A stretch of DNA of 59,178 nucleotides from an uncultured Bacteroidia bacterium (lineage in GTDB: Bacteria > Bacteroidota > Bacteroidia > Bacteroidales > UBA932). The translations under genes were made by a program, and so were the position numbers. The stretch spans positions 1-59,178 of the forward strand of contig CACZUR010000017.1 in assembly GCA_902784435.1 (NCBI GenBank), in the 5' to 3' direction. The number at the start of each line of letters is the position of its first letter. Position 1 is the stretch's first letter. The notes under the pieces were generated by a model, which was not told the origin of the DNA, searched no databases, and saw nothing but the letters and a program-made list of their open reading frames with translations. Of this stretch, positions 1 to 59,178 are shown in pieces.

Positions 1-1
1 C

Positions 2-67
2 ATCGCATCCGTGGCCCGCACCTGGGAATACCTGAAAGCCATCCTTGCCAACATTCCCGTCAAGTAA
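2..67 (+). CDS. C-terminal end of an unidentified protein (partial)
   Basis: The frame is open from the left edge to TAA at 65-67 and encodes 21 residues ending in ILANIPVK. Too little remains to assign a family. It lies 21 bases before the peptide transporter on the same strand, so the two could share a transcript. That it is coding is inferred from the open frame and from the lack of any other candidate in this stretch. Confidence 0.5.
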   Translation: MASVARTWEYLKAILANIPVK

Positions 68-88
68 TGTACTAAAAACCAAATACTT

Positions 89-1762
89 ATGTTCAAAGGA
101 CAACCCAAAGGGCTCTTTGCCCTCGCCCTGGCCAACACCGGAGAGCGCTTCGGCTACTATACCATGCTGGCCATCTTCATGCTGTTCCTGCAGGCCAAAT
201 TCGGCTGGGACCAGGCCGTTTCCAGCCAGGTGTACTCCATTTTCCTGGCGCTGGTATACTTCATGCCTGTGGTAGGCGGTATCCTGGCCGACAAGATTGG
301 CTACGGAAAATGCGTGGTTACGGGTATCTGCGTCATGTTTGCCGGATATCTGGCCCTTTCCATCCCTACCGGTGCCAACACCATGGGCATCGTACTCATG
401 CTGGGGGCCCTGCTGCTCATCTCTGTGGGTACCGGCCTGTTTAAAGGCAACCTGCAGGTGCTGGTGGGCAATCTGTACGACGACCCCAAATACGCAGCCA
501 AGCGTGACAGCGCCTTCTCCCTGTTCTACATGGCCATCAATATCGGCGCCATGTTCGCCCCCTCCGCCGCCACGGCCATCACCAACAGTTTCATGGGAAA
601 AGCCGGCCTCATCTACAAGGCCGCCATCCCGGCGCTGGCCCATCAGACGCTGGACGGCAGCATCACCGCCGACAACGCCGCCCGCCTGGCCGAACTGCAG
701 TCCGTCATGCCCGACGCTTCCGTCGCCGCCATGGACCCTGCCGCTTTCAGTTCCTATTATATCGAGCACCTGTCCTCATCCTATAATATGGGCTTTGCCG
801 TGGCGTGCATCTCCCTGATTGTGTCCATTCTCATCTACTTCTTCTGCCGCAGCTGGTTCAAGCATGCCGATGTGAATGCCAAACAGGCCGCCGCCACCAA
901 TGCCCCGGTTCAGGAACTCACCCCCAAGCAGACCAAAGACCGCATCACCGCCCTCATCATGGTGTTTGCCGTAGTCATCTTCTTCTGGATGGCTTTCCAC
1001 CAGAATGGCCAGTCCCTCACCTGGTTCGCCCGTGACTACACCCTGCCGTTTGCCACCGGAGCCACACGCCTGGGCTTCAACATCTGGGTGCTGGCCCTCA
1101 TCGCCGTCAGCATCTATACGCTGTTCGCCATTTTCCAGTCGGAAACCAGGAAGGGTAAACTGCTCGCCGGCCTGGCAACGGCCCTCCTGTGGGGCGGTGC
1201 CTACTGGATTTATTCCGGCATGCCGGATCCGCTGAACATCGAGCCTCAGCTGTTCCAGCAGTTCAACCCGTTCTACGTAGTGTTCCTCACCCCCATCTCC
1301 ATGGCCATCTTCAGCGCCCTGGCCAGCAAAGGCAAAGAGCCTTCGGCACCTGTAAAGATCGGTCTGGGCATGTTTGTGGCCGCCCTGGGTTACCTGATTA
1401 TGGTCATGGGCTCGCTGGGCCAGCCTTCTCCGGCCTCCCTGCAGGGCACCGTCGCACCCGATCCCGTGGTTCCGATGTATCTGATTACCACCTATCTGGT
1501 ACTCACCTTCGCCGAACTCCTCCTGAGCCCCATGGGCATTTCCTTCGTCACCAAGGTAGCACCGCCCAAGTATAAGGGATTGATGATGGGCCTGTGGTTC
1601 GCTTCTACGGCCATCGGCAACTACCTCAGTTCCATCCCCGGCCTGCTGTGGAACAACGTTCCTCTCTGGGCCAACTGGGCCATCCTGATGGCACTCTGCA
1701 TCATTGCCGGCGCCATCATGTTCGGCATGATGAAGAAGATCAACGAAGCCACCGCCTCCTAG
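89..1762 (+). CDS. POT family peptide MFS transporter
   Basis: Proton-dependent oligopeptide transporter (PTR2/POT branch of the major facilitator superfamily), expected to import di- and tripeptides through the inner membrane. The 557 residues are hydrophobic with about a dozen or more predicted membrane segments. The POT signature is near the N-terminus as NTGERFGYY (residues 16-24). The first Glu of the usual ExxERFxYY is Asn here; from memory this is common in Bacteroidota members and may affect proton coupling. A hydrophilic insert at about residues 185-230 separates membrane segments. The ATG is preceded by an A-rich stretch without a strong Shine-Dalgarno, typical for this phylum. Confidence 0.93.
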   Translation: MFKGQPKGLFALALANTGERFGYYTMLAIFMLFLQAKFGWDQAVSSQVYSIFLALVYFMPVVGGILADKIGYGKCVVTGICVMFAGYLALSIPTGANTMGIVLMLGALLLISVGTGLFKGNLQVLVGNLYDDPKYAAKRDSAFSLFYMAINIGAMFAPSAATAITNSFMGKAGLIYKAAIPALAHQTLDGSITADNAARLAELQSVMPDASVAAMDPAAFSSYYIEHLSSSYNMGFAVACISLIVSILIYFFCRSWFKHADVNAKQAAATNAPVQELTPKQTKDRITALIMVFAVVIFFWMAFHQNGQSLTWFARDYTLPFATGATRLGFNIWVLALIAVSIYTLFAIFQSETRKGKLLAGLATALLWGGAYWIYSGMPDPLNIEPQLFQQFNPFYVVFLTPISMAIFSALASKGKEPSAPVKIGLGMFVAALGYLIMVMGSLGQPSPASLQGTVAPDPVVPMYLITTYLVLTFAELLLSPMGISFVTKVAPPKYKGLMMGLWFASTAIGNYLSSIPGLLWNNVPLWANWAILMALCIIAGAIMFGMMKKINEATAS

Positions 1763-1846
1763 TGTGAGGCCTGGGTCCTGTGGGGAAGGAAATCACCGAG
1801 CGTGACCACCCCCTCAGAATGACCCAAGGCTTAGCCCGGCAGGTTT

Positions 1847-2044
1847 GGGGAAGGTCGGTAGCTATTTTGGGGAAGGTCATTGGCTATTTTGGGGAAGGTC
1901 TCGTTTTTAGGCCGACACCTTCCCCAGAGAAATGGCCCTACAGGCCACCCAGACAACGATTCCGTGGGGAAGGTCCCCAAAGAAAAAAGAGACCTTCCCC
2001 ATTTTACCGGGGGACCTTCCCCAAAACCATAGGGGACCTTCCCC
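1847..2044. repeat. Dyad-symmetric array of a GGGGAAGGTC repeat
   Basis: Three direct copies of GGGGAAGGTC start at 1847, 1869 and 1891, an exact 22-base period. Three inverted copies (GACCTTCCCC) start at 1991, 2013 and 2035, also every 22 bases. An inner inverted copy at 1916-1925 (one mismatch) and an inner direct copy at 1966-1975 complete the set. All four pairs are symmetric about 1945.5. The spacers are not conserved. The array fills most of the 324-base gap between the peptide transporter and the zeta-like kinase and ends 42 bases before the kinase start. It could be a set of protein-binding sites or a segmented RNA hairpin. Confidence 0.9.
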
Positions 2045-2086
2045 GCGCCAGCAACAACACCCGCACCAACAAAGGAAAACAAAACT

Positions 2087-2785
2087 GTGCCAAGATTCTA
2101 TATCATAAGCGGCCCCAACGGCTCCGGGAAGACAACTGCCTCCTACAGTATGCTCCCGGAGTTGCTGGACTGCAGTGAATTCGTGAATTCGGACGAATTC
2201 GCCAAGCATCTGTCCCCTTTCTCGCCGGAGAGCGCCTACATCACGGCCAGCCGCCTCATGCTCAAGAAGGTGCAGTACCTCTTTGACCGGCGGGAGGACT
2301 TTTGCATAGAAACCACGCTGGCCACCCGTTCCCTCCTGAAGATGGTGCGAAACGCCCAGCAGAAGGGCTACTATGTGACTGTGCTGTATTTCTGGCTCAA
2401 CGAGCCGGAGATTGCCATCGAACGCGTAGCCAAAAGAGTACGTGCCGGCGGCCACGACATTCCGGAAGAGACCATCCGCCGCCGCTATCAGATGGGGCTC
2501 AACTACCTGTTCCACAATTACATGCAGTCCTGCGACAAATGGATTCTGGCCGACAACTCCGAGCCCCCGTTCCAGGTGATCGCAGAGGGATCCAAGAAGG
2601 GACTCATCATCCGGGACATGGATAAATACAACCGGGTCCGGTCTCTGGTGACCGACTATGTGGAGCCGCTTACCCCCCTGAGCGACGTGGCGGAGAGCAT
2701 CGCCAAGGAAATTGCCAAGGCACCCGTAGCCCACGACGGCGTGCCGTTCGAGCCCCAGAGTACGGAAAAAGCAGCAGAAGAATGA
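2087..2785 (+). CDS. Zeta-toxin-like P-loop kinase
   Basis: P-loop protein of 232 residues resembling the zeta toxin / AAA_33 nucleoside-kinase-like family. Walker A is GPNGSGKTT at residues 9-17. The segment CIETTLATRS (about residues 73-82) matches the position where zeta proteins carry a substrate-side ET motif. Known zeta toxins phosphorylate UDP-N-acetylglucosamine; chromosomal orphans are often of unknown function. No epsilon-like antitoxin is visible upstream. The start is GTG at 2087, behind an A-rich AAAGGA leader. Its stop overlaps the tldD start (ATGA), so the two are probably translationally coupled. Confidence 0.75.
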   Translation: MPRFYIISGPNGSGKTTASYSMLPELLDCSEFVNSDEFAKHLSPFSPESAYITASRLMLKKVQYLFDRREDFCIETTLATRSLLKMVRNAQQKGYYVTVLYFWLNEPEIAIERVAKRVRAGGHDIPEETIRRRYQMGLNYLFHNYMQSCDKWILADNSEPPFQVIAEGSKKGLIIRDMDKYNRVRSLVTDYVEPLTPLSDVAESIAKEIAKAPVAHDGVPFEPQSTEKAAEE

Positions 2786-4218
2786 TAGAGAGCAAAAACT
2801 ATTACCTGGACATCTTCCAGGTAGACACAGCCAGCCTGGACAAGCTGGTGGAAGAAGGTCTTCGCAGCGGCGGAAGCTACTGCGACCTTTACTTCGAAAA
2901 CACCAGCTACGGCAGCCTCCTGCTCCGGGACGGCGCCGTCACTTCCGGCGGAAAACACATCGACTTCGGGGTGGGCATCCGCGTCCTCTCCGGCGAAAAA
3001 ACCGGATACGCCTATTCCGAGAGCACCGGCTGGGCCGATATGGTGTCCTGCGCCCGGGCCGCCGCCCAGATCGCCACCCGCCCTGCGGACGTGAGTCCCT
3101 ACGGCACCCGCAACCCCAGCCGCGGAGAGCCCAATCCCGCGGCGGACCGATATCCCATCGGCCAGCCCTGGTGGGGCGTTCCCATGGACGGCTTCCTCCC
3201 CTTCCTCCAGCAATTGGAGAACAGCGTCAAAAGCCGCGACGCCCGCGTAGAGAAAGTCATCGTGAACCTGGCCTTCCAGGTGAGCGACATCCTCATGTAC
3301 AATTCCTTCCGGGAACTCAAGTGGGACACCCGTCCCATGGGCAGTGTCTCCGTGAGCGTCGTCTTCCGCCAGGGAGACCAGCTGGAGAACAAATCCACTT
3401 CCCGCAGTTTCCGCCTGGGCGCCGAAATGCTCACGGACGCCCTGGTGGAGGACATGGCCCGGGACGTGGTGAGCGGCATCGACGACCGCTTTGCCGCCCG
3501 CCGGCCAAAAGGCGGCCAGATGCCCGTAGTCATGGGCGCCGGTGCTTCCGGCATCCTCCTGCACGAGGCCATGGGCCATGCCTTCGAGGCCGACTTCAAC
3601 CGCAAAGGCACCTCCATCTTCGCCGACAAAATGGGCCGGCGCGTGTGTGCGGAAGGCATCAACATCCTGGACGACGGCACACTCCAGGGCAACCGGGGCT
3701 CCCTGAACTTCGACGACGAAGGCATCCCCGGACAGAAGACCTATATGGTAGAGGACGGCATCCTCACCTCCTACCTGCACGACCGCATATCGGCCGCGCA
3801 TTACGGTGTCCGGCCCACCGGAAACGGCCGCCGGGAGAGTTTCCGCTATGCCCCGCTCCCCCGGATGAGAGCCACCTACATGGAAAGCGGGAACGCGAAG
3901 AAAGAAGACCTCATCGCTTCCGTTTCCAAGGGGATTTACGTAGACGAATTCTCCAACGGGCAGGTCCAGATAGGCGAAGGCGACTTCACCTTCTACGTGA
4001 AAGCCGGCTACCTGATAGAGGACGGCCGCCTGACCATGCCCGTGAAGGATATCAATATCATCGGCAACGGTCCCCAGGCACTGGCCGATATGTGCGGGGT
4101 GGCCGACGACCTGGTCATCGACCCCGGCGCCTGGACCTGCGGCAAGGAGCAGTCCGTGCCCGTTTCCTGCGGCATTCCCACGGTACTGATCGGCAAATTG
4201 ACAGTTGGAGGAGAATAA
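2782..4218 (+). CDS. tldD: Metalloprotease TldD
   Basis: Zinc peptidase subunit of the TldD/TldE (PmbA) complex, a cytosolic heterodimer that cleaves unfolded peptides. In E. coli it processes microcin B17 and degrades the CcdA antitoxin. The 478 residues match the family length. The zinc motif HEAMGH lies at residues 261-266, and a C-terminal Cys (about 463) in SCGIP is in the place of the third ligand. It overlaps the zeta-like kinase by four bases and is followed directly by the partner tldE. Confidence 0.93.
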   Translation: MIESKNYYLDIFQVDTASLDKLVEEGLRSGGSYCDLYFENTSYGSLLLRDGAVTSGGKHIDFGVGIRVLSGEKTGYAYSESTGWADMVSCARAAAQIATRPADVSPYGTRNPSRGEPNPAADRYPIGQPWWGVPMDGFLPFLQQLENSVKSRDARVEKVIVNLAFQVSDILMYNSFRELKWDTRPMGSVSVSVVFRQGDQLENKSTSRSFRLGAEMLTDALVEDMARDVVSGIDDRFAARRPKGGQMPVVMGAGASGILLHEAMGHAFEADFNRKGTSIFADKMGRRVCAEGINILDDGTLQGNRGSLNFDDEGIPGQKTYMVEDGILTSYLHDRISAAHYGVRPTGNGRRESFRYAPLPRMRATYMESGNAKKEDLIASVSKGIYVDEFSNGQVQIGEGDFTFYVKAGYLIEDGRLTMPVKDINIIGNGPQALADMCGVADDLVIDPGAWTCGKEQSVPVSCGIPTVLIGKLTVGGE

Positions 4219-4219
4219 G

Positions 4220-5572
4220 ATGGAGAAAGCATTGATTACCCCGGAAGAAATCGCATTGGCCCGGCATTGCCTGGCTTATGCGCAGGAGCAGGGCGCCCAG
4301 ATGGTGCGCATCACCCTGAGCAAAAGCCTGATGAACCTGGTGGGCGTGCTCAGTGGAGAAGTGGACAAAACCGCCCACGCCCTGGACCGCAGCCTGCAGC
4401 TGCGTCTGTTCGTGGACGGGAAGTTTGGCTCCTTTTCCAGCAACCGCCTGGAGAAAGAGGGGCTGGAGGCCTTCCTCAGAAGCGCCATCGGCACGGTGAG
4501 AATGCTGGAGGCCGACGAATTCCGCCGCCTCCCGGAACCCGAAAGGCTGGCCAAAGACGCCACCGGCGGTCAGGAACTGGGCCTGTACGACAGCACCGTG
4601 GAAAACCTGACCTCCGAACAGCGCCGCGAACTGGCCCTCGCATCCATGGCCTGGCCCCGGAAAGCGCAGCTGGAAAATGGCTTCACCCTCATTGCCGAGG
4701 AAGGAGAATACTCCGACAGTGTGTTCGACAGCCTGACCATCGATTCCCAGGGTTTATACGCCCGCCACACGGAAACCTCCTTTGAGATAGGCTACGAGAG
4801 CACCATCCAGGATGCCCGGGGCAATCACATTTCCAGTTATTGGTGGGACGCCCAGCCGTATTTCAAGGACCTGGCGTGGAAAGACTGCGCCCAGACGGCC
4901 TGCCGGCGGGCTGCGGCGCTCATGGGCCCGCAAACGGTTCCCGGCGGCAAATACACCCTGATCCTGGACAGCGAGTGCGCCTCCAAGGTGGTGACGCCCT
5001 TGCTGAATGCCCTGGGCGGCTATTCCCTGCAGCAGAAGAACTCTTTCCTCAACGACAGCCTGGGCAAAAAACTGTTCCCGGACAACCTTACCATCCTGGA
5101 CCTGCCCCGCACCAAAGGCCAGACCGGCTGCCGCCTCTTTGACAGCGAAGGCGTGGCCACCCGGGAGATGCCCATCATTGAGAAGGGTGTGGTCAAGACC
5201 TATTTCCTGAGCACCTACATCGCCCCCAAGATGCAGATGGAGCCCACCATCGAGGACGCCACCCGCATCCGCGTCCTGCCCACCGGCGGCTGCCGGACGC
5301 AGGAAGAAGTGCTGCAGCAAGTGCAGGACGGCATCCTGGTCACCGGCTTCAACGGCGGCAACTCCAACCCGGCCACCGGCAACTTTTCCTATGGCATAGA
5401 GGGGTTCCTGGTCAAGGGTGGAAAGAAGGTGCATCCGGTGCGGGAGATGCTGGTTACCGGCAATTTCCTGGACCTGTGGAACAACCTGGCCATCGCGGCC
5501 GACGATGCCCGCAACTGCATGTCCAAGCTCATCCCCACCCTGGCCTTCCGGAACGTAGATTTCAGCGCATAG
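4220..5572 (+). CDS. TldE/PmbA family protein
   Basis: Non-catalytic partner of TldD: same fold, about 450 residues, no HExxxH motif. The frame is open from a TTG at 4205, but the ATG at 4220 with GGAGGAG at 4207-4213 in front of it is the better start, so translation begins just after the tldD stop. Conserved C-terminal blocks such as TGFNGGNSNPATGNFS are present. The partner pair is intact and likely functional. Confidence 0.9.
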   Translation: MEKALITPEEIALARHCLAYAQEQGAQMVRITLSKSLMNLVGVLSGEVDKTAHALDRSLQLRLFVDGKFGSFSSNRLEKEGLEAFLRSAIGTVRMLEADEFRRLPEPERLAKDATGGQELGLYDSTVENLTSEQRRELALASMAWPRKAQLENGFTLIAEEGEYSDSVFDSLTIDSQGLYARHTETSFEIGYESTIQDARGNHISSYWWDAQPYFKDLAWKDCAQTACRRAAALMGPQTVPGGKYTLILDSECASKVVTPLLNALGGYSLQQKNSFLNDSLGKKLFPDNLTILDLPRTKGQTGCRLFDSEGVATREMPIIEKGVVKTYFLSTYIAPKMQMEPTIEDATRIRVLPTGGCRTQEEVLQQVQDGILVTGFNGGNSNPATGNFSYGIEGFLVKGGKKVHPVREMLVTGNFLDLWNNLAIAADDARNCMSKLIPTLAFRNVDFSA

Positions 5573-6586
5573 ATGAAAGTAGCCGTCGTCATACTGAATT
5601 ATAACACAAAGGATTACCTGCGTAAGTTCCTTCCGGGACTCGTGGCCTCGTGCGAGGGCCTGGACGCCCGCGTCATAGTGGCCGACAATGCCTCCGGCGA
5701 CGGTTCGGCGCAGTTCCTGCAGGAAGAGTACCCGGAGATTCCCCTCATCTGCTTGCAGGAGAACTACGGTTTCACGGGCGGTTACAACCGGGCCCTGGCA
5801 CAGATAGAGGCCCAGTATTTTGTGCTCATCAATTCGGACATAGAAGTTCCGCAGGGCTGGCTGAGACCCCTGGTGGACTGGATGGACAGCCACCCCCGCT
5901 GCGGCGCCTGCGGCCCCAAACTGCTTTCCTACAACGAAAGGGACAGCTTCGAATATGCCGGTGCGGCCGGCGGAAAGCTGGACCGCTATGGTTATCCCTT
6001 CTGCCGGGGCCGTATCCTGCAAAAGATTGAGAAAGACCACGGACAGTACGACACCCCCGCCCATGTCCTGTGGGTAAGCGGGGCCTGCCTGATGGTGCGG
6101 GCCAGCCTGTGGAAGGCACTGGGCGGCCTGGACGAGCGCTTTTTCTGCCACATGGAAGAAATAGACCTGTGCTGGAGGATGCAGCTGCAGGGCTGGAAAG
6201 TGACGGTGGTGCCGGAATCGAAAGTATACCATATCGGCGGCGGCACCCTGCCCAACGAATCTCCGTTCAAGCTCCGGCTCAATTTCCGGAACAACCTCCT
6301 GCTGCTGGAAAACAACCTCCCCGCCACCTTCGTGGCCGAAGGGTATCCCGAGCAAAGAGCCCGGAGAAGAACGCGCTGGCGCATTTTCCTCAGGATGTGC
6401 CTGGACGGGATGTCGGCCCTCACCTACCTGGTCACCAAGCGTTACAGCTTTTACAAGGCGGTGGTTACGGCCCACGCCGAATACCGGAAACTCCGCCGTC
6501 CCGGCGTCATTCCACCCCAGCCCCACATGCCCGACGGCCTGTATCGCGGCTGGATCGTGCCCAAAGGGCTATTTGGGAAAAAGTAG
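5573..6586 (+). CDS. Glycosyltransferase family 2
   Basis: Inverting GT-A glycosyltransferase of 337 residues, closest in look to rhamnosyltransferase-like GT2 proteins that act on surface polysaccharide or glycoprotein. The N-terminus VVILNYN and the metal-site motif NSD (residues 87-89) are typical, as is the later E-E-I-D-L-C-W-R acceptor-side block. No membrane segment is evident. ATG follows the tldE stop directly, so it is cotranscribed, but there is no obvious functional link with TldD/E and no other glycan gene nearby. Confidence 0.85.
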   Translation: MKVAVVILNYNTKDYLRKFLPGLVASCEGLDARVIVADNASGDGSAQFLQEEYPEIPLICLQENYGFTGGYNRALAQIEAQYFVLINSDIEVPQGWLRPLVDWMDSHPRCGACGPKLLSYNERDSFEYAGAAGGKLDRYGYPFCRGRILQKIEKDHGQYDTPAHVLWVSGACLMVRASLWKALGGLDERFFCHMEEIDLCWRMQLQGWKVTVVPESKVYHIGGGTLPNESPFKLRLNFRNNLLLLENNLPATFVAEGYPEQRARRRTRWRIFLRMCLDGMSALTYLVTKRYSFYKAVVTAHAEYRKLRRPGVIPPQPHMPDGLYRGWIVPKGLFGKK

Positions 6587-6593
6587 TATATTT
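6586..6593 (+). promoter_or_regulatory. TAnnTTTG promoter box upstream of trkA
   Basis: TATATTTG matches the Bacteroidota -7 consensus and lies 22 bases before the trkA start, overlapping the end of the glycosyltransferase gene. No clear TTG box at the usual 19-base distance was seen. Confidence 0.55.
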
Positions 6594-6614
6594 GCAGGAT
6601 AAACAAGTGGTTCT

Positions 6615-7982
6615 ATGAAGATCATCATCGAAGGCGCCGGTCAGGTGGGCTCGCACCTGGCCAAGATGTTAAGCGCAGAGGGCAGCGAGGTCACGGTCAT
6701 CGAAAATGACCCCGCCCGCATCCGTGCCCTGATGTCGACGGCCGACGTAAACACCATCCAGGGCCCGCCCTCCACCATCGGCCACCTGCTGGAGGCGGGC
6801 TGCGAAACCGCAGACCTGTTCATCGCCGTGAATCCCAGCATGGAGCAGAGCGCCAACATCGTGAGCGCCCTGCTGGCCAAGAAACTGGGCACCAAGCGCG
6901 TGATTGCCCGCATAGACGACGAAGCCTATCTGGCCCCGGAGAACAAGCTCCTGTTCAAGGACATGGGCATAGACATGATGTTCTTCCCGGAGAAAAGCGC
7001 CAGCGAGGAAATCCTGGACATGCTGCGCCACAGCGCTGCCACAGACTCCATGGATTTTGCCCGTGGAAAGCTCCAGATGGCCGTTTTCAAGCTGGACGAC
7101 GACTCTCCCCTGCTGGACATGAACGTAAAGGAGTTCGCCCATGCCGTAAAGGCCGAAAGCGAGCACGAGGACTTCCGCATCGTGGCCATCTCCCGCAGCG
7201 GGAAAACCATCATCCCCAGTTTCGACACCACCTTCAAGGACCACGACTACCTGTACATCATCTCCCGCCGCGACGGCATGCCGGCCCTGATGAAATACCT
7301 GGGAAAGGACAAGATCGAGGTGCGCCGGGTCATGATCCTGGGCGGCTCGGAGATCGGCCAGATGGTGGCCGCCCGCCTGGCAGGCCAGAAACTGGACGAC
7401 ATCAAGATCATCGACATCAATCCCCAGCACTGCCGGAAACTGTCGGAAATCCTGCCGGACCAGGTGAGCGTGGCCTGCGGCGACGCCCGGGACACGGACT
7501 TCCTGGAAGAAGAGGACATCCGCAGCTACCAGGCCATCCTGGCTGTCACCGGCAACGACGAAATCAACATCCTCACCTGCGTGGTGGCCAAGAAACTGGG
7601 CGTTCCGCGCGTGATTGCCCAGGTAGAAAACCTGGAATACGTGCGCCTGGCAGAGGAAATGGGCGTGGACAGCGTGGTGAACAAGAAACTGATCACCGCC
7701 AGCCGCATCTTCAAGTTCACCCTCTCGGACAAGGTGCGTTCCGTGCGTTACATGAGCGGGACGGACGCCGAGGTCCTGGAATACACGGCCGCCCCGGGTT
7801 CCCGCATCACCAAGGGCACCCTCAAGGAGATCGATTTTCCGGCCGATGCCATCATCGGCGGCGTAATCCGTGGCGGAGAGAGCTTCATCGCCGTAGGTCA
7901 TTCGCACATAGAACCTTACGACCGTGTGGCTGTCTTTGCTCTGCCCAGCGCCGTGAAGGAAGTGGACCGGATGTTCCGCTAA
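6615..7982 (+). CDS. trkA: Trk system potassium uptake protein TrkA
   Basis: Cytoplasmic NAD-binding gating subunit of the Trk K+ channel. The 455 residues show the usual duplicated layout: RCK-N Rossmann domain (GAGQVGSHLAK near the N-terminus), RCK-C, a second Rossmann domain (ILGGSEIGQMVA at about 236) and a second RCK-C. The membrane partner TrkH is not in this window. Confidence 0.93.
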   Translation: MKIIIEGAGQVGSHLAKMLSAEGSEVTVIENDPARIRALMSTADVNTIQGPPSTIGHLLEAGCETADLFIAVNPSMEQSANIVSALLAKKLGTKRVIARIDDEAYLAPENKLLFKDMGIDMMFFPEKSASEEILDMLRHSAATDSMDFARGKLQMAVFKLDDDSPLLDMNVKEFAHAVKAESEHEDFRIVAISRSGKTIIPSFDTTFKDHDYLYIISRRDGMPALMKYLGKDKIEVRRVMILGGSEIGQMVAARLAGQKLDDIKIIDINPQHCRKLSEILPDQVSVACGDARDTDFLEEEDIRSYQAILAVTGNDEINILTCVVAKKLGVPRVIAQVENLEYVRLAEEMGVDSVVNKKLITASRIFKFTLSDKVRSVRYMSGTDAEVLEYTAAPGSRITKGTLKEIDFPADAIIGGVIRGGESFIAVGHSHIEPYDRVAVFALPSAVKEVDRMFR

Positions 7983-8008
7983 TTTTTGGCCTGTTGGCCT
8001 AAATTGCG

Positions 8009-8016
8009 TATCTTTG
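8009..8016 (+). promoter_or_regulatory. Promoter of the methylmalonyl-CoA decarboxylase cluster
   Basis: TATCTTTG with TTGG exactly 19 bases upstream, a good Bacteroidota promoter. It lies 20 bases before the chosen mmdA start, which supports ATG 8037 over the upstream in-frame ATG at 7986, because the latter would precede the transcript. Confidence 0.75.
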
Positions 8017-8036
8017 CACGTTTTTTTAGAGAGAAT

Positions 8037-9593
8037 ATGAGTATCCAGTCGGAGAATATAGAAAAATTGGTGGAGCGCCGCGCCAAAGCCCGCCTGGGCG
8101 GCGGCGAAAAGCGCATCGAAGCCCAGCACGCCAAGGGCAAGAAGACGGCCCGCGAGCGCCTGGAACTGCTGCTGGACCCGGGCAGTTTTGAAGAATACGA
8201 CATGTTCGTGCAGCACCGCTGCACCAATTTCGGGATGGAGAAGAGCCATCCGGACGGCGACGGCGTGGTCACTGGCTGCGGCACCATCGGCGGCCGCCTG
8301 GTGTACGTTTTCGCCCAGGATTTCACCGTGAGCGGCGGTTCCCTGTCCAAGACCATGAGCGAGAAAATCTGCAAGGTCATGGATATGGCCCTGAGGAACG
8401 GCGCGCCCTGCATCGGCCTCAACGATTCCGGCGGCGCCCGCATCCAGGAAGGCATCGACGCCCTGGCCGGCTACGGAGAAATTTTCGAGCGCAACATCCT
8501 TTCCAGCGGCGTGGTTCCGCAGATCAGCTGCATCATGGGCCCCTGCGCCGGCGGTGCGGTGTATTCCCCCGCCCTCACGGACTTCACCCTCATGGTCCAG
8601 AACACTTCCTATATGTTCCTCACCGGACCGGCCGTGGTCAAGAGCGTCACCGGAGAAGAAGTGAGCCAGGAAGAGCTGGGCGGTGCCACGGTACATGCCA
8701 GCAAGAGCGGCGTGGCCCATTTTGCCGCCCCCACGGAAGAGGAGGCCATCCGGACCATCCAGCGGCTCATCGGCTTCCTTCCGCAGAACAATCTGGAAAG
8801 CGCACCCTTCCGGGAGACGGCAGACCCGGTGGGCCGGACGGACGACGCCCTCAACAGCATCGTCCCGGACTCTCCCAACAAGGCCTACAACATGTACGAC
8901 GTCATCCGCAGCATCGTGGACGACGGAGACTTCCTGGAAATCCATCAGGCCTTTGCCAAGAACATCATCGTGGGCTTTGCCCACATGAACGGCCGCAGCG
9001 TGGGCATCGTGGCCAACCAGCCCCGGGAACTGGCCGGTGTGCTGGACATCAATGCCAGCCGCAAGGCCGCCCGCTTCGTGCGCTTCTGCGACGCCTTCAA
9101 CATCCCGCTGGTCACCCTGGTGGACGTTCCCGGCTTCCTGCCCGGCACGCAGCAGGAGTACGGAGCCATCATCACCAACGGTGCCAAACTGCTGTACGCC
9201 TACGGCGAGGCCACTGTTCCCAAGGTGACGGTCACCCTGCGCAAAGGCTATGGCGGCGCCCATATTGTCATGAGCTGCAAGCAGCTCCGCGGCGACATCA
9301 ACTACGCCTGGCCCAGCGCCCAGATTGCCGTGATGGGGGCCGACGGTGCCGTGAACGTACTCTATGCCAAGGACATCAAGGCAGACCCGGAGCATGCCCA
9401 GGCCATCTTCGAGGAAAAGAAGAAGGAATACGAAGAACTCTTCTCCAACCCCTACCAGGCTGCCCAGAAGGGCTACATCGACGATGTCATTGAACCGCGC
9501 AACACCCGTTTCCGTGTAATCCGCGCCCTGGAGCAGCTCGCTTCCAAGCGCCAGGAAATCCCCGCCAAGAAACATGACAACCTTCCTTTATAG
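8037..9593 (+). CDS. mmdA: Methylmalonyl-CoA decarboxylase / acyl-CoA carboxylase carboxyltransferase subunit
   Basis: Carboxyltransferase of 518 residues. It moves CO2 from (S)-methylmalonyl-CoA to biotin on the carrier encoded two genes downstream. Both crotonase-like halves are present, with GGARIQEG in the first and the VDVPGFLPG and GGAHIVMS blocks in the second. On sequence alone it cannot be told from a propionyl-CoA carboxylase beta chain; the following oadG-like, biotin-carrier and oadB-like genes and the lack of a biotin carboxylase make it the Na+-pumping decarboxylase. It overlaps the next gene by 20 bases. Confidence 0.9.
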
Positions 9594-9972
9594 CATCCTC
9601 ACCGCCGGCGGGGAACGGATGCTGCAGACAGACCCGCACGGCTGGACGCTCACGCTCATCAGCGTGATGGTGGTCTTTGCCGCCCTCATCGTACTGTATT
9701 TCGTGTACAGCTTTTCCGGCAAGCTCTTCTCCGGAGAATTCAAGCGCGCCCGGAAGCCCGCCAAAGCGACGGCCGATCCGGAGGTGGCGGCGGCCATCGC
9801 GCTGGCCCTGGATATGGAGTGCTCCGGTGACGAATATGCCGCCATTGCGGCAGCGGTTCACCTGTATCTGTCGGAAACCGTGCACGACGCGGAGCCCCTC
9901 ATCGTCACCATTGTCCGCAAAGACAGCGCATGGAATAACAAAGCATTAAATTTCAGAAAATTACCCAGATAA
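9574..9972 (+). CDS. OadG-family gamma/delta subunit of the Na+-pumping decarboxylase
   Basis: Small membrane subunit of 132 residues that tethers carboxyltransferase and carrier to the beta subunit. One membrane helix (about residues 24-47, [15 protein letters not shown]) is followed by a charged, Ala-rich cytoplasmic tail. Such proteins diverge fast, so the call rests mainly on topology and position. The C-terminal segment [13 protein letters not shown] is a usual end for Bacteroidales members. It starts inside the mmdA 3' end. Confidence 0.8.
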
Positions 9973-9975
9973 AAT

Positions 9976-10431
9976 ATGAAGCAGTATACTTTCAAGATCA
10001 ACGGGAAGGAATATCAAGTAGCCATTGGTGAGGCCAGCGGCAAAACGCTCACCGTAAACGTCAACGGCGCCGACTACCAGGTAGAACTGGAGCAGGAGAT
10101 GGCCGGCCGGACACAGACGGCAGGGGCTTCTCCTGCAGTCGCTGATAAGAGGGCCGATGCTCCTTTAGGAGAAGCCCCTGCCGCTACTGAAACTGCCGCT
10201 GCCGCCCCCAAAGGCGCCGGCCTCACCGTCAAGAGTCCCCTGCCCGGCATCATCATCTCCATTGACGTGAAGGAAGGCCAGGCCGTGAAACGCGGGCAGA
10301 AAGTGGCCGTCATCGAGGCCATGAAGATGGAAAATGACATCCTGGCAGAGGCCGACGGCACCGTCACGGCCATCCACGCCGCCAAAGGCGATTCCGTACT
10401 GGAAGGGGCAGACATCGTAACCATCGGCTAA
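9976..10431 (+). CDS. Biotin carboxyl carrier subunit of the decarboxylase
   Basis: Protein of 151 residues with a C-terminal biotinyl domain. The biotin site is EAMKMEN with Lys117. A short N-terminal domain (residues 1-42) leads into an Ala/Pro-rich flexible linker (about 43-82), expected to let biotin swing between carboxyltransferase and membrane subunit. The linker contains a palindromic element (residues 48-70) shared with two unrelated proteins in this window. The stop overlaps the next start as TAATG. Confidence 0.93.
   Translation: MKQYTFKINGKEYQVAIGEASGKTLTVNVNGADYQVELEQEMAGRTQTAGASPAVADKRADAPLGEAPAATETAAAAPKGAGLTVKSPLPGIIISIDVKEGQAVKRGQKVAVIEAMKMENDILAEADGTVTAIHAAKGDSVLEGADIVTIG
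10118..10183 (+). repeat. In-frame palindromic element, copy A
   Basis: Perfect 17-base inverted repeat (10118-10134 with 10167-10183) around a 32-base loop (10135-10166) containing GTCGC and GGCCGATGCTCC. It codes for ASPAVADKRADAPLGEAP in the carrier linker. The loop recurs at three other sites here; the stem sequence does not. Confidence 0.88.
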
Positions 10432-11591
10432 TGGATACCGTACTCGACAGCCTGCAGCAGTTTTGGCAGTTCACGGGATTTGCCAACTGTACCTGGCAGC
10501 ATCTGGTGATGATTCTCATCGGCCTCACCTTCATCACGCTGGGAATCGTCAAGAAATGGGAGCCGCTGCTGCTGGTTCCCATCGGCTTCGGCATCATCAT
10601 CGGCAACATTCCCCTGTTCTTCGACCCGGCCACCGGCGTGGGTCTGAAGATTGGCATCTACGAAGAGAATTCGGTGCTGAACATCCTGTACCACGGCGTG
10701 CGCAACGGCTGGTACCCGCCGCTCATCTTCCTGGGCATCGGCGCCATGACCGATTTCAGCGCCCTGATCTCGCAGCCCCGGCTCATCCTCATCGGGGCGG
10801 CGGCACAACTGGGCATCTTCGGGGCCTACCTGCTGGCCCTTTCGGTGGGATTCCTGCCCAACGAGGCCGGTGCCATCGGCATTATCGGCGGCGCAGACGG
10901 CCCCACGGCCATTTTCCTGAGCTCCAAGCTGGCGCCGGAACTGATGGGCGCCATCGCCGTGAGCGCCTATTCCTACATGGCGCTGGTGCCGGTGATCCAG
11001 AAGCCCATCATGCTGCTGCTTACCACCAAGAAGGAGCGTCTCATCCGCATGAACAAGCCCCGCGTGGTAAGCCAGCGGGAAAAGATCATCTTCCCCATCG
11101 TGGGCTTTATCTGCACGGCCTTCATCGTCCCCAGCGGCCTGCCGCTGCTGGGCATGCTGTTTTTCGGCAACCTCCTGAAGGAAAGCGGCGTCACCAAGCG
11201 CCTGGCGGCCACCGCCGGCGGTCCGCTCATCGACGTGGTCACCACCCTCATCGGCCTCACCGTGGGGGCATCCACCCAGGCCGATGTCTTCCTGAGCGGC
11301 CGCTCGGTGCTCATTTTCGGGCTGGGCCTGGCTTCCTTCGTGATTGCCACCACCTTCGGGGTATGCTTCGTGAAATTCATGAACCTGTTCCTGAAGGAAG
11401 GCCACAAGATCAATCCGCTCATCGGAAACGCGGGCGTATCCGCTGTTCCGGACGCCGCCCGCGTATCAGAAACGGTAGGTTTGGAGGCAGACCCCTCCAA
11501 CCACCTGCTCACCCATGCCATGGCCCCCAATGTGGCCGGTGTCATCGGATCGGCCGTAGCGGCCGGTATCCTGCTGGGCTTCCTGGGTTAG
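10431..11591 (+). CDS. mmdB: Na+-translocating decarboxylase beta subunit (OadB/MmdB family)
   Basis: Integral membrane subunit of 386 residues. It decarboxylates carboxybiotin and drives Na+ out of the cell. Many membrane helices are evident, and the conserved GIIGGADGPTAIF block holds the Asp shown in Klebsiella OadB to be essential for Na+ coupling. It completes the set mmdA-oadG-biotin carrier-oadB. Its 3' end converges with the CoA-transferase gene, and the two stop codons overlap. Confidence 0.93.
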   Translation: MDTVLDSLQQFWQFTGFANCTWQHLVMILIGLTFITLGIVKKWEPLLLVPIGFGIIIGNIPLFFDPATGVGLKIGIYEENSVLNILYHGVRNGWYPPLIFLGIGAMTDFSALISQPRLILIGAAAQLGIFGAYLLALSVGFLPNEAGAIGIIGGADGPTAIFLSSKLAPELMGAIAVSAYSYMALVPVIQKPIMLLLTTKKERLIRMNKPRVVSQREKIIFPIVGFICTAFIVPSGLPLLGMLFFGNLLKESGVTKRLAATAGGPLIDVVTTLIGLTVGASTQADVFLSGRSVLIFGLGLASFVIATTFGVCFVKFMNLFLKEGHKINPLIGNAGVSAVPDAARVSETVGLEADPSNHLLTHAMAPNVAGVIGSAVAAGILLGFLG

Positions 11592-12883
11592 ACCTTCAGC
11601 CGCAAAAAGCTGTAGCCAAAGCGTTTGCACGCGGCTTTCTCCAATTCCTCCCGGTCTTCGGGATGGGCAATGGAAATGAGGAGCTTCGCCCTTTCGGCGA
11701 GGCTCTTTCCGCGTAAATACACAATGCCGTGCTCCGTGGCCACGAACTGCGTCTGGAAACGTGTGGTCACCACGCCGGCCCCGAGCGTGAGCGTAGGCAC
11801 AATCTTGGCTTTTCCCTTGGCCGTGCGCGAAGGCAGGGCGATGAAGGTGCGCCCGCCCTCTGCGAGTGAGCAGCCGTACATGAAGTCGTGCTGGCCGCCT
11901 ACACTGGAGAAGATGGTCTCGCCGATGGAATCCGCGCAAATCTGGCCGGTCAGGTCCACCTCGATGGCGGAATTGATGGCGCAGGCACGGGGGTTCTGCG
12001 CAATGAGGAAAGGGTCGTTGGTATAGGCCACGTCGTAGAATTCCATGCTCTTGTTGTGGTCTATGTACCCGTACATGGGCTTGGAGCCGATGGCCAGGGC
12101 CGCCACGCTGATGCCGGGCTTTACCTTCTTGAGGCTGTTGTCGATAACGCCTTCCTTGATGAGCCGGATTACCCCGTCCGTCATGGCCTCCGTGTGCAGG
12201 CCCAGGTGCTTATGGTGCTTGATTCCGTTCAGAACGGCATTGGGAATGCCCCCGACGCCGATCTGCAGGCAGGCGCCGTCCGGAATCTCCGAGGCCACGT
12301 TGGCCCCGATGGCCGCCTCGATGGGCGTAGGTTCGCCGAAGACCATGGCGACCGGCGCCACGTCGCAGTGCACGGCCGCGGTAATCTTGCTTTCATGGAT
12401 AAGGCAGTCGCCGTACAGGTAAGGGATGTTGGGGCTGACCTCGGCGATGACCACGCGGGCCACCTCTACGGCCGACACGGCGATATCGGCCGATATGCCA
12501 AAGCTGCAGTAGCCGTTTTCGTCGGGCTCGGAGCACACGATAAACGCCACATCCACCGGGAATTCCCCGCTGCGGAACATGGCGGGCACCTCTCCCAGGA
12601 AAGCCGGGGTCATGCTGCCGTAACCGGCCGCCACATGGGCCCGCTGGTCTGCGCTGATGAAGATGCTGTTTACCAGGAAGGAATCCTTGTATTCCTCCTT
12701 GCAGAAGGGAGCCGGCTCCTTGTGGACATTGAAGCCGGAGGTGATGGTGACATTTCGCAGTTCTGCATGGCGCCGCGCGAGGGCTTCCTGCAACAGAACG
12801 GGGACGGATGCGCCGCCCTGGCATGCAACGGTATCTCCGCTGCGCACCAGCTTCACGGCTTCGTCGGCACTTACATATTTCAT
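11588..12883 (-). CDS. Acetyl-CoA hydrolase/transferase family CoA-transferase
   Basis: Class I CoA-transferase of 431 residues related to 4-hydroxybutyrate and succinyl-CoA:acetate CoA-transferases. The glycine-rich IGVGGIPNAVL segment and the SVGGQHDF motif near the C-terminus are typical. ATG 12883 (MKYVSADEAV) is chosen; the open frame upstream runs through the aminotransferase gene. Its start overlaps the aminotransferase stop by four bases. It could return CoA from the thioester made by IorAB to acetate or succinate, or serve propionate formation with the adjacent decarboxylase cluster. Acceptor and donor cannot be read from sequence. Confidence 0.85.
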   Translation of the reverse strand: MKYVSADEAVKLVRSGDTVACQGGASVPVLLQEALARRHAELRNVTITSGFNVHKEPAPFCKEEYKDSFLVNSIFISADQRAHVAAGYGSMTPAFLGEVPAMFRSGEFPVDVAFIVCSEPDENGYCSFGISADIAVSAVEVARVVIAEVSPNIPYLYGDCLIHESKITAAVHCDVAPVAMVFGEPTPIEAAIGANVASEIPDGACLQIGVGGIPNAVLNGIKHHKHLGLHTEAMTDGVIRLIKEGVIDNSLKKVKPGISVAALAIGSKPMYGYIDHNKSMEFYDVAYTNDPFLIAQNPRACAINSAIEVDLTGQICADSIGETIFSSVGGQHDFMYGCSLAEGGRTFIALPSRTAKGKAKIVPTLTLGAGVVTTRFQTQFVATEHGIVYLRGKSLAERAKLLISIAHPEDREELEKAACKRFGYSFLRLKV

Positions 12884-14190
12884 CCTACAAGTTTTACAAA
12901 TAATTTCAGGTGCTGGTCCAGCAGTTGGAAGTCCTCTTCCGAAAGCAGGCGGGAAACGCACACGCGGATGCCGCTCTGGCCGCTGCCGGTGGTGTTGAGC
13001 GGAATGGCGATGATTCCGCAGCGGAGCAGGTTCTCCAACAGTTCGCGGTTGCCCAGGTCCTTATAGGTAACCGTGTAGAAGAAGCCGTCCGAGATGGTCT
13101 GTTCCATGTCTTTGTCGTACACCAGGCGGAAGCCGTTGTTTTCGAAGATTTCGCGGGAACGGTGGGCCCTGAGGCCGTAATTGCGCAGTTCCTTCACAAA
13201 GTTGTAGCGTCCGTCCACGGAGGCCTCGAACATGGCCGCCAGTGCATACTGGGCACTGTGGGAGGCGCCGGAGGTGTTCACGTACAGGTAGTTCAGGATA
13301 AAGTTGTCGCCGAATTTGGCAATGCCCCACTTCTCTTTCAGGGCAGGATATTCCCGTTGATAGAGTTTGTCCGAGATGCACACCACCGCTATGCGCTCGC
13401 CGGCATAGCTGAAGATCTTGGAACCGGAAAGCAGGATGACGTAATTGTCCGTATACCGGGCCACGGTGCTCTGGAAAGGCGGCTGGAAGGGCACGGAGAG
13501 GTCTTTCCGGAAGTCCATGCACAGGTAGGCCATGTCTTCCAGGACAATGACATCGTACTGGGTGGCCAGTTCGCCGATAATCTGCAGTTCCTCTTCCGTG
13601 AGGCAGATCCAGGCGGGGTTGTTGGGATTGGAATACAGGATGGCGGCAATGTTGCCCTGCTTGAAGTAAGACTCCAGTTTGTCCCGCAGTTTTTCTGCGC
13701 GGTACTCATAGATATCGAAGGTAAGGTTCTTGATGCCCAGCAGGTCCGGCTGGCGGCCGTGGGCCGAAAAACCGGGGCAGATGTACAGGATGGTGTCTTT
13801 GCCGGGCTGCAGCTGCGAGCATTCCAGGATGCTGGTCATGCTCCCCTGCATGGAGCCTACGGTGGGCACGATGCCCTTGGGGTCGATGTCGATGTCGATG
13901 AACGCTTTCACAAAGCGCGAAGCGTTTTTCTTGAGCTCCGGGATACCCTGGACAGACGGATAGATGGAGGGGATGCCTGCATCCAGCGCCTTTTTCTGCG
14001 CCTCCAGGCCGATCCGGCAGGCGGGGATGCCGGGGACGCCGAACTCCAGATGGGAGAATTTCTCTCCGGAAAGGGCTTCCAGGGCCGACCCCACCATGGA
14101 GCACTGCCGGATGGTGGTGTGGGACACATCCTCGATGCCCAGTTCCCGGAACTGGGACAGCAATTGTTCCTGACTTAAGGGTTTATCCAT
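12880..14190 (-). CDS. Class I/II PLP-dependent aminotransferase
   Basis: Fold-type I aminotransferase of 436 residues. NPNNP lies at residues 188-192, and the PLP lysine is expected at Lys258 in LLSGSKIFSYAGER. Placed between iorB and a CoA-transferase with 2-base and overlapping junctions, it probably converts an amino acid to the 2-oxo acid used by IorAB. Aromatic amino acids would fit the indolepyruvate oxidoreductase, but substrate choice is inference. Confidence 0.85.
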   Translation of the reverse strand: MDKPLSQEQLLSQFRELGIEDVSHTTIRQCSMVGSALEALSGEKFSHLEFGVPGIPACRIGLEAQKKALDAGIPSIYPSVQGIPELKKNASRFVKAFIDIDIDPKGIVPTVGSMQGSMTSILECSQLQPGKDTILYICPGFSAHGRQPDLLGIKNLTFDIYEYRAEKLRDKLESYFKQGNIAAILYSNPNNPAWICLTEEELQIIGELATQYDVIVLEDMAYLCMDFRKDLSVPFQPPFQSTVARYTDNYVILLSGSKIFSYAGERIAVVCISDKLYQREYPALKEKWGIAKFGDNFILNYLYVNTSGASHSAQYALAAMFEASVDGRYNFVKELRNYGLRAHRSREIFENNGFRLVYDKDMEQTISDGFFYTVTYKDLGNRELLENLLRCGIIAIPLNTTGSGQSGIRVCVSRLLSEEDFQLLDQHLKLFVKLVG

Positions 14191-14192
14191 AC

Positions 14193-14777
14193 TTAACGTT
14201 TGCTTTGAGCATATGCGAAACCGGCATCGAACGCCTTGATATTGCTTTCCACCACGGCATCTCCCTTGCGGGCGAAGATGCGGCGGATGCCTTCCCGGAG
14301 CGCATCCGGCTCCAGGATGTGCAGGACGGCGGACATGGCCCCCAGCAGCACCATGTTGGCCGCCCGGGGAGAACCCAGGTCACGGGCCACGGAATCTACG
14401 TCCAGGGCCACGACATGCGGGAGTTCATTCAACTGGGCCATGACCTGGTCCATGTCGGGATAGTTGGGGATGTTCACCAGGGGCGTAGTATTGGTGATGA
14501 TCCACCCTTCCCGGGACAGATACGGCAGGTAACGGAGCGCTTCCATGGGCTCCAGGGACACAATGAGGTCTGCCCCGCCCCTGGGGATGAGGTCCGAATA
14601 GATGACCTCCGAGGAAAGGCGCAGGTTGGACTGGACGTCGCCGCCGCGCTGGCTCATGCCGTGGACCTCGGCCTGTTTCAGGTGCAGGCCCTGCTGCAGG
14701 GCGGCGCTGCCGATGACCGTTGCGATGGAGAGGATGCCTTGTCCTCCCACACCCGAGAGTATGATATCCTGTTTCAT
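14193..14777 (-). CDS. iorB: Indolepyruvate ferredoxin oxidoreductase beta subunit
   Basis: Gamma-type pyruvate/ketoisovalerate oxidoreductase domain of 194 residues, with GVGGQG at residues 9-14 and the VHGMSQRGGDV block typical of IorB. ATG 14777 is used; upstream extension would run into iorA in another frame. It partners IorA in oxidative decarboxylation of aryl-pyruvates to acyl-CoA with ferredoxin as electron acceptor. Confidence 0.92.
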   Translation of the reverse strand: MKQDIILSGVGGQGILSIATVIGSAALQQGLHLKQAEVHGMSQRGGDVQSNLRLSSEVIYSDLIPRGGADLIVSLEPMEALRYLPYLSREGWIITNTTPLVNIPNYPDMDQVMAQLNELPHVVALDVDSVARDLGSPRAANMVLLGAMSAVLHILEPDALREGIRRIFARKGDAVVESNIKAFDAGFAYAQSKR

Positions 14778-14779
14778 GA

Positions 14780-16375
14780 CTATTTCTTGCTGGCGTGACG
14801 TTTGAGGGTTTGGATGCACTCGCGGCGGCTGATGACCACAGATACGCCGTGATATTCGATTTCTTCGCGGATGACCTGCTCCATGTCCGGATAGTTCTTG
14901 GGCAGCGGGACGATGGTGCGGATGTGCTCCCGGGGCACGCCCAGGCCTTCGCAGATGGCTTCCAGGCGCCCGGTGCCGGCCGAATCCTGCCCGCCCGTCA
15001 TACCGGTGGTGAGGTTGTCCGAGATGCACACCACGATATCGGCATTCGTATTGACGGCGTCCAGGAGGCCCGTCATACCGCTGTGCGTGAAGGTGGAGTC
15101 TCCGATGACCGCGATGGCAGGCCAGGTGCCGCTGTAGGCCGATCCCTGGGCCATGGTGACGCTGGCGCCCATTTCCACGCAGGTGTCCAGGGCCTGGAAC
15201 GGGGGCATCCAGCCCAGCGTGTAGCAGCCGATGTCGCCGAATACCTTGGCTCCGTCATAGTCCTTGAGCACATTGTTCAGGGCCGTGAAGAAGTCCCGGT
15301 GGCCGCAGCCCATGCACAGGGCCGGCGGGCGCGGAGCTACTACCTCGGAGGCGGGGTGAACGGGCAGGGCCGGAAGGCCCAGGGCGGCACGGACGGCATC
15401 CGGGGTGAGTTCCCCGTCGCGGTTCACACTGCCGTCCAGGCGGCCCCTGACGGTGATACCCGTCGGGAATACGCCCTTCAGCTGCTGTTCTACCAGCGGC
15501 TGGCCTTCTTCCAGTACCAGGATGGTCTTGACCATGCCGGAGAGGTCCCGGGCCAGTTCCCGCGGGAAAGGATACTGGGACACTTTGAGAACGGGATAAG
15601 GGCAGCCGTCCGGATAGTTCTCCATCAAATAATTATAGGCGATGCCGCAGGCGACGATGCCCAGGCTGCGGTCCGGACCGTCCTCCAGGAAATTGAATGA
15701 GGAGTGGACGGCGTCTTCCTCGAAGGCCGCATAGTCCTTGATGAGCTGGCGGTTGCGCACCCTGGCGTTGACGGGCAGCGTTACCCACTGGCGGGGATTC
15801 TCCGGATAGTGGAGCGGGTTCTGTTCCCGGATGGGGTCGATGGATTCCACCACGGCCCGGGAGTGGGCCATGCGGGTGGTGAGGCGCATGAGCACCGGAA
15901 TGCCGCGCTTTTCGGAGTAATCGAAGGCCTCGCGCGCCATCTGGTAAGTTTCCTGCTGGGAAGAGGGCTCGAAGACCGGCATCATGGCAAAGGCGCCATA
16001 GAAGCGGGAGTCCTGCTCGTTCTGCGAGCTGTGCATGGAAGGGTCGTCGCAGGAGGCGATGACCAGACCGCCGCCGGCGCCGGTCATGGCCGATCCCATG
16101 AAAGGGTCGGCGGCCACGTTCAGGCCCACGTGCTTGAAACAAACCAGGGAACGTTTGCCGGCGAAAGACATGCCCAGAGCGGCTTCCATGGCCGTTTTCT
16201 CGTTGCTGGACCAGGTGCAGTGCACCTTGCGTTCCCGTGTCAGGGGATGTCCCTGGATGTACTCCGTAATTTCCGTAGAGGGTGTTCCGGGATAGGCGTA
16301 AACGCCTGATAATCCCGCATGAAGGGCTCCCAAAGCCAATGCTTCGTCTCCCAATAACAGATTTTTCTCTGCCAT
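14780..16375 (-). CDS. iorA: Indolepyruvate ferredoxin oxidoreductase alpha subunit
   Basis: Thiamine-diphosphate enzyme subunit of 531 residues. The N-terminal domain (AYPGTPSTEI) and the TPP-binding domain (CMGCGHRDFF, then GDSTFTHSG with a later SDN) are intact. The protein ends at HASKK without the C-terminal double 4Fe-4S ferredoxin module that extends many archaeal and clostridial IorA proteins to about 600 residues, so electrons must leave by another carrier. First gene of a tight four-gene minus-strand operon. Confidence 0.92.
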   Translation of the reverse strand: MAEKNLLLGDEALALGALHAGLSGVYAYPGTPSTEITEYIQGHPLTRERKVHCTWSSNEKTAMEAALGMSFAGKRSLVCFKHVGLNVAADPFMGSAMTGAGGGLVIASCDDPSMHSSQNEQDSRFYGAFAMMPVFEPSSQQETYQMAREAFDYSEKRGIPVLMRLTTRMAHSRAVVESIDPIREQNPLHYPENPRQWVTLPVNARVRNRQLIKDYAAFEEDAVHSSFNFLEDGPDRSLGIVACGIAYNYLMENYPDGCPYPVLKVSQYPFPRELARDLSGMVKTILVLEEGQPLVEQQLKGVFPTGITVRGRLDGSVNRDGELTPDAVRAALGLPALPVHPASEVVAPRPPALCMGCGHRDFFTALNNVLKDYDGAKVFGDIGCYTLGWMPPFQALDTCVEMGASVTMAQGSAYSGTWPAIAVIGDSTFTHSGMTGLLDAVNTNADIVVCISDNLTTGMTGGQDSAGTGRLEAICEGLGVPREHIRTIVPLPKNYPDMEQVIREEIEYHGVSVVISRRECIQTLKRHASKK

Positions 16376-16427
16376 AGTTTTAGTATCTAGTGCTATTTAT
16401 TGGCGGTTATCACCGTAAAATCTTCTA

Positions 16428-16435
16428 CAAAGTTA
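16428..16435 (-). promoter_or_regulatory. Promoter of the ior operon
   Basis: On the minus strand TAACTTTG is preceded by TTTG at a spacing of exactly 19 bases, matching the Bacteroidota consensus. It lies about 53 bases upstream of the iorA start. Confidence 0.75.
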
Positions 16436-16505
16436 AAAGTTTTAAGCAAATTTACAAATTTTGGTTAAATTTTTTAAGATTCTTTTTTCTTCCGGGGATT
16501 TCAGC

Positions 16506-16513
16506 TAAATTTG
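16506..16513 (+). promoter_or_regulatory. TAnnTTTG box upstream of the Omp85-like gene
   Basis: TAAATTTG, 23 bases before the ATG at 16537. An out-of-frame ATG (16518) begins only five bases after the box. Confidence 0.55.
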
Positions 16514-16517
16514 TAAG

Positions 16518-16547
16518 ATGAAAACCTTCACTTTCGATGAAACATAA
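16518..16547 (+). CDS. Possible leaderless upstream micro-ORF (9 codons)
   Basis: ATG at 16518 opens MKTFTFDET and stops at TAA 16545-16547, overlapping the first codons of the barrel protein gene (ATG 16537) in another frame. The start is five bases after the TAnnTTTG box, the same distance as at two likely leaderless genes in this window (45940 and 49433). It could couple or attenuate translation of the downstream gene. It may equally be chance. Confidence 0.25.
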   Translation: MKTFTFDET

Positions 16548-17817
16548 ACTCATCCTATCGCTTTGCGCCCTCTGCATGGCAGGATCGGCCCTGGCCCAGC
16601 AGGAACAGGTAAAAACAGGATGGGTGTTCACCCCCCTGCCCAACCTGGGATACTCGACGGATACGGGGGCCACCCTGGGTGTCATGAGCGATATTTTCTA
16701 TTACGGTGACGGCAGCGTATATCCCAACTTCCTACACCATTTAGGCATTGTAACCGGGTATTCCACCAAGGGAGCCTGGTACGTACACGGCTGTTTCGAA
16801 TCGCCCGCCCTGATAGACTGGGCGCGTGTGAACGCCACCTTCACTTACCGGCAGGCCATGGTGAACAACTTCTACGGCTTCAACGGCATAGCCTCTCCCT
16901 ATTTTCCGGAGCTGGACGCCAACCCGGAAACCGCCACGGCCTGGTACACCAACCGGCGGCGGAATCTCAGGATCAGCGCTTCCATCATAGGCCATATCGC
17001 CGGAAACCTCAGCTGGATGGGCGGCCTGGTGTACCGCCATACGCTAATGGATACGTTTCACCTGGACCGGTACGACTCGGACAAGACGCTGTTCATGGAG
17101 TATGCCCGTACGGGCCTGATCCGGAATGACGAGTTCCCGGGCGGTTCTTCCCTGGAGGGCAAAGCGGGGCTCACCTTTGATTCGCGCGATGTAGAACGCA
17201 ACCCGGGGAAAGGCATGTTTGCAGAACTGTACATCCTGTCCAACTTCGACACGGAATACGGAAAATACAACTACGGCCAGCTGGTGGCCCATTTCCGGCA
17301 CTATCTCACGCTGGTTCCCGAACGCGTGGTCTTTGCCTATCACCTGGGCCTCCAGCACCAGGTCTGGGGAGAGATGCCCTATTACAACCTGAACGAACTC
17401 GCCACCACGTTCTATCCCTTCGAGGAGTATGACGGCCTGGGCAGCCGCGTAAGCGTACGGGGCATCCGCTACAACAGGCTGGCGGCCGCAGGCTATGCCT
17501 GGAGCAACTTCGAATTCCGTATCACACCTTTCGCCTTCCATGCCTTCCGTCAGGATTTCAATTTTGTCCTGAATCCTTTTGTGGACCTGGCTGCCATTAC
17601 GCGTACCTACAGGCTGGCAGAGCAGATGGCCGTAATTCCCACGGATCCTTCACGGCCGCTTTACCAGGACAGGAAACTGCCCGTCATGGTAGCGCCCGGG
17701 ATTGGCGCCAAAATCATCATGAACACCAACTTTATGATGTCCATCGACGTAGGACGGGCCTTGGACCCGCAAATCAGCGACTGGACCATCGGCATGGCTT
17801 CTACTTATGTTTTCTAA
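16537..17817 (+). CDS. Omp85/BamA-type outer membrane beta-barrel protein
   Basis: Protein of 426 residues with a signal peptide (MKHKLILSLC to SALAQ) and alternating beta-strand pattern ending in Phe. LTFDSRDVERNPGKG and the GSRVSVRGIRYNR block resemble the bacterial surface antigen (BamA/TamA) barrel with its RGF-type loop motif. No POTRA repeats are present; the barrel follows the signal peptide almost directly. A role in assembly, transport or adhesion cannot be told. Confidence 0.78.
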   Translation: MKHKLILSLCALCMAGSALAQQEQVKTGWVFTPLPNLGYSTDTGATLGVMSDIFYYGDGSVYPNFLHHLGIVTGYSTKGAWYVHGCFESPALIDWARVNATFTYRQAMVNNFYGFNGIASPYFPELDANPETATAWYTNRRRNLRISASIIGHIAGNLSWMGGLVYRHTLMDTFHLDRYDSDKTLFMEYARTGLIRNDEFPGGSSLEGKAGLTFDSRDVERNPGKGMFAELYILSNFDTEYGKYNYGQLVAHFRHYLTLVPERVVFAYHLGLQHQVWGEMPYYNLNELATTFYPFEEYDGLGSRVSVRGIRYNRLAAAGYAWSNFEFRITPFAFHAFRQDFNFVLNPFVDLAAITRTYRLAEQMAVIPTDPSRPLYQDRKLPVMVAPGIGAKIIMNTNFMMSIDVGRALDPQISDWTIGMASTYVF

Positions 17818-19156
17818 AAACTTACTCCCCTTCCTTGCGGCCGTCCTGCTGCTGGCATCGGCCTGCACGCAGGCTCCGGACCGGCAGACCGGCATCCGGC
17901 GCTCCACCCCCGAGGAGCAGGGCATGAGCAGCGCCCGCCTGGCGCTCATCGACAGCACCGTGAACGCTTCCATCGCCGACGGCACCATTCCCGGCGCCGT
18001 GGTGGGCATCGTCCGCAACGGTTTCCTGGTGTACGGGAAGGCCTACGGCAACAGGGCCCTGGTCCCTCAGAAAGAGCCCATGACGGTGGAAACCCTCTTC
18101 GACCTGGCTTCCGTATCCAAATGCGTAAGCACCACCATCGCCGTCATGCAGCTGGTGGAGCAGGGCAAGTTGCGCCTGACAGACCCCGTGAGCCGGTACA
18201 TCCCGGAGTTTCTGCCCTGGCAGGACCCCAAGACGCGCCGCAAAAAGGCCATCACCATCCAGGACCTGCTCACGCACGCCTCCGGCCTGGACGCCTTCCT
18301 GACGGATGTCCCCGCCTATGTGCAGCGCTTCGGCGCCGGCACCCCCTACAGTCTCCTGTATTACATTTCCACGGAGGCCGGCCGCCATTTCGAACCGGGC
18401 ACGGACCAGCTGTACAGCTGTTTCAACTTCATCGTCCTGCAGCATATCGTGGAACGCATCACCGGCGAACGCCTGTGCGACTACGCCCAGCGGCACATCT
18501 TCGACGTCCTGGGGCTTACGCACACCTGCTACTTCCCCCTGGAATTACAGACAGTGGATAAGCATGCGGAAGAGGATACTCCTGCGGTCGCTAAAGAGAA
18601 GGCCGATGCTCCCTTAGGAGTATCCTCTTCTGCTACTACTGTTGCGAATGCAGGCCGCTTGGAGGAACTCGTTGCTCTGTGTGCCCCTACGGAGCAGCTG
18701 GAGGACGGGACGGTGCTGCGGGGGCAGGTGCACGACCCCACCGCCCGGATCGTGAATCTGGGGAATTCGGGCAATGCCGGGGTGTTCTCCAACGTGGAGG
18801 ACCTGGCCGTGATCTGCGCGGCACTGCTGGACGGCGGCAGCTACGACGGGAAACGCATCCTGAGTCCGCTGAGCGTAGAGAAAATGTTCACCGTGCCGGC
18901 CGGGAACGACCCCAAGGTGGCGCGTGCGCTGGGCTGGGACACCTATTATCGGGAACCGTATACCAGCGGGGATATCTTCCCCCTGGAAAAACTCCGCGGG
19001 CACACCGGGTATACCGGCACTTCGGTGCTGCTGGACCCGCTCACCCGGACGGCCGTCATCATCCTGTCTAACCGCGTGCATCCCCGTGACAAAGGCTCCG
19101 TGGGCCGCCTGCGGGGCACGGTGGCGTCCATTGCGGCGAGTGCGATCGGAGGGTAA
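17807..19156 (+). CDS. Serine hydrolase, beta-lactamase/class C family lipoprotein
   Basis: Penicillin-binding-protein-like serine hydrolase of 449 residues. A lipobox (LLASAC, Cys20) indicates a lipoprotein. The SxxK catalytic pair is Ser102-Lys105 (SVSK), and GHTGYTG near the C-terminus fits the third (HTG) motif. The second motif reads YSC where YxN is usual. A palindromic element (residues 254-276) is inserted between the second and third motifs, in a region that is often a loop. It overlaps the barrel gene by 11 bases. Substrate could be a peptide, an ester or a D-amino-acid compound. Confidence 0.85.
   Translation: MFSKNLLPFLAAVLLLASACTQAPDRQTGIRRSTPEEQGMSSARLALIDSTVNASIADGTIPGAVVGIVRNGFLVYGKAYGNRALVPQKEPMTVETLFDLASVSKCVSTTIAVMQLVEQGKLRLTDPVSRYIPEFLPWQDPKTRRKKAITIQDLLTHASGLDAFLTDVPAYVQRFGAGTPYSLLYYISTEAGRHFEPGTDQLYSCFNFIVLQHIVERITGERLCDYAQRHIFDVLGLTHTCYFPLELQTVDKHAEEDTPAVAKEKADAPLGVSSSATTVANAGRLEELVALCAPTEQLEDGTVLRGQVHDPTARIVNLGNSGNAGVFSNVEDLAVICAALLDGGSYDGKRILSPLSVEKMFTVPAGNDPKVARALGWDTYYREPYTSGDIFPLEKLRGHTGYTGTSVLLDPLTRTAVIILSNRVHPRDKGSVGRLRGTVASIAASAIGG
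18566..18633 (+). repeat. In-frame palindromic element, copy B
   Basis: Inverted repeat of 18 bases with one mismatch (perfect for 15: 18569-18583 with 18616-18630) around a 32-base loop (18584-18615) closely matching that of copy A. It encodes DTPAVAKEKADAPLGV in the serine hydrolase. Its stem is unrelated to the stem of copy A beyond the innermost bases. Confidence 0.88.
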
Positions 19157-19184
19157 AAAACTTGCTTATGCCGCGATATTTTCG

Positions 19185-19192
19185 TATATTTG
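19185..19192 (+). promoter_or_regulatory. Promoter of the V-type ATPase operon
   Basis: TATATTTG with TTGC exactly 19 bases upstream, 28 bases before the subunit E start. Confidence 0.75.
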
Positions 19193-19220
19193 TCAATCTG
19201 AAAACACTAAACATCTTTAT

Positions 19221-19823
19221 ATGGACAAACTCCAGGAACTGACCCAAAAGCTCTATAACGAGGGTCTTTCAAAAGGAAAAGAAGAAGGCGAGGCCCTTCT
19301 GGCCAAAGCCAAGGCAGAAGCAGAAGAAATAGTCAAAAAAGCCCAGGAACAGGCGCAATCCATTGTGGAAAAGGCACATAAGGACGCCGCAGACTACAAG
19401 ATCAAGGTAGAAGGCGACGTAAAGATGGCATCGGCCCAGGCCCTGCAGGCCACCCGTACCGGCGTAGAGAACCTGATTGTGGCCAAGGCCGTGGAGCCCG
19501 TGAAGGGCGCCCTGGCAGAGCCTGCCTTCCTGAAGGAAATCATCACCGCCGTCGCCCAGCGTTTCAGCGCCCAGGAAAGCACAGACCTGGCCCTGGTCCT
19601 GCCGCAGAAGCTGCAGGATAACCTGGAACCCTTCGTGAAGGGAGAACTGGCCAAGGCCATCGGCAAGGGCGTGGAGGCCAGCTTCTCCAAGAAGATGGAA
19701 GGAGGCTTCCGCATCGGTCCCAAAGACGGCTCCTATTTCATCAGCCTCACGGACGAAAGTTTCCAGTCCTTGATCGGGGATTATCTGCGTCCTGCCACCA
19801 AGAAGATCCTCTTCGGCGAATGA
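19221..19823 (+). CDS. atpE: V-type ATP synthase subunit E
   Basis: Peripheral stalk subunit of 200 residues. The N-terminal half is a Lys/Glu/Ala-rich coiled coil (about residues 10-75) and the C-terminal half is globular, as in V/A-ATPase subunit E. ATG 19221 follows the operon promoter; the frame is open far upstream but that part is antisense-free read-through of the serine hydrolase region. No subunit G/H partner for the stalk is encoded in the operon. Confidence 0.85.
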   Translation: MDKLQELTQKLYNEGLSKGKEEGEALLAKAKAEAEEIVKKAQEQAQSIVEKAHKDAADYKIKVEGDVKMASAQALQATRTGVENLIVAKAVEPVKGALAEPAFLKEIITAVAQRFSAQESTDLALVLPQKLQDNLEPFVKGELAKAIGKGVEASFSKKMEGGFRIGPKDGSYFISLTDESFQSLIGDYLRPATKKILFGE

Positions 19824-20464
19824 GCAATTTCGAGTACATCATCTCCTCCCTTCCCTACCTCACCGTAGATTACAAATACGCGGAGGGCCAGGGCTTTTCC
19901 CGCGTAGTGGAAGAAATCCGGGAAAACCTGGGAGAGAAGGACAATGCCGTGCTGGACTTCCTGTTAAAGGGCTTCCAGGGCAGCGAACTCAATCCGGACT
20001 TCTATGCCGGGGCGCTGAGACACCCGCACAAGTTCATCCGGGAGTATTTCCGCTTCGACCTCAACCTGCGCAATGCCAAGGTCCGTTTCCTGAACAGGAG
20101 CCTGGGCCGTCCGGACGAACAGGATGTCATCACCGGCCTGGGCACGGAAGAAGACCAGGACCTGGACACGGACCTGTACCGCTTCCACGGCGGGGAATTC
20201 GAAGAAGCCGCCAAGGTAGACACCGCCCTTTCGCTGGGAGACCTCCTGTCCCGGGAAAAGGAACTGGACGACATCTCCTGGGAGAAGATCTCTTCCCTGG
20301 AAACGTTCCACTACTTCGACCTCACGGCCGTTCTGGCCTATATTGCCAAGCTGCACATCGCAGACCGCTGGCTGGCCCTGGACGAACAAAAGGGCCGCGA
20401 GCGCTTCCAGCAGCTGGTCAACGAGGTCCGCGGCACCTTCAAGGGTGTCCATTATACAGAATAA
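19820..20464 (+). CDS. DUF2764 family V-type ATPase-associated protein
   Basis: Protein of 214 residues, soluble and acidic, with the DUF2764 start (YIISSLPYLT). It occurs at this operon position in Bacteroidota, chlamydial and spirochaetal V-type ATPases, where a subunit C gene is expected. It starts with a four-base overlap with subunit E. A role as a diverged subunit C (central-stalk cap) is inference from position. Confidence 0.8.
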   Translation: MSNFEYIISSLPYLTVDYKYAEGQGFSRVVEEIRENLGEKDNAVLDFLLKGFQGSELNPDFYAGALRHPHKFIREYFRFDLNLRNAKVRFLNRSLGRPDEQDVITGLGTEEDQDLDTDLYRFHGGEFEEAAKVDTALSLGDLLSREKELDDISWEKISSLETFHYFDLTAVLAYIAKLHIADRWLALDEQKGRERFQQLVNEVRGTFKGVHYTE

Positions 20465-20479
20465 TAAAGAATCCTATAT

Positions 20480-22222
20480 ATGAAGACAAAAGGTATAGTT
20501 ACCGGCATCGTGAGTAACCTCGTCACCGTGAAGGTGGACGGTCCCGTAGCAGAGAACGAAATCTGCTACATAGACCTCCAGGGGGTGAAAATGATGGCCG
20601 AGGTGATCAAGGTGAACGGAGACTCGGCCTCTGTGCAGGTGTTCGAAAGCACCCGCGGCCTCCGCGGCGGAGACAGCGTGGAATTCGAAGGCCGCATGCT
20701 GGAGGTCACCCTGGGCCCCGGCCTGCTTTCCAGCGTATACGACGGCCTGCAGAACAACCTGGCCACCATGACCGAGGTGTTCCTCCAGCGCGGAGAATAC
20801 ACCGATCCCTTGGACCACGGGAAGAAGTGGGATTTCCAGCCCATCGCCCATCCCGGAGACACCGTCGTGGCGGCAGACTGGCTGGGAGAGGTGAAGGAAG
20901 GCTGGCTGCCCCACAAAATCATGGTTCCGTTCTCTTTCAAGGGCAGTTTTACCATCAAGAGCATCGTGCCCGCAGGAGAATACACCATTGACGACTGCAT
21001 CGCCGTCCTGGTCAACGAGGACAAGGAAGAGGTGAAAGTGACCATGACCCAGCGCTGGCCCGTGAAGGTGGCCGTGAAGGGATACCGGGAGAAACCCCGT
21101 CCCAACCGCATCATGGAAACGGGCGTACGCGTCATAGACACCATGAATCCCATCGCCGAAGGCGGCACGGGCTTCATCCCCGGACCTTTCGGCTGCGGTA
21201 AAACGGTGCTGCAGCACGCCATCGCCAAACAGGGCGACGCCGACGTAATCGTGATGGCGGCCTGCGGCGAGCGCGCCAACGAGGTGGTGGAGATCTTCAC
21301 CGAGTTCCCGGAGCTCATAGACCCGCACACCGGCCGTCACCTGATGGAACGTACCACCATCATCTGCAATACCTCCAACATGCCCGTGGCCGCCCGTGAA
21401 GCCTCCGTGTACACGGCCATGACCATCTGCGAATACTACCGCGCCATGGGCCTGAAGTGCCTGCTGCTGGCAGACTCCACCTCCCGCTGGGCACAGGCCC
21501 TGCGCGAGATGAGTAACCGTATGGAGGAACTCCCGGGTGCCGATGCCTTCCCCGTAGACCTGAGTGCCATCATCTCCAACTTCTACGCCCGCGCGGGCAT
21601 GGTGGTGCTGAACAACGGGCAGACGGGTGCCGTCACTTTCATCGGCACGGTATCCCCTGCCGGCGGTAACCTGAAGGAGCCGGTGACGGAAAGCACCAAG
21701 AAGGCCGCCCGCTGCTTCTACGCCCTGGAGCAGAACCGGGCCGACCAAAAGCGGTATCCCGCCGTGGGTCCGCTGGAGTCCTACTCCAAGTACCTGGACT
21801 ACCCGGAAATCCGCAGTTTCCTGGAAGAGACCGTGGAAAAGGAATGGGTAGAGAAAGTGCTCACCGCCAAGAACCTGATCCGCCGCGGCAAGGAAGCCGC
21901 CGAGCAGATCAACATCCTGGGCGACGATGGTGTTCCCATGAGCTACCACGTGAACTTCTGGAAGAGCGAACTGGTAGACTTCGTCATCCTGCAGCAGGAT
22001 GCCTTCGACGCCATCGACGCCCTGTGCCCCATGGAGCGCCAGCGCTTCATGCTGGACCTGGTCCTTTCCATCTGCGAGAAGGACTACGACTTCGAGGACT
22101 TCGAGAAGTGCCGCGAGTTCTTCAAGAACCTGATCAACGAGCTGCGCCAGATGAACTACTCGGCCTACGAAAGCGAGCAGTTCTGGGCCTACAACGAAAC
22201 CGTCAAAAAGATGATCGCTTAG
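20480..22222 (+). CDS. atpA: V-type ATP synthase catalytic subunit A
   Basis: Nucleotide-hydrolysing or -synthesising subunit of 580 residues. Walker A is GPFGCGKT at residues 235-242, preceded by the non-homologous insertion typical of A subunits (about residues 110-200). Followed four bases later by subunit B. Confidence 0.96.
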   Translation: MKTKGIVTGIVSNLVTVKVDGPVAENEICYIDLQGVKMMAEVIKVNGDSASVQVFESTRGLRGGDSVEFEGRMLEVTLGPGLLSSVYDGLQNNLATMTEVFLQRGEYTDPLDHGKKWDFQPIAHPGDTVVAADWLGEVKEGWLPHKIMVPFSFKGSFTIKSIVPAGEYTIDDCIAVLVNEDKEEVKVTMTQRWPVKVAVKGYREKPRPNRIMETGVRVIDTMNPIAEGGTGFIPGPFGCGKTVLQHAIAKQGDADVIVMAACGERANEVVEIFTEFPELIDPHTGRHLMERTTIICNTSNMPVAAREASVYTAMTICEYYRAMGLKCLLLADSTSRWAQALREMSNRMEELPGADAFPVDLSAIISNFYARAGMVVLNNGQTGAVTFIGTVSPAGGNLKEPVTESTKKAARCFYALEQNRADQKRYPAVGPLESYSKYLDYPEIRSFLEETVEKEWVEKVLTAKNLIRRGKEAAEQINILGDDGVPMSYHVNFWKSELVDFVILQQDAFDAIDALCPMERQRFMLDLVLSICEKDYDFEDFEKCREFFKNLINELRQMNYSAYESEQFWAYNETVKKMIA

Positions 22223-22226
22223 CATT

Positions 22227-23543
22227 ATGAACAAAGCATACCAAAGAGTATATACCAAGCTGGAAGGCATCACCAAGGCCACTGTGTCGCTGCGCGCCAA
22301 AGGTGTGAGCAACGACGAACTGGCCGTCGTGGACGGGCGTCTGGCCCAGGTGGTGCGCACCAAGGGAGACATGGTTACGCTGCAGATTTTCTCCGGCACC
22401 GAAGGCATCCCCACCAATGCAGAGGTAGCCTTCCTGGGAGAACCTCCCACCCTGAAGGTTTCCGAGCAGCTGAGCGGCCGCTTCTTCGACGCCTACGGCC
22501 ATCCCATCGACGGCGGTCCGGAGGTGGAAGGCGAAGAGCGCCAGATCGGCGGCCCTTCCGTGAACCCCTACAAGCGCCGCCAGCCTTCGCAGCTCATCCC
22601 CACCGGCATCGCCGGCATCGACCTCAACAACACCCTGGTCTCCGGCCAGAAGATTCCTTTCTTCGCAGACCCGGACCAGCCCTATAACCAGGTGATGGCC
22701 GACGTAGCCATCCGTGCCGACGTAGACAAGATTATCCTGGGCGGCATGGGCCTGTCCAACGACGACTACCTGTATTTCCGCGGCCGCTTCGAGGCCGCCG
22801 GCGCCCTGGACAAGATCATCTGCTTCATCAATACCACGGAAAACCCGCCGGTAGAGCGCCTGCTGGTGCCCGACATGGCCCTCACCGCCGCGGAATACTT
22901 TGCCGTGGACAAGAACGAAAAGGTGCTGGTGCTCCTCACGGACATGACCCTGTATGCCGATGCCCTCTCCATCGTGTCCAACCGCATGGACCAGATTCCT
23001 TCCAAGGATTCCATGCCGGGCTCGCTGTACAGCGACCTGGCCAAGATTTACGAGAAGGCCGTGCAGCTGCCCACCGAAGGCTCCATCACCATCATCGCCG
23101 TCACCACCCTGAACGACGGCGACATCACCCACGCCATCCCGGACAACACCGGTTACATCACGGAGGGCCAGCTCTTCCTCCGGGCCGATTCGGATACGGG
23201 CAAGGTCATCATCGACCCGTTCCGCAGCCTTTCCCGTCTGAAACAGCTGGTGCAGGGCAAGAAAACCCGCGAGGACCACTCCCAGGTGATGAACGCCTCC
23301 GTGCGTCTGTACGCCGACGCCCAGAACGCCAAGACCAAGCTGGAGAACGGCTTCGACCTCAGCGACTACGACCACCGCTGCCTGGCCTACGCCAAGGACT
23401 ACGCCCGCGAGCTGCTGGCCATTGACGTGAACATCTCCATCATCGAGATGCTGGACACCGCCTGGAAACTCTTTGCCAAGTACTTCAGTCCGGCCGAAAC
23501 CGGTATCAAACAGGCACTTATCGACAAATACTGGGTCAAATAA
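22227..23543 (+). CDS. atpB: V-type ATP synthase subunit B
   Basis: Non-catalytic hexamer subunit of 438 residues. It lacks a Walker A lysine motif, as expected, and retains the SxIPTGIAGIDLNN and LLTDMTLYADAL blocks. The stop overlaps the start of subunit D by one base. Confidence 0.95.
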   Translation: MNKAYQRVYTKLEGITKATVSLRAKGVSNDELAVVDGRLAQVVRTKGDMVTLQIFSGTEGIPTNAEVAFLGEPPTLKVSEQLSGRFFDAYGHPIDGGPEVEGEERQIGGPSVNPYKRRQPSQLIPTGIAGIDLNNTLVSGQKIPFFADPDQPYNQVMADVAIRADVDKIILGGMGLSNDDYLYFRGRFEAAGALDKIICFINTTENPPVERLLVPDMALTAAEYFAVDKNEKVLVLLTDMTLYADALSIVSNRMDQIPSKDSMPGSLYSDLAKIYEKAVQLPTEGSITIIAVTTLNDGDITHAIPDNTGYITEGQLFLRADSDTGKVIIDPFRSLSRLKQLVQGKKTREDHSQVMNASVRLYADAQNAKTKLENGFDLSDYDHRCLAYAKDYARELLAIDVNISIIEMLDTAWKLFAKYFSPAETGIKQALIDKYWVK

Positions 23544-24154
23544 TGGCTATTAAATTCCAATACAATAAAACTTCGCTGACGGAACTGGGCAAGCAGCTCA
23601 AGATGCGGCAGCGGGCGCTTCCTACCCTGCAGAACAAGGAGAGCGCCCTGCGGCTGGAGGTGCGCAAAGCCAAGGAAGACAGCGAGCGTTTGATTGAGCA
23701 GTTGGAAGTGGCCCTGAAGCAATACGACTACCTGGCCGCGCTGTGGAACGAGTTCGACCCCGGACTCATCGCCATCACGGACGTAGACCTGTACACCAAG
23801 AAGGTGGCCGGCGTGAAAACCCCGGCCCTGGGCGAGATTCACTATGAAATCAAGCCTTTCAACGCCTTCACCCAACCCGCCTGGTTCGCCGACGGCGTCG
23901 CCATCCTGAAGGAGCTGAGCCGCCTGGGCATCGAAAGCGAAGTGTACAACGAAAAGGCCCGCATCCTGGATTACCAGCGCAAGAAAACCACTCAGAAGGT
24001 GAATCTGTACGAAAAAGTCCAGATTCCGGGCTACCAGGAAGCCATCCGCAAGATCAAACGCTACATGGAAGACGAAGAAAACCTGTCCAAGGCTTCGTCC
24101 AAGATTGTCAAGAACCGCCACGCCCAAGAGGAAGAGGAGGCCTCCAGCCTATGA
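23543..24154 (+). CDS. atpD: V-type ATP synthase subunit D
   Basis: Central rotor shaft of 203 residues, predicted as two long coiled-coil helices at the termini (about residues 10-65 and 130-190). It overlaps subunit I by four bases (ATGA). No subunit F gene, its usual partner, follows. Confidence 0.88.
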   Translation: MAIKFQYNKTSLTELGKQLKMRQRALPTLQNKESALRLEVRKAKEDSERLIEQLEVALKQYDYLAALWNEFDPGLIAITDVDLYTKKVAGVKTPALGEIHYEIKPFNAFTQPAWFADGVAILKELSRLGIESEVYNEKARILDYQRKKTTQKVNLYEKVQIPGYQEAIRKIKRYMEDEENLSKASSKIVKNRHAQEEEEASSL

Positions 24155-25935
24155 TTGCGTCCATGACCAAATATTCCTTCATTCTGCTCAACGGAATGCA
24201 GAATGACCTTCTGGAACAGCTTCAGGGGCTGGGTCTGGTAGACATCACCCGCAGCACCAAGCCTGTGGACGACCGCTCCCGCGAACTTCTTTCGGAAGCC
24301 GATCTGATCACCGGCCTCATCGCCGGCCTGGAAAAGGCAGAGGTTCCGGAAGGCACCGTTCCCGAGCACATCGACGGAGATGTCGTCCGCCTGGCCGGCG
24401 GCATGCTCATGCGCTATTCGGAAGACCGGGAGGTGATCCGGCAGATGGAGCAGGAACTGGCCCAGCAAAGAATCTGGGGCAGCTTCGACCCGGAAATCCT
24501 GCAAAAGCTGGCGCAGGCCGGCGTGCCCGTCCACTTCCACATCCTTTCCAGCAAGCTTTTCCAGCCGGAATGGGAACAGGATTATGCCCTCTCCATCGTC
24601 CAGGCCGATAAAAACCAGACCTGGTTCGTCGTGGCCGGCGAAGACCCTCTGCCCGGCGAGGTTCCCGCCCCCACCGCCTTTACTCAGGAGAAGGAGAAAG
24701 AACTGCGGGACAAGAAAAAACACTATCAGATTGTCCTGAACCGCATGGCCGGCGCCAAGGAACGCCTTCCGGAACTCAAGAAACACCGGGAAGATATTCT
24801 GGCCGCCCTGGACCTGCATCTGGCAGGCGCCGCTGCCGTTCCCGCCGCAGAAGACACCCTGGTCACCCTGGTGGGCTATGCTCCCACGGAAGAAGACCAG
24901 ACCGTTACTGCAGCCCTGGACCAAGCCGGCGTCTTTTACCTGAAAGAGGCTGCCGTGGTGGAAGACAATCCGCCCATCAGCTTCCGCAACAACTGGTTCG
25001 TACGTCAGTTCGAGACCCTCACCGACATGTACGGACGCCCCTCCTATGACGGATTCGACCCCACCCCGTTCATCAGTATCTTCTTCATGCTGTTCTTCGC
25101 CTTCTGTATGGGCGACTGCGGCTACGGACTGGTGCTGGTGGCGGCGGGCCTGCTTCTGAAGAAAGTGGATTCCTTCAAGGATATGGCTCCCCTGGTGGTT
25201 ATCCTGGGCGTAGCCACTACGGTGATCGGCTTCCTTTTCCACACCTTCTTCTCCATGGACATCTCCCAGTGGCAGGTCTTTGCCCCCATCAAGGGCATTT
25301 TCCTCCCGGCCCAGATAGCCGGCAACGACGCCACCATGGTGTTGGCGCTGGTAGTGGGTATCCTGCACATCTGCCTGGCCATGGTGGTCAAAACCATCCA
25401 TGAGACCAAGACCAAGGGCTTCTACGCTTCTCTGGGAACCTGGGGATGGACGCTGCTCGTCGTGGGCGGCGTTACGGTGGCCGCTTTCGCACTGGCAGGT
25501 GTCCTGGATGCGGAAATCACCCGATGGATTGTCATCGTCCTGGGCATCGTAAGCGCACTGGGCATCTTCGTTTTCAACGACCCCAAGCGCAACAAGCTGG
25601 CCAATGTGGGCATGGGCCTCTGGGACACGTACAACATGATTACCGGTCTGATGGGCGATGTCCTCAGCTACCTGCGACTGTATGCGCTGGGCCTGGCCGG
25701 CAGCATGCTGGGCATGGCGTTCAACGACATGGGCCTCATGGTGCTGGGAGACGGTTCCTTCATCCCGCTGTGGATTCCGTTCATCCTCCTGGTCGTCATC
25801 GGCCACACGCTCAACATTGCCATGTGCGCCCTGGGCGCCTTTGTGCACCCCCTGCGTCTGAACTTCCTGGAGTTCTTCAAGAATTCCGGCTACGAAGCCA
25901 CCGGACGCCAATACAACCCGCTGAAAAAACAATAA
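24151..25935 (+). CDS. atpI: V-type ATP synthase subunit I
   Basis: Membrane stator of 594 residues. The N-terminal half (to about 300) is cytosolic, and the C-terminal half has about seven or eight membrane helices, including the conserved GDCGYG and the YLRLYALGLAG block near the essential Arg of the ion half-channels. Translation may start at Met1 (24151, overlapping subunit D) or at Met5 (24163). Confidence 0.92.
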   Translation: MIASMTKYSFILLNGMQNDLLEQLQGLGLVDITRSTKPVDDRSRELLSEADLITGLIAGLEKAEVPEGTVPEHIDGDVVRLAGGMLMRYSEDREVIRQMEQELAQQRIWGSFDPEILQKLAQAGVPVHFHILSSKLFQPEWEQDYALSIVQADKNQTWFVVAGEDPLPGEVPAPTAFTQEKEKELRDKKKHYQIVLNRMAGAKERLPELKKHREDILAALDLHLAGAAAVPAAEDTLVTLVGYAPTEEDQTVTAALDQAGVFYLKEAAVVEDNPPISFRNNWFVRQFETLTDMYGRPSYDGFDPTPFISIFFMLFFAFCMGDCGYGLVLVAAGLLLKKVDSFKDMAPLVVILGVATTVIGFLFHTFFSMDISQWQVFAPIKGIFLPAQIAGNDATMVLALVVGILHICLAMVVKTIHETKTKGFYASLGTWGWTLLVVGGVTVAAFALAGVLDAEITRWIVIVLGIVSALGIFVFNDPKRNKLANVGMGLWDTYNMITGLMGDVLSYLRLYALGLAGSMLGMAFNDMGLMVLGDGSFIPLWIPFILLVVIGHTLNIAMCALGAFVHPLRLNFLEFFKNSGYEATGRQYNPLKKQ

Positions 25936-26382
<447 letters not shown>

Positions 26383-26385
26383 TAC

Positions 26386-26402
26386 AGGAGGCGCAGCCTC
26401 CT
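26386..26402 (+). terminator. Weak terminator-like hairpin behind atpK
   Basis: AGGAGGC-GCA-GCCTCCT forms a 7-bp stem just after the atpK stop, but only a short mixed T/A tail follows. Confidence 0.35.
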
Positions 26403-26472
26403 TATACACCGATGCGGGGGCGCGGCCTCATCAGACACCCTCACGGCTCTCGGGCCAGTGTAAGCATGATCG

Positions 26473-26563
26473 GTAAGTCGCTGAACATCAGTAACTTACC
26501 GATTTTTATCGGCGCTATTTGCTCCGATAAAAATCAGCAAACGCCTGATAATCAGCGCATTAC
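26473..26563 (+). repeat. Multi-hairpin intergenic repeat, copy 1
   Basis: About 91 bases with three nested or serial hairpins: GTAAG with CTTAC, GATTTTTATCGG with CCGATAAAAATC, and CTGATAATCAG. The same arrangement recurs at 41595-41685 behind pgi. The 340-base gap from 26383 to 26722 otherwise holds the weak hairpin and the 21-base repeats listed separately, and no convincing gene. Confidence 0.75.
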
Positions 26564-26602
26564 GCACCATGGCCGACATCCCTCGAAGACACCAGGCCTA
26601 CC

Positions 26603-26665
26603 GACCTGCGCCATCGAAGGCATGACCTGCGCCGCCCAGGGCACGACCTGCGCCAAGCGGAGCTT
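26603..26665 (+). repeat. Three 21-bp direct repeats (GACCTGCGCC)
   Basis: GACCTGCGCC begins at 26603, 26624 and 26645, an exact 21-base period, with variable spacers. It lies upstream of the lipoprotein gene at 26723. Same-face binding sites are one reading; a decayed coding repeat is another. Confidence 0.65.
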
Positions 26666-26722
26666 TGCTTTTGGCAGCAGCGCGATGGCGCGAAATATGC
26701 AGGGAGAAATCCGATGCACTAA

Positions 26723-27328
26723 ATGAAATCCAAGATGAAAAAACTCTTCTCTATCGCATTCATTGCCATGCTAAGCGCATGGTGCCTTGTTTCCTGCAGT
26801 ACGCAAAAGACCGTGAGCCAGGCGGCCAGCCAATCGAAGGTTCAGACCACCTTCTTTTCGGCCCATTTCGGCGAGAGCATCTCCAATGTCAGCGGAAGGA
26901 TGAAACTTCGTTACGGCATGCATCCCACCGGTGACCGGAAGGAGAAAGTGGTGTACAATGTTCCCTTCGCCGGATGTGACTGGCCCTATGCACACCTGGA
27001 CTTCGTAGATGCCCAAACCAAGTCAAACGCGAAGAGCGTGCAGGTGTTCAGCAGCATCTGCTTCGAGTACAAGTCTGCTGACAAACAGTTGGCAAACGCC
27101 CGTTTTAAGGAGATGCAGCAGCTTTTGCTGGAGAAATATCCCCTCATTCGCCCGTATTCCTCCCCGGGCAACGAACAGGAACTGGATTACACGGACGAGG
27201 ATGGGAACACGGTCTCCCTTGTCCTGAAGAAGAGTACCGACAAACCCTCTGCCTGGCAGTGCCTGCTCATCTATTCATGGGGAAAGGCGGAGGCAACCCG
27301 GCTGGCAAAGGCGACAAAGGATATCTAA
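26723..27328 (+). CDS. Hypothetical lipoprotein
   Basis: Protein of 201 residues with signal sequence and lipobox CLVSC (Cys25), hence probably a periplasm-facing or outer-membrane lipoprotein. The mature part is mixed alpha/beta with no recognised domain. Met5 is an alternative start. It lies 43 bases before the phosphatase gene on the same strand. Confidence 0.7.
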   Translation: MKSKMKKLFSIAFIAMLSAWCLVSCSTQKTVSQAASQSKVQTTFFSAHFGESISNVSGRMKLRYGMHPTGDRKEKVVYNVPFAGCDWPYAHLDFVDAQTKSNAKSVQVFSSICFEYKSADKQLANARFKEMQQLLLEKYPLIRPYSSPGNEQELDYTDEDGNTVSLVLKKSTDKPSAWQCLLIYSWGKAEATRLAKATKDI

Positions 27329-27371
27329 TACGGTCCGTCACACCCCGACTAAAACCCTCATCCACGCAGAT

Positions 27372-29351
27372 ATGAAACGATTCTTCCTCCTTGCCTCCCT
27401 GCTTTGCACCTTTGGTCTTGCCCAGGCCCAGCCGCAAAGCCCCACCATGGTGCAGTTCCTGAAAGAATTTCCCCAGCGGGCCTCTTTCAACACCCACTCC
27501 TACGAATTCATCGATGTGAAAGATACCCCGGCCCCCATGGGTTACGAGGCCTTCTACATCAGCCACTACGGCCGGCATGGTTCCCGCAGCGAGTGGGGCG
27601 GAGACCACACTTATAAACTGGTCCGCGACATCCTGGCCAAGGCCAAGGCCGACGGTGTAGCGCTCACCCCTGCCGGAGACTCCCTGCTCAGGGAATCGGC
27701 CATCGTCTATGCCTGCTACGACGGCATGGACGGGCGGCTGACCCCCCGCGGGGTCCGCGAGCACGAGCAGCTGGCCCACCGGATGTATCTGCGTTTCCCC
27801 GAGGTGTTCCAAAAGGGCAGCAAGGAAATCCGGGCCGTCTCCAGCACTACACCCCGCTGCATCGTGTCCATGAACGGCTTTACCGCCGAACTGAGGGCCC
27901 TGCAGCCGGACCTTAGAATCGGCCTGGATACGGGAGAGAAATTCTATTCCTATATTGCCCGTGGGGAAAACCGGACCATCAGCGCACGTACCCAGAAGGC
28001 CATGGCGCAGCGATATACAGACCCGGTAGACAAGGACGGCGTTTTCAAAATCCTCTTCCGGGACCCGGAAAAAGGCAAGCCGTATGTCAAGAGCATCGAC
28101 GCTTTTCTGGCCGGCATTTTCGCGGTGGCCAAGGAGGCCGAAGCCTGCGACATCAACGACAACCTTTTCCGCTACCTGCCCTACGATGTCATGTACCGCA
28201 TGCATGAACAGCAGTTCCTGAGCGCCTACCTGAACCAGTGTAACTCCGAACTCAACGGAGACCTCCGCCTGCCCAGGAACAAAGAGCTGGCCGACAGCCT
28301 TATTGTCCAGGCCGACCGCGTGCTGTCCGGCGCCTCCTCCCGGGCGGCAGACCTGACCTTCGGCCACGACTGGCCCTACCTGGGCCTCTGCAGCTACTTC
28401 GGCCTGGAAGGCGTGGGAGACCGCCTGTCGATGGAAGAGGCGGCAGACCATTGGATGGCCTCCTGGAACTGCCCCTTCGCCGCCAACCTGCAGATTATCT
28501 TCTACCGGAATGGAAGTGCCGACGCTCCGGTCCTGGTCAAATTCCTGGTGAATGAACGCGAGACCGCCATTCCCGCCCTCACACCCGTTCAGGGCCCTTA
28601 CTACAAGTGGGAAGATGTCAAGGCATACTGCGCGACGCGGGTCCCCCATACGCAGATCGTAGCTCACCGCGGCTACTGGAAAGACAACGCGGAGAATTCC
28701 ATCGCCTCCCTGAAAACCGCCCAGGAATTCGGCTGCTGGGGCAGCGAATTCGACGTACACCTGACGGCCGACGATGTGGTGGTGGTGAACCATGACCGGC
28801 GCATCGGCTTCACGGACATCCAGAAAAGTACCCTGGAGCAGGTCCGGAAGCATAGCCTGCGGAACGGAGAGACAGTGCCCACCCTGGAAGAATACCTGAA
28901 ACAGGGCGCCGACAACAGGGACCTGGTGCTGGTGATGGAATTGAAGCCCCAGACCAGCCAGGAGCGGGAAGACAAACTCCTGGAGCAGTGCCTGGCCGCG
29001 CTGAAGGCCCAGAAACTGCTGAACCCGGACCGGGTGGCCTTCATCTCCTTCAGTTATCACATCTGCCAGGAACTGGCCCGACAGTGCCCCGGCTTCACCG
29101 TCCAGTACCTGGAAGGCGACAAATCCCCCGCCCAGGTATACGCCGACGGAATCAACGGCATCGACTACCCCTCCAGTTGTTTCCGGAGACATCCCGAATG
29201 GGTGCAGGAAGCCCACGCGCTGGGCATGAGCGTCAATGTCTGGACAGTGGACGATGCCCTTACCCTTCGCAAGATGCGGGACCTGGGCGTGGACCAGATC
29301 ACCACCAACAACCCTGCCCTCACCCGCGAAATCCTGTTCAACCGGAAGTAG
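27372..29351 (+). CDS. Fused histidine acid phosphatase and glycerophosphodiester phosphodiesterase
   Basis: Secreted two-domain enzyme of 659 residues, signal peptide at 1-19. Residues about 25-405 are a histidine-type acid phosphatase: nucleophile motif RHGSR at 68-72 and proton-donor HD at 332-333. Residues about 425-657 are a GDPD TIM barrel: HRG at 432-434, Glu459 and Asp461 in EFDVH, His474, and a later ELK. Together they could release phosphate from phosphorylated inositols or sugars and glycerol phosphate from glycerophosphodiesters in the periplasm. The two active sites are complete, so this is a true fusion. Confidence 0.88.
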   Translation: MKRFFLLASLLCTFGLAQAQPQSPTMVQFLKEFPQRASFNTHSYEFIDVKDTPAPMGYEAFYISHYGRHGSRSEWGGDHTYKLVRDILAKAKADGVALTPAGDSLLRESAIVYACYDGMDGRLTPRGVREHEQLAHRMYLRFPEVFQKGSKEIRAVSSTTPRCIVSMNGFTAELRALQPDLRIGLDTGEKFYSYIARGENRTISARTQKAMAQRYTDPVDKDGVFKILFRDPEKGKPYVKSIDAFLAGIFAVAKEAEACDINDNLFRYLPYDVMYRMHEQQFLSAYLNQCNSELNGDLRLPRNKELADSLIVQADRVLSGASSRAADLTFGHDWPYLGLCSYFGLEGVGDRLSMEEAADHWMASWNCPFAANLQIIFYRNGSADAPVLVKFLVNERETAIPALTPVQGPYYKWEDVKAYCATRVPHTQIVAHRGYWKDNAENSIASLKTAQEFGCWGSEFDVHLTADDVVVVNHDRRIGFTDIQKSTLEQVRKHSLRNGETVPTLEEYLKQGADNRDLVLVMELKPQTSQEREDKLLEQCLAALKAQKLLNPDRVAFISFSYHICQELARQCPGFTVQYLEGDKSPAQVYADGINGIDYPSSCFRRHPEWVQEAHALGMSVNVWTVDDALTLRKMRDLGVDQITTNNPALTREILFNRK

Positions 29352-29356
29352 TAGGC

Positions 29357-30085
29357 ATGTCCATCGTCCGCCACGCAGTAAACAGTGCACCTCCGCGCGT
29401 TACCAGTGCGGAGGCTATGCTGGACACCATCCGGGAAATGGGGATCATTCCCTTCTTCGAAAACCCCATCCCAGGCTTTTCCATCGAGGAAATGACTCCC
29501 CGGGAAAACTGGTTCGACACCCAGGAGAACCTGTCTTTCACGCCCTGGGACTGGAAGATTCCCTGCGTGCAGAGCGGAGACATAGCCTATGGGAAATTCC
29601 TCTGGGGCGGCAAGGCCGCCTTCGCCACGGTGGAATGGTACCGGGAACTGCGCAATTATCGGCAGGCGCAGTCCAAATACCGGCCGGACGCCGCCCAGCA
29701 GCAGATTCTGGAATACCTTGGGCAGTACGGCAGCATCGGAATCAAGGAAGTGCGCGGCCTGCTGGGCGTGAAAAAAGGCCCTGCCGATGCCCAGATTACC
29801 CGCCTGATGATGCAGTGCCGCGTCATCACCGGCGACATCACCCGCGTGTACCGCGGCCCGGACCTCCATTACAACGGCTGGCAAGTGTCCAGCTTCTGCA
29901 CGCCGGAAGCGCTCTTCGACAACACCGTGCCCCTGGCCGGTCTTCCCGCCGGTTTTCCTTTTGCCGACGAAATGTCCCTTCCAGTGCAGCACTCCCCCGC
30001 CGAATCCCTCCGGCGCTTACAAAAACATATCCGCAGCATAGTACCCCATGCCACGGATGCGCAAATACTCAAGATGCTGGGTTAA
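29357..30085 (+). CDS. AlkZ-related protein
   Basis: Protein of 242 residues from ATG 29357, resembling Bacteroidales proteins annotated as AlkZ-related (relatives of HTH DNA glycosylases). The N-terminal IIPFFENPIPGFSIEE and WFDTQ/PWDWK blocks and the later winged-helix-like segment (QQILEYLGQYGSIGIKEVR) support this. Whether it has glycosylase activity is unknown. It follows the phosphatase fusion by five bases and converges with yggS, the two overlapping by four bases. Confidence 0.65.
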   Translation: MSIVRHAVNSAPPRVTSAEAMLDTIREMGIIPFFENPIPGFSIEEMTPRENWFDTQENLSFTPWDWKIPCVQSGDIAYGKFLWGGKAAFATVEWYRELRNYRQAQSKYRPDAAQQQILEYLGQYGSIGIKEVRGLLGVKKGPADAQITRLMMQCRVITGDITRVYRGPDLHYNGWQVSSFCTPEALFDNTVPLAGLPAGFPFADEMSLPVQHSPAESLRRLQKHIRSIVPHATDAQILKMLG

Positions 30086-30720
30086 TACTCTCTGGGGCCG
30101 AAGATATCCGTGCCGATGCGTACCATGGTGGCGCCATGCCGCACCGCCACGGGCCAATCCCCCGACATACCGATAGACAGCGTATCAAAGCCTTCCCTTC
30201 CGAGGGCTTTGATGCTGTTATACAGCGCCTCTATCCGCTCAAAATCCTTTTCCACCACTGCCATATCGTCCGTATTGGTAGCCATGCCCATGAGGCCCCT
30301 GATGCGCACCCCTTCTGGCGGCAAGATCGCCAGGATTTCCTCTTCCGTGAAGCCTTGCTTGGTCTCCTCGGCGCCCAGGTGCAGTTCCAGGAGCACGTCG
30401 ATGACCCGTCCGTTAGCCACGGCCCAGGCCGATATGGCCTCCAGGAGATGCAGGGAATCTACGGACTGCACCAGGCTCACATACGGCAGCACCAGCTTGA
30501 GCTTGTTGGTTTGCAGGTGGCCGATGAAGTGCCACTGCACATCCGGGGGCATCTGAGTCACCTTCGCAGCCAGTTCCTGCGGACGGCTTTCGGCAAAGAC
30601 GCGCTGGCCGGCATCATAGGCTTCCATCAGGGCCGGGACCGGATGGAATTTAGAAACTGCCACCAGCTGTACGTCCGGCGGCAGTTTACTTAACAAATGT
30701 CTCAGATTCTGTGCGATCAT
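30082..30720 (-). CDS. YggS family pyridoxal phosphate homeostasis protein
   Basis: PLP-binding single-domain TIM barrel of 212 residues, with the PLP lysine at Lys24 in AVSKFHP and the GMSGDWPVAVRHG block typical of PLPBP/YggS. It buffers free PLP and affects amino-acid and keto-acid balance. It begins directly after the yidC stop. Confidence 0.9.
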   Translation of the reverse strand: MIAQNLRHLLSKLPPDVQLVAVSKFHPVPALMEAYDAGQRVFAESRPQELAAKVTQMPPDVQWHFIGHLQTNKLKLVLPYVSLVQSVDSLHLLEAISAWAVANGRVIDVLLELHLGAEETKQGFTEEEILAILPPEGVRIRGLMGMATNTDDMAVVEKDFERIEALYNSIKALGREGFDTLSIGMSGDWPVAVRHGATMVRIGTDIFGPREY

Positions 30721-32613
30721 CTATTTGCGGCCTTTCTTCTGCTGCTGTTTCTGCATTTCACGCTGCATCTTCTGGGCCTCTTCCAGGCGCTGCTGCCATT
30801 TGCTCTTGGGAGCGGCGCCCTTATTCTCCCGGTCGGCCTGTTCCACCTTGGCCAGGATTTCCTGCGGCTTCACAATCCATTTCTTGATGACGAAGGTCTC
30901 CAGCATGGTGATGAGGTTGCTCAGGAGGTAATAGTAGCTAAGGCCGGAAGACAGGTTGTTACAGATGAAGAACATCATGACGGGCATCATGTACAGGCTC
31001 ATGGCCTGCATCATCTTGGCATTGGGGTCGTTGCCGGCCGTCTGCTGCTGCATGGTGATCTTGGAGTAGAAGAACATGGACAGCGCCATCAGGAGGGCAA
31101 AGAGGGAGATGTGGTCCATGCCCAGGATGCTGGTGCCCCAGTGGATGACGTCGTCGTAGGCGCTCAGGTCCTCGGCCCACAGGAACGGCTGCTGACGCAG
31201 TTGGATGGAGGCCGGGAAGAAGCGGAACATGGCCCACAGGATGGGCATCTGCAACAGCATGGGCAGGCAGCCACCCATGGGCGAAACGCCCGCCTTCTTG
31301 TACAGGGCCATGGTTTCCTGCTGCTTTTTCATGGCATCTTCCTGCTTGGGATACTTGGCGTTGATCTTGTCCATGTAGGGCTTCAGGGCCTGCATCTTGG
31401 CGCTGGAAGAATAGCTCTTGTAGGCAAACGGAAGCACCACGATCTTGATGAAGAGGGTCATCAGGAGGATGATGATGCCGAAGTTGGCGATGGACTTGTG
31501 CAGCCAGTCGAACAGGGGGATGATCACGTATTTGGTGAATACGCCGATGATCTTACCGCCCAGGGGAATCACTTTCTCGTAAGCATGGCCGTACGCCTTC
31601 AGACCCTTGTAGTCGTTGGGGCCGAAATAGAACTCGAACGGAACATCGATGTTGTCCGAGCCGGGCGTGATGTCTGCGCGCATGGCAGCGTGGCAGTGCA
31701 TCAGGTCTTTGTCGCCTTTGGGCAGGAAGTCGATGTTGAAGTCTCCGTAGGTGAAGTTCCCGGGCGCCCGCATGATGGCGCTGAAGAACTGCTGCTGGAA
31801 GGCGAACCACTCGATGTTGTTGTTGAAGCGCTTCTCTCCTTTGCGGCCGTTGCCGATGCTGGCCGGCTTCTGGTCGTCCGGGAAATAATAGTTGAGCCTG
31901 GAGTACTGGATTTCGTTCTTGTAGCCCTTCTCCATGCGGGGGATGACGGCGTCGAAGTCTACGTCGATGCTGCCCACGTTACGGGGAATGAGCTGGCCCA
32001 TGCCCACGAAGGACACGGTCTCTTTCACGGAATAGGAATCCTTTTCCAGCGTATACATCTGCTGGATATACCCCTCGCCGAAAGGCAGGCGCATGACCAC
32101 GGTGCTGTCTGACGATTCCTCCGCCACATAATCGAAGTTGAACTTGCGGGTATCTACGGCCGTAGGGGCATATACCACGTAACCCAGTTCGGATTTCCCG
32201 GCCTGCAGGATATACAGGGGCTCCTTGCCATAGGTAAGGTAGTTCTTTACCAGCACGGAGTACGGCTGGGCGCCGCGGGTGGTGAACACCACCTCCAGTT
32301 TCTCGTTGGAAAGGGTGATGTACTGAGCCTCGGCGTGGGCGGCGGCATTGAGAAGGGAATCCGAATAGACAGGCGTAGCGGCGGCCTCCACGGCCTGCTG
32401 CTGAAGGGCAGCTTCCGCCGCGGCGGCCTCTTCCGGATGCTCCGCCTTCCAGGCGCTGTCCAGCTGCCACTGGGCATAGGCCTCTGCCTGGGCGATGGAA
32501 TCCAGCTGGGCCTGGTACGCCTGCTGTTTTCTGTACTGAGCGCTCTGATACCCGAAGAACCCCATCATGATGAGGAAAATCAGGACAAAGCCGATGATTG
32601 AATTCTTATCCAT
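30721..32613 (-). CDS. yidC: Membrane protein insertase YidC
   Basis: Inner-membrane insertase of 630 residues. One N-terminal helix (residues 5-24), an Ala-rich linker, a large periplasmic beta domain (about 65-350) and the five-helix insertase core with MGGCLPMLLQMPI. A basic Gln/Lys-rich tail contacts ribosomes. Seven bases after the DUF349 gene. Confidence 0.95.
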   Translation of the reverse strand: MDKNSIIGFVLIFLIMMGFFGYQSAQYRKQQAYQAQLDSIAQAEAYAQWQLDSAWKAEHPEEAAAAEAALQQQAVEAAATPVYSDSLLNAAAHAEAQYITLSNEKLEVVFTTRGAQPYSVLVKNYLTYGKEPLYILQAGKSELGYVVYAPTAVDTRKFNFDYVAEESSDSTVVMRLPFGEGYIQQMYTLEKDSYSVKETVSFVGMGQLIPRNVGSIDVDFDAVIPRMEKGYKNEIQYSRLNYYFPDDQKPASIGNGRKGEKRFNNNIEWFAFQQQFFSAIMRAPGNFTYGDFNIDFLPKGDKDLMHCHAAMRADITPGSDNIDVPFEFYFGPNDYKGLKAYGHAYEKVIPLGGKIIGVFTKYVIIPLFDWLHKSIANFGIIILLMTLFIKIVVLPFAYKSYSSSAKMQALKPYMDKINAKYPKQEDAMKKQQETMALYKKAGVSPMGGCLPMLLQMPILWAMFRFFPASIQLRQQPFLWAEDLSAYDDVIHWGTSILGMDHISLFALLMALSMFFYSKITMQQQTAGNDPNAKMMQAMSLYMMPVMMFFICNNLSSGLSYYYLLSNLITMLETFVIKKWIVKPQEILAKVEQADRENKGAAPKSKWQQRLEEAQKMQREMQKQQQKKGRK

Positions 32614-32619
32614 AGGCGC

Positions 32620-34443
32620 TTATTCCTGTTCCTCCGCTTCCTTGGCGCGGATCTGCGCCTTCAACTCTTCCAGTTTGGCCTTGGCGGCGTCGATGCGCTC
32701 CTGCATCTGAGCCTTGAGCTTTTCTGCGCCCTTGGACATGCCAAAGAAGCCGATGTTGTTCTCATAGGTCTGGATTTCCTGCTGCAGCTTGCCGAAGGCT
32801 TCCTTGAGGCGGTCTACCTCGGAAAGCGGACGGCGCTCGCCGCGGGAGGCGTTTCCACCCCGCTCCCGGCGGCCTCCACGGCCCATTCCGGGGAATTTCT
32901 CGTCCAGGGCGGCACGGTAGGCGGCCTGAATGGCCTCTTTCTCCTTGAAGGGGACGAAGCCGATGGCATTCCACTTCTGGCTGAATTCCTTATAGGCATC
33001 GGCATCCTTTTCGGGATCCGGGACATAGGCCTTGATTTCCTCGATGAGGGCCTTCTTGGCAGCGAGGTTGCCGCTCAGGCTGCCCTGCCCGTCCGGACGG
33101 TTGTCGCGGGCGGTGAAGAAGGCGTCGCAGGCGGCGCGGAAGCGCTTCCAGATCTGTTCGCTCTTCTTGCGGGGAACGGCGCCAATCTCTTTCCACTGCT
33201 TCTGGAGTTCGATCAGACGCTCCGTGGTGGCCTTCCAGTCCGTGCTGTCCTTCAGGGATTCGGCCTCTTCGATGATGGCCATCTTCTTCTGCAGGTTTTC
33301 GTTCATGCTGTCCTTGAACTCCGTGAAGGAGGCGCGCTTGCGCTCGAAGAATTTGTCGCAGGCGGCACGGAAACGCTCGTATACCTTCTGGTTTTCCTTG
33401 CGGGTGGCAAAGCCGATGGTGCGCCACTTGGCCTGGATTTCCTCGATTTTCTTGCTCAGGGCATTCCATTCGGCCGAGGAAGTGATTTCCTTTGCGGCGA
33501 TGGCCTCTACCTCTTCGCAGAGGGCGGTCTTGGCTTCCAGGTTGTCCTGCTGCTGGCTCTTGAGACCCTCGAAGTGGGCCTGGTAACGCTTGTTGATGAC
33601 GGCGGTGGCAGCGCGGAAACGCTCCCAGATGGCGTCGCGGTATTCCTTGGCCACGGGACCCAGGTCTTTCCACTGCTCGTGCAGTTTCTGGAGCTCCTTG
33701 AAGGCTTCCACCACATCCTCATCTGCCGAAAGGGCCTCTGCACGCTCGCAGAAGGCGGTTTTGGCTTCCAGATTCTTCTTGAAGTCCAGGTCCCGGAGTT
33801 CCCGGTTGATATCGACCAGGTCGTAGAACTTGGTCACATACAGCTGGTAGGTATCGTTGATGTCACGGAAGTTCTGCTGGGGCACGGGGCCCACTTCCCG
33901 CCAGCGGTTCTGGATGTCACGGAACTTGGGGAAAGCGTCTTTCATCTCTCCGGGTTCCTCCACCAGGGCTTTCAGCTCCTCGATGATGGCCTGCTTCTTC
34001 TGCAGGTTTTCCTCCCGCTGGGCATCCTGCTCGCGGTTGTAATCCGCGCGCTCTTTCTTATAGTCCATATACAGGCTCTTGAAGCCGGCTTCGATGGCGG
34101 CGAAGGGGCTGACGGGACCGCTCTGGAGCGGGACGGTGGCATCGTCGGCGGGCGTATTGTCGTCCGGTTCCTCTACCGTAGCGTCCTCTCCGGCATCGGC
34201 CTTTTCCTTGGAGAGCCTTTTATAGAAGGCAGATTTGAGGGCCTCTGCCTCCTTGGACCGCTTCATGCGGTCTTCACTTTCTTTCAGGCGCTGGAACAGC
34301 TCTGACAGTTCTGCGAGGGTTTTCTTGCCCAAATCCACTACTTCTTCTACCGGGGTTTTCACTTCCTCTGCAGGGATGGTCTGCTCCTGCTTTTCTACAT
34401 CTGCGGCTTCTGCATTGACCACAGGCTTAATTTCTTCACTCAT
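32620..34443 (-). CDS. DUF349 repeat protein
   Basis: Cytoplasmic protein of 607 residues made of about five helical DUF349 repeats, each with a W-(R/K)-x-(I/V/L)-G core (for example WREVGPVP, WKDLGPVA, WRTIGFAT, WKEIGAVP, WNAIGFVP). Highly charged and coiled-coil rich, acidic at the N-terminus. Function is unknown. It is the promoter-proximal gene before yidC. Confidence 0.88.
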   Translation of the reverse strand: MSEEIKPVVNAEAADVEKQEQTIPAEEVKTPVEEVVDLGKKTLAELSELFQRLKESEDRMKRSKEAEALKSAFYKRLSKEKADAGEDATVEEPDDNTPADDATVPLQSGPVSPFAAIEAGFKSLYMDYKKERADYNREQDAQREENLQKKQAIIEELKALVEEPGEMKDAFPKFRDIQNRWREVGPVPQQNFRDINDTYQLYVTKFYDLVDINRELRDLDFKKNLEAKTAFCERAEALSADEDVVEAFKELQKLHEQWKDLGPVAKEYRDAIWERFRAATAVINKRYQAHFEGLKSQQQDNLEAKTALCEEVEAIAAKEITSSAEWNALSKKIEEIQAKWRTIGFATRKENQKVYERFRAACDKFFERKRASFTEFKDSMNENLQKKMAIIEEAESLKDSTDWKATTERLIELQKQWKEIGAVPRKKSEQIWKRFRAACDAFFTARDNRPDGQGSLSGNLAAKKALIEEIKAYVPDPEKDADAYKEFSQKWNAIGFVPFKEKEAIQAAYRAALDEKFPGMGRGGRRERGGNASRGERRPLSEVDRLKEAFGKLQQEIQTYENNIGFFGMSKGAEKLKAQMQERIDAAKAKLEELKAQIRAKEAEEQE

Positions 34444-34475
34444 CGGTTAATCAAATAAGGTTAAACATTAACCCA

Positions 34476-34483
34476 CAAATATA
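34476..34483 (-). promoter_or_regulatory. Promoter box of the DUF349-yidC-yggS operon
   Basis: TATATTTG on the minus strand, 32 bases upstream of the DUF349 start, back to back with the trmD promoter. Confidence 0.6.
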
Positions 34484-34506
34484 CGAATTATTCCACGAAA
34501 AAACGC

Positions 34507-34514
34507 TATTTTTG
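34507..34514 (+). promoter_or_regulatory. Promoter box of trmD
   Basis: TATTTTTG, 18 bases before the trmD ATG at 34533. It overlaps the in-frame TTG at 34512, so that codon cannot be the start. Confidence 0.6.
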
Positions 34515-34532
34515 CAAGACAATCGTTATGCT

Positions 34533-35210
34533 ATGCTAAGAATCGACATCCTCACCGTAGTCCCCGAATTGCTGGACAGTCCCCTGAGTCACTCCATCCC
34601 CGGCCGCGCCGTCAAAAAGGGGCTGGCCCAGATTTACGTGCACAACCTGCGCAAATACGGGCTGGGGCCGCGCCTGACGGTGGATGACTATTCCTACGGC
34701 GGAGACGCCGGCATGGTGATGATGGTGGAACCGGTTTTCCGGATGATCGAAGAACTTACCGCAGAACGCCACTACGACGAAATCATCTACATGGCCCCGG
34801 ACGGGGAAACCCTTACCCAGGGTATAGCCAACGAACTGTCGCTCAAGGAGAACATCATCATCCTGTGCGGGCACTACAAAGGCATCGACGAGCGAATCCG
34901 CGAGCATCTGATCACGCGGGAGATATCCGTGGGAGACTTCGTGGTCAGCGGCGGGGAAATCCCCGCAGCCCTGCTGGCCGACAGCATTATCCGGCTGCTG
35001 CCCGGCGTGCTCACGGACGAGACATCGGCCCTGAGCGACTCGTTCCAGGACGGCCTGGTTTCCCCGCCCGTATACACCCGCCCGGCGGAATTCAACGGCT
35101 GGAAGGTGCCGGACGTACTGCTCAGCGGCAACCCCAAACTCATCCGGGCCTGGCAGGACGAACAGGCCCTGGAACGTACCCGGGAACGGCGCCCGGAACT
35201 GCTGAAATAA
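34533..35210 (+). CDS. trmD: tRNA (guanine37-N1)-methyltransferase
   Basis: SPOUT methyltransferase of 225 residues that methylates G37 of tRNAs. The knot region carries GHYKGIDER (113-121) and GDFVVSGGE (134-142). Single-gene transcript, closed by a strong terminator at 35215-35250. Confidence 0.95.
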   Translation: MLRIDILTVVPELLDSPLSHSIPGRAVKKGLAQIYVHNLRKYGLGPRLTVDDYSYGGDAGMVMMVEPVFRMIEELTAERHYDEIIYMAPDGETLTQGIANELSLKENIIILCGHYKGIDERIREHLITREISVGDFVVSGGEIPAALLADSIIRLLPGVLTDETSALSDSFQDGLVSPPVYTRPAEFNGWKVPDVLLSGNPKLIRAWQDEQALERTRERRPELLK

Positions 35211-35214
35211 CATA

Positions 35215-35250
35215 CAAAATAAGGCTCGCATCCCTGCGAGCCTTATTTTG
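35215..35250 (+). terminator. Intrinsic terminator of trmD
   Basis: Perfect 16-bp inverted repeat, CAAAATAAGGCTCGCA with its complement around a TCCC loop. The A- and T-rich ends make it usable in both directions, so it could also stop the TonB receptor transcript from the other side. Confidence 0.88.
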
Positions 35251-35416
35251 GTTAGTTAGTAGTGTATTCTTACCTTAAGAAGAAGGTTAATTAGTTGGTT
35301 AGAAGATGCGTTTCTTCCGCAAAAGGACTACCTATTTTCCTTTTGCTAATGCAAATATAAACCAAGTTTTTTAATCTGCAAAATTTTTTAAACTTTTCTT
35401 TTTTAAATAAATTTTT

Positions 35417-37603
35417 TTAAAAACTATACCGCAGCTTCAGCGTGAAGTTCCGGGGAGCCTGGGGATAGACGCCCATCCCGGTCGTGATGGCTCCGCTAGA
35501 AGGGTCATAGCTCTCCCAGCGCCATCCGGCTGCATAATAGAGATGGTTCAGCAGGTTGTTCACATAGGCGCTCACGGTCAGGAGGCCCTTTTTGAGCGCC
35601 ACCTCCTGGCTGAAAGAAAGCCCCGCCACAAAGTAGGCCGGAACGGCCAGGTTTTCCCGCATGCTGTTGTCCAGATACTGTTTACCCACGTATTTCCCGT
35701 CGGCTCCGAGGACAGCGCCCTTCCAGGGCTTCACCTGGGTCCGGAACATGGCAATCACCGAAGGCGACATGAGCATGGTGGTCTGGCCATAGTTCACCGG
35801 GAAAGTGGCCGAATAGTCCTCGTACGGGACGTAGGAGGTATAATCGGCAATCTGGTTCACGGACAGCGTGGTGTTGCCGTCCAGGCGCAGCCACCGCAGC
35901 GGTTCCCAGCCCAGGGCCAGTTCCACGCCCCGTCGCCAGGCGCGCGGCACATTCTCCTTGATGGCATAGCCGGAACTGGACAGGCGGCCGGTTTCCAGCA
36001 GCATGTCGCGGTATTCCATCAGGTACAGATTGGCCGATGCGCTCAGGTGAGCGCCGCTGAAAGCATAACCGGCCTCCACGTCCGTCATCTTTTCCGGACG
36101 GATGGCCAGGGCGTCTCCCTTGACGTTTTCCTTGATGTCGCCGCGTCCGGGCTCGCGGTGTCCCAGCGCTACGGACGCATACAGTTTGTGCGGCCCCCAG
36201 CTGGCCGTAAGTCCGCCGCGGGGATTGAAGAAGTTCCAGGGCGTATGGTAGTCAAAGCGGTCGGCCTCATTTCGGCCGTACTCGATCCAGTCGTCGTCCA
36301 CGCCCACCAGGTCGTAATCCAGGTGGCGGTACTGCAGGTCGGCGTAGGCGGTGAGCCAGGGCCAGGGGTGGTATTCGGCCCGGACAAAGGCCGACGCTTC
36401 TTTCTTGGTGCCCGTGTTGTCGTACCACGCAGGCGATGCGCCCTCCCCCAGGGTCTTGGTCCACAGGACTTCGCCCCAGTGGCCGCCGCGGTAACTGCCC
36501 AGGTTCACGCCTGCGGTCATGTCTAGCAGGGCCGAACGGTAACGCAGGTTGCTGTTCAGCACAAAGTAGTCGTTGTCCATGCATTTGCGGTAGGTAAGGT
36601 CGCTGCGGGCTGGGTCCGTGTCGGAGGGGAAACCGTAATTCTTGAGTTTTTTGTTGCTTTTGTAGTACTCGTCGTAACCGTCGCCCCGGGTATAATTGAA
36701 GGTGTTGGCCCAGGTGAGACGCTCCCCGAAGGCGTGCGTGTAGTTGAGCTGGATGTGGTGCTGGGCATAATTGTCCGTCTGATTGGGATAGTACTGCACG
36801 TTGCCGTTGTCGTCGTAATACTCCCCCGCACCGTTGTAGCGGCGGTCTTTGTAATATTGGTCCAGGTCGATGCCGTCCCAGGTGATGCCGCTCTTCTGAT
36901 GCCCCATCAGGTAGGTGAGCCGCAGGGAATTGTTCCCTTTGAGCCAGCCCAGCACGGCAAAAAGCGACTGGGAACTCACCTTGGCGTTCCGGATATAGCC
37001 GTCCGTATGGGCCAGGTTGCCGGACAGGTTGAAATAGAATCCGCCGGGCAGCAGGCCCGTAGACACCGCCAACGAGCCGATGGCCGTTCCGTAAGAGCCG
37101 CCGCTCAGTTCCACGGTTCCCGTAGGATGGGCCCCTACAAAGGCGGTATTCATGTTGATGCTGGCCCCGAAGGCACCCGCTCCATTGGCCGATGTCCCCA
37201 GCCCGCGCTGCACCTGCACGGTGGAGATGAGGCTGGTAAGCGAAGGGATGTTCACCCAGAACACTTCCTGGGACTCGGCATCGTTCAGGGTGATGCCGTT
37301 CAGGGTCACGTTAATCTGCGATCCCTTGGACCCGCGGATGGTCATGGCCGAATTGCCCAGTCCCGTACCGCCTTCGTTATAAGTAACCACGGAAGGCAGC
37401 AGATTCAGGGTCATGGGCAGGGAATGCATGGGATTGGCTTCCCCAAGTTCCGCCTTGCCCAGGCTGGTGTACGTAACGGGAGTCTCTTTGCCGGCACGGG
37501 AGGCCAGCACAACCACCGAGTCCAGACGCTCGGTCTTTTCCTGCGCCCGGATGGCGCACAGTGGCAGCACGCACAGTGCTGCGGCAAGCAGTGTTTTTTT
37601 CAT
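35417..37603 (-). CDS. TonB-dependent receptor, probable thiamine transporter
   Basis: Outer-membrane receptor of 728 residues: signal peptide (1-20), plug domain (about 35-155, with TIRGSKGSQI and NVTLNGI), and a 22-strand-type barrel ending in RYSF. No carboxypeptidase-like N-terminal domain, so it is not of the SusC type. A TPP riboswitch directly overlaps its ribosome-binding region, which points to uptake of thiamine or its phosphates. The inner-membrane and kinase partners usual in Bacteroides thiamine operons are not adjacent. Confidence 0.9.
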   Translation of the reverse strand: MKKTLLAAALCVLPLCAIRAQEKTERLDSVVVLASRAGKETPVTYTSLGKAELGEANPMHSLPMTLNLLPSVVTYNEGGTGLGNSAMTIRGSKGSQINVTLNGITLNDAESQEVFWVNIPSLTSLISTVQVQRGLGTSANGAGAFGASINMNTAFVGAHPTGTVELSGGSYGTAIGSLAVSTGLLPGGFYFNLSGNLAHTDGYIRNAKVSSQSLFAVLGWLKGNNSLRLTYLMGHQKSGITWDGIDLDQYYKDRRYNGAGEYYDDNGNVQYYPNQTDNYAQHHIQLNYTHAFGERLTWANTFNYTRGDGYDEYYKSNKKLKNYGFPSDTDPARSDLTYRKCMDNDYFVLNSNLRYRSALLDMTAGVNLGSYRGGHWGEVLWTKTLGEGASPAWYDNTGTKKEASAFVRAEYHPWPWLTAYADLQYRHLDYDLVGVDDDWIEYGRNEADRFDYHTPWNFFNPRGGLTASWGPHKLYASVALGHREPGRGDIKENVKGDALAIRPEKMTDVEAGYAFSGAHLSASANLYLMEYRDMLLETGRLSSSGYAIKENVPRAWRRGVELALGWEPLRWLRLDGNTTLSVNQIADYTSYVPYEDYSATFPVNYGQTTMLMSPSVIAMFRTQVKPWKGAVLGADGKYVGKQYLDNSMRENLAVPAYFVAGLSFSQEVALKKGLLTVSAYVNNLLNHLYYAAGWRWESYDPSSGAITTGMGVYPQAPRNFTLKLRYSF

Positions 37604-37604
37604 T

Positions 37605-37673
37605 TTCCTTACGGCGGTATGAACCGCATCAAGTTCAAAGGGTCTGTCTCAATCGGCCTAGGCCGATACCCCT
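37605..37673 (-). promoter_or_regulatory. TPP riboswitch
   Basis: On the minus strand the element reads GGGGTA, a GGCCTAGGCC helix, TTGAGA, CCCTTTGAACTTGAT, GCGGTTCATACCGC and GTAAGGA. These are the conserved parts of the THI element in order. The 3' GTAAGGA ends three bases before the receptor ATG, so the ribosome-binding site is part of the aptamer, and translational control is the likely mode. It is compact, with a short P3 arm. Confidence 0.93.
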
Positions 37674-37679
37674 AAATCA

Positions 37680-38429
37680 TTATTTCTTCACCAGCTCCAC
37701 CTGATACAGGCGGGGCCAGTTCTTTCCGGTCAGGTAAATGCGTCCGTCCCCGTCCACGGCAATGCCGTTAAGCACGTCCGTGTCCCGGTTCCGGAGGGCC
37801 TGGGGCAGCAATCCGCTGCAGTTCACGGCTGCTTCCACCTTGCCGCTGTCCGGGTTGATGACAACAATCACATCTGTCAGGTACACATTGGCCCAGACCT
37901 TTCCGTCTATCCATTCCAGTTCGTTCAGGTTCCGCACCGGACGGCCGTTCATGGTCACCTGCTGCCGGCGGGTCACTTTCATGTCTGCATCCAGAAAATA
38001 CAGCGTGGCGCTGCCGTCGCTGGCGATGAGCTGCTTCCCGTCCGTAGTGAGACCCCAGCCCTCGCGGGGATAACTGACCGTACTCTTGTACTGGAGCGTA
38101 GCCGCATCGTAGCGGAAAGCCACTTTGTTAGTCCAGGTGAGCACATACAGGTCTTTTCCCAGAATCACGGAACCCTCCCCGAAGTATTTGCGGCTGAGCT
38201 TTTTCTTCTCGATGGGCTTCCCGGTGGAAAGGTCTACGGTCCGGATGGTGCTTTCTCCGTACTGGCCGGTGGTCTCATACAGCGTGCCGCCATGGAAAAA
38301 CAAGCCCTGGGTGTAGGCGCCTCTGTCGTGCGGATACTCCTTTACTACCTTCACCTTGTACGGCACCACCTGCGCCTGGGAACAGGCACAGAGCGTCACG
38401 GCACACAGTATGACCAGCCATCTTTTCAT
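37680..38429 (-). CDS. Glutaminyl-peptide cyclotransferase
   Basis: Beta-propeller glutaminyl cyclase (plant/bacterial type, Glu_cyclase_2) of 249 residues that makes N-terminal pyroglutamate. Conserved AYTQGLFF, LYETTGQYGES and LNELEWIDGKVWANVY blocks are present. A signal sequence with TLCAC suggests a lipoprotein. The start is MKRW at 38429, ten bases after a promoter box; the upstream Met is not favoured. Many periplasmic Bacteroidota proteins start with Gln after signal cleavage, giving it substrates. Confidence 0.88.
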   Translation of the reverse strand: MKRWLVILCAVTLCACSQAQVVPYKVKVVKEYPHDRGAYTQGLFFHGGTLYETTGQYGESTIRTVDLSTGKPIEKKKLSRKYFGEGSVILGKDLYVLTWTNKVAFRYDAATLQYKSTVSYPREGWGLTTDGKQLIASDGSATLYFLDADMKVTRRQQVTMNGRPVRNLNELEWIDGKVWANVYLTDVIVVINPDSGKVEAAVNCSGLLPQALRNRDTDVLNGIAVDGDGRIYLTGKNWPRLYQVELVKK

Positions 38430-38438
38430 AATCGGATA

Positions 38439-38446
38439 CAAAAATA
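38439..38446 (-). promoter_or_regulatory. Promoter box of the glutaminyl cyclase gene
   Basis: TATTTTTG on the minus strand, ten bases before the chosen ATG, implying a very short leader. Confidence 0.55.
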
Positions 38447-38456
38447 CGAAATAAAA

Positions 38457-40184
38457 TCAATTTTCCAGCCAGGCCAGGTTAAAACGGTAGTGAACGCGGC
38501 TGCTGAGGAGATGGATGACCCCGTCCGGGCCCTGGGTGCATGCGAGATACCCCTTGGGTTCTGCATGGGCGGCATCCATCGTGAACGTCCCCGTCCAGGC
38601 ACCGCCGTCCAGCACGCGCTTCCTGCCGTCCGTGAGCAGCTTTTTCAACGGCCAGCTTCTGCCTTCATCGTAACTGAGTGCGACAAACAGGCCCTGCTCT
38701 CCAAAGGAGCACAGCATCAGCGGACCTTCCTGCAACCGACGGAGTACAAGACGCTGTCCGCTGCCGATGGGCGGAAACTCCGTAGGGCTGTAGGCCCAGG
38801 TATAGCCCCCGTCGGCCGATATGCTGCAGGGCATACGGCCATCGATGGCGTTTCCGCGGCCGAAAGCCATCAGGCGGCCGTCCAAGAGTTCCACGATGCC
38901 GGCATGGATGCCCTTGATGATGCTGCCGGTGTCCTCCCAGGAAGCGCCGCCATCCCGGGAGACATGCAGGCTTGTTCCGGCTTCCCCGTCCGGTCCTGCA
39001 TCGCAGCAAAGGAGTATGCGGCCGTCCCCGGTCACGATGGGCCCGGCAATCACTTGATGGCGCACCCTGTGTTCCGGCTCGATGTATTGCAGGACAGACC
39101 ATTTTCCGTCGGCCCGGCGCCTGCGCAGCGCCAGAGCCAGGTCTTTCCACTCCCCGGCATCGCCGACGCCCTGGAAATGGAGAATCTCTCCGCTAGTGAG
39201 CGTCAGGAGTGCACTGCCCGTCATATTCCGCCCCGGCACCTTGCAGAAGAGCCTGGCGGGCGTCCACTGCCTGCCGTCAAAACGGGATTGCAGCACCACC
39301 ATTTCCCTGCCGGACTCGGCCTGGGTAGAGAACCAGATGGCCAGGAGGCCTCCCTCCGGCAGCCAGGTAACGGCGGGCTGATGATTGTGGGCATAAAACG
39401 GCGTGCCGTCGTCCTCCGGAGGCAGTACATACGGTATGGGGTCGGCAAAGAAAGCGCCGCGCGGAGCGTCCGCGGGCACGAAAACGGGGGTTTCGGTGCC
39501 CGGACGGTCATTTTCAGGGCATGCGGGCACGGAAATGGGGCTTTTGGTGCCCGGACGGGCCGCTTCCACAATACGGAAGCCCAGCAGGACGCTGCGGTCC
39601 TGAGGGATGGAGGCGCAGCGGTAATCGGCCCTCAGATACTCCACGGGCGTGTTGTGACTGCCCCCGCGGACGGCCCGGTATCCGCCCGGCAGGCTGTCCA
39701 GGCACCATTCCTCCACATTCCCGTGCATATCGTACAGGCCCCACGCATTGGGCGCAAACTGTGCCACCTGCAGGCTCACGGGCACTTTGTCCCGGGTGTT
39801 TTCCTGCACCTTCCACTGCTCTTTGGGAAAATCGGCCCCGGTATTGTAGGCCCCGGTGGTCCCGGCCCGGCAGGCATATTCCCACTCGGCCTCCGCAGGC
39901 AGACGGAACGGCCTGCCTGTCCGGCGGGAAAGCCAGGCACAATAGGCACAGGCCTCTTCCCAGTTTACCATGACGACGGCTTCATCATCGGCCTGGGAGA
40001 ACCCGCCATATCCCCTGAACGCCCTGTGGGAGGGATCGAAGGCTTCATACTGCGCGTTGGTAATCTCCGTGGCGCTCATCCGGAAACGGCCGTCCGGCAT
40101 CTCCACCAGCGCCGGAATGGGGACATGGGAGCAGGAAAGGGCCGAACAGGCGGCCAGCAGAAAACAAATTTTCATTTTCATCAA
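38457..40184 (-). CDS. SUMF1-like domain fused to a sialidase-like propeller
   Basis: Lipoprotein-like (signal then LSC) of 575 residues. Residues about 20-205 are a formylglycine-generating-enzyme-like domain: LPAEAEWEYACRAG, YDMHGNVEEWC and VRGGS. The Cys that would match human Cys336 is Arg here (R-A-D-Y-R-C), so sulfatase-activating chemistry is unlikely and a binding role is more plausible. Residues about 240-575 are a sialidase-like six-bladed propeller with three Asp-box motifs (SRDGGASW, SADGGYTW, SYDEGRSW). A tandem palindromic repeat forms the linker (residues 209-238). Substrate is unproven. Confidence 0.8.
   Translation of the reverse strand: MMKMKICFLLAACSALSCSHVPIPALVEMPDGRFRMSATEITNAQYEAFDPSHRAFRGYGGFSQADDEAVVMVNWEEACAYCAWLSRRTGRPFRLPAEAEWEYACRAGTTGAYNTGADFPKEQWKVQENTRDKVPVSLQVAQFAPNAWGLYDMHGNVEEWCLDSLPGGYRAVRGGSHNTPVEYLRADYRCASIPQDRSVLLGFRIVEAARPGTKSPISVPACPENDRPGTETPVFVPADAPRGAFFADPIPYVLPPEDDGTPFYAHNHQPAVTWLPEGGLLAIWFSTQAESGREMVVLQSRFDGRQWTPARLFCKVPGRNMTGSALLTLTSGEILHFQGVGDAGEWKDLALALRRRRADGKWSVLQYIEPEHRVRHQVIAGPIVTGDGRILLCCDAGPDGEAGTSLHVSRDGGASWEDTGSIIKGIHAGIVELLDGRLMAFGRGNAIDGRMPCSISADGGYTWAYSPTEFPPIGSGQRLVLRRLQEGPLMLCSFGEQGLFVALSYDEGRSWPLKKLLTDGRKRVLDGGAWTGTFTMDAAHAEPKGYLACTQGPDGVIHLLSSRVHYRFNLAWLEN
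39472..39558 (-). repeat. Tandem 51-bp-period palindrome, coding copy
   Basis: Two 36-base units (39472-39507 and 39523-39558), 32 of 36 identical and 51 bases apart. Each is GGGCAC, a 16-base centre, then GTGCCCG. In the protein they give the repeated linker RPGTKSPISVPA / RPGTETPVFVPA. The same unit and period recur at 52812-52898. Confidence 0.85.
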
Positions 40185-40215
40185 TCAAAAATAGCAATAA
40201 TTCCCCAAAAATCCG

Positions 40216-40223
40216 TATTTTTG
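40216..40223 (+). promoter_or_regulatory. Promoter box of pgi
   Basis: TATTTTTG, 38 bases before the pgi start. Confidence 0.55.
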
Positions 40224-40260
40224 AAAGTTTGAACGAGAAATATCAACCAAAGCTTATTAT

Positions 40261-41598
40261 ATGATTAAAGTAGATGTTAAAGGCTGCACTTCCTTTGTAG
40301 AAGAAGCCAAGTATCAGGATTACGTAGCCAAGGCCCTGGATGCCTTCGATGTACTCAAGAACGAAACCGGCGCCGGAAACGACTTCCTGGGCTGGAAGAA
40401 ACTCCCCCGCCAGATTACCGAGCGCGAACTGGAAGAGTATGAAGCCATCCGCGACAAGTGGGTCAGAAAGGGCGTAGACCTGGTCATCGCCATCGGCATC
40501 GGCGGTTCTTACCTGGGTGCCAAATGCGTGATGGAAGCCCTGAGCCACAACTTTGCCAAGCAGCTCAAACGCAAGGACGCTCCGGAGGTGGTCTTCGCCG
40601 GCAACAACCTCTCCGAGGAGTACCTGGCAGAACTGATGGACCTGGCCGCAGAGCGTAACGTAGCCTGCATCGTCATTTCCAAGAGCGGCACCACCACGGA
40701 GCCCGCAGTGGCCTTCCGCATCGTGAAGCAGTTCATCGAAGTCCGTTACGGCAAGGCCGAGGCCGCAGACCGCATCGTGGCCATCACCGACGCCAAGAAG
40801 GGCGCCCTCAAGACCCTCTCCACCCAGGAGAACTACGTCAGTTTCGTGGTTCCGGACAATGTGGGCGGCCGTTTCAGCGTGCTCACCCCCGTGGGCCTGC
40901 TGCCCATCTGCGTAGCCGGCTTCGACATCCGTGCCCTGGTGGCCGGTGCCCTGGATGCCCAGAAAGGCCTGGAAATCAAGAGCGGGAAAAATCCCGCCAT
41001 CATCTACGCCGCCATGCGAAACCTCCTGCACACGGAACTGGGCAAGAGCACGGAAATCCTGGTCAACTACAACCCCAAACTCACCTACGTGGCCGAATGG
41101 TGGAAGCAGTTGTACGGAGAATCTGAAGGCAAGGACGGAAAGGGCATCTTCCCCGCCAGCGTCAATAACACGGCCGACCTCCACTCCATGGGCCAGTTCA
41201 TCCAGGAAGGCTCCCGCGTGATGTTCGAGACTGTCCTGCACGTGGACAACGCCCAGCGCAGCGTGGTCATCGAATCGGATCCGCAGAATCTGGACCAGCT
41301 CAACTTCCTTGCCGGCAAGCACGTAGAGCACTGCAACCACATGGCCGAACTGGGCACCAAGATTGCCCACATCGACGGCGGCGTGCCCCAGATGGCCGTT
41401 TGCATGGAAAAAGTAGACGCCTTCAACCTGGGCGGCCTGCTGTATTTCTTTGAGTTCGCCTGCGGCATCAGCGCCTATGTACTGGGCGTGAACCCCTTCA
41501 ACCAGCCCGGCGTAGAGGCCTACAAGAAGAACATGTTCGCCCTGCTGGAAAAACCCGGCTACGAAGAGGCCACCCAAGCCATCCAGGCCCGCCTGTAA
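40261..41598 (+). CDS. pgi: Glucose-6-phosphate isomerase
   Basis: Glycolytic isomerase of 445 residues, the shorter bacterial form. The substrate-binding GIGGSYLGAK is at residues 79-88, the SKSGTTTEP block follows, and the catalytic Glu lies in the QEGSRVMFET region. A monocistronic unit followed by structured repeat DNA and a hairpin. Confidence 0.96.
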   Translation: MIKVDVKGCTSFVEEAKYQDYVAKALDAFDVLKNETGAGNDFLGWKKLPRQITERELEEYEAIRDKWVRKGVDLVIAIGIGGSYLGAKCVMEALSHNFAKQLKRKDAPEVVFAGNNLSEEYLAELMDLAAERNVACIVISKSGTTTEPAVAFRIVKQFIEVRYGKAEAADRIVAITDAKKGALKTLSTQENYVSFVVPDNVGGRFSVLTPVGLLPICVAGFDIRALVAGALDAQKGLEIKSGKNPAIIYAAMRNLLHTELGKSTEILVNYNPKLTYVAEWWKQLYGESEGKDGKGIFPASVNNTADLHSMGQFIQEGSRVMFETVLHVDNAQRSVVIESDPQNLDQLNFLAGKHVEHCNHMAELGTKIAHIDGGVPQMAVCMEKVDAFNLGGLLYFFEFACGISAYVLGVNPFNQPGVEAYKKNMFALLEKPGYEEATQAIQARL

Positions 41599-41685
41599 GT
41601 AGCTGCGTATCAACCACTTATGGATTTTTATCGGCGCAAATTGGACCGATAAAAATCCACAAACCACTGACAGTCAGTCATTTAC
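41595..41685 (+). repeat. Multi-hairpin intergenic repeat, copy 2
   Basis: Same layout as 26473-26563: GTAAG with CTTA(T/C), GGATTTTTATCGG with CCGATAAAAATCC, and CTGACAGTCAG. It overlaps the pgi stop codon. It may be a 3' structure of the pgi mRNA or a dispersed repeat. Confidence 0.75.
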
Positions 41686-41687
41686 GA

Positions 41688-41717
41688 AACAGCCCGCCAC
41701 GAAAGTGACGGGCTGTT
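41688..41717. terminator. Hairpin between pgi and rnpB (convergent)
   Basis: AACAGCCCGCCAC, GAAA, GTGACGGGCTGTT: a 13-bp stem with one mismatch. It lies between the convergent pgi and rnpB genes and could end both transcripts, though no long T run follows on either strand. Confidence 0.65.
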
Positions 41718-41722
41718 GTGGC

Positions 41723-42069
41723 AAATGGCAAGGCCGTAAGCCGCTTTCTGTTTTTGAATCTGTCATTTATCTTCGCAACCTACCCCCCGGCATCGGACGG
41801 GCCGTCCTCATCTGCCGGTATATTTGGTCTTGCAGGCCCGGGAGCGTACCCGCCGTATGTCGCCATAGCGGCGTCGTGGGCTCTTACCCCGCGTTTTCAC
41901 CCTTACCGGCAGCCCGAAGGCCTTCCCCGGCGGTTCTTTTCTGTTACGCCCTTTGAAGATTACTCCCCACTGTGCTTTCCACAGACGGGTGCCCTTTCCT
42001 GTGCGGACTTTCCTCAGCATCATTCCCGCAAAGGCGGAAATTGGCCGCGACAGATCGTCTTACCATTTT
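41723..42069 (-). ncRNA. rnpB: RNase P RNA
   Basis: Catalytic RNA of RNase P, bacterial type A, about 347 nt. On the minus strand the conserved blocks appear in order: GAGGAAAGTCCG (42015-42004), ACAGAAAAGAACCGCC (41944-41929), GGTAAGGGTGAAAACGCGG, GTAAGAGCCCACGAC, AGATAAATGAC and AGAAAGCGGCTTAC near the 3' end. The termini pair as P1 (AAATGGTAAG with CTTGCCATTT), which fixes the ends within a few bases and agrees with the promoter position. Confidence 0.96.
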
Positions 42070-42075
42070 GGACGG

Positions 42076-42083
42076 CAAAGTTA
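42076..42083 (-). promoter_or_regulatory. Promoter of rnpB
   Basis: TAACTTTG with TTGA exactly 19 bases upstream, both on the minus strand and inside or at the 3' end of recX. The start predicted from it coincides with the 5' strand of the P1 helix. Confidence 0.8.
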
Positions 42084-42539
42084 CGAATTATTTTTGATTC
42101 GCTCAAGGGAGGCTTCCACCTGGTCGTAGTCGTAGCCGCGGGACAGGCCGAACTTCAGCAGCTTCAGCCGATACTGCGGGTCTCCGGCCAGCGTGCGGGC
42201 CTTGGCGGAGAGCAGCCGGTCCAGCTTGTCGGAAGCCTTTTCGGGCTCTACCTCGGAGAGGGCGGCGGCAATGGAGGCCTCTGAAATGCCCTTTGCACGC
42301 AGCTGGAAGCGGATTTTTACCGGTCCCCATCCCTGGATGGAAGCCTTCTCCCGGGCATAGGCCGATGCATAACGGGCATCGTCCACAAAGCGGTCCTTCA
42401 CCAGCGAGGCCACCACACGCGCAGCCGCCTCGCGGTCTCCGTCCAGCGCCTTCAAGGCCTTCCGGAAGACATCGGCGCTGCAGTATTCCGCCTTGGAACA
42501 CTGCCGCTGCCACCGCGCAAGGACTTTCTGCTCTTCCAT
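42081..42539 (-). CDS. recX: Regulatory protein RecX
   Basis: Helical RecX protein of 152 residues, modulator of RecA filaments. The core shows RFVDDARYASAYAREK and GPVKIRFQLRAKGI. It is not next to recA (48342) but follows the patatin-barrel gene by three bases on the same strand. Its last codons overlap the rnpB promoter. Confidence 0.88.
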   Translation of the reverse strand: MEEQKVLARWQRQCSKAEYCSADVFRKALKALDGDREAAARVVASLVKDRFVDDARYASAYAREKASIQGWGPVKIRFQLRAKGISEASIAAALSEVEPEKASDKLDRLLSAKARTLAGDPQYRLKLLKFGLSRGYDYDQVEASLERIKNNS

Positions 42540-42542
42540 GCC

Positions 42543-44918
42543 TTAGAAATTGAATCCCATGGAAACATAGCCGCCCACCGACCTGGAAATGGTGGACCAG
42601 TGCAGCTGCAGCTTCAGCGGTCCCAGGATGGTATTGTACGCATAGCCCAGCCCGGCGCCGGCATGCAGGTTGGCGTTGTTGATGTCGGCAAAATCGTTAA
42701 AGTCCATGGAGGCATTGCCGATGAGGGAGAAATAGTGGTTTTTCCACGCCCTGTACCGGGCTTCCAGGCGTGCCACAAACAGGTTGTCGCCCATCAGGAT
42801 GGCACCGTTCACGCCCATATAAGGGATTTGCTGCTCTATGTAGCGGCCCCGGAAATCCCCGCCCACCGCATTCCGCAGCAGCACCGGGGCATTGCCCTGG
42901 GACAAGACCACGCGCGCATTTCCCTGGGCGATGATGCTGAAGCGGTTCAGGGAGAAAGGAAGGGTGGCATCGGCCGATACGACCCCCAGCCATTTATCCC
43001 CGCCTGCGATATCCTGCGCCACCAGGCCGGAGTACAGGAGATCTCCCCGGAGACCGGCCGAGATGCCCTTGGTGGGGAAATAGTAATTGTCCAGACGCTC
43101 TACCCTTCCGTCCAGAAAAACGCCGGGGTAATCGACCGAGCGGTCCAGGATGGGCAGATCCACGCTGGCAGAACTGATGATTTCGAACACGCGGAAGAAC
43201 TGGTTGCGCAGCCCCAGCTTCACGTCAAAGCTGGACCAGTGCATGTTGGACAGGAAAAGCTCCTGGTTGGTTTGCAGGAAGGACACGGCGATGGGCGAAT
43301 GGTCCGGCGTGCGGAAAGCGCCTCTGGCCATATAATTCACGTTCACGCGGGCGTTGAAAGTGGCATAGCGCCGGCCGTTGTAGGCATAGAGCAGATCGGC
43401 ATACGGATGCGTACTGATGCGCGCGGTGAAATCCAGGGAATGGCCGCTGAGGGCACGGGTGTTGAGGCCCAGGTTCAGGAGCAGCGAAACCAGGTCTTCC
43501 GAGTCGATGCGCGCCCCCAGGCCAAAGTGATGCATGGGTCCCTGCTTGCAGATGAGCCGGAGCCGGAAAGGTTCGTGCGACCCCAGTACCTCGTAATTCA
43601 CATAGTCGTAGGATCCCTTTCCAAAGATGGAGGCGATGTCCTCTTCCAGCACGGCCTTGGTCAGGTGCGTATGGGGCTTTACACGCATCTTGGAGCGGAT
43701 ATAGTCGGCCTCGCTCTCCGGGACGCCTTCGATGTCGATGCCGTCTATGAGCACGGCCTGCTTGCCGATATCGATGGCAGCCGGCGCTTGGAGCCGGCGC
43801 TTGGCGCTGCCCAGACGCTTGCGCAGAGCCGTCAGCTGCGGTTCCATGGCCTGCGCGGCCTTATAGCCGCGGACCAACATGGTATCGACGGCCTCTCTAT
43901 TGAAACTGAGCATGTTGTAGCCCGTGAGATCGGGATGGATACTGATGTCCACCAACTCCTGGTTCAAATCGAAGGCATCGTTGGAGAAAAGGTCGATGGA
44001 GCCCATGAGGATATCCCCCAGATTCCGCAGGTCTTCCTCGACGAGGGCCTCGTTGGAAAGGTCTACGCCGATGATGATATCGGCCCCCATTTCCTTGGCG
44101 ATGTTGGCCGGATAGTTGTTGCGCATGCCGCCGTCGATGAGCACCATGCCGTCTGTGCGCACCGGTACGAAGAGGCCGGGAATGGACATGGTGGAACGGA
44201 GGGCGGTATTGATGCTGCCGCTATGCCATACCTTGGCCTTCAGGGACACCAGGTCCGTGGCCACGCAGGCAAAGGGAATGGGGAAATGCAGGAAGTTGGT
44301 CTTTCCGCCGTAACCAACGGTCCGTGAAGAGAATACCTGACCGACATTCTGGCCATAGACCATGCCGGCAGGAAGGCTTCCCAGCACGTCCCCGGATAAT
44401 TTCTTTTCCTCGGCCGCGCCCAGGTGCAGTTCACGGTTTTCGTCATTCTCCGGACTGGCATAATAGAAAGGGATGGACAGCAGGTACTTTTCCTGGTTGC
44501 GCAGTTTGGCATAGGGGACATACTTCTGGTCCACGTTGTCCGACAGGGTTTTGTCCCAGTCCAGATTGCGTACCATGTCTTCCAGATAGGCGGCATCGTA
44601 CCCCAGCGCATACAGGCCGCCGATCAGGCCGCCCACGCTGGTGCCCACCACCATATCTACGGGAAAGTCGAACTTTTCCAGATACTTGAGCGCCCCTACG
44701 GTGGCCGCTCCCTTGGCACCGCCACCCGACAGCACCAGGGCCACGACAGGGCGGTTTTGCCGGATACGGCTCATCCGGGCGCGGATTTGCCGCAACGCCT
44801 GTTCGTCCTGTTTTTTGTCCAGGCCGAAGGTGGACGACGGCGGTCCCTGGATCTTTTGGGCCTGGAGGGCCAGGCAGGAAACGAGCAGTAACGCCCCTAT
44901 GATGACGATCTTTTTCAT
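42543..44918 (-). CDS. Patatin-like phospholipase with outer-membrane barrel
   Basis: Protein of 791 residues resembling type Vd (PlpD-like) autotransporters. Signal peptide 1-20; patatin domain with oxyanion GGGAKG (65-70), nucleophile GTSVG (Ser94) and the DGG of the catalytic dyad in LIDGGMRNN; then a POTRA-like segment (about 390-470) and a 16-strand-type Omp85 barrel ending in GFNF. The active-site residues are intact, so surface phospholipase/esterase activity is plausible. It overlaps rlmN by four bases. Confidence 0.9.
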   Translation of the reverse strand: MKKIVIIGALLLVSCLALQAQKIQGPPSSTFGLDKKQDEQALRQIRARMSRIRQNRPVVALVLSGGGAKGAATVGALKYLEKFDFPVDMVVGTSVGGLIGGLYALGYDAAYLEDMVRNLDWDKTLSDNVDQKYVPYAKLRNQEKYLLSIPFYYASPENDENRELHLGAAEEKKLSGDVLGSLPAGMVYGQNVGQVFSSRTVGYGGKTNFLHFPIPFACVATDLVSLKAKVWHSGSINTALRSTMSIPGLFVPVRTDGMVLIDGGMRNNYPANIAKEMGADIIIGVDLSNEALVEEDLRNLGDILMGSIDLFSNDAFDLNQELVDISIHPDLTGYNMLSFNREAVDTMLVRGYKAAQAMEPQLTALRKRLGSAKRRLQAPAAIDIGKQAVLIDGIDIEGVPESEADYIRSKMRVKPHTHLTKAVLEEDIASIFGKGSYDYVNYEVLGSHEPFRLRLICKQGPMHHFGLGARIDSEDLVSLLLNLGLNTRALSGHSLDFTARISTHPYADLLYAYNGRRYATFNARVNVNYMARGAFRTPDHSPIAVSFLQTNQELFLSNMHWSSFDVKLGLRNQFFRVFEIISSASVDLPILDRSVDYPGVFLDGRVERLDNYYFPTKGISAGLRGDLLYSGLVAQDIAGGDKWLGVVSADATLPFSLNRFSIIAQGNARVVLSQGNAPVLLRNAVGGDFRGRYIEQQIPYMGVNGAILMGDNLFVARLEARYRAWKNHYFSLIGNASMDFNDFADINNANLHAGAGLGYAYNTILGPLKLQLHWSTISRSVGGYVSMGFNF

Positions 44919-45940
44919 TCCTGGTTATGTTTACCGGCCAACAGGCCGCACGCTGCGAAAATATCTTCTCCGCGGGAAGCGCGGATGGTGGCGGTGAGCC
45001 CGCCCTGTACCAGACGGTCCCGGAAAGCCTCCATCTGCTGCTGTGAGGCCGGCCCGTACGGGAAATCCGGGATGCGGTGGAAACGGATCAGGTTTACGCG
45101 GCATTCCAGATGGCGCAGCAGGTGCACCAGCTGGTCTGCGTGCCGGGGTGTGTCGTTCCAGCCATGGAAAACGGTGTATTCGAAACTGACGCGTCGCTGA
45201 CCGGAAAAATCGTACTGCTTTAAGAGGCGGATGATTTCCGTCTCCGACCAGGCCTTCTGGACGGGCATCATCTGCGCCCGTTCCTCCGGGAAGGGATTGT
45301 GCAGGCTCACCGCCAGGTGGCACTTGCTCCCGTCCAGGAATTCCTTCAGCCTGGGGAGGACGCCGATGGTGCTTACCGTGATGCGTTTAGGGCTCCAGGC
45401 AAGGCCCCAGGGCTCCGTGAGGACCGCCAGCACCCGCCGCACATTGTCCCAGTTGTCCAGGGGTTCTCCCATGCCCATGAATACGGCATTGGTCAGTTCC
45501 CCGGCTTCCTCCACGGCAAAGAACTGGCTCAGGATATCGGCCGGTTCCAGATTCCCGTGGAAGCCCTGCCGGCCCGTCATGCAGAACTGGCAGGCCATCT
45601 TGCAGCCGGCCTGGGAACTCACACAAAGGGTTTTGCGGTCTGCGTCCGGAATCATCACGGCCTCCACGGCATTGGCGGCATCCCCTTTTACCGGAAACAG
45701 GTACTTCCGCGTGCCGTCCGCGGATGTCTGCACGTCCAGGGGCTGAGCCAGCCCCACTTCATAATCCCGGGCCAGCGCTTCCCTGCCCTGCCGGGACAGG
45801 TTGGTCATTTCCTCGATGCTGCGCACGCGCTTGGCATACAGCCACTGCGCCATTTGTTTCCCGGCAAAAGCCGGCAAACCTGCAGAGAGCGCTATTTCTT
45901 TCAGTTCTTCGGGGGTTTTTCCCAGCAGACGTGTTTTCAT
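44915..45940 (-). CDS. rlmN: 23S rRNA/tRNA adenine-C2 methyltransferase RlmN
   Basis: Radical SAM methyltransferase of 341 residues that modifies A2503 of 23S rRNA and A37 of some tRNAs. The cluster motif CKMACQFC has Cys113, 117 and 120. The start MKTRLLGK at 45940 is favoured: the promoter box ends five bases before it, so the mRNA is probably leaderless. Confidence 0.94.
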   Translation of the reverse strand: MKTRLLGKTPEELKEIALSAGLPAFAGKQMAQWLYAKRVRSIEEMTNLSRQGREALARDYEVGLAQPLDVQTSADGTRKYLFPVKGDAANAVEAVMIPDADRKTLCVSSQAGCKMACQFCMTGRQGFHGNLEPADILSQFFAVEEAGELTNAVFMGMGEPLDNWDNVRRVLAVLTEPWGLAWSPKRITVSTIGVLPRLKEFLDGSKCHLAVSLHNPFPEERAQMMPVQKAWSETEIIRLLKQYDFSGQRRVSFEYTVFHGWNDTPRHADQLVHLLRHLECRVNLIRFHRIPDFPYGPASQQQMEAFRDRLVQGGLTATIRASRGEDIFAACGLLAGKHNQE

Positions 45941-45944
45941 AACG

Positions 45945-45952
45945 CAAAAATA
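45945..45952 (-). promoter_or_regulatory. Promoter box of rlmN (leaderless arrangement)
   Basis: TATTTTTG on the minus strand; its last base is four bases away from the rlmN ATG. Confidence 0.6.
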
Positions 45953-45973
45953 CATATTTTTTGGTAAATAACG

Positions 45974-47014
45974 TCACTGCTGCGGCAAAGGCGCTATCCG
46001 GCAACGCCCAAGCCCCTGCGCGTGCTCCCCGGAGAGCACCCCCGCCCGGCTCAGCCCCTCCACCGTACAGTCCTCCGGAGCATGATGCTCCCGGTACAGG
46101 ACAATACCATGCGCCTCGGCCCGGGAAATGTGCGGATGCCGCGCCAGCTGCTCCTCCGGCAGCGTCCACAAAGGAAACGGCTCCGGCTCCGAGCACACGA
46201 TCAGGTCCTGCAGTCCGTCGTACTTTTCCTTGTCGAAATGATAGATTTCCAGGAGCTGCTCCTTGCAGGAATAGCCCCCCAGCAGAGTCCGGTACTGCAC
46301 CACCTTCCCCGCGAAATACGGTCCGATGCCCGGAAGGTCCAGCAGCGCCACGCTATCCGCCCGGTTGATGTCCAGCCGCGGGATGTCGATGTATGGCGCC
46401 AGCCGCTCGAAAACCGAATCCGCCACCACATAGCTCTTGGCAAAGTCTCCGGGCCGCCGGAAGCGTCCCCCCTTCTGCCGATAATGGTCGATGGCCTGCG
46501 CCTGCCGCTCCGAGAAACCCAGCCGCCGCAGATCCTCCACCGGCACTGTATTGGGATTGAAACGGAAACTTTCCACCCGCCGGGGCGCCGCCTTCTCCCG
46601 CACCTCCGCCGCCTCCTTCCCATGTCCCGCTCCCCGCCGCAAGACAACAGGCACATCGGCAGGTGATAAACCTTGAGGAGCATCGGCCTTCTTCTTTGCG
46701 ACGAAAGGTTTATCACCTGCCATCCTACTGCCAAAGGAAGCATCGGCAGACCGTGACCCCTGAGGAGCATCGGCCCTCTCATTTGCGACGAAGGGGTCAT
46801 GGTCTGCCATATCTTCCGCCAAAAGGCGTTTTGCCAAGGCAGGGTCGATGACATAGACGGTGTCCGGGCTGTCGCGGTTGGCCACCAGGCGGGTGATGGC
46901 GGCTTTGTGGATGAAAAGGGCCACCTGGTATCCCAAAATGAGGAAAACCAGGGCGATGGCTCCGGTGACGAAGCTGGCGGTGAGGGGACTATTCTTTTTC
47001 TTCGCGGGGTCCAT
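45974..47014 (-). CDS. Helix-hairpin-helix (ComEA-like) membrane protein
   Basis: Protein of 346 residues with one N-terminal membrane helix (about 13-36), then a linker and two or three HhH units (FNPNTVPVEDLRRLGFS; DINRADSVALLDLPGIG). It resembles Bacteroidota ComEA-related DNA-binding proteins; a role in DNA uptake is not shown. The linker holds two palindromic elements (residues 69-90 and 98-119) giving the repeated peptide DPFVANERADAPQG / KPFVAKKKADAPQG. Its 5' end overlaps the rsmI 3' end. Confidence 0.8.
   Translation of the reverse strand: MDPAKKKNSPLTASFVTGAIALVFLILGYQVALFIHKAAITRLVANRDSPDTVYVIDPALAKRLLAEDMADHDPFVANERADAPQGSRSADASFGSRMAGDKPFVAKKKADAPQGLSPADVPVVLRRGAGHGKEAAEVREKAAPRRVESFRFNPNTVPVEDLRRLGFSERQAQAIDHYRQKGGRFRRPGDFAKSYVVADSVFERLAPYIDIPRLDINRADSVALLDLPGIGPYFAGKVVQYRTLLGGYSCKEQLLEIYHFDKEKYDGLQDLIVCSEPEPFPLWTLPEEQLARHPHISRAEAHGIVLYREHHAPEDCTVEGLSRAGVLSGEHAQGLGRCRIAPLPQQ
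46658..46721 (-). repeat. In-frame palindromic element, copy C
   Basis: Perfect 17-base stem (46658-46674 with 46705-46721) around the conserved loop. Read on the minus strand the loop has GTCGC, AAGAAGG and CCGATGCTCC as in copies A and B. Confidence 0.88.
46745..46808 (-). repeat. In-frame palindromic element, copy D
   Basis: Stem of 17 bases with one mismatch (46745-46761 with 46792-46808). Its loop is nearly identical to that of copy C, 23 bases away, but the stem sequence differs apart from the outer GGCAG and inner CCT. Confidence 0.88.
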
Positions 47015-47708
47015 TGCGCTGTTTCTTTTCCGGCGGGGCGCCGGCTACTACAATCACAATTTCCCCCTTGGGTTCATGCTCACGGAACCAATTGGCTACA
47101 TCTTCCAGCGTTCCGCGCATGTGTTCTTCGTGCAGTTTGGAAATTTCCCGGGCCACGGAGCAGCGGCGCTCCGGGCCGAAATACTGGGCAAACTGGTCCA
47201 GCGTCTTTACCAGACGGTACGGCGACTCGTAAAAGACCATGGTCCGGGTTTCCGTCGAAAGCGCCTGCAGATGCGTCTGCCGGCCTTTTTTCTGGGGCAG
47301 GAAACCTTCAAAGGCGAATCGGTCGCACGGAAGGCCGCTGGATACCAGCGCCGGAATGCAGGCCGTGGCGCCCGGAAGCGTCTGGACCTCGATGCCTTCC
47401 TCCGCGCAGGTGCGGGCCAGCAGGAATCCCGGGTCCGATATGCCGGGCGTACCGGCATCCGACACCAGCGCCACATTCATACCGCCCAGGATCCGTTCTT
47501 TCACCAGCTCCACTTTCTGGTGTTCGTTGTATTTGTGGTGGCTTTGCAAAGGCCTGTGGATATCGTAGTGCTTCAGGAGCACGGAAGTGGTACGGGTGTC
47601 CTCTGCCAGGATGAGGTCTGCCTCCTTGAGGACACGGATGGCCCGGAGGGACATGTCCTCCAGGTTTCCCACCGGCGTGGGTACTATAAATAATTTTCCG
47701 GTGCTCAT
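46989..47708 (-). CDS. rsmI: 16S rRNA (cytidine1402-2'-O)-methyltransferase
   Basis: Tetrapyrrole-methylase-fold enzyme of 239 residues. The start [19 protein letters not shown] is typical of RsmI, as are [21 protein letters not shown] and FYESPYRL. It overlaps the HHH protein gene by 26 bases. Confidence 0.94.
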
Positions 47709-47725
47709 TATTGCCATATTTTGAC

Positions 47726-47733
47726 TATATTTG
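47726..47733 (+). promoter_or_regulatory. Promoter box of tdk
   Basis: TATATTTG, 27 bases before ATG 47760. It lies after the in-frame upstream ATG at 47721, which therefore is not the start. Confidence 0.6.
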
Positions 47734-47746
47734 TACAGTCATCAAA

Positions 47747-47754
47747 CAAAGTTA
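47747..47754 (-). promoter_or_regulatory. Promoter box of rsmI
   Basis: TAACTTTG on the minus strand with TTTG 21 bases upstream, 38 bases before the rsmI start; it interleaves with the tdk promoter. Confidence 0.5.
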
Positions 47755-47759
47755 AGGAA

Positions 47760-48335
47760 ATGTTTTTGGAAAATGCAAAAAAATCGGGCTGCATTGAGGT
47801 GATTTGCGGCTCCATGTTCTCGGGGAAGACGGAAGAACTGATCAGAAGGCTCAAACGGGCCCAGTTTGCCAAGCAGAAAATTGCCACGTTCAAACCCACC
47901 ATCGACAAACGTTACTCAGACCTGGACGTGGTGTCGCACGATTCCCACAGCATTTCCTGCACCCCCATCAAATCCCCCGCCCGCATGCTCCAGATTGAAC
48001 CGGACGTACAGGTTGTGGGCATTGACGAGGCCCAGTTTTTTGATGAGAGCATCATTGACGTGTGCCAGCAGCTGGCAGCCCGCGGCGTCCGCGTCATCAT
48101 CGCCGGCCTGGACACAGACTACATGGGCAAACCCTTCGGCCCCATGCCCGGCCTCATGGCCATTGCCGAAGATGTCCAGAAAGTACATGCCATCTGCGTG
48201 CGCTGCGGTTCCCTGGCCAACCACTCACACAGGCTATCGGCCTCCAAGAAGCTCGTAGTGCTGGGAGAAAAAGACATCTACGAGCCCCTGTGCCGTGAGT
48301 GTTACCAGAAAGCTATCCAGGAAGATAACGAATAA
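47760..48335 (+). CDS. tdk: Thymidine kinase
   Basis: Type II thymidine kinase of 191 residues in the dTMP salvage pathway. Walker [10 protein letters not shown], the DEAQFF block, and a zinc site with Cys pairs CVRCG and CREC. Start chosen at [10 protein letters not shown]. Confidence 0.94.
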
Positions 48336-48341
48336 CGGCGC

Positions 48342-49361
48342 TTAATCCTGCACCGTTGCCATGGCAGCCCGGATCTTGGCTTCGATTTCTTCGGAGAGTT
48401 CCGGGTTGTCCAGTATAACCTGTTTGGTGGCTTCGCGGCCCTGTGCCAGCTTGCTTTCGCCGTAGCTGAACCAGGAACCGGACTTGTTGATGATGCCCAG
48501 TTCCACACCCAGGTCCACGATTTCTCCGCTGCGGGAAATGCCTTCCCCGAAGACGATGTCGAATTCTGCCTTCTTGAAAGGCGGGGCCATCTTGTTTTTG
48601 ACCACCTTCACCTTCACGTGGTTGCCCAGGGCTTCGTCGCCGTCCTTGATCTGGGTGGTGCGGCGGATGTCCAGGCGCACGGAAGCATAGAACTTGAGGG
48701 CGTTGCCGCCGGTGGTGGTTTCCGGATTGCCGAACATGACCCCGATCTTCTCACGCAGCTGGTTGATGAAGATGCAGCAGGTATTGGTCTTGGAGATGTT
48801 GGCGGTGAGTTTCCTCAGGGCCTGGGACATCAGGCGGGCCTGGAGGCCCACTTTGTTGTCGCCCATTTCCCCTTCAATCTCTGCACGGGGGGTGAGGGCG
48901 GCCACGGAGTCGATGACCACGATGTCCAGGGCGCCGCTGCGGATCAGGTTATCGGCAATTTCCAGGGCCTGTTCCCCGTTGTCCGGCTGGGAGATGAGGA
49001 GGGTGTCCAGGTCTACGCCCAGGGCCTTGGCATAGGTGCGGTCGAACGCATGTTCTGCGTCGATGATGGCCGCGATGCCGCCGTTTTTCTGGGCCTGCGC
49101 GATGGCGTGGATGGCCAGCGTGGTTTTACCGGAGCTTTCCGGCCCGTATATTTCGATGATGCGGCCTTTGGGGTATCCGCCGATGCCCAGGGCATGGTCC
49201 AGGGAGATGGAACCGCTGGGGATAACCTGGTCTGCGTCCCACTCCGGCTGGTCTCCCAGCTTCATGATGGTACCCTTGCCGTAGTCTTTTTCAATTTTGT
49301 CGATGGTTGCCTGGAGGGCCTTCAGTTTGGCGGCTCCGTTTTCTGCTGCTTCTTTTGCCAT
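48342..49361 (-). CDS. recA: Recombinase RecA
   Basis: Homologous recombination and SOS protein of 339 residues. Walker A GPESSGKT at residues 73-80, then the usual [14 protein letters not shown] and the L2 region. ATG 49361 (MAKEAAENG) is used rather than the upstream in-frame Met. No SOS box can be claimed. It converges with tdk, six bases apart. Confidence 0.96.
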
Positions 49362-49401
49362 AGTATATGATTTTAAGGCGGACATCCTGTAACCGCATCT
49401 A

Positions 49402-49409
49402 CAAAGATA
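49402..49409 (-). promoter_or_regulatory. Promoter box of recA
   Basis: TATCTTTG on the minus strand, 40 bases upstream of recA. Confidence 0.55.
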
Positions 49410-49420
49410 GGAATATTTCT

Positions 49421-49428
49421 TATATTTG
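49421..49428 (+). promoter_or_regulatory. Promoter box of the phytase-like esterase gene (leaderless arrangement)
   Basis: TATATTTG followed by CGAC and then the ATG at 49433. The transcript would start at or next to the initiation codon. Confidence 0.6.
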
Positions 49429-49432
49429 CGAC

Positions 49433-50389
49433 ATGAAAAAACACTTTCCCGTCCTACTTTTTCTGCTTGCCCTGGCTGCATTCCCGGCGGCCGCTCAAAG
49501 AGCGCAGCACATCCAGCACAAACTGCTGGATATCCCCGCAGGAGAATACTCGGGCATTACCCGGACGGGAGACGACACCTATATGCTGGTCCACGACAAA
49601 AAGGCCAGCCTGTTTGTCCTCACACTGGAGCTGGCGGGGGACGGGAGCGTGGGCTACTGCGGCTTCTTCGAGACGCAGGAACAGGGGAAAACGAAGCGGG
49701 ACAACGAAGACATTGTGTATGTACCCGAGCGGAAACGCCTTTTCGTTTGCTCAGAGGGCGACCAGAGCATCCGTGAATACCGCCTGGACGGCCGGGAGAC
49801 CGGCAGGAAACTGGTCATTCCCAAGGACCTCACTTCCCCTGCCCGGAACCGGGGTTTCGAAGCCCTGGCCTATGCCAACGGCACTTTCTGGGCCACCACG
49901 GAGAGTCCCCTCCCCGGGGCCGAAATGCACATCCTGCAAAGCTTCTCCCTGAAAGGGCTCCAGGCCCGCGCCCGCTATCTGTACCAGGCTGAAAAGCCTC
50001 AGGTGCCGGCCCCCAAGCAGGCATCGGCCCAGGCCTATGTGTCCGGGATATCGGCCATGACGGTGCTGCCGGACGGACGGCTGGCCGTGCTGGAGCGCGA
50101 AGTGTACGTACCCGGCGGCACCGGCGCCCTGACCAAGCTGCTGGAGTCCTTTACCGAAACCCGCATCTACGTGGTATCCCCCGCCGACGGAAAGCCCGGC
50201 AAGCTGCTGGAGAAAACGCTGCTCACCAGCTTCCGGACATCGGCCCTGAACCTGGCCAACTTCGAGGGGATGTGCCTGGGGCCCGTGCTGGAAGACGGGC
50301 GGCAGACACTGCTCCTGATAGCCGACTCCCAGAACGGATCCGGCGGCCTTACAGGGGAATACTTAAGGGTAATTGCCCTGGAGCAATAA
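49433..50389 (+). CDS. Esterase-like activity of phytase family protein
   Basis: Secreted beta-propeller protein of 318 residues (PF13449-like). Signal peptide [10 protein letters not shown] to AAAQ; conserved [19 protein letters not shown] and the closing [19 protein letters not shown] blocks. Family members are loosely linked to phytase or esterase activity; the true substrate is unknown. Confidence 0.82.
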
Positions 50390-50391
50390 AG

Positions 50392-51651
50392 TTAACGGAG
50401 CAGCTGAGCGGCGCGCGCCACATCTTCCTCTGCCACCACCAGCGAAATACTGAGCTCTTCCCCGCCCTGGGCCGACGCGATGATATTGATGCCGGCCTGC
50501 CCCAGCTTGCCGAAGACAGCGGCGGAAGTGCCGGGCAGATTGCGCATCTTGCTGCCGAAGACCGTGACGATGCCCACGGCCTGGTTGAGCACCACCACAT
50601 CGTCCAGGGGGAGCAGCGGATTGTCCTTGAACAGGCCACGGATGGCCTCCAGGGCCTGATCCTTTTCCTCGCTGCGGATGGCGAAGCTGATGCTGTATTC
50701 CGAGGAAGTCTGGGCGATGAAGCGCACGTTGACACCGGCGGCGGCCAGCCCGGAGAAAATGCCCCCGGACATGCCCACGCGGCCCAGCAGGCCCGTTCCG
50801 TACACGGTGACCAGGTTCAGGTTGGTGTCGGCGATGACGCCCGTCCGATGCAGGGAGCCGCTGGAAATGAGGGTGCCGGGGAAATTTTCATCGGCAATGT
50901 CCTTGACCAGGATGGGGATGCCGGCATTCTTGGCGGGCCAGATGGCCGACGACGAGAAGGGGGCTTTTTCCGACGCGCAGTAGTGAGCGGCTTCGTCATA
51001 GGTCATGGCGGGCAAGCCGTCGATGCCCTGCGCCTCGATGTGGAACTCGATGGAAGAGGCCTTGAACACCTCTGCGATGAGGGACGCCATCAGGTGGGCG
51101 CCGTCCTTGCCTACCCGCACCACGTATCCGGTGTCCAGCCGGCCATAGCCGCCGGAGATGACCACCGGTCCCTGGACGCTGCAGCGGGAGAAGATCTGCC
51201 TGCGGGAAGCCTCCCAGTCAAAATGCTGCTGTCCGTTTTCTCCTGCATGGCACAGCATGATTTCCGTCCCGTCGATGAGCGTACCCTTTACCGTGGCATT
51301 CACGGCCTCTGCGCACAGGCGGGCGCATTTGGCCATCACATAGTCTTCTACGGCCACGGGCGAGGTTTGCACGTACATTCCCTCCCGCAGGTAGGTGGAA
51401 ATACCCTCTACGGTATCCTCTACCATCTGCCGGTAAGCCGCATCCGGAGACATGGCCTGGAAATAATCCTTGATTTGCGCGAGCTCTTCCCGGGCCCACT
51501 TCTTTTCCTGCAGGGTTTTGCCGATGGCGGCACGGAATACGGCCTCGATCTTTTTCTGCGGACGGATAACGGAAATGGTGCCGGGCTCGCTGCCAAGGCT
51601 GGCGATGCGGGCGACGGACTGCTGTTTCAGGACAAAAGATTTGACGATCAT
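50392..51651 (-). CDS. Aspartate-kinase-like protein with degenerate catalytic motifs
   Basis: Protein of 419 residues with the aspartate kinase outline and two C-terminal ACT domains (about 275-419). The invariant N-terminal KFGGTS is missing (the start reads MIVKSFVLKQQS), and the later Gly-rich GR-G-SD block appears as VRVGKDGAHLMAS. Catalysis is therefore doubtful; a ligand-sensing paralogue is one possibility. The gene is otherwise intact. It converges with the esterase gene, two bases apart. Confidence 0.75.
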   Translation of the reverse strand: MIVKSFVLKQQSVARIASLGSEPGTISVIRPQKKIEAVFRAAIGKTLQEKKWAREELAQIKDYFQAMSPDAAYRQMVEDTVEGISTYLREGMYVQTSPVAVEDYVMAKCARLCAEAVNATVKGTLIDGTEIMLCHAGENGQQHFDWEASRRQIFSRCSVQGPVVISGGYGRLDTGYVVRVGKDGAHLMASLIAEVFKASSIEFHIEAQGIDGLPAMTYDEAAHYCASEKAPFSSSAIWPAKNAGIPILVKDIADENFPGTLISSGSLHRTGVIADTNLNLVTVYGTGLLGRVGMSGGIFSGLAAAGVNVRFIAQTSSEYSISFAIRSEEKDQALEAIRGLFKDNPLLPLDDVVVLNQAVGIVTVFGSKMRNLPGTSAAVFGKLGQAGINIIASAQGGEELSISLVVAEEDVARAAQLLR

Positions 51652-51673
51652 AGCATTAGGTAAAACTGAATGA

Positions 51674-51681
51674 CAAAGATA
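51674..51681 (-). promoter_or_regulatory. Promoter of the aspartate-kinase-like gene
   Basis: TATCTTTG with TTGT exactly 19 bases upstream on the minus strand. Confidence 0.7.
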
Positions 51682-51761
51682 ACCAAAAAAGCGCGCAATA
51701 ACAAGATTCCCGCTTGCAGTTGTGAAAAGATTTGCGTAAACTTGCAGCGTAAATTTACGAT

Positions 51762-52604
51762 ATGCATCAATACGAAAACATCCAGCTTTCAGACTATACC
51801 TACAGCGGTGAAGGCGGGCAGGGAGTTGCCTATACCCACAAAACGGAAAAACGCCTGGCCAAGCTGTTCAACCCCGGTTTTGACGCAGAATTCGCCATCA
51901 AGGAATTCGAGATGGCCTGCGCCGCCTATGAACTGGGCGTTCCCACACCCAAACCTTACCGGCTTGTCACGGACGGAGAGCGCGTGGGAACGGAATACGA
52001 ACTCATCGAGAACAAACGCTCCTTCTGCCGCATCATTTCCCAGGAGCCGGAGCGGATGGAGGAAATAAGCCTGCGCTTTGCCAAATCCTGCCGGGCGCTG
52101 CACGCCATGAAGGCCGACACCACCCGCATTCCCTCCATGAAAGCCCGCATGCAGGCGTTTTTTTCCCAGGAAGGCATCGCCCCGAAGTTCTATGTAGAGA
52201 AAGTGATGGCCTGTCTGGAACAGATTCCGGATACGCCCTGCTGCCTGCACGGCGACATGCAGATAGGCAACATCATCACGGACGGGAAAAGGACGCTGTG
52301 GATTGATATCGGCCAGTTTGCCTATGGCGCCCCGGAATGGGACCTGAGCCTTTGCTGGCGCATCTCCCAGATTACGGACCCGCAGAGGACAGACCAGCTT
52401 TTCCACCTCACGCCCGAGCAGCTAAGCCAGCACTGGAGCATCTTTGCCCCTGCCTATTATGGTGTTTCTCCGGAAGAGGCCGGCCTGCAAATCCGGAAGT
52501 TTCTCCCCTATGTCGCCATCAAAAGTGCGTACATGTACCATATCACCTTCCACCAGCCCATCGGCGAGGAAATGGCGCACCGGCTTATCGCCTTGATTCC
52601 CTGA
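51762..52604 (+). CDS. APH/protein-kinase-like phosphotransferase (TIGR02172-like)
   Basis: Kinase-fold protein of 280 residues. GEGGQGVAY (16-24) takes the place of the Gly loop, Lys34 in RLAKLF is the likely ATP lysine, the catalytic loop is HGDMQIGN (163-170), and the metal Asp is in IDIGQF (Asp182). It resembles a paralogous family first noted in Fibrobacter and seen in gut anaerobes. Substrate unknown; aminoglycoside resistance should not be assumed. Confidence 0.8.
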   Translation: MHQYENIQLSDYTYSGEGGQGVAYTHKTEKRLAKLFNPGFDAEFAIKEFEMACAAYELGVPTPKPYRLVTDGERVGTEYELIENKRSFCRIISQEPERMEEISLRFAKSCRALHAMKADTTRIPSMKARMQAFFSQEGIAPKFYVEKVMACLEQIPDTPCCLHGDMQIGNIITDGKRTLWIDIGQFAYGAPEWDLSLCWRISQITDPQRTDQLFHLTPEQLSQHWSIFAPAYYGVSPEEAGLQIRKFLPYVAIKSAYMYHITFHQPIGEEMAHRLIALIP

Positions 52605-52630
52605 CGCCGGCCACTATATTCTCCTGATGG

Positions 52631-52729
52631 TTGTTCAGTGCTCCTAATGTCCCAAAATTGGGGACGATAGGAGCATTTTACCCCTCTTTTCGCTCCCAAT
52701 GTCCCATAAATTGGGACGATAGGAGCACC
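52631..52729. repeat. 99-bp repeat, copy 1
   Basis: Identical over 99 bases to 57687-57785. It contains two imperfect hairpins about 52 bases apart, each of the form GCTCC(T/C)-AATGTCCCA, AATTGGGACGATAGGAGC. It abuts a truncated permease start. The 297-base gap 52605-52901 is filled by this repeat, the remnant and the 51-bp tandem palindromes. Confidence 0.95.
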
Positions 52730-52731
52730 CT

Positions 52732-52803
52732 TCACGTCAGCCCCACCGCCTCGATGACGGTGTACAGCTTGTTGCGGGAGAGGAATTTCAGATAACTTTT
52801 CAT
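52732..52803 (-). pseudogene. Truncated 5' remnant of an ABC permease gene
   Basis: ATG at 52803 opens MKSYLKFLSRNKLYTVIEAV-GLT and stops. The first 22 residues match the start of the intact permease at 55235 (one difference), with several silent base changes, so it is a diverged paralogue rather than a fresh copy. The rest of the gene is missing, and the 99-bp repeat begins two bases beyond the stop. Confidence 0.8.
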
Positions 52804-52811
52804 ATTCATTT

Positions 52812-52898
52812 GTTCGGGCACAATATTACCCTTTTTTGAGCCCGAAGGCTTATTTTTTCATTGTTCGGGCACAAATACGGTCATTTCCGTGCCCGAAC
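52812..52898. repeat. Tandem 51-bp-period palindrome, intergenic copy
   Basis: Units start with GTTCGGGCAC at 52812 and 52863, 51 bases apart. The first closes with GAGCCCGAA, the second with a perfect GTGCCCGAAC; each has a 16-base centre. Same unit length and period as the coding copy at 39472-39558. The second unit ends just beyond the permease stop at 52902 and could act as its terminator. Confidence 0.82.
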
Positions 52899-52901
52899 CC
52901 C

Positions 52902-55235
52902 CTATTCTTTCTTAAGCTCTACCGCCGGATTCGTCTTCGCGGCCTTCAATACCTGCCAGATGACGGAGACAAAGGCGATAAGCCCGGTGAGCAGCACGGC
53001 CACCACGAATATCCACCAATAGCCCTCCAGTCGGTAAATAAAGTCTTTCAGATATTCCTGAGCCGCATAAACGGCTATCGGGATGCCGATGACGCAGGCA
53101 ATGCCGACGAGTACCATATAATCCCGGATCGTGCGCCAGGCTTCCGTGTCCACCGTTCCCCCGAAGACCTTCCGGACGGCGATGTCACGGGACTTTTCAT
53201 CGGCATAATACGTGCTCATGGCTACCAGGTCCAGTAGAGAGAGCAGCATGGCCAGCACCATGAAAACCTCCATCAAGCGCATGTTGTTCCGCGCAGGCTT
53301 CAATGCTTTTTCATAGAACTCTGTCAGGAAGCCGTTTTCGAGCTCATAATAGACCATATTGTCCTTCTTCCAGGTCTCATAGGTTTCCCTGATCTGCTTT
53401 CGGGCCTCCTCATGGTCGCCACTGATTTCCATCAAGATGCCGGAGGTATAGGGGTACGCATCCTGGATGTTTTCAACCAAGACGACCATCTCCTCCTTCG
53501 CTCCCATATTACTGAGCGATACCGGGAAATCGGCAATGACTCCGCCCATGTTTTCGCAATGCGTCATTCGTTGGCGCAGCGTCTCGATCTCGTGATATTC
53601 CTCGGTAAATCCCGATGCAGCAAAGGCCGATTCCCCGAACCAGACGGTATTGCCCACCGGAGCATGATAATCGGCCAGAATCTCGAAGTCCAGCATGTCG
53701 AAGGCGTCTTTGTCCATGTGGAATACCCGGTAGAGGATGTCCTTGTCGTCCACCGTTTTGCTGTACTGGCCGTTTCCTTGCTGGCCGGGCACCTGGAACG
53801 CAAGCCCCGTGCGCTCAACGAAAGGCAGCGCCTCCAATGAGCTGCGCAAAGACTCCAGGCCTAAGGACGCTGACTGCAGGAGATATTTATTGCCGATGTC
53901 GGCATGGACCGGCCTCTGGAGCGACTTCCGGTACTGCGCTTCCATGACGATGGCAAGGGTAATCAGAAACACCGACAACGCATTCTGCAGGATGATAAAC
54001 AGTTTACTGAAAGTCATTTTGCTTTGTGCGCGGAAGTTCCCGCGGACTACATCAATAGGCCTCCAGCGACCGGAGAAGAGGACGGGCAGGAGCCCTGCCA
54101 AGGAACCGACCACAAGCACCAAGGCCGAAAAAATAGCGATATATTTGGACGTAAACTGAATCCGGATGGCAATGTCCGGATTGTTCAGGAGCCGGTTTAC
54201 CACGGGCGTCCACCAAACGGCCAGCAGGACAGATACGGCAAAGCACACCAGCGTAAATAGCATGGACTCCAGGATGCGCCGGCCGAATACGGATGCCTGT
54301 GACGCGCCGATCAGCCGCCGCATAGCCATCTCACGGGCCCGCTTTGCGCTCAGCGCCATATTCAGGTTGATGTAGTTGAATACCGCACTGACCAGCAGGA
54401 GCAGTACAGCTGCCAGCAGCAAGTCCAGCGTCCGTTTGTCGCTGTGGGCGATGTTGCCGCTGATGGTGTTCCCGTGCACGTCGCCAAAAAGCAGCTCGTC
54501 CAGCCGATACACCCGTATGCCCTGCAGGAAAGAGGAACCATAAAAGTCGTACAGGTTTTTGCATACGGCCACCGCCTTTTCTTCCAGGGCGTTCCTGTCG
54601 GCTCCCGGGGAGAGCTTCACGAAAATGTACACACTGCCAAACTGGTCGTTGGGGTCGGAGAAGCCTCTGACGGGACCGTCGATGGAAAGGACGATATCGG
54701 CATACTCGAAAAGCGTAGACTTCCAATCCTCCATGATGGCCGCAACGGCAAAGGAGCTGTCTCCCAATTTCCAAATGTCTCCCACTTTTAGGCCTGACTT
54801 GTGCGAAAACTCCTCACTGATTATCATATTGCCGGTATCGGACAGCGACTCAGGGCCTCCCTCGACAAACTTGAGATTGGGGAAAAGCTCGAAGAAACCC
54901 CTGTCGGCCGTGACCACTTTGGCCTGCAAGGTCCCGTCCTTCGGTGTTATCAGCATCTCCACCGGCGACAGCCTGCCGGCCATCTCCACTTCCGGCGCCG
55001 CCGATTGGATGGCATCCATGAAAGTGTAGGTGAGTCCCAACTGGTCCGGATAGCCTTCCTCCACCATCGCAAAGGTGTAGATATCCCTCCAGTCCGGGTT
55101 CTCATATTTGACCTCGTACTGCTGCACCACGTAACTGCCGATGATAATTACGAACGCCAGACTCACGGCCAGCCCAACCGCCTCGATGGCGGTGTAGAGC
55201 TTGTTGCGTGAGAGGAATTTCAGGTAACTCTTCAT
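52902..55235 (-). CDS. ABC transporter permease (MacB/FtsX type)
   Basis: Inner-membrane permease of 777 residues: N-terminal helix (about 18-40), periplasmic MacB-like domain, FtsX helices (about 285-420), a second periplasmic region and three C-terminal helices, that is two FtsX units. The second unit has DEKSRDIAVRKVFGG, the usual FtsX coupling motif. With the neighbouring permease and ATPase it forms an exporter or lipoprotein-release type complex of unknown substrate. It starts one base after the upstream permease stop. Confidence 0.9.
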   Translation of the reverse strand: MKSYLKFLSRNKLYTAIEAVGLAVSLAFVIIIGSYVVQQYEVKYENPDWRDIYTFAMVEEGYPDQLGLTYTFMDAIQSAAPEVEMAGRLSPVEMLITPKDGTLQAKVVTADRGFFELFPNLKFVEGGPESLSDTGNMIISEEFSHKSGLKVGDIWKLGDSSFAVAAIMEDWKSTLFEYADIVLSIDGPVRGFSDPNDQFGSVYIFVKLSPGADRNALEEKAVAVCKNLYDFYGSSFLQGIRVYRLDELLFGDVHGNTISGNIAHSDKRTLDLLLAAVLLLLVSAVFNYINLNMALSAKRAREMAMRRLIGASQASVFGRRILESMLFTLVCFAVSVLLAVWWTPVVNRLLNNPDIAIRIQFTSKYIAIFSALVLVVGSLAGLLPVLFSGRWRPIDVVRGNFRAQSKMTFSKLFIILQNALSVFLITLAIVMEAQYRKSLQRPVHADIGNKYLLQSASLGLESLRSSLEALPFVERTGLAFQVPGQQGNGQYSKTVDDKDILYRVFHMDKDAFDMLDFEILADYHAPVGNTVWFGESAFAASGFTEEYHEIETLRQRMTHCENMGGVIADFPVSLSNMGAKEEMVVLVENIQDAYPYTSGILMEISGDHEEARKQIRETYETWKKDNMVYYELENGFLTEFYEKALKPARNNMRLMEVFMVLAMLLSLLDLVAMSTYYADEKSRDIAVRKVFGGTVDTEAWRTIRDYMVLVGIACVIGIPIAVYAAQEYLKDFIYRLEGYWWIFVVAVLLTGLIAFVSVIWQVLKAAKTNPAVELKKE

Positions 55236-55236
55236 A

Positions 55237-57675
55237 CTACTCGTTCTTTAACGATTCCACCGGATTGGCCCGGGCAATCTTCAGGCAGTTCAGCACCACC
55301 ACGCCCAGCACAATCAGCAGCACCAGGACGGCTCCGCCGATGAAATACAGCGGATTCAGCGAGACTTTCTCGGCAAACTGCTCCAGCCACTTGTGGGCTA
55401 CAAAGTAGGCGGCCACGCAGGCAATCACAGCCATTACGGCGGACAGTTTCATAATGTCGGTGGCAAACACACCAAGGATGTCGCGGGTTGTAGCGCCATT
55501 GATTTTCCTCACTGCCATTTCCTTGCTGCGGCGCAGGCTTTCATCCTTGATGAAGCCGATGAGGCCCAGAAGGGCGATCAGTAGTGAGAAAACTGCCCCC
55601 AGCGCCATGGTGTTGCGCATCTTCTTGCTGTCGGCATAGGCGGCACGCATCTGCTCCTCGTAGGACAGGATGTTGATTTCACGCCCTTCCAGTGCCCTTT
55701 CCAAGGCTTCACGCACTTTGTCCAGAGATGGCCGATCAAGTCGGCCATGACGCCCACCGTCATTCCCGGCCTGACCGGGAATCTTGAACAGCACATGTGG
55801 CATCCAGGAACTCATCGAGCCAATTTCGCCATAGAACAGTGCGCTGGGGCGCGGATCCACGCCGGTCAGGTTTCCGATGAGATAGCTTTTGTACACACCC
55901 GAAATGGTGAAATAACTCCGATCCGAATCGCGTGAGCGGTCGTGACCGGTAATGAACACTTGCTTGCCCACGGCGCCGTCGCTCCAGTCTGTAAACTCGG
56001 CCATCTTGTCCACAAACTTTTCATCCACAGCGATTTCTGAGGAATCCCGGGGCGCACGACCCTCCAGGAACTCAATGCCCATCAGGTCATAGAAATTGCT
56101 CGAGCACTCATATTGATCGGCAATATTGAAAAGTTCCCGGTCATCGTCCGGCAGATAGACATTATCCCCGCTGGAGCCCTGGAAAGGAAGGTTGTAGCTG
56201 GCTGCAACGCCGCTTACGTCTGGAAGGCTGCGAAGGGTTTCGGCTGCGCGTACGAGCGCCTGGCGGTCGCCGTCGAACATGTCAAAGTAGTACAGATTCT
56301 TGTAGTCGTAACCCGTATCGGCATGGGATACTTTCTGGTATTGCCGGCCGATGATAAGCATCATCACCACCAGAAACACGTTGATAAGCACCTGGATGCC
56401 CAGAAGCCCCAGCTTCCAGTTTCGGGAGTTCTCGGTATAGTTTTTCAGGGCAGCATACACCGGGATCCGCTGATAAAGCTCTGCCGGGACTACAATGGAG
56501 ATGATGAGCACGAACACCAGCACCGCGACGATTGCAAGGATGCTCTGCGGCACCAGCAGCGTCTGGAACGGCACGCCCAGCAGGTTCTCCACGATGCTTC
56601 GGCCTGCGAAGATGATGACCCCAGCCAGCGCCAGAGAGAGCAGGATATGCAGCAGCGCTTCCTTCGTCAGCATTCCATAAATGTGCTTACCCTCAGCGCC
56701 GTAGCACTTGCGAACGCCCACTTCCTTGGAACGCTTCACCAGGGAGGAAATCACAATGAGGATGTAGTTCAGCAGGGAAATCAGGATGAGCAGCGCTGCC
56801 ACGATGGAGAGCAGAATCACCGTCTGGCGAACTTCTGGGGCCGATGTATGCATCGTGCTGAAGGGCTTCAGGAAATAACGGAAGGTATTACCCTGGGCCT
56901 CTATCTGCTCCAGCGGCTGGTGGGATTCCTGCATCTTCCGGATGCCATCGGTCAGGGTATTCGGGTCCACGCCCGGCATCAGTTTTACATAGCCCTTGTA
57001 CCGGTCGTTGCCATTCCAGTTATCGGTGCTCTGCTTGCCGTAGGTCTCCATTGACAGCAAAATGTCATAGTCCAGGCTGCCATTTTTCGGGAAGTCCTCA
57101 AACACGCCCTCGATGGGCAGTTTCAGCCCCGGCATGTCCTCATTGTAAATCTGCCTGCCGATGACGGAGGACAGACCCCCGATCTGGTCGGGGGTGACGT
57201 TTTTGTCGTCATGCCCGGCTTGACCGGGCATCTCTTTGGCAATCTTCTCCGCAAAGCTCCGGCTCACCATCACACCTCCCCATTTTCCAAGGATTTTCAC
57301 GGGGTTACCAGCCAGAATCGGCCGGTCGAACACCTGGAAGAAACAGGTATCGGCACAGACCAGCGTAGCCTTCAGCTTGTTACCGTCCTCGTCCAGATAA
57401 GTGTCGCCATTGAATACATACGTGGTACGCGTGCCACATTCAACGCCCGGCACCTCTTCCATGAAGCCCACGGCCACGGCGCCGCTCACCTGGCCATAGT
57501 CCTTCTCATTCCCTTGCATGGAAATCCAGGTGTTGATGGTGTATACCCGGTCGATGTCCTTGTAGAAGCTGTCGTAACTCAGCTCAAAGAACACCTTGGC
57601 AATGAGCACAATGCCCACGGCCAACCCGATGCCCAGGGAGAGGACCTTGATTAGAATATCGTTTTTTGTTTTCAC
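55237..57675 (-). CDS. ABC transporter permease (MacB/FtsX type) with palindrome insertions
   Basis: Paralogous permease of 812 residues with the same two-unit layout and the FtsX motif RRSKEMAVRKINGA near the end. Two GC-rich palindromes are embedded in the periplasmic domains and encode MPGQAGHD (about 149-156) and IPGQAGND (about 632-639). Both are in the same frame and appear tolerated loop insertions. It follows the ATPase gene on the minus strand, separated by the second 99-bp repeat. Confidence 0.9.
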   Translation of the reverse strand: MKTKNDILIKVLSLGIGLAVGIVLIAKVFFELSYDSFYKDIDRVYTINTWISMQGNEKDYGQVSGAVAVGFMEEVPGVECGTRTTYVFNGDTYLDEDGNKLKATLVCADTCFFQVFDRPILAGNPVKILGKWGGVMVSRSFAEKIAKEMPGQAGHDDKNVTPDQIGGLSSVIGRQIYNEDMPGLKLPIEGVFEDFPKNGSLDYDILLSMETYGKQSTDNWNGNDRYKGYVKLMPGVDPNTLTDGIRKMQESHQPLEQIEAQGNTFRYFLKPFSTMHTSAPEVRQTVILLSIVAALLILISLLNYILIVISSLVKRSKEVGVRKCYGAEGKHIYGMLTKEALLHILLSLALAGVIIFAGRSIVENLLGVPFQTLLVPQSILAIVAVLVFVLIISIVVPAELYQRIPVYAALKNYTENSRNWKLGLLGIQVLINVFLVVMMLIIGRQYQKVSHADTGYDYKNLYYFDMFDGDRQALVRAAETLRSLPDVSGVAASYNLPFQGSSGDNVYLPDDDRELFNIADQYECSSNFYDLMGIEFLEGRAPRDSSEIAVDEKFVDKMAEFTDWSDGAVGKQVFITGHDRSRDSDRSYFTISGVYKSYLIGNLTGVDPRPSALFYGEIGSMSSWMPHVLFKIPGQAGNDGGRHGRLDRPSLDKVREALERALEGREINILSYEEQMRAAYADSKKMRNTMALGAVFSLLIALLGLIGFIKDESLRRSKEMAVRKINGATTRDILGVFATDIMKLSAVMAVIACVAAYFVAHKWLEQFAEKVSLNPLYFIGGAVLVLLIVLGVVVLNCLKIARANPVESLKNE
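55759..55785 (-). repeat. PGQAG-encoding palindrome, copy 1
   Basis: ATTCCCGG, CCTGA, CCGGGAAT (55762-55782) within the permease gene; encodes IPGQAGND on the minus strand. It is of the widespread GTCATTCCCGG-type dispersed repeat. Confidence 0.8.
57208..57234 (-). repeat. PGQAG-encoding palindrome, copy 2
   Basis: ATGCCCGG, CTTGA, CCGGGCAT (57211-57231) in the same permease gene; encodes MPGQAGHD in the same frame as copy 1. The stems differ by a compensated base pair (T/A versus G/C). Confidence 0.8.
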
Positions 57676-57686
57676 TATACTGAATC

Positions 57687-57785
57687 TTGTTCAGTGCTCC
57701 TAATGTCCCAAAATTGGGGACGATAGGAGCATTTTACCCCTCTTTTCGCTCCCAATGTCCCATAAATTGGGACGATAGGAGCACC
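57687..57785. repeat. 99-bp repeat, copy 2
   Basis: Identical to 52631-52729, same orientation, 5056 bases apart. It lies between the ATPase and the permease and supplies the last 28 or so codons and the stop of the ATPase frame. Confidence 0.95.
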
Positions 57786-58464
57786 ACAGTTCGTTCTTCA
57801 CGTCGGAAACAATCTGACCGTCGAAGAGGTCGATTGTCCGCTGGGCCTGTGCCGCATCCTTCTGGGAGTGAGTCACCATTACAATGGTCGTTCCCTCGGC
57901 ATTGAGTTCCTTCAGCAGGTCCATAACCTCCTTGCCATTCTTGGAGTCAAGGTTACCGGTGGGTTCATCGGCGAGGATCAGCCTCGGGCCGGCCACGACG
58001 GCGCGGGCGATGGCAACGCGCTGCTGCTGACCGCCGGAAAGTTGCTGCGGGAAGTGCTGAGCGCGGTGACTGATGGCCATGCGCTTCATAATCTCCGTCA
58101 CTTTCTGCTTACGCTCTGAGGCCGAAATGTTCAGATAGCGCAGCGGGAGCTCAATGTTTTCATAGACATTGAGTTCATCGATGAGGTTGAAGCTTTGGAA
58201 TACGAAGCCGATGTTGCCCTTGCGGAACTTCGTACGCTCTTTCTCCTTGAGGCCACCCACCTCGGTGCCGAGGAGTTCGTAGGAACCGCTGGTCGGATTG
58301 TCCAGCAGGCCCAGGATGTTCAGCAGCGTGGACTTGCCGCAGCCAGAAGGGCCCATGATGGCGACGAATTCGCCGTCCTTGATTTCAAACGATACACCGT
58401 TGAGGGCCGTGGTCTCGATCTCTTCCGTGCGGAAGACTTTGCAAAGGTTGGAAACTTTAATCAT
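57700..58464 (-). CDS. ABC transporter ATP-binding protein (LolD/MacB type)
   Basis: ATPase of 254 residues: Walker [10 protein letters not shown] (38-46), signature LSGGQQQR, Walker B LILADEP and the H-loop His in VTHSQ. Relatives end soon after the DGQI segment; here the frame continues into the 99-bp repeat, so residues from about 226 (after KNELW) are repeat-encoded and probably not part of the fold. It energises the two adjacent permeases and perhaps the partial one upstream. Confidence 0.92.
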
Positions 58465-58488
58465 AATTGTCTGTATTTTAATTTGTAA

Positions 58489-59178
58489 TTATTCTTTCTT
58501 TAGCGCCTCGGCAGGATTCGTCCGGGCGGTTTTGATGCTCTGATAGAGCACGGACACGATGGCAATCAGAGCAACCGCCAGTCCGGCGAGGACGAATATC
58601 CACCAATGGAGGTCAATGCGGTGTCCGTACCCGGAGAGCCAGCGGTTCATGATGAACCAGGCAATCGGCACGCCGATGACGAAGGCGATTCCTACCATCT
58701 TCATAAACGACAGCACCAGTTCCTTCAGCACGCCGGAGTAATCGGCCCCGAAGACTTTTTTCACCGAAACGCTGCGGATTTCCTGCTGCATATAGTAGGA
58801 GCTCATGGCAAAGAGGCCCAGGGCGCTCACCAGGATGGACAGCAGCGTGAAGATGAGAACGATGTTCAGCACCCGGCTCTCATCGGCAAAGCCGTCTGCA
58901 ATCATTTCCTCGATATACTGGGCTTCGAAGAGCCGGTCCGGGAAGACTTCCGCTGCAATTGCTTCCACTCTTTTGATGGCGTCATGCTTGTTGCCGGTCG
59001 TTTTTACCAATAATGTCCAAGGGTATTGATCTTCAGGCGCTTCTCTCCAATTCATAATCAGTGCTGCGCTTTGTGTGGCCTCAAGCGGACGAATCTTGAA
59101 ATCATAGTAAACGCCCCCGATAACAATCGCTCCTTCGTGATGAATCGCCGTGAATTCCTGGGCCGACTCCTCAATGCC
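58489..59178 (-). CDS. ABC transporter permease, C-terminal part (runs off the window)
   Basis: The frame is open to the right edge and gives 229 residues. It holds the end of a periplasmic MacB-like domain followed by the last FtsX unit: three membrane helices and the coupling motif RSVSVKKVFGADYSG. The tail ends in NPAEALKKE as in the neighbours. It is 24 bases upstream of the ATPase on the same strand. The N-terminal half lies outside this window. Confidence 0.9.
   Translation of the reverse strand, partial: GIEESAQEFTAIHHEGAIVIGGVYYDFKIRPLEATQSAALIMNWREAPEDQYPWTLLVKTTGNKHDAIKRVEAIAAEVFPDRLFEAQYIEEMIADGFADESRVLNIVLIFTLLSILVSALGLFAMSSYYMQQEIRSVSVKKVFGADYSGVLKELVLSFMKMVGIAFVIGVPIAWFIMNRWLSGYGHRIDLHWWIFVLAGLAVALIAIVSVLYQSIKTARTNPAEALKKE

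What the first reader, a model, noticed from the sequence alone, without database searches (positions are those of the whole stretch)
46658..46808. In-frame palindromic elements with a conserved loop but copy-specific stems (two copies side by side)
Seen: two elements (46658-46721, 46745-46808) in the HHH protein, plus 10118-10183 and 18566-18633 in unrelated proteins, share a 32-base loop (GTCGC...GGCCGATGCTCC), while the 15-18-base stems differ between copies yet pair within each copy. All four are read in the same frame: P-x-V-A-x3-A-D-A-P-[LQ]-G. Known: Rickettsia palindromic elements insert in genes in one frame, but there the palindrome itself is conserved. Inference: one 16-base stem strand plus the 32-base loop is 48 bases, exactly 16 codons, as if insertion copies adjacent target DNA in inverted orientation. 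This could be a new class of protein-coding mobile or DNA-repair-derived element.
Basis: partly seen in the sequence, partly recalled or inferred. Interest (0 to 1): 0.88.

Follow-up and report, generated by a model that had tools for sequence, protein, structure and literature searches.

The report
In-frame hairpins, shared core, private stems
Some Bacteroidales bacteria carry tiny hairpin-forming DNA inserts inside working genes that share one centre, while the two sides of each stem are peculiar to that copy yet match each other, apparently because one side is copied from the other; it is a natural record of a DNA-copying process.

Summary
Observation confirmed. The window holds four 66-nt in-frame elements (family A): a conserved 26-nt core between ~17-bp arms that pair within a copy but differ between copies. 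The genome has 25 exact cores; 27 more stretches lie in other Bacteroidales MAGs. A second family with the same anatomy (B; 78 nt, ~20-bp arms) matched in 11 of 101 genomes searched, often in the same linkers of the same genes. Copies with identical cores have largely unrelated arms. In orthologous copies arms change in matched pairs (13 coupled, 26 single changes), the core is reversed at 3 of 16 sites, and it hardly mutates (2 of 684 sites). Some losses leave one arm. Arm homogenisation and spacer inversion are published signatures of template switching between inverted repeats. Best reading: REP/RPE-like in-frame elements whose stems are kept matched by templated copying. The mobiliser and the reason for core constancy are unknown.

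The parts
46657..46722 (-). Family-A element in the HHH protein (66-nt unit; core 46677-46702)
   Evidence: exact core, 17-bp perfect arms
46744..46809 (-). Second family-A element in the same HHH protein (core 46764-46789)
   Evidence: exact core, arms with one mismatch
10118..10183 (+). Family-A element in a biotin/lipoyl carrier protein (core 10138-10163)
   Evidence: exact core, 17-bp perfect arms
18566..18633 (+). Family-A element in a Beta-lactamase-family (PF00144) protein (core 18587-18612)
   Evidence: exact core, 18-nt arms 94% complementary
45974..47014 (-). Host gene of two copies: 346-aa protein with PF12836 HHH_3
9976..10431 (+). Host gene: 151-aa protein with PF00364 Biotin_lipoyl
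17807..19156 (+). Host gene: 449-aa protein with PF00144 Beta-lactamase (a broad family; function not tested)

Best explanation
Families A and B are short in-frame hairpin insertion elements of Bacteroidales, like REPs and Rickettsia palindromic elements in lifestyle. A conserved core (the loop) defines the family; units of about 66 or 78 nt sit in protein linkers in either orientation. SHOWN: copy-specific but paired arms; largely unrelated arms between copies with identical cores; coupled arm changes in orthologues; inversion of the core between otherwise matching arms; a near-invariant core; alleles with one arm and no core. INFERRED: arms stay complementary because replication template switching copies one arm from the other, and can carry the pairing a few bases into host DNA; single arms and other short palindromes in the same linkers may be re-occupied. 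UNKNOWN: what spreads the core, and why it hardly changes (concerted rewriting, or selection on the DNA).
For: [quoted passage not shown] independence at the one-sided rate would give about 0.4 (the 18 comparisons include trios and were chosen by me as the same insertion because the arms align). One comparison (L295/L302) has five adjacent coupled pairs; 4 of 13 coupled changes are transversions, which a G-U intermediate cannot give, and single changes are 20 mismatches to 6 wobbles, so no sign of selection for wobble intermediates. Core reversed between the same arms at 3 of 16 sites (S5, S7, S16). Core 2 differences in 684 sites. Pairing runs on beyond arm position 20 for at least 3 bases in 13 of 61 B copies against 3.1% of re-paired controls. 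Core-less alleles with one arm: S9 G183, S14 G207, S15 G207 and G317. Arm homogenisation plus spacer inversion are described as outcomes of template switching in coding DNA (PMC8604942: abstract and its section on spacer inversion read; PMC8794818: abstract and outline read).
Against: Published spacer inversions are of 2-5 bp spacers, these are 26-38 nt. Three orthologous sites at high flank identity carry wholly different stems (L239/L254, L123/L250, L253/L247), which gradual homogenisation does not explain. Template switching alone explains neither spread nor the constant core. Arms of copies with identical cores are unrelated, which suits either old copies or new arms at each insertion. I did no explicit reconstruction of the switch points.
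Confidence: 0.55

Rival explanations
1. Target copying at insertion: the mobile part is the core; it enters next to a host sequence, often a short palindrome or a leftover arm, and the adjacent DNA is copied in inverted orientation to make the second arm.
For: S10 (DnaX-like linker): G183, G264, G288 and G125 unoccupied with the left arm, G179 occupied and, in the IleRS tree (no support values), sister of G288, so a gain is simpler than four losses. S19: a 78-nt insertion ending in a 7-nt reverse complement of the host flank; a second placement is only two matches worse of 86 and also puts host sequence in one arm. IleRS L177 against L185. IleRS L182 against L204 and L200. Arms are self-complementary beyond column composition: B mean 4.23 against 3.70, A 3.50 against 3.14, 0 of 300 permutations each (related copies are included, so this is inflated). 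Identical cores with unrelated arms.
Against: 31 of 41 occupied alleles (30 of 39 distinct) show no arm in any unoccupied orthologue. Insertions of the full 78 nt at S8 and S19. By eye neither arm at S3, S8, S12 or S20. S4 looked host-like by eye (13 of 17) but was not significant (p=0.256). The IleRS L182 arm resembles the family-B consensus, so G288 and G183 may be relics.
Confidence: 0.22
2. A functional hairpin: each copy is kept by selection because the folded RNA or DNA does something (for instance binds a protein), so the core is conserved and stems change by compensation.
For: Conserved core with covarying stem is the usual mark of structured nucleic acids; core 2 of 684 changes while arms and flanks change.
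Against: The core is found in both orientations to the host gene and is reversed between orthologues, so RNA function would be antisense in many copies; losses occur in essential-type genes (IleRS); single changes do not favour wobbles; no Rfam family above its gathering score apart from a nearby tRNA in 11 loci searched.
Confidence: 0.13
3. Ordinary whole-unit transposition of a REP/MITE-like hairpin, arms included, by a transposase in trans; stems then diverge with age.
For: Fixed unit length; 78-nt insertions; inner arms have a consensus; Y1_Tnp genes in 14 of 15 genomes searched; in G000 one non-tandem pair of copies shares 16 of 17 arm bases (identified by eye as L004 and L009).
Against: Arms at different sites are no more alike than column-permuted arms in B (largest non-orthologous match 18 of 20, once); Tb.RUG.143 has 14 copies with one core sequence and mean arm identity 0.51, largest 0.82. 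No complete A or B core in the Y1-gene stretches fetched (30 distinct of the 51 places listed); Y1 genes occur as often in genomes without B, and B-bearing G139 had no match.
Confidence: 0.1

Closest known systems
Rickettsia palindromic elements (RPE), protein-coding palindromes
   Same: Short palindromic repeats inserted in frame in many unrelated protein genes, apparently tolerated.
   Different: From recall RPEs share the palindrome itself; a passage in PMC6649704 says they lose repeat identity over time. Here the loop is shared and the stems are private and stay paired.
GTAG/CGTC REPs and RAYT transposases (PMC3733652: passages and two sections read)
   Same: Short dispersed hairpins, some inside genes, some lying within target palindromes; CGTC REPs are reported from Bacteroidetes and as lacking a dedicated transposase.
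   Different: REPs have a GTAG or CGTC tag, family-specific stems of 5-13 bp and mostly short loops; here there is no such terminal tag, stems are about 17-20 bp and copy-specific, the conserved part is a 26-38 nt loop. CGTC-REP-like palindromes occur separately in the same linkers.
Template switching between inverted-repeat arms in coding DNA (PMC8604942, PMC8794818)
   Same: Arm homogenisation, spacer inversion, multi-base coupled changes.
   Different: Described as a mutation process at single inverted repeats with 2-5 bp inverted spacers, not for a dispersed family with a conserved 26-38 nt spacer.
Coding palindromes of nematomorph mitochondria (PMC6649704, abstract and passages read)
   Same: Perfect inverted repeats within protein genes, kept matched, gained and lost between species.
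   Different: Up to 284 bp and without a conserved central core as far as the passages seen tell.

Membership tests
Rickettsia palindromic element | in-frame insertion in protein genes | tested here: met
   A: 46 of 52 copies by longest frame, other 6 by eye; B: 65 of 85 by longest frame, 13 more by eye
Rickettsia palindromic element | the palindrome (stem) sequence is the conserved family mark (recalled) | tested here: not met
   stems copy-specific, loop conserved
REP (GTAG/CGTC) | terminal GTAG or CGTC tag next to a family-specific short stem | tested here: not met
   against the description in PMC3733652; B holds CGTC inside its loop, not at the end of the hairpin
REP (GTAG/CGTC) | association with a RAYT/Y1 transposase gene (GTAG class) | tested here: not met
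   no complete core in 30 distinct fetched stretches of 51 places
MITE | terminal inverted repeats of a parent transposon and target-site duplication | tested here: inconclusive
   no parent searched beyond Y1 genes; no direct target duplication recognised at S8 or S19
Template-switched inverted repeat | coupled multi-base arm changes | tested here: met
Template-switched inverted repeat | spacer inversion between unchanged or matching arms | tested here: met
   S5, S7, S16
Template-switched inverted repeat | rate change in nuclease or polymerase mutants | not testable with these tools
   needs experiments

The most novel reading that the evidence does not exclude
A new class of mobile DNA: a tiny core without fixed ends of its own that enters short palindromes or leftover single arms in gene linkers and at each entry builds its second arm as an inverted copy of the first. 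Cores of different families (A, A2, B) swap in and out of the same linkers across a genus, can re-enter reversed, and are rewritten in concert, while each site keeps its own private stem.
Probability: 0.22. Interest if true: 0.92.

Novelty: new variant of a known kind. Interest (0 to 1): 0.72.

Why it matters
The families are a natural experiment: in one genome up to 25 hairpins with a shared centre and free stems, with orthologous series of occupied, reversed, lost and replaced alleles. They would let rates of arm homogenisation, spacer inversion and palindrome loss be measured in bacteria, and show how proteins such as IleRS, CysRS and a Mur ligase tolerate and exchange 22-26 residue inserts. 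If copying at insertion holds, it is a new way for DNA to move.

Tried and rejected
CysRS as empty-site test: the unoccupied linkers have similar length but other sequence, so no clean empty site; this search revealed family B. IleRS L182 against L204/L200 first looked decisive for target copying; downgraded because the arm resembles the B consensus and the break lies at a short direct repeat. Rfam at E<=1 on 11 loci: one tRNA above its gathering score, otherwise microRNA models below theirs. Y1 transposase link: negative within the stretches fetched. Viral contigs: no exact match to either core pattern. Scan for long near-perfect hairpins in the loci then held: 29, of which I count 24 as A or B. 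Window mini-hairpins: 8 against 2-5 in five shuffles. Literature searches: no listed title or abstract described these families; many subscription papers are not held, so this is not proof of absence.

Limits. One search tests many pairs and its p<=0.02 flags include chance; it counts two alleles twice; its pattern missed the A2 alleles, one of which served as 'unoccupied' in a marginal row. One search leaves out three orthologous sites with wholly different stems (reported apart: 28 both-sided, 26 same, 5 one-sided, 1 other) and more distant members of the 19 clusters; its flank counts are meaningless where flanks hold indels. Core inversions were noticed by eye. fixes 19 of 26 core positions. 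One search tried five insertion lengths only. Gene names other than those are mine by eye.

Full report
What is there. Each is taken as 66 nt: 17-nt arm, 3 nt, a 26-nt core GTCGCWRANRARRRGGCCGATGCTCC, 3 nt, 17-nt arm. They lie in a helix-hairpin-helix protein (two copies), a biotin/lipoyl carrier protein and a Beta-lactamase-family protein. The genome has 25 exact cores. A scan of a public genome collection found 27 more stretches, all in records titled Bacteroidales, 14 in Tb.RUG.143, 9 in RGIG7856 and one each in four others. In the genus sample (61 genomes) only the window's own genome had zero-mismatch matches; G028 had two one-mismatch copies with paired arms.

Coding. Forward copies read P-x-V-A...A-D-A-P, reverse copies G-A-S-A-F. 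Of 52 copies 37 have their longest frame in the first and 9 in the second; the other 6 have the first frame open for 209-696 codons. Pfam supports IleRS-type, CysRS, Mur ligase and DHH hosts; FtsY, UvrD-like, DnaG, LigA and others are named by eye.

A second family. In the CysRS linker of G028 and G037 another core occupies the same place: family B, TCCGC-GTCGCTTCGCGACCCTGTACGGGCAAATG-CTCC. It matched in 11 of 101 genomes (up to 2 mismatches, control 0) and in 8 of 13 chosen ones. In 61 copies arm positions 1-20 pair in 51-60 copies each, position 21 in 43, position 22 in 29. By peptide comparison B sits in the same linkers as A in other species for HHH, CysRS, IleRS, Mur ligase, DHH, DnaX-like, alpha-2-macroglobulin-like and biotin carrier genes. 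Of 85 B copies 65 have one of two frames (one per strand) as the longest; of the other 20, 13 have such a frame with a plausible host peptide, 3 at one host site use a third frame, 3 are unclear and one (L132) has only short frames; L251, counted among the 65, has only 71 codons. A variant A2, TCCGCGAAA...GCCGATGCTAC, lies in IleRS of G147 and G217.

Stems. Identical cores go with unrelated arms: Tb.RUG.143 has 14 copies with one core sequence and mean arm identity 0.51. In G000 four copies in two tandem pairs share arms fully and one non-tandem pair shares 16 of 17. In B the largest match between non-orthologous arms is 18 of 20, once, about as expected from column-permuted arms. In orthologous insertions the arms change together: 13 coupled Watson-Crick changes and 24 one-sided in 360 pair positions, core 2 of 684. 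In the partly different set (16 pairs and 3 reversed-core pairs) there are 13 coupled and 26 single changes; five coupled ones are adjacent in L295/L302. At 3 of 16 sites the core is reversed between the same arms (S5, S7, S16). These are published marks of template switching between inverted-repeat arms (PMC8604942, PMC8794818). Three other orthologous sites have wholly different stems.

Empty sites. 41 occupied alleles (39 distinct) were compared with unoccupied orthologues (sites). Exact or nearly exact arms appear at S9 (G183), S14 (G207), S15 (G207 left arm, G317 right arm), IleRS (G288, G183) and S10. Except at S10 breaks lie at short direct repeats and I read them as possible losses; for IleRS the tree would equally allow a gain in G179. 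At S10 four relatives hold the left arm, G222 does not, and only G179 has core and inverted arm; a gain is the simpler reading. At S19 (UDP-glucose-dehydrogenase-like, name recalled) the best join is a 78-nt insertion ending in a 7-nt reverse complement of the host flank, with a second placement two matches worse of 86; one search did not flag this site. At S4 the right arm of G288 resembles G264 and G222 by eye, not significantly. By eye neither arm is in the unoccupied gene at S3, S8, S12 and S20.

Reading. That arms are kept matched by templated copying is the best supported part. Copying at insertion is open: it would explain unrelated arms with identical cores, and arms that are themselves self-complementary, but it is not seen at most sites. 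The core is nearly constant within a lineage: in G179, G288, G183 and G125, 21 of 29 copies carry both changes of the mini-hairpin (GTTGC/GCAAC), the other 8 form a second variant (CTATCC) without them, and none of 45 copies in G019, G317, G139 and G140 has them; single such copies occur in G082 and G095. This asks for concerted rewriting, turnover or DNA-level selection; protein-level selection cannot explain it since both orientations are used. No mobiliser was found: Y1 genes are in 14 of 15 genomes, B-bearing or not, and no complete core lies in the 30 distinct stretches fetched of 51 places.

Known or new. It behaves like REPs and Rickettsia palindromic elements but fails tested features of each (conserved stem; terminal tag; transposase link). 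I file it as a new variant of coding palindromic elements. Searches listed no description of it.

Noticed in passing
window 55728-55782 and 57175-57231 (ORF 55237-57675, minus): Four short perfect hairpins (8-bp stems), several like the CGTC REPs described in PMC3733652 (for example ATTCCCGGCCTGACCGGGAAT), inside an 812-codon open frame; similar palindromes fill the same gene linkers in relatives.
   Followed up: partly
window 52638-52728 and 57694-57784: The same inverted repeat (37-nt arms, 17 nt apart) occurs twice, near starts of minus-strand open frames.
   Followed up: no
window 35215-35250: Perfect 16-bp hairpin with a 4-nt loop, terminator-like in size.
   Followed up: no
L201, L215 (IleRS) and L420: In G317 and G019 a second palindrome (ACCGGGG...) is nested inside the family-B core, at two different host genes.
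   Followed up: no
L009/L010 and L078: Tandem duplication of arm plus core (45 and 51 nt, in frame), so the element also grows as a tandem repeat.
   Followed up: partly
L248, L281 against L353, L354, L355: At site S7 the unoccupied alleles appear, by eye, to read as two overlapping frames with an ATG, while occupied alleles read through as one; the element may have joined two reading frames.
   Followed up: no
L117 and L132: B-type cores in what look like intergenic, T-run-flanked hairpins with different outer bases (CCCTG...ATGGTCGC), perhaps an older form.
   Followed up: no
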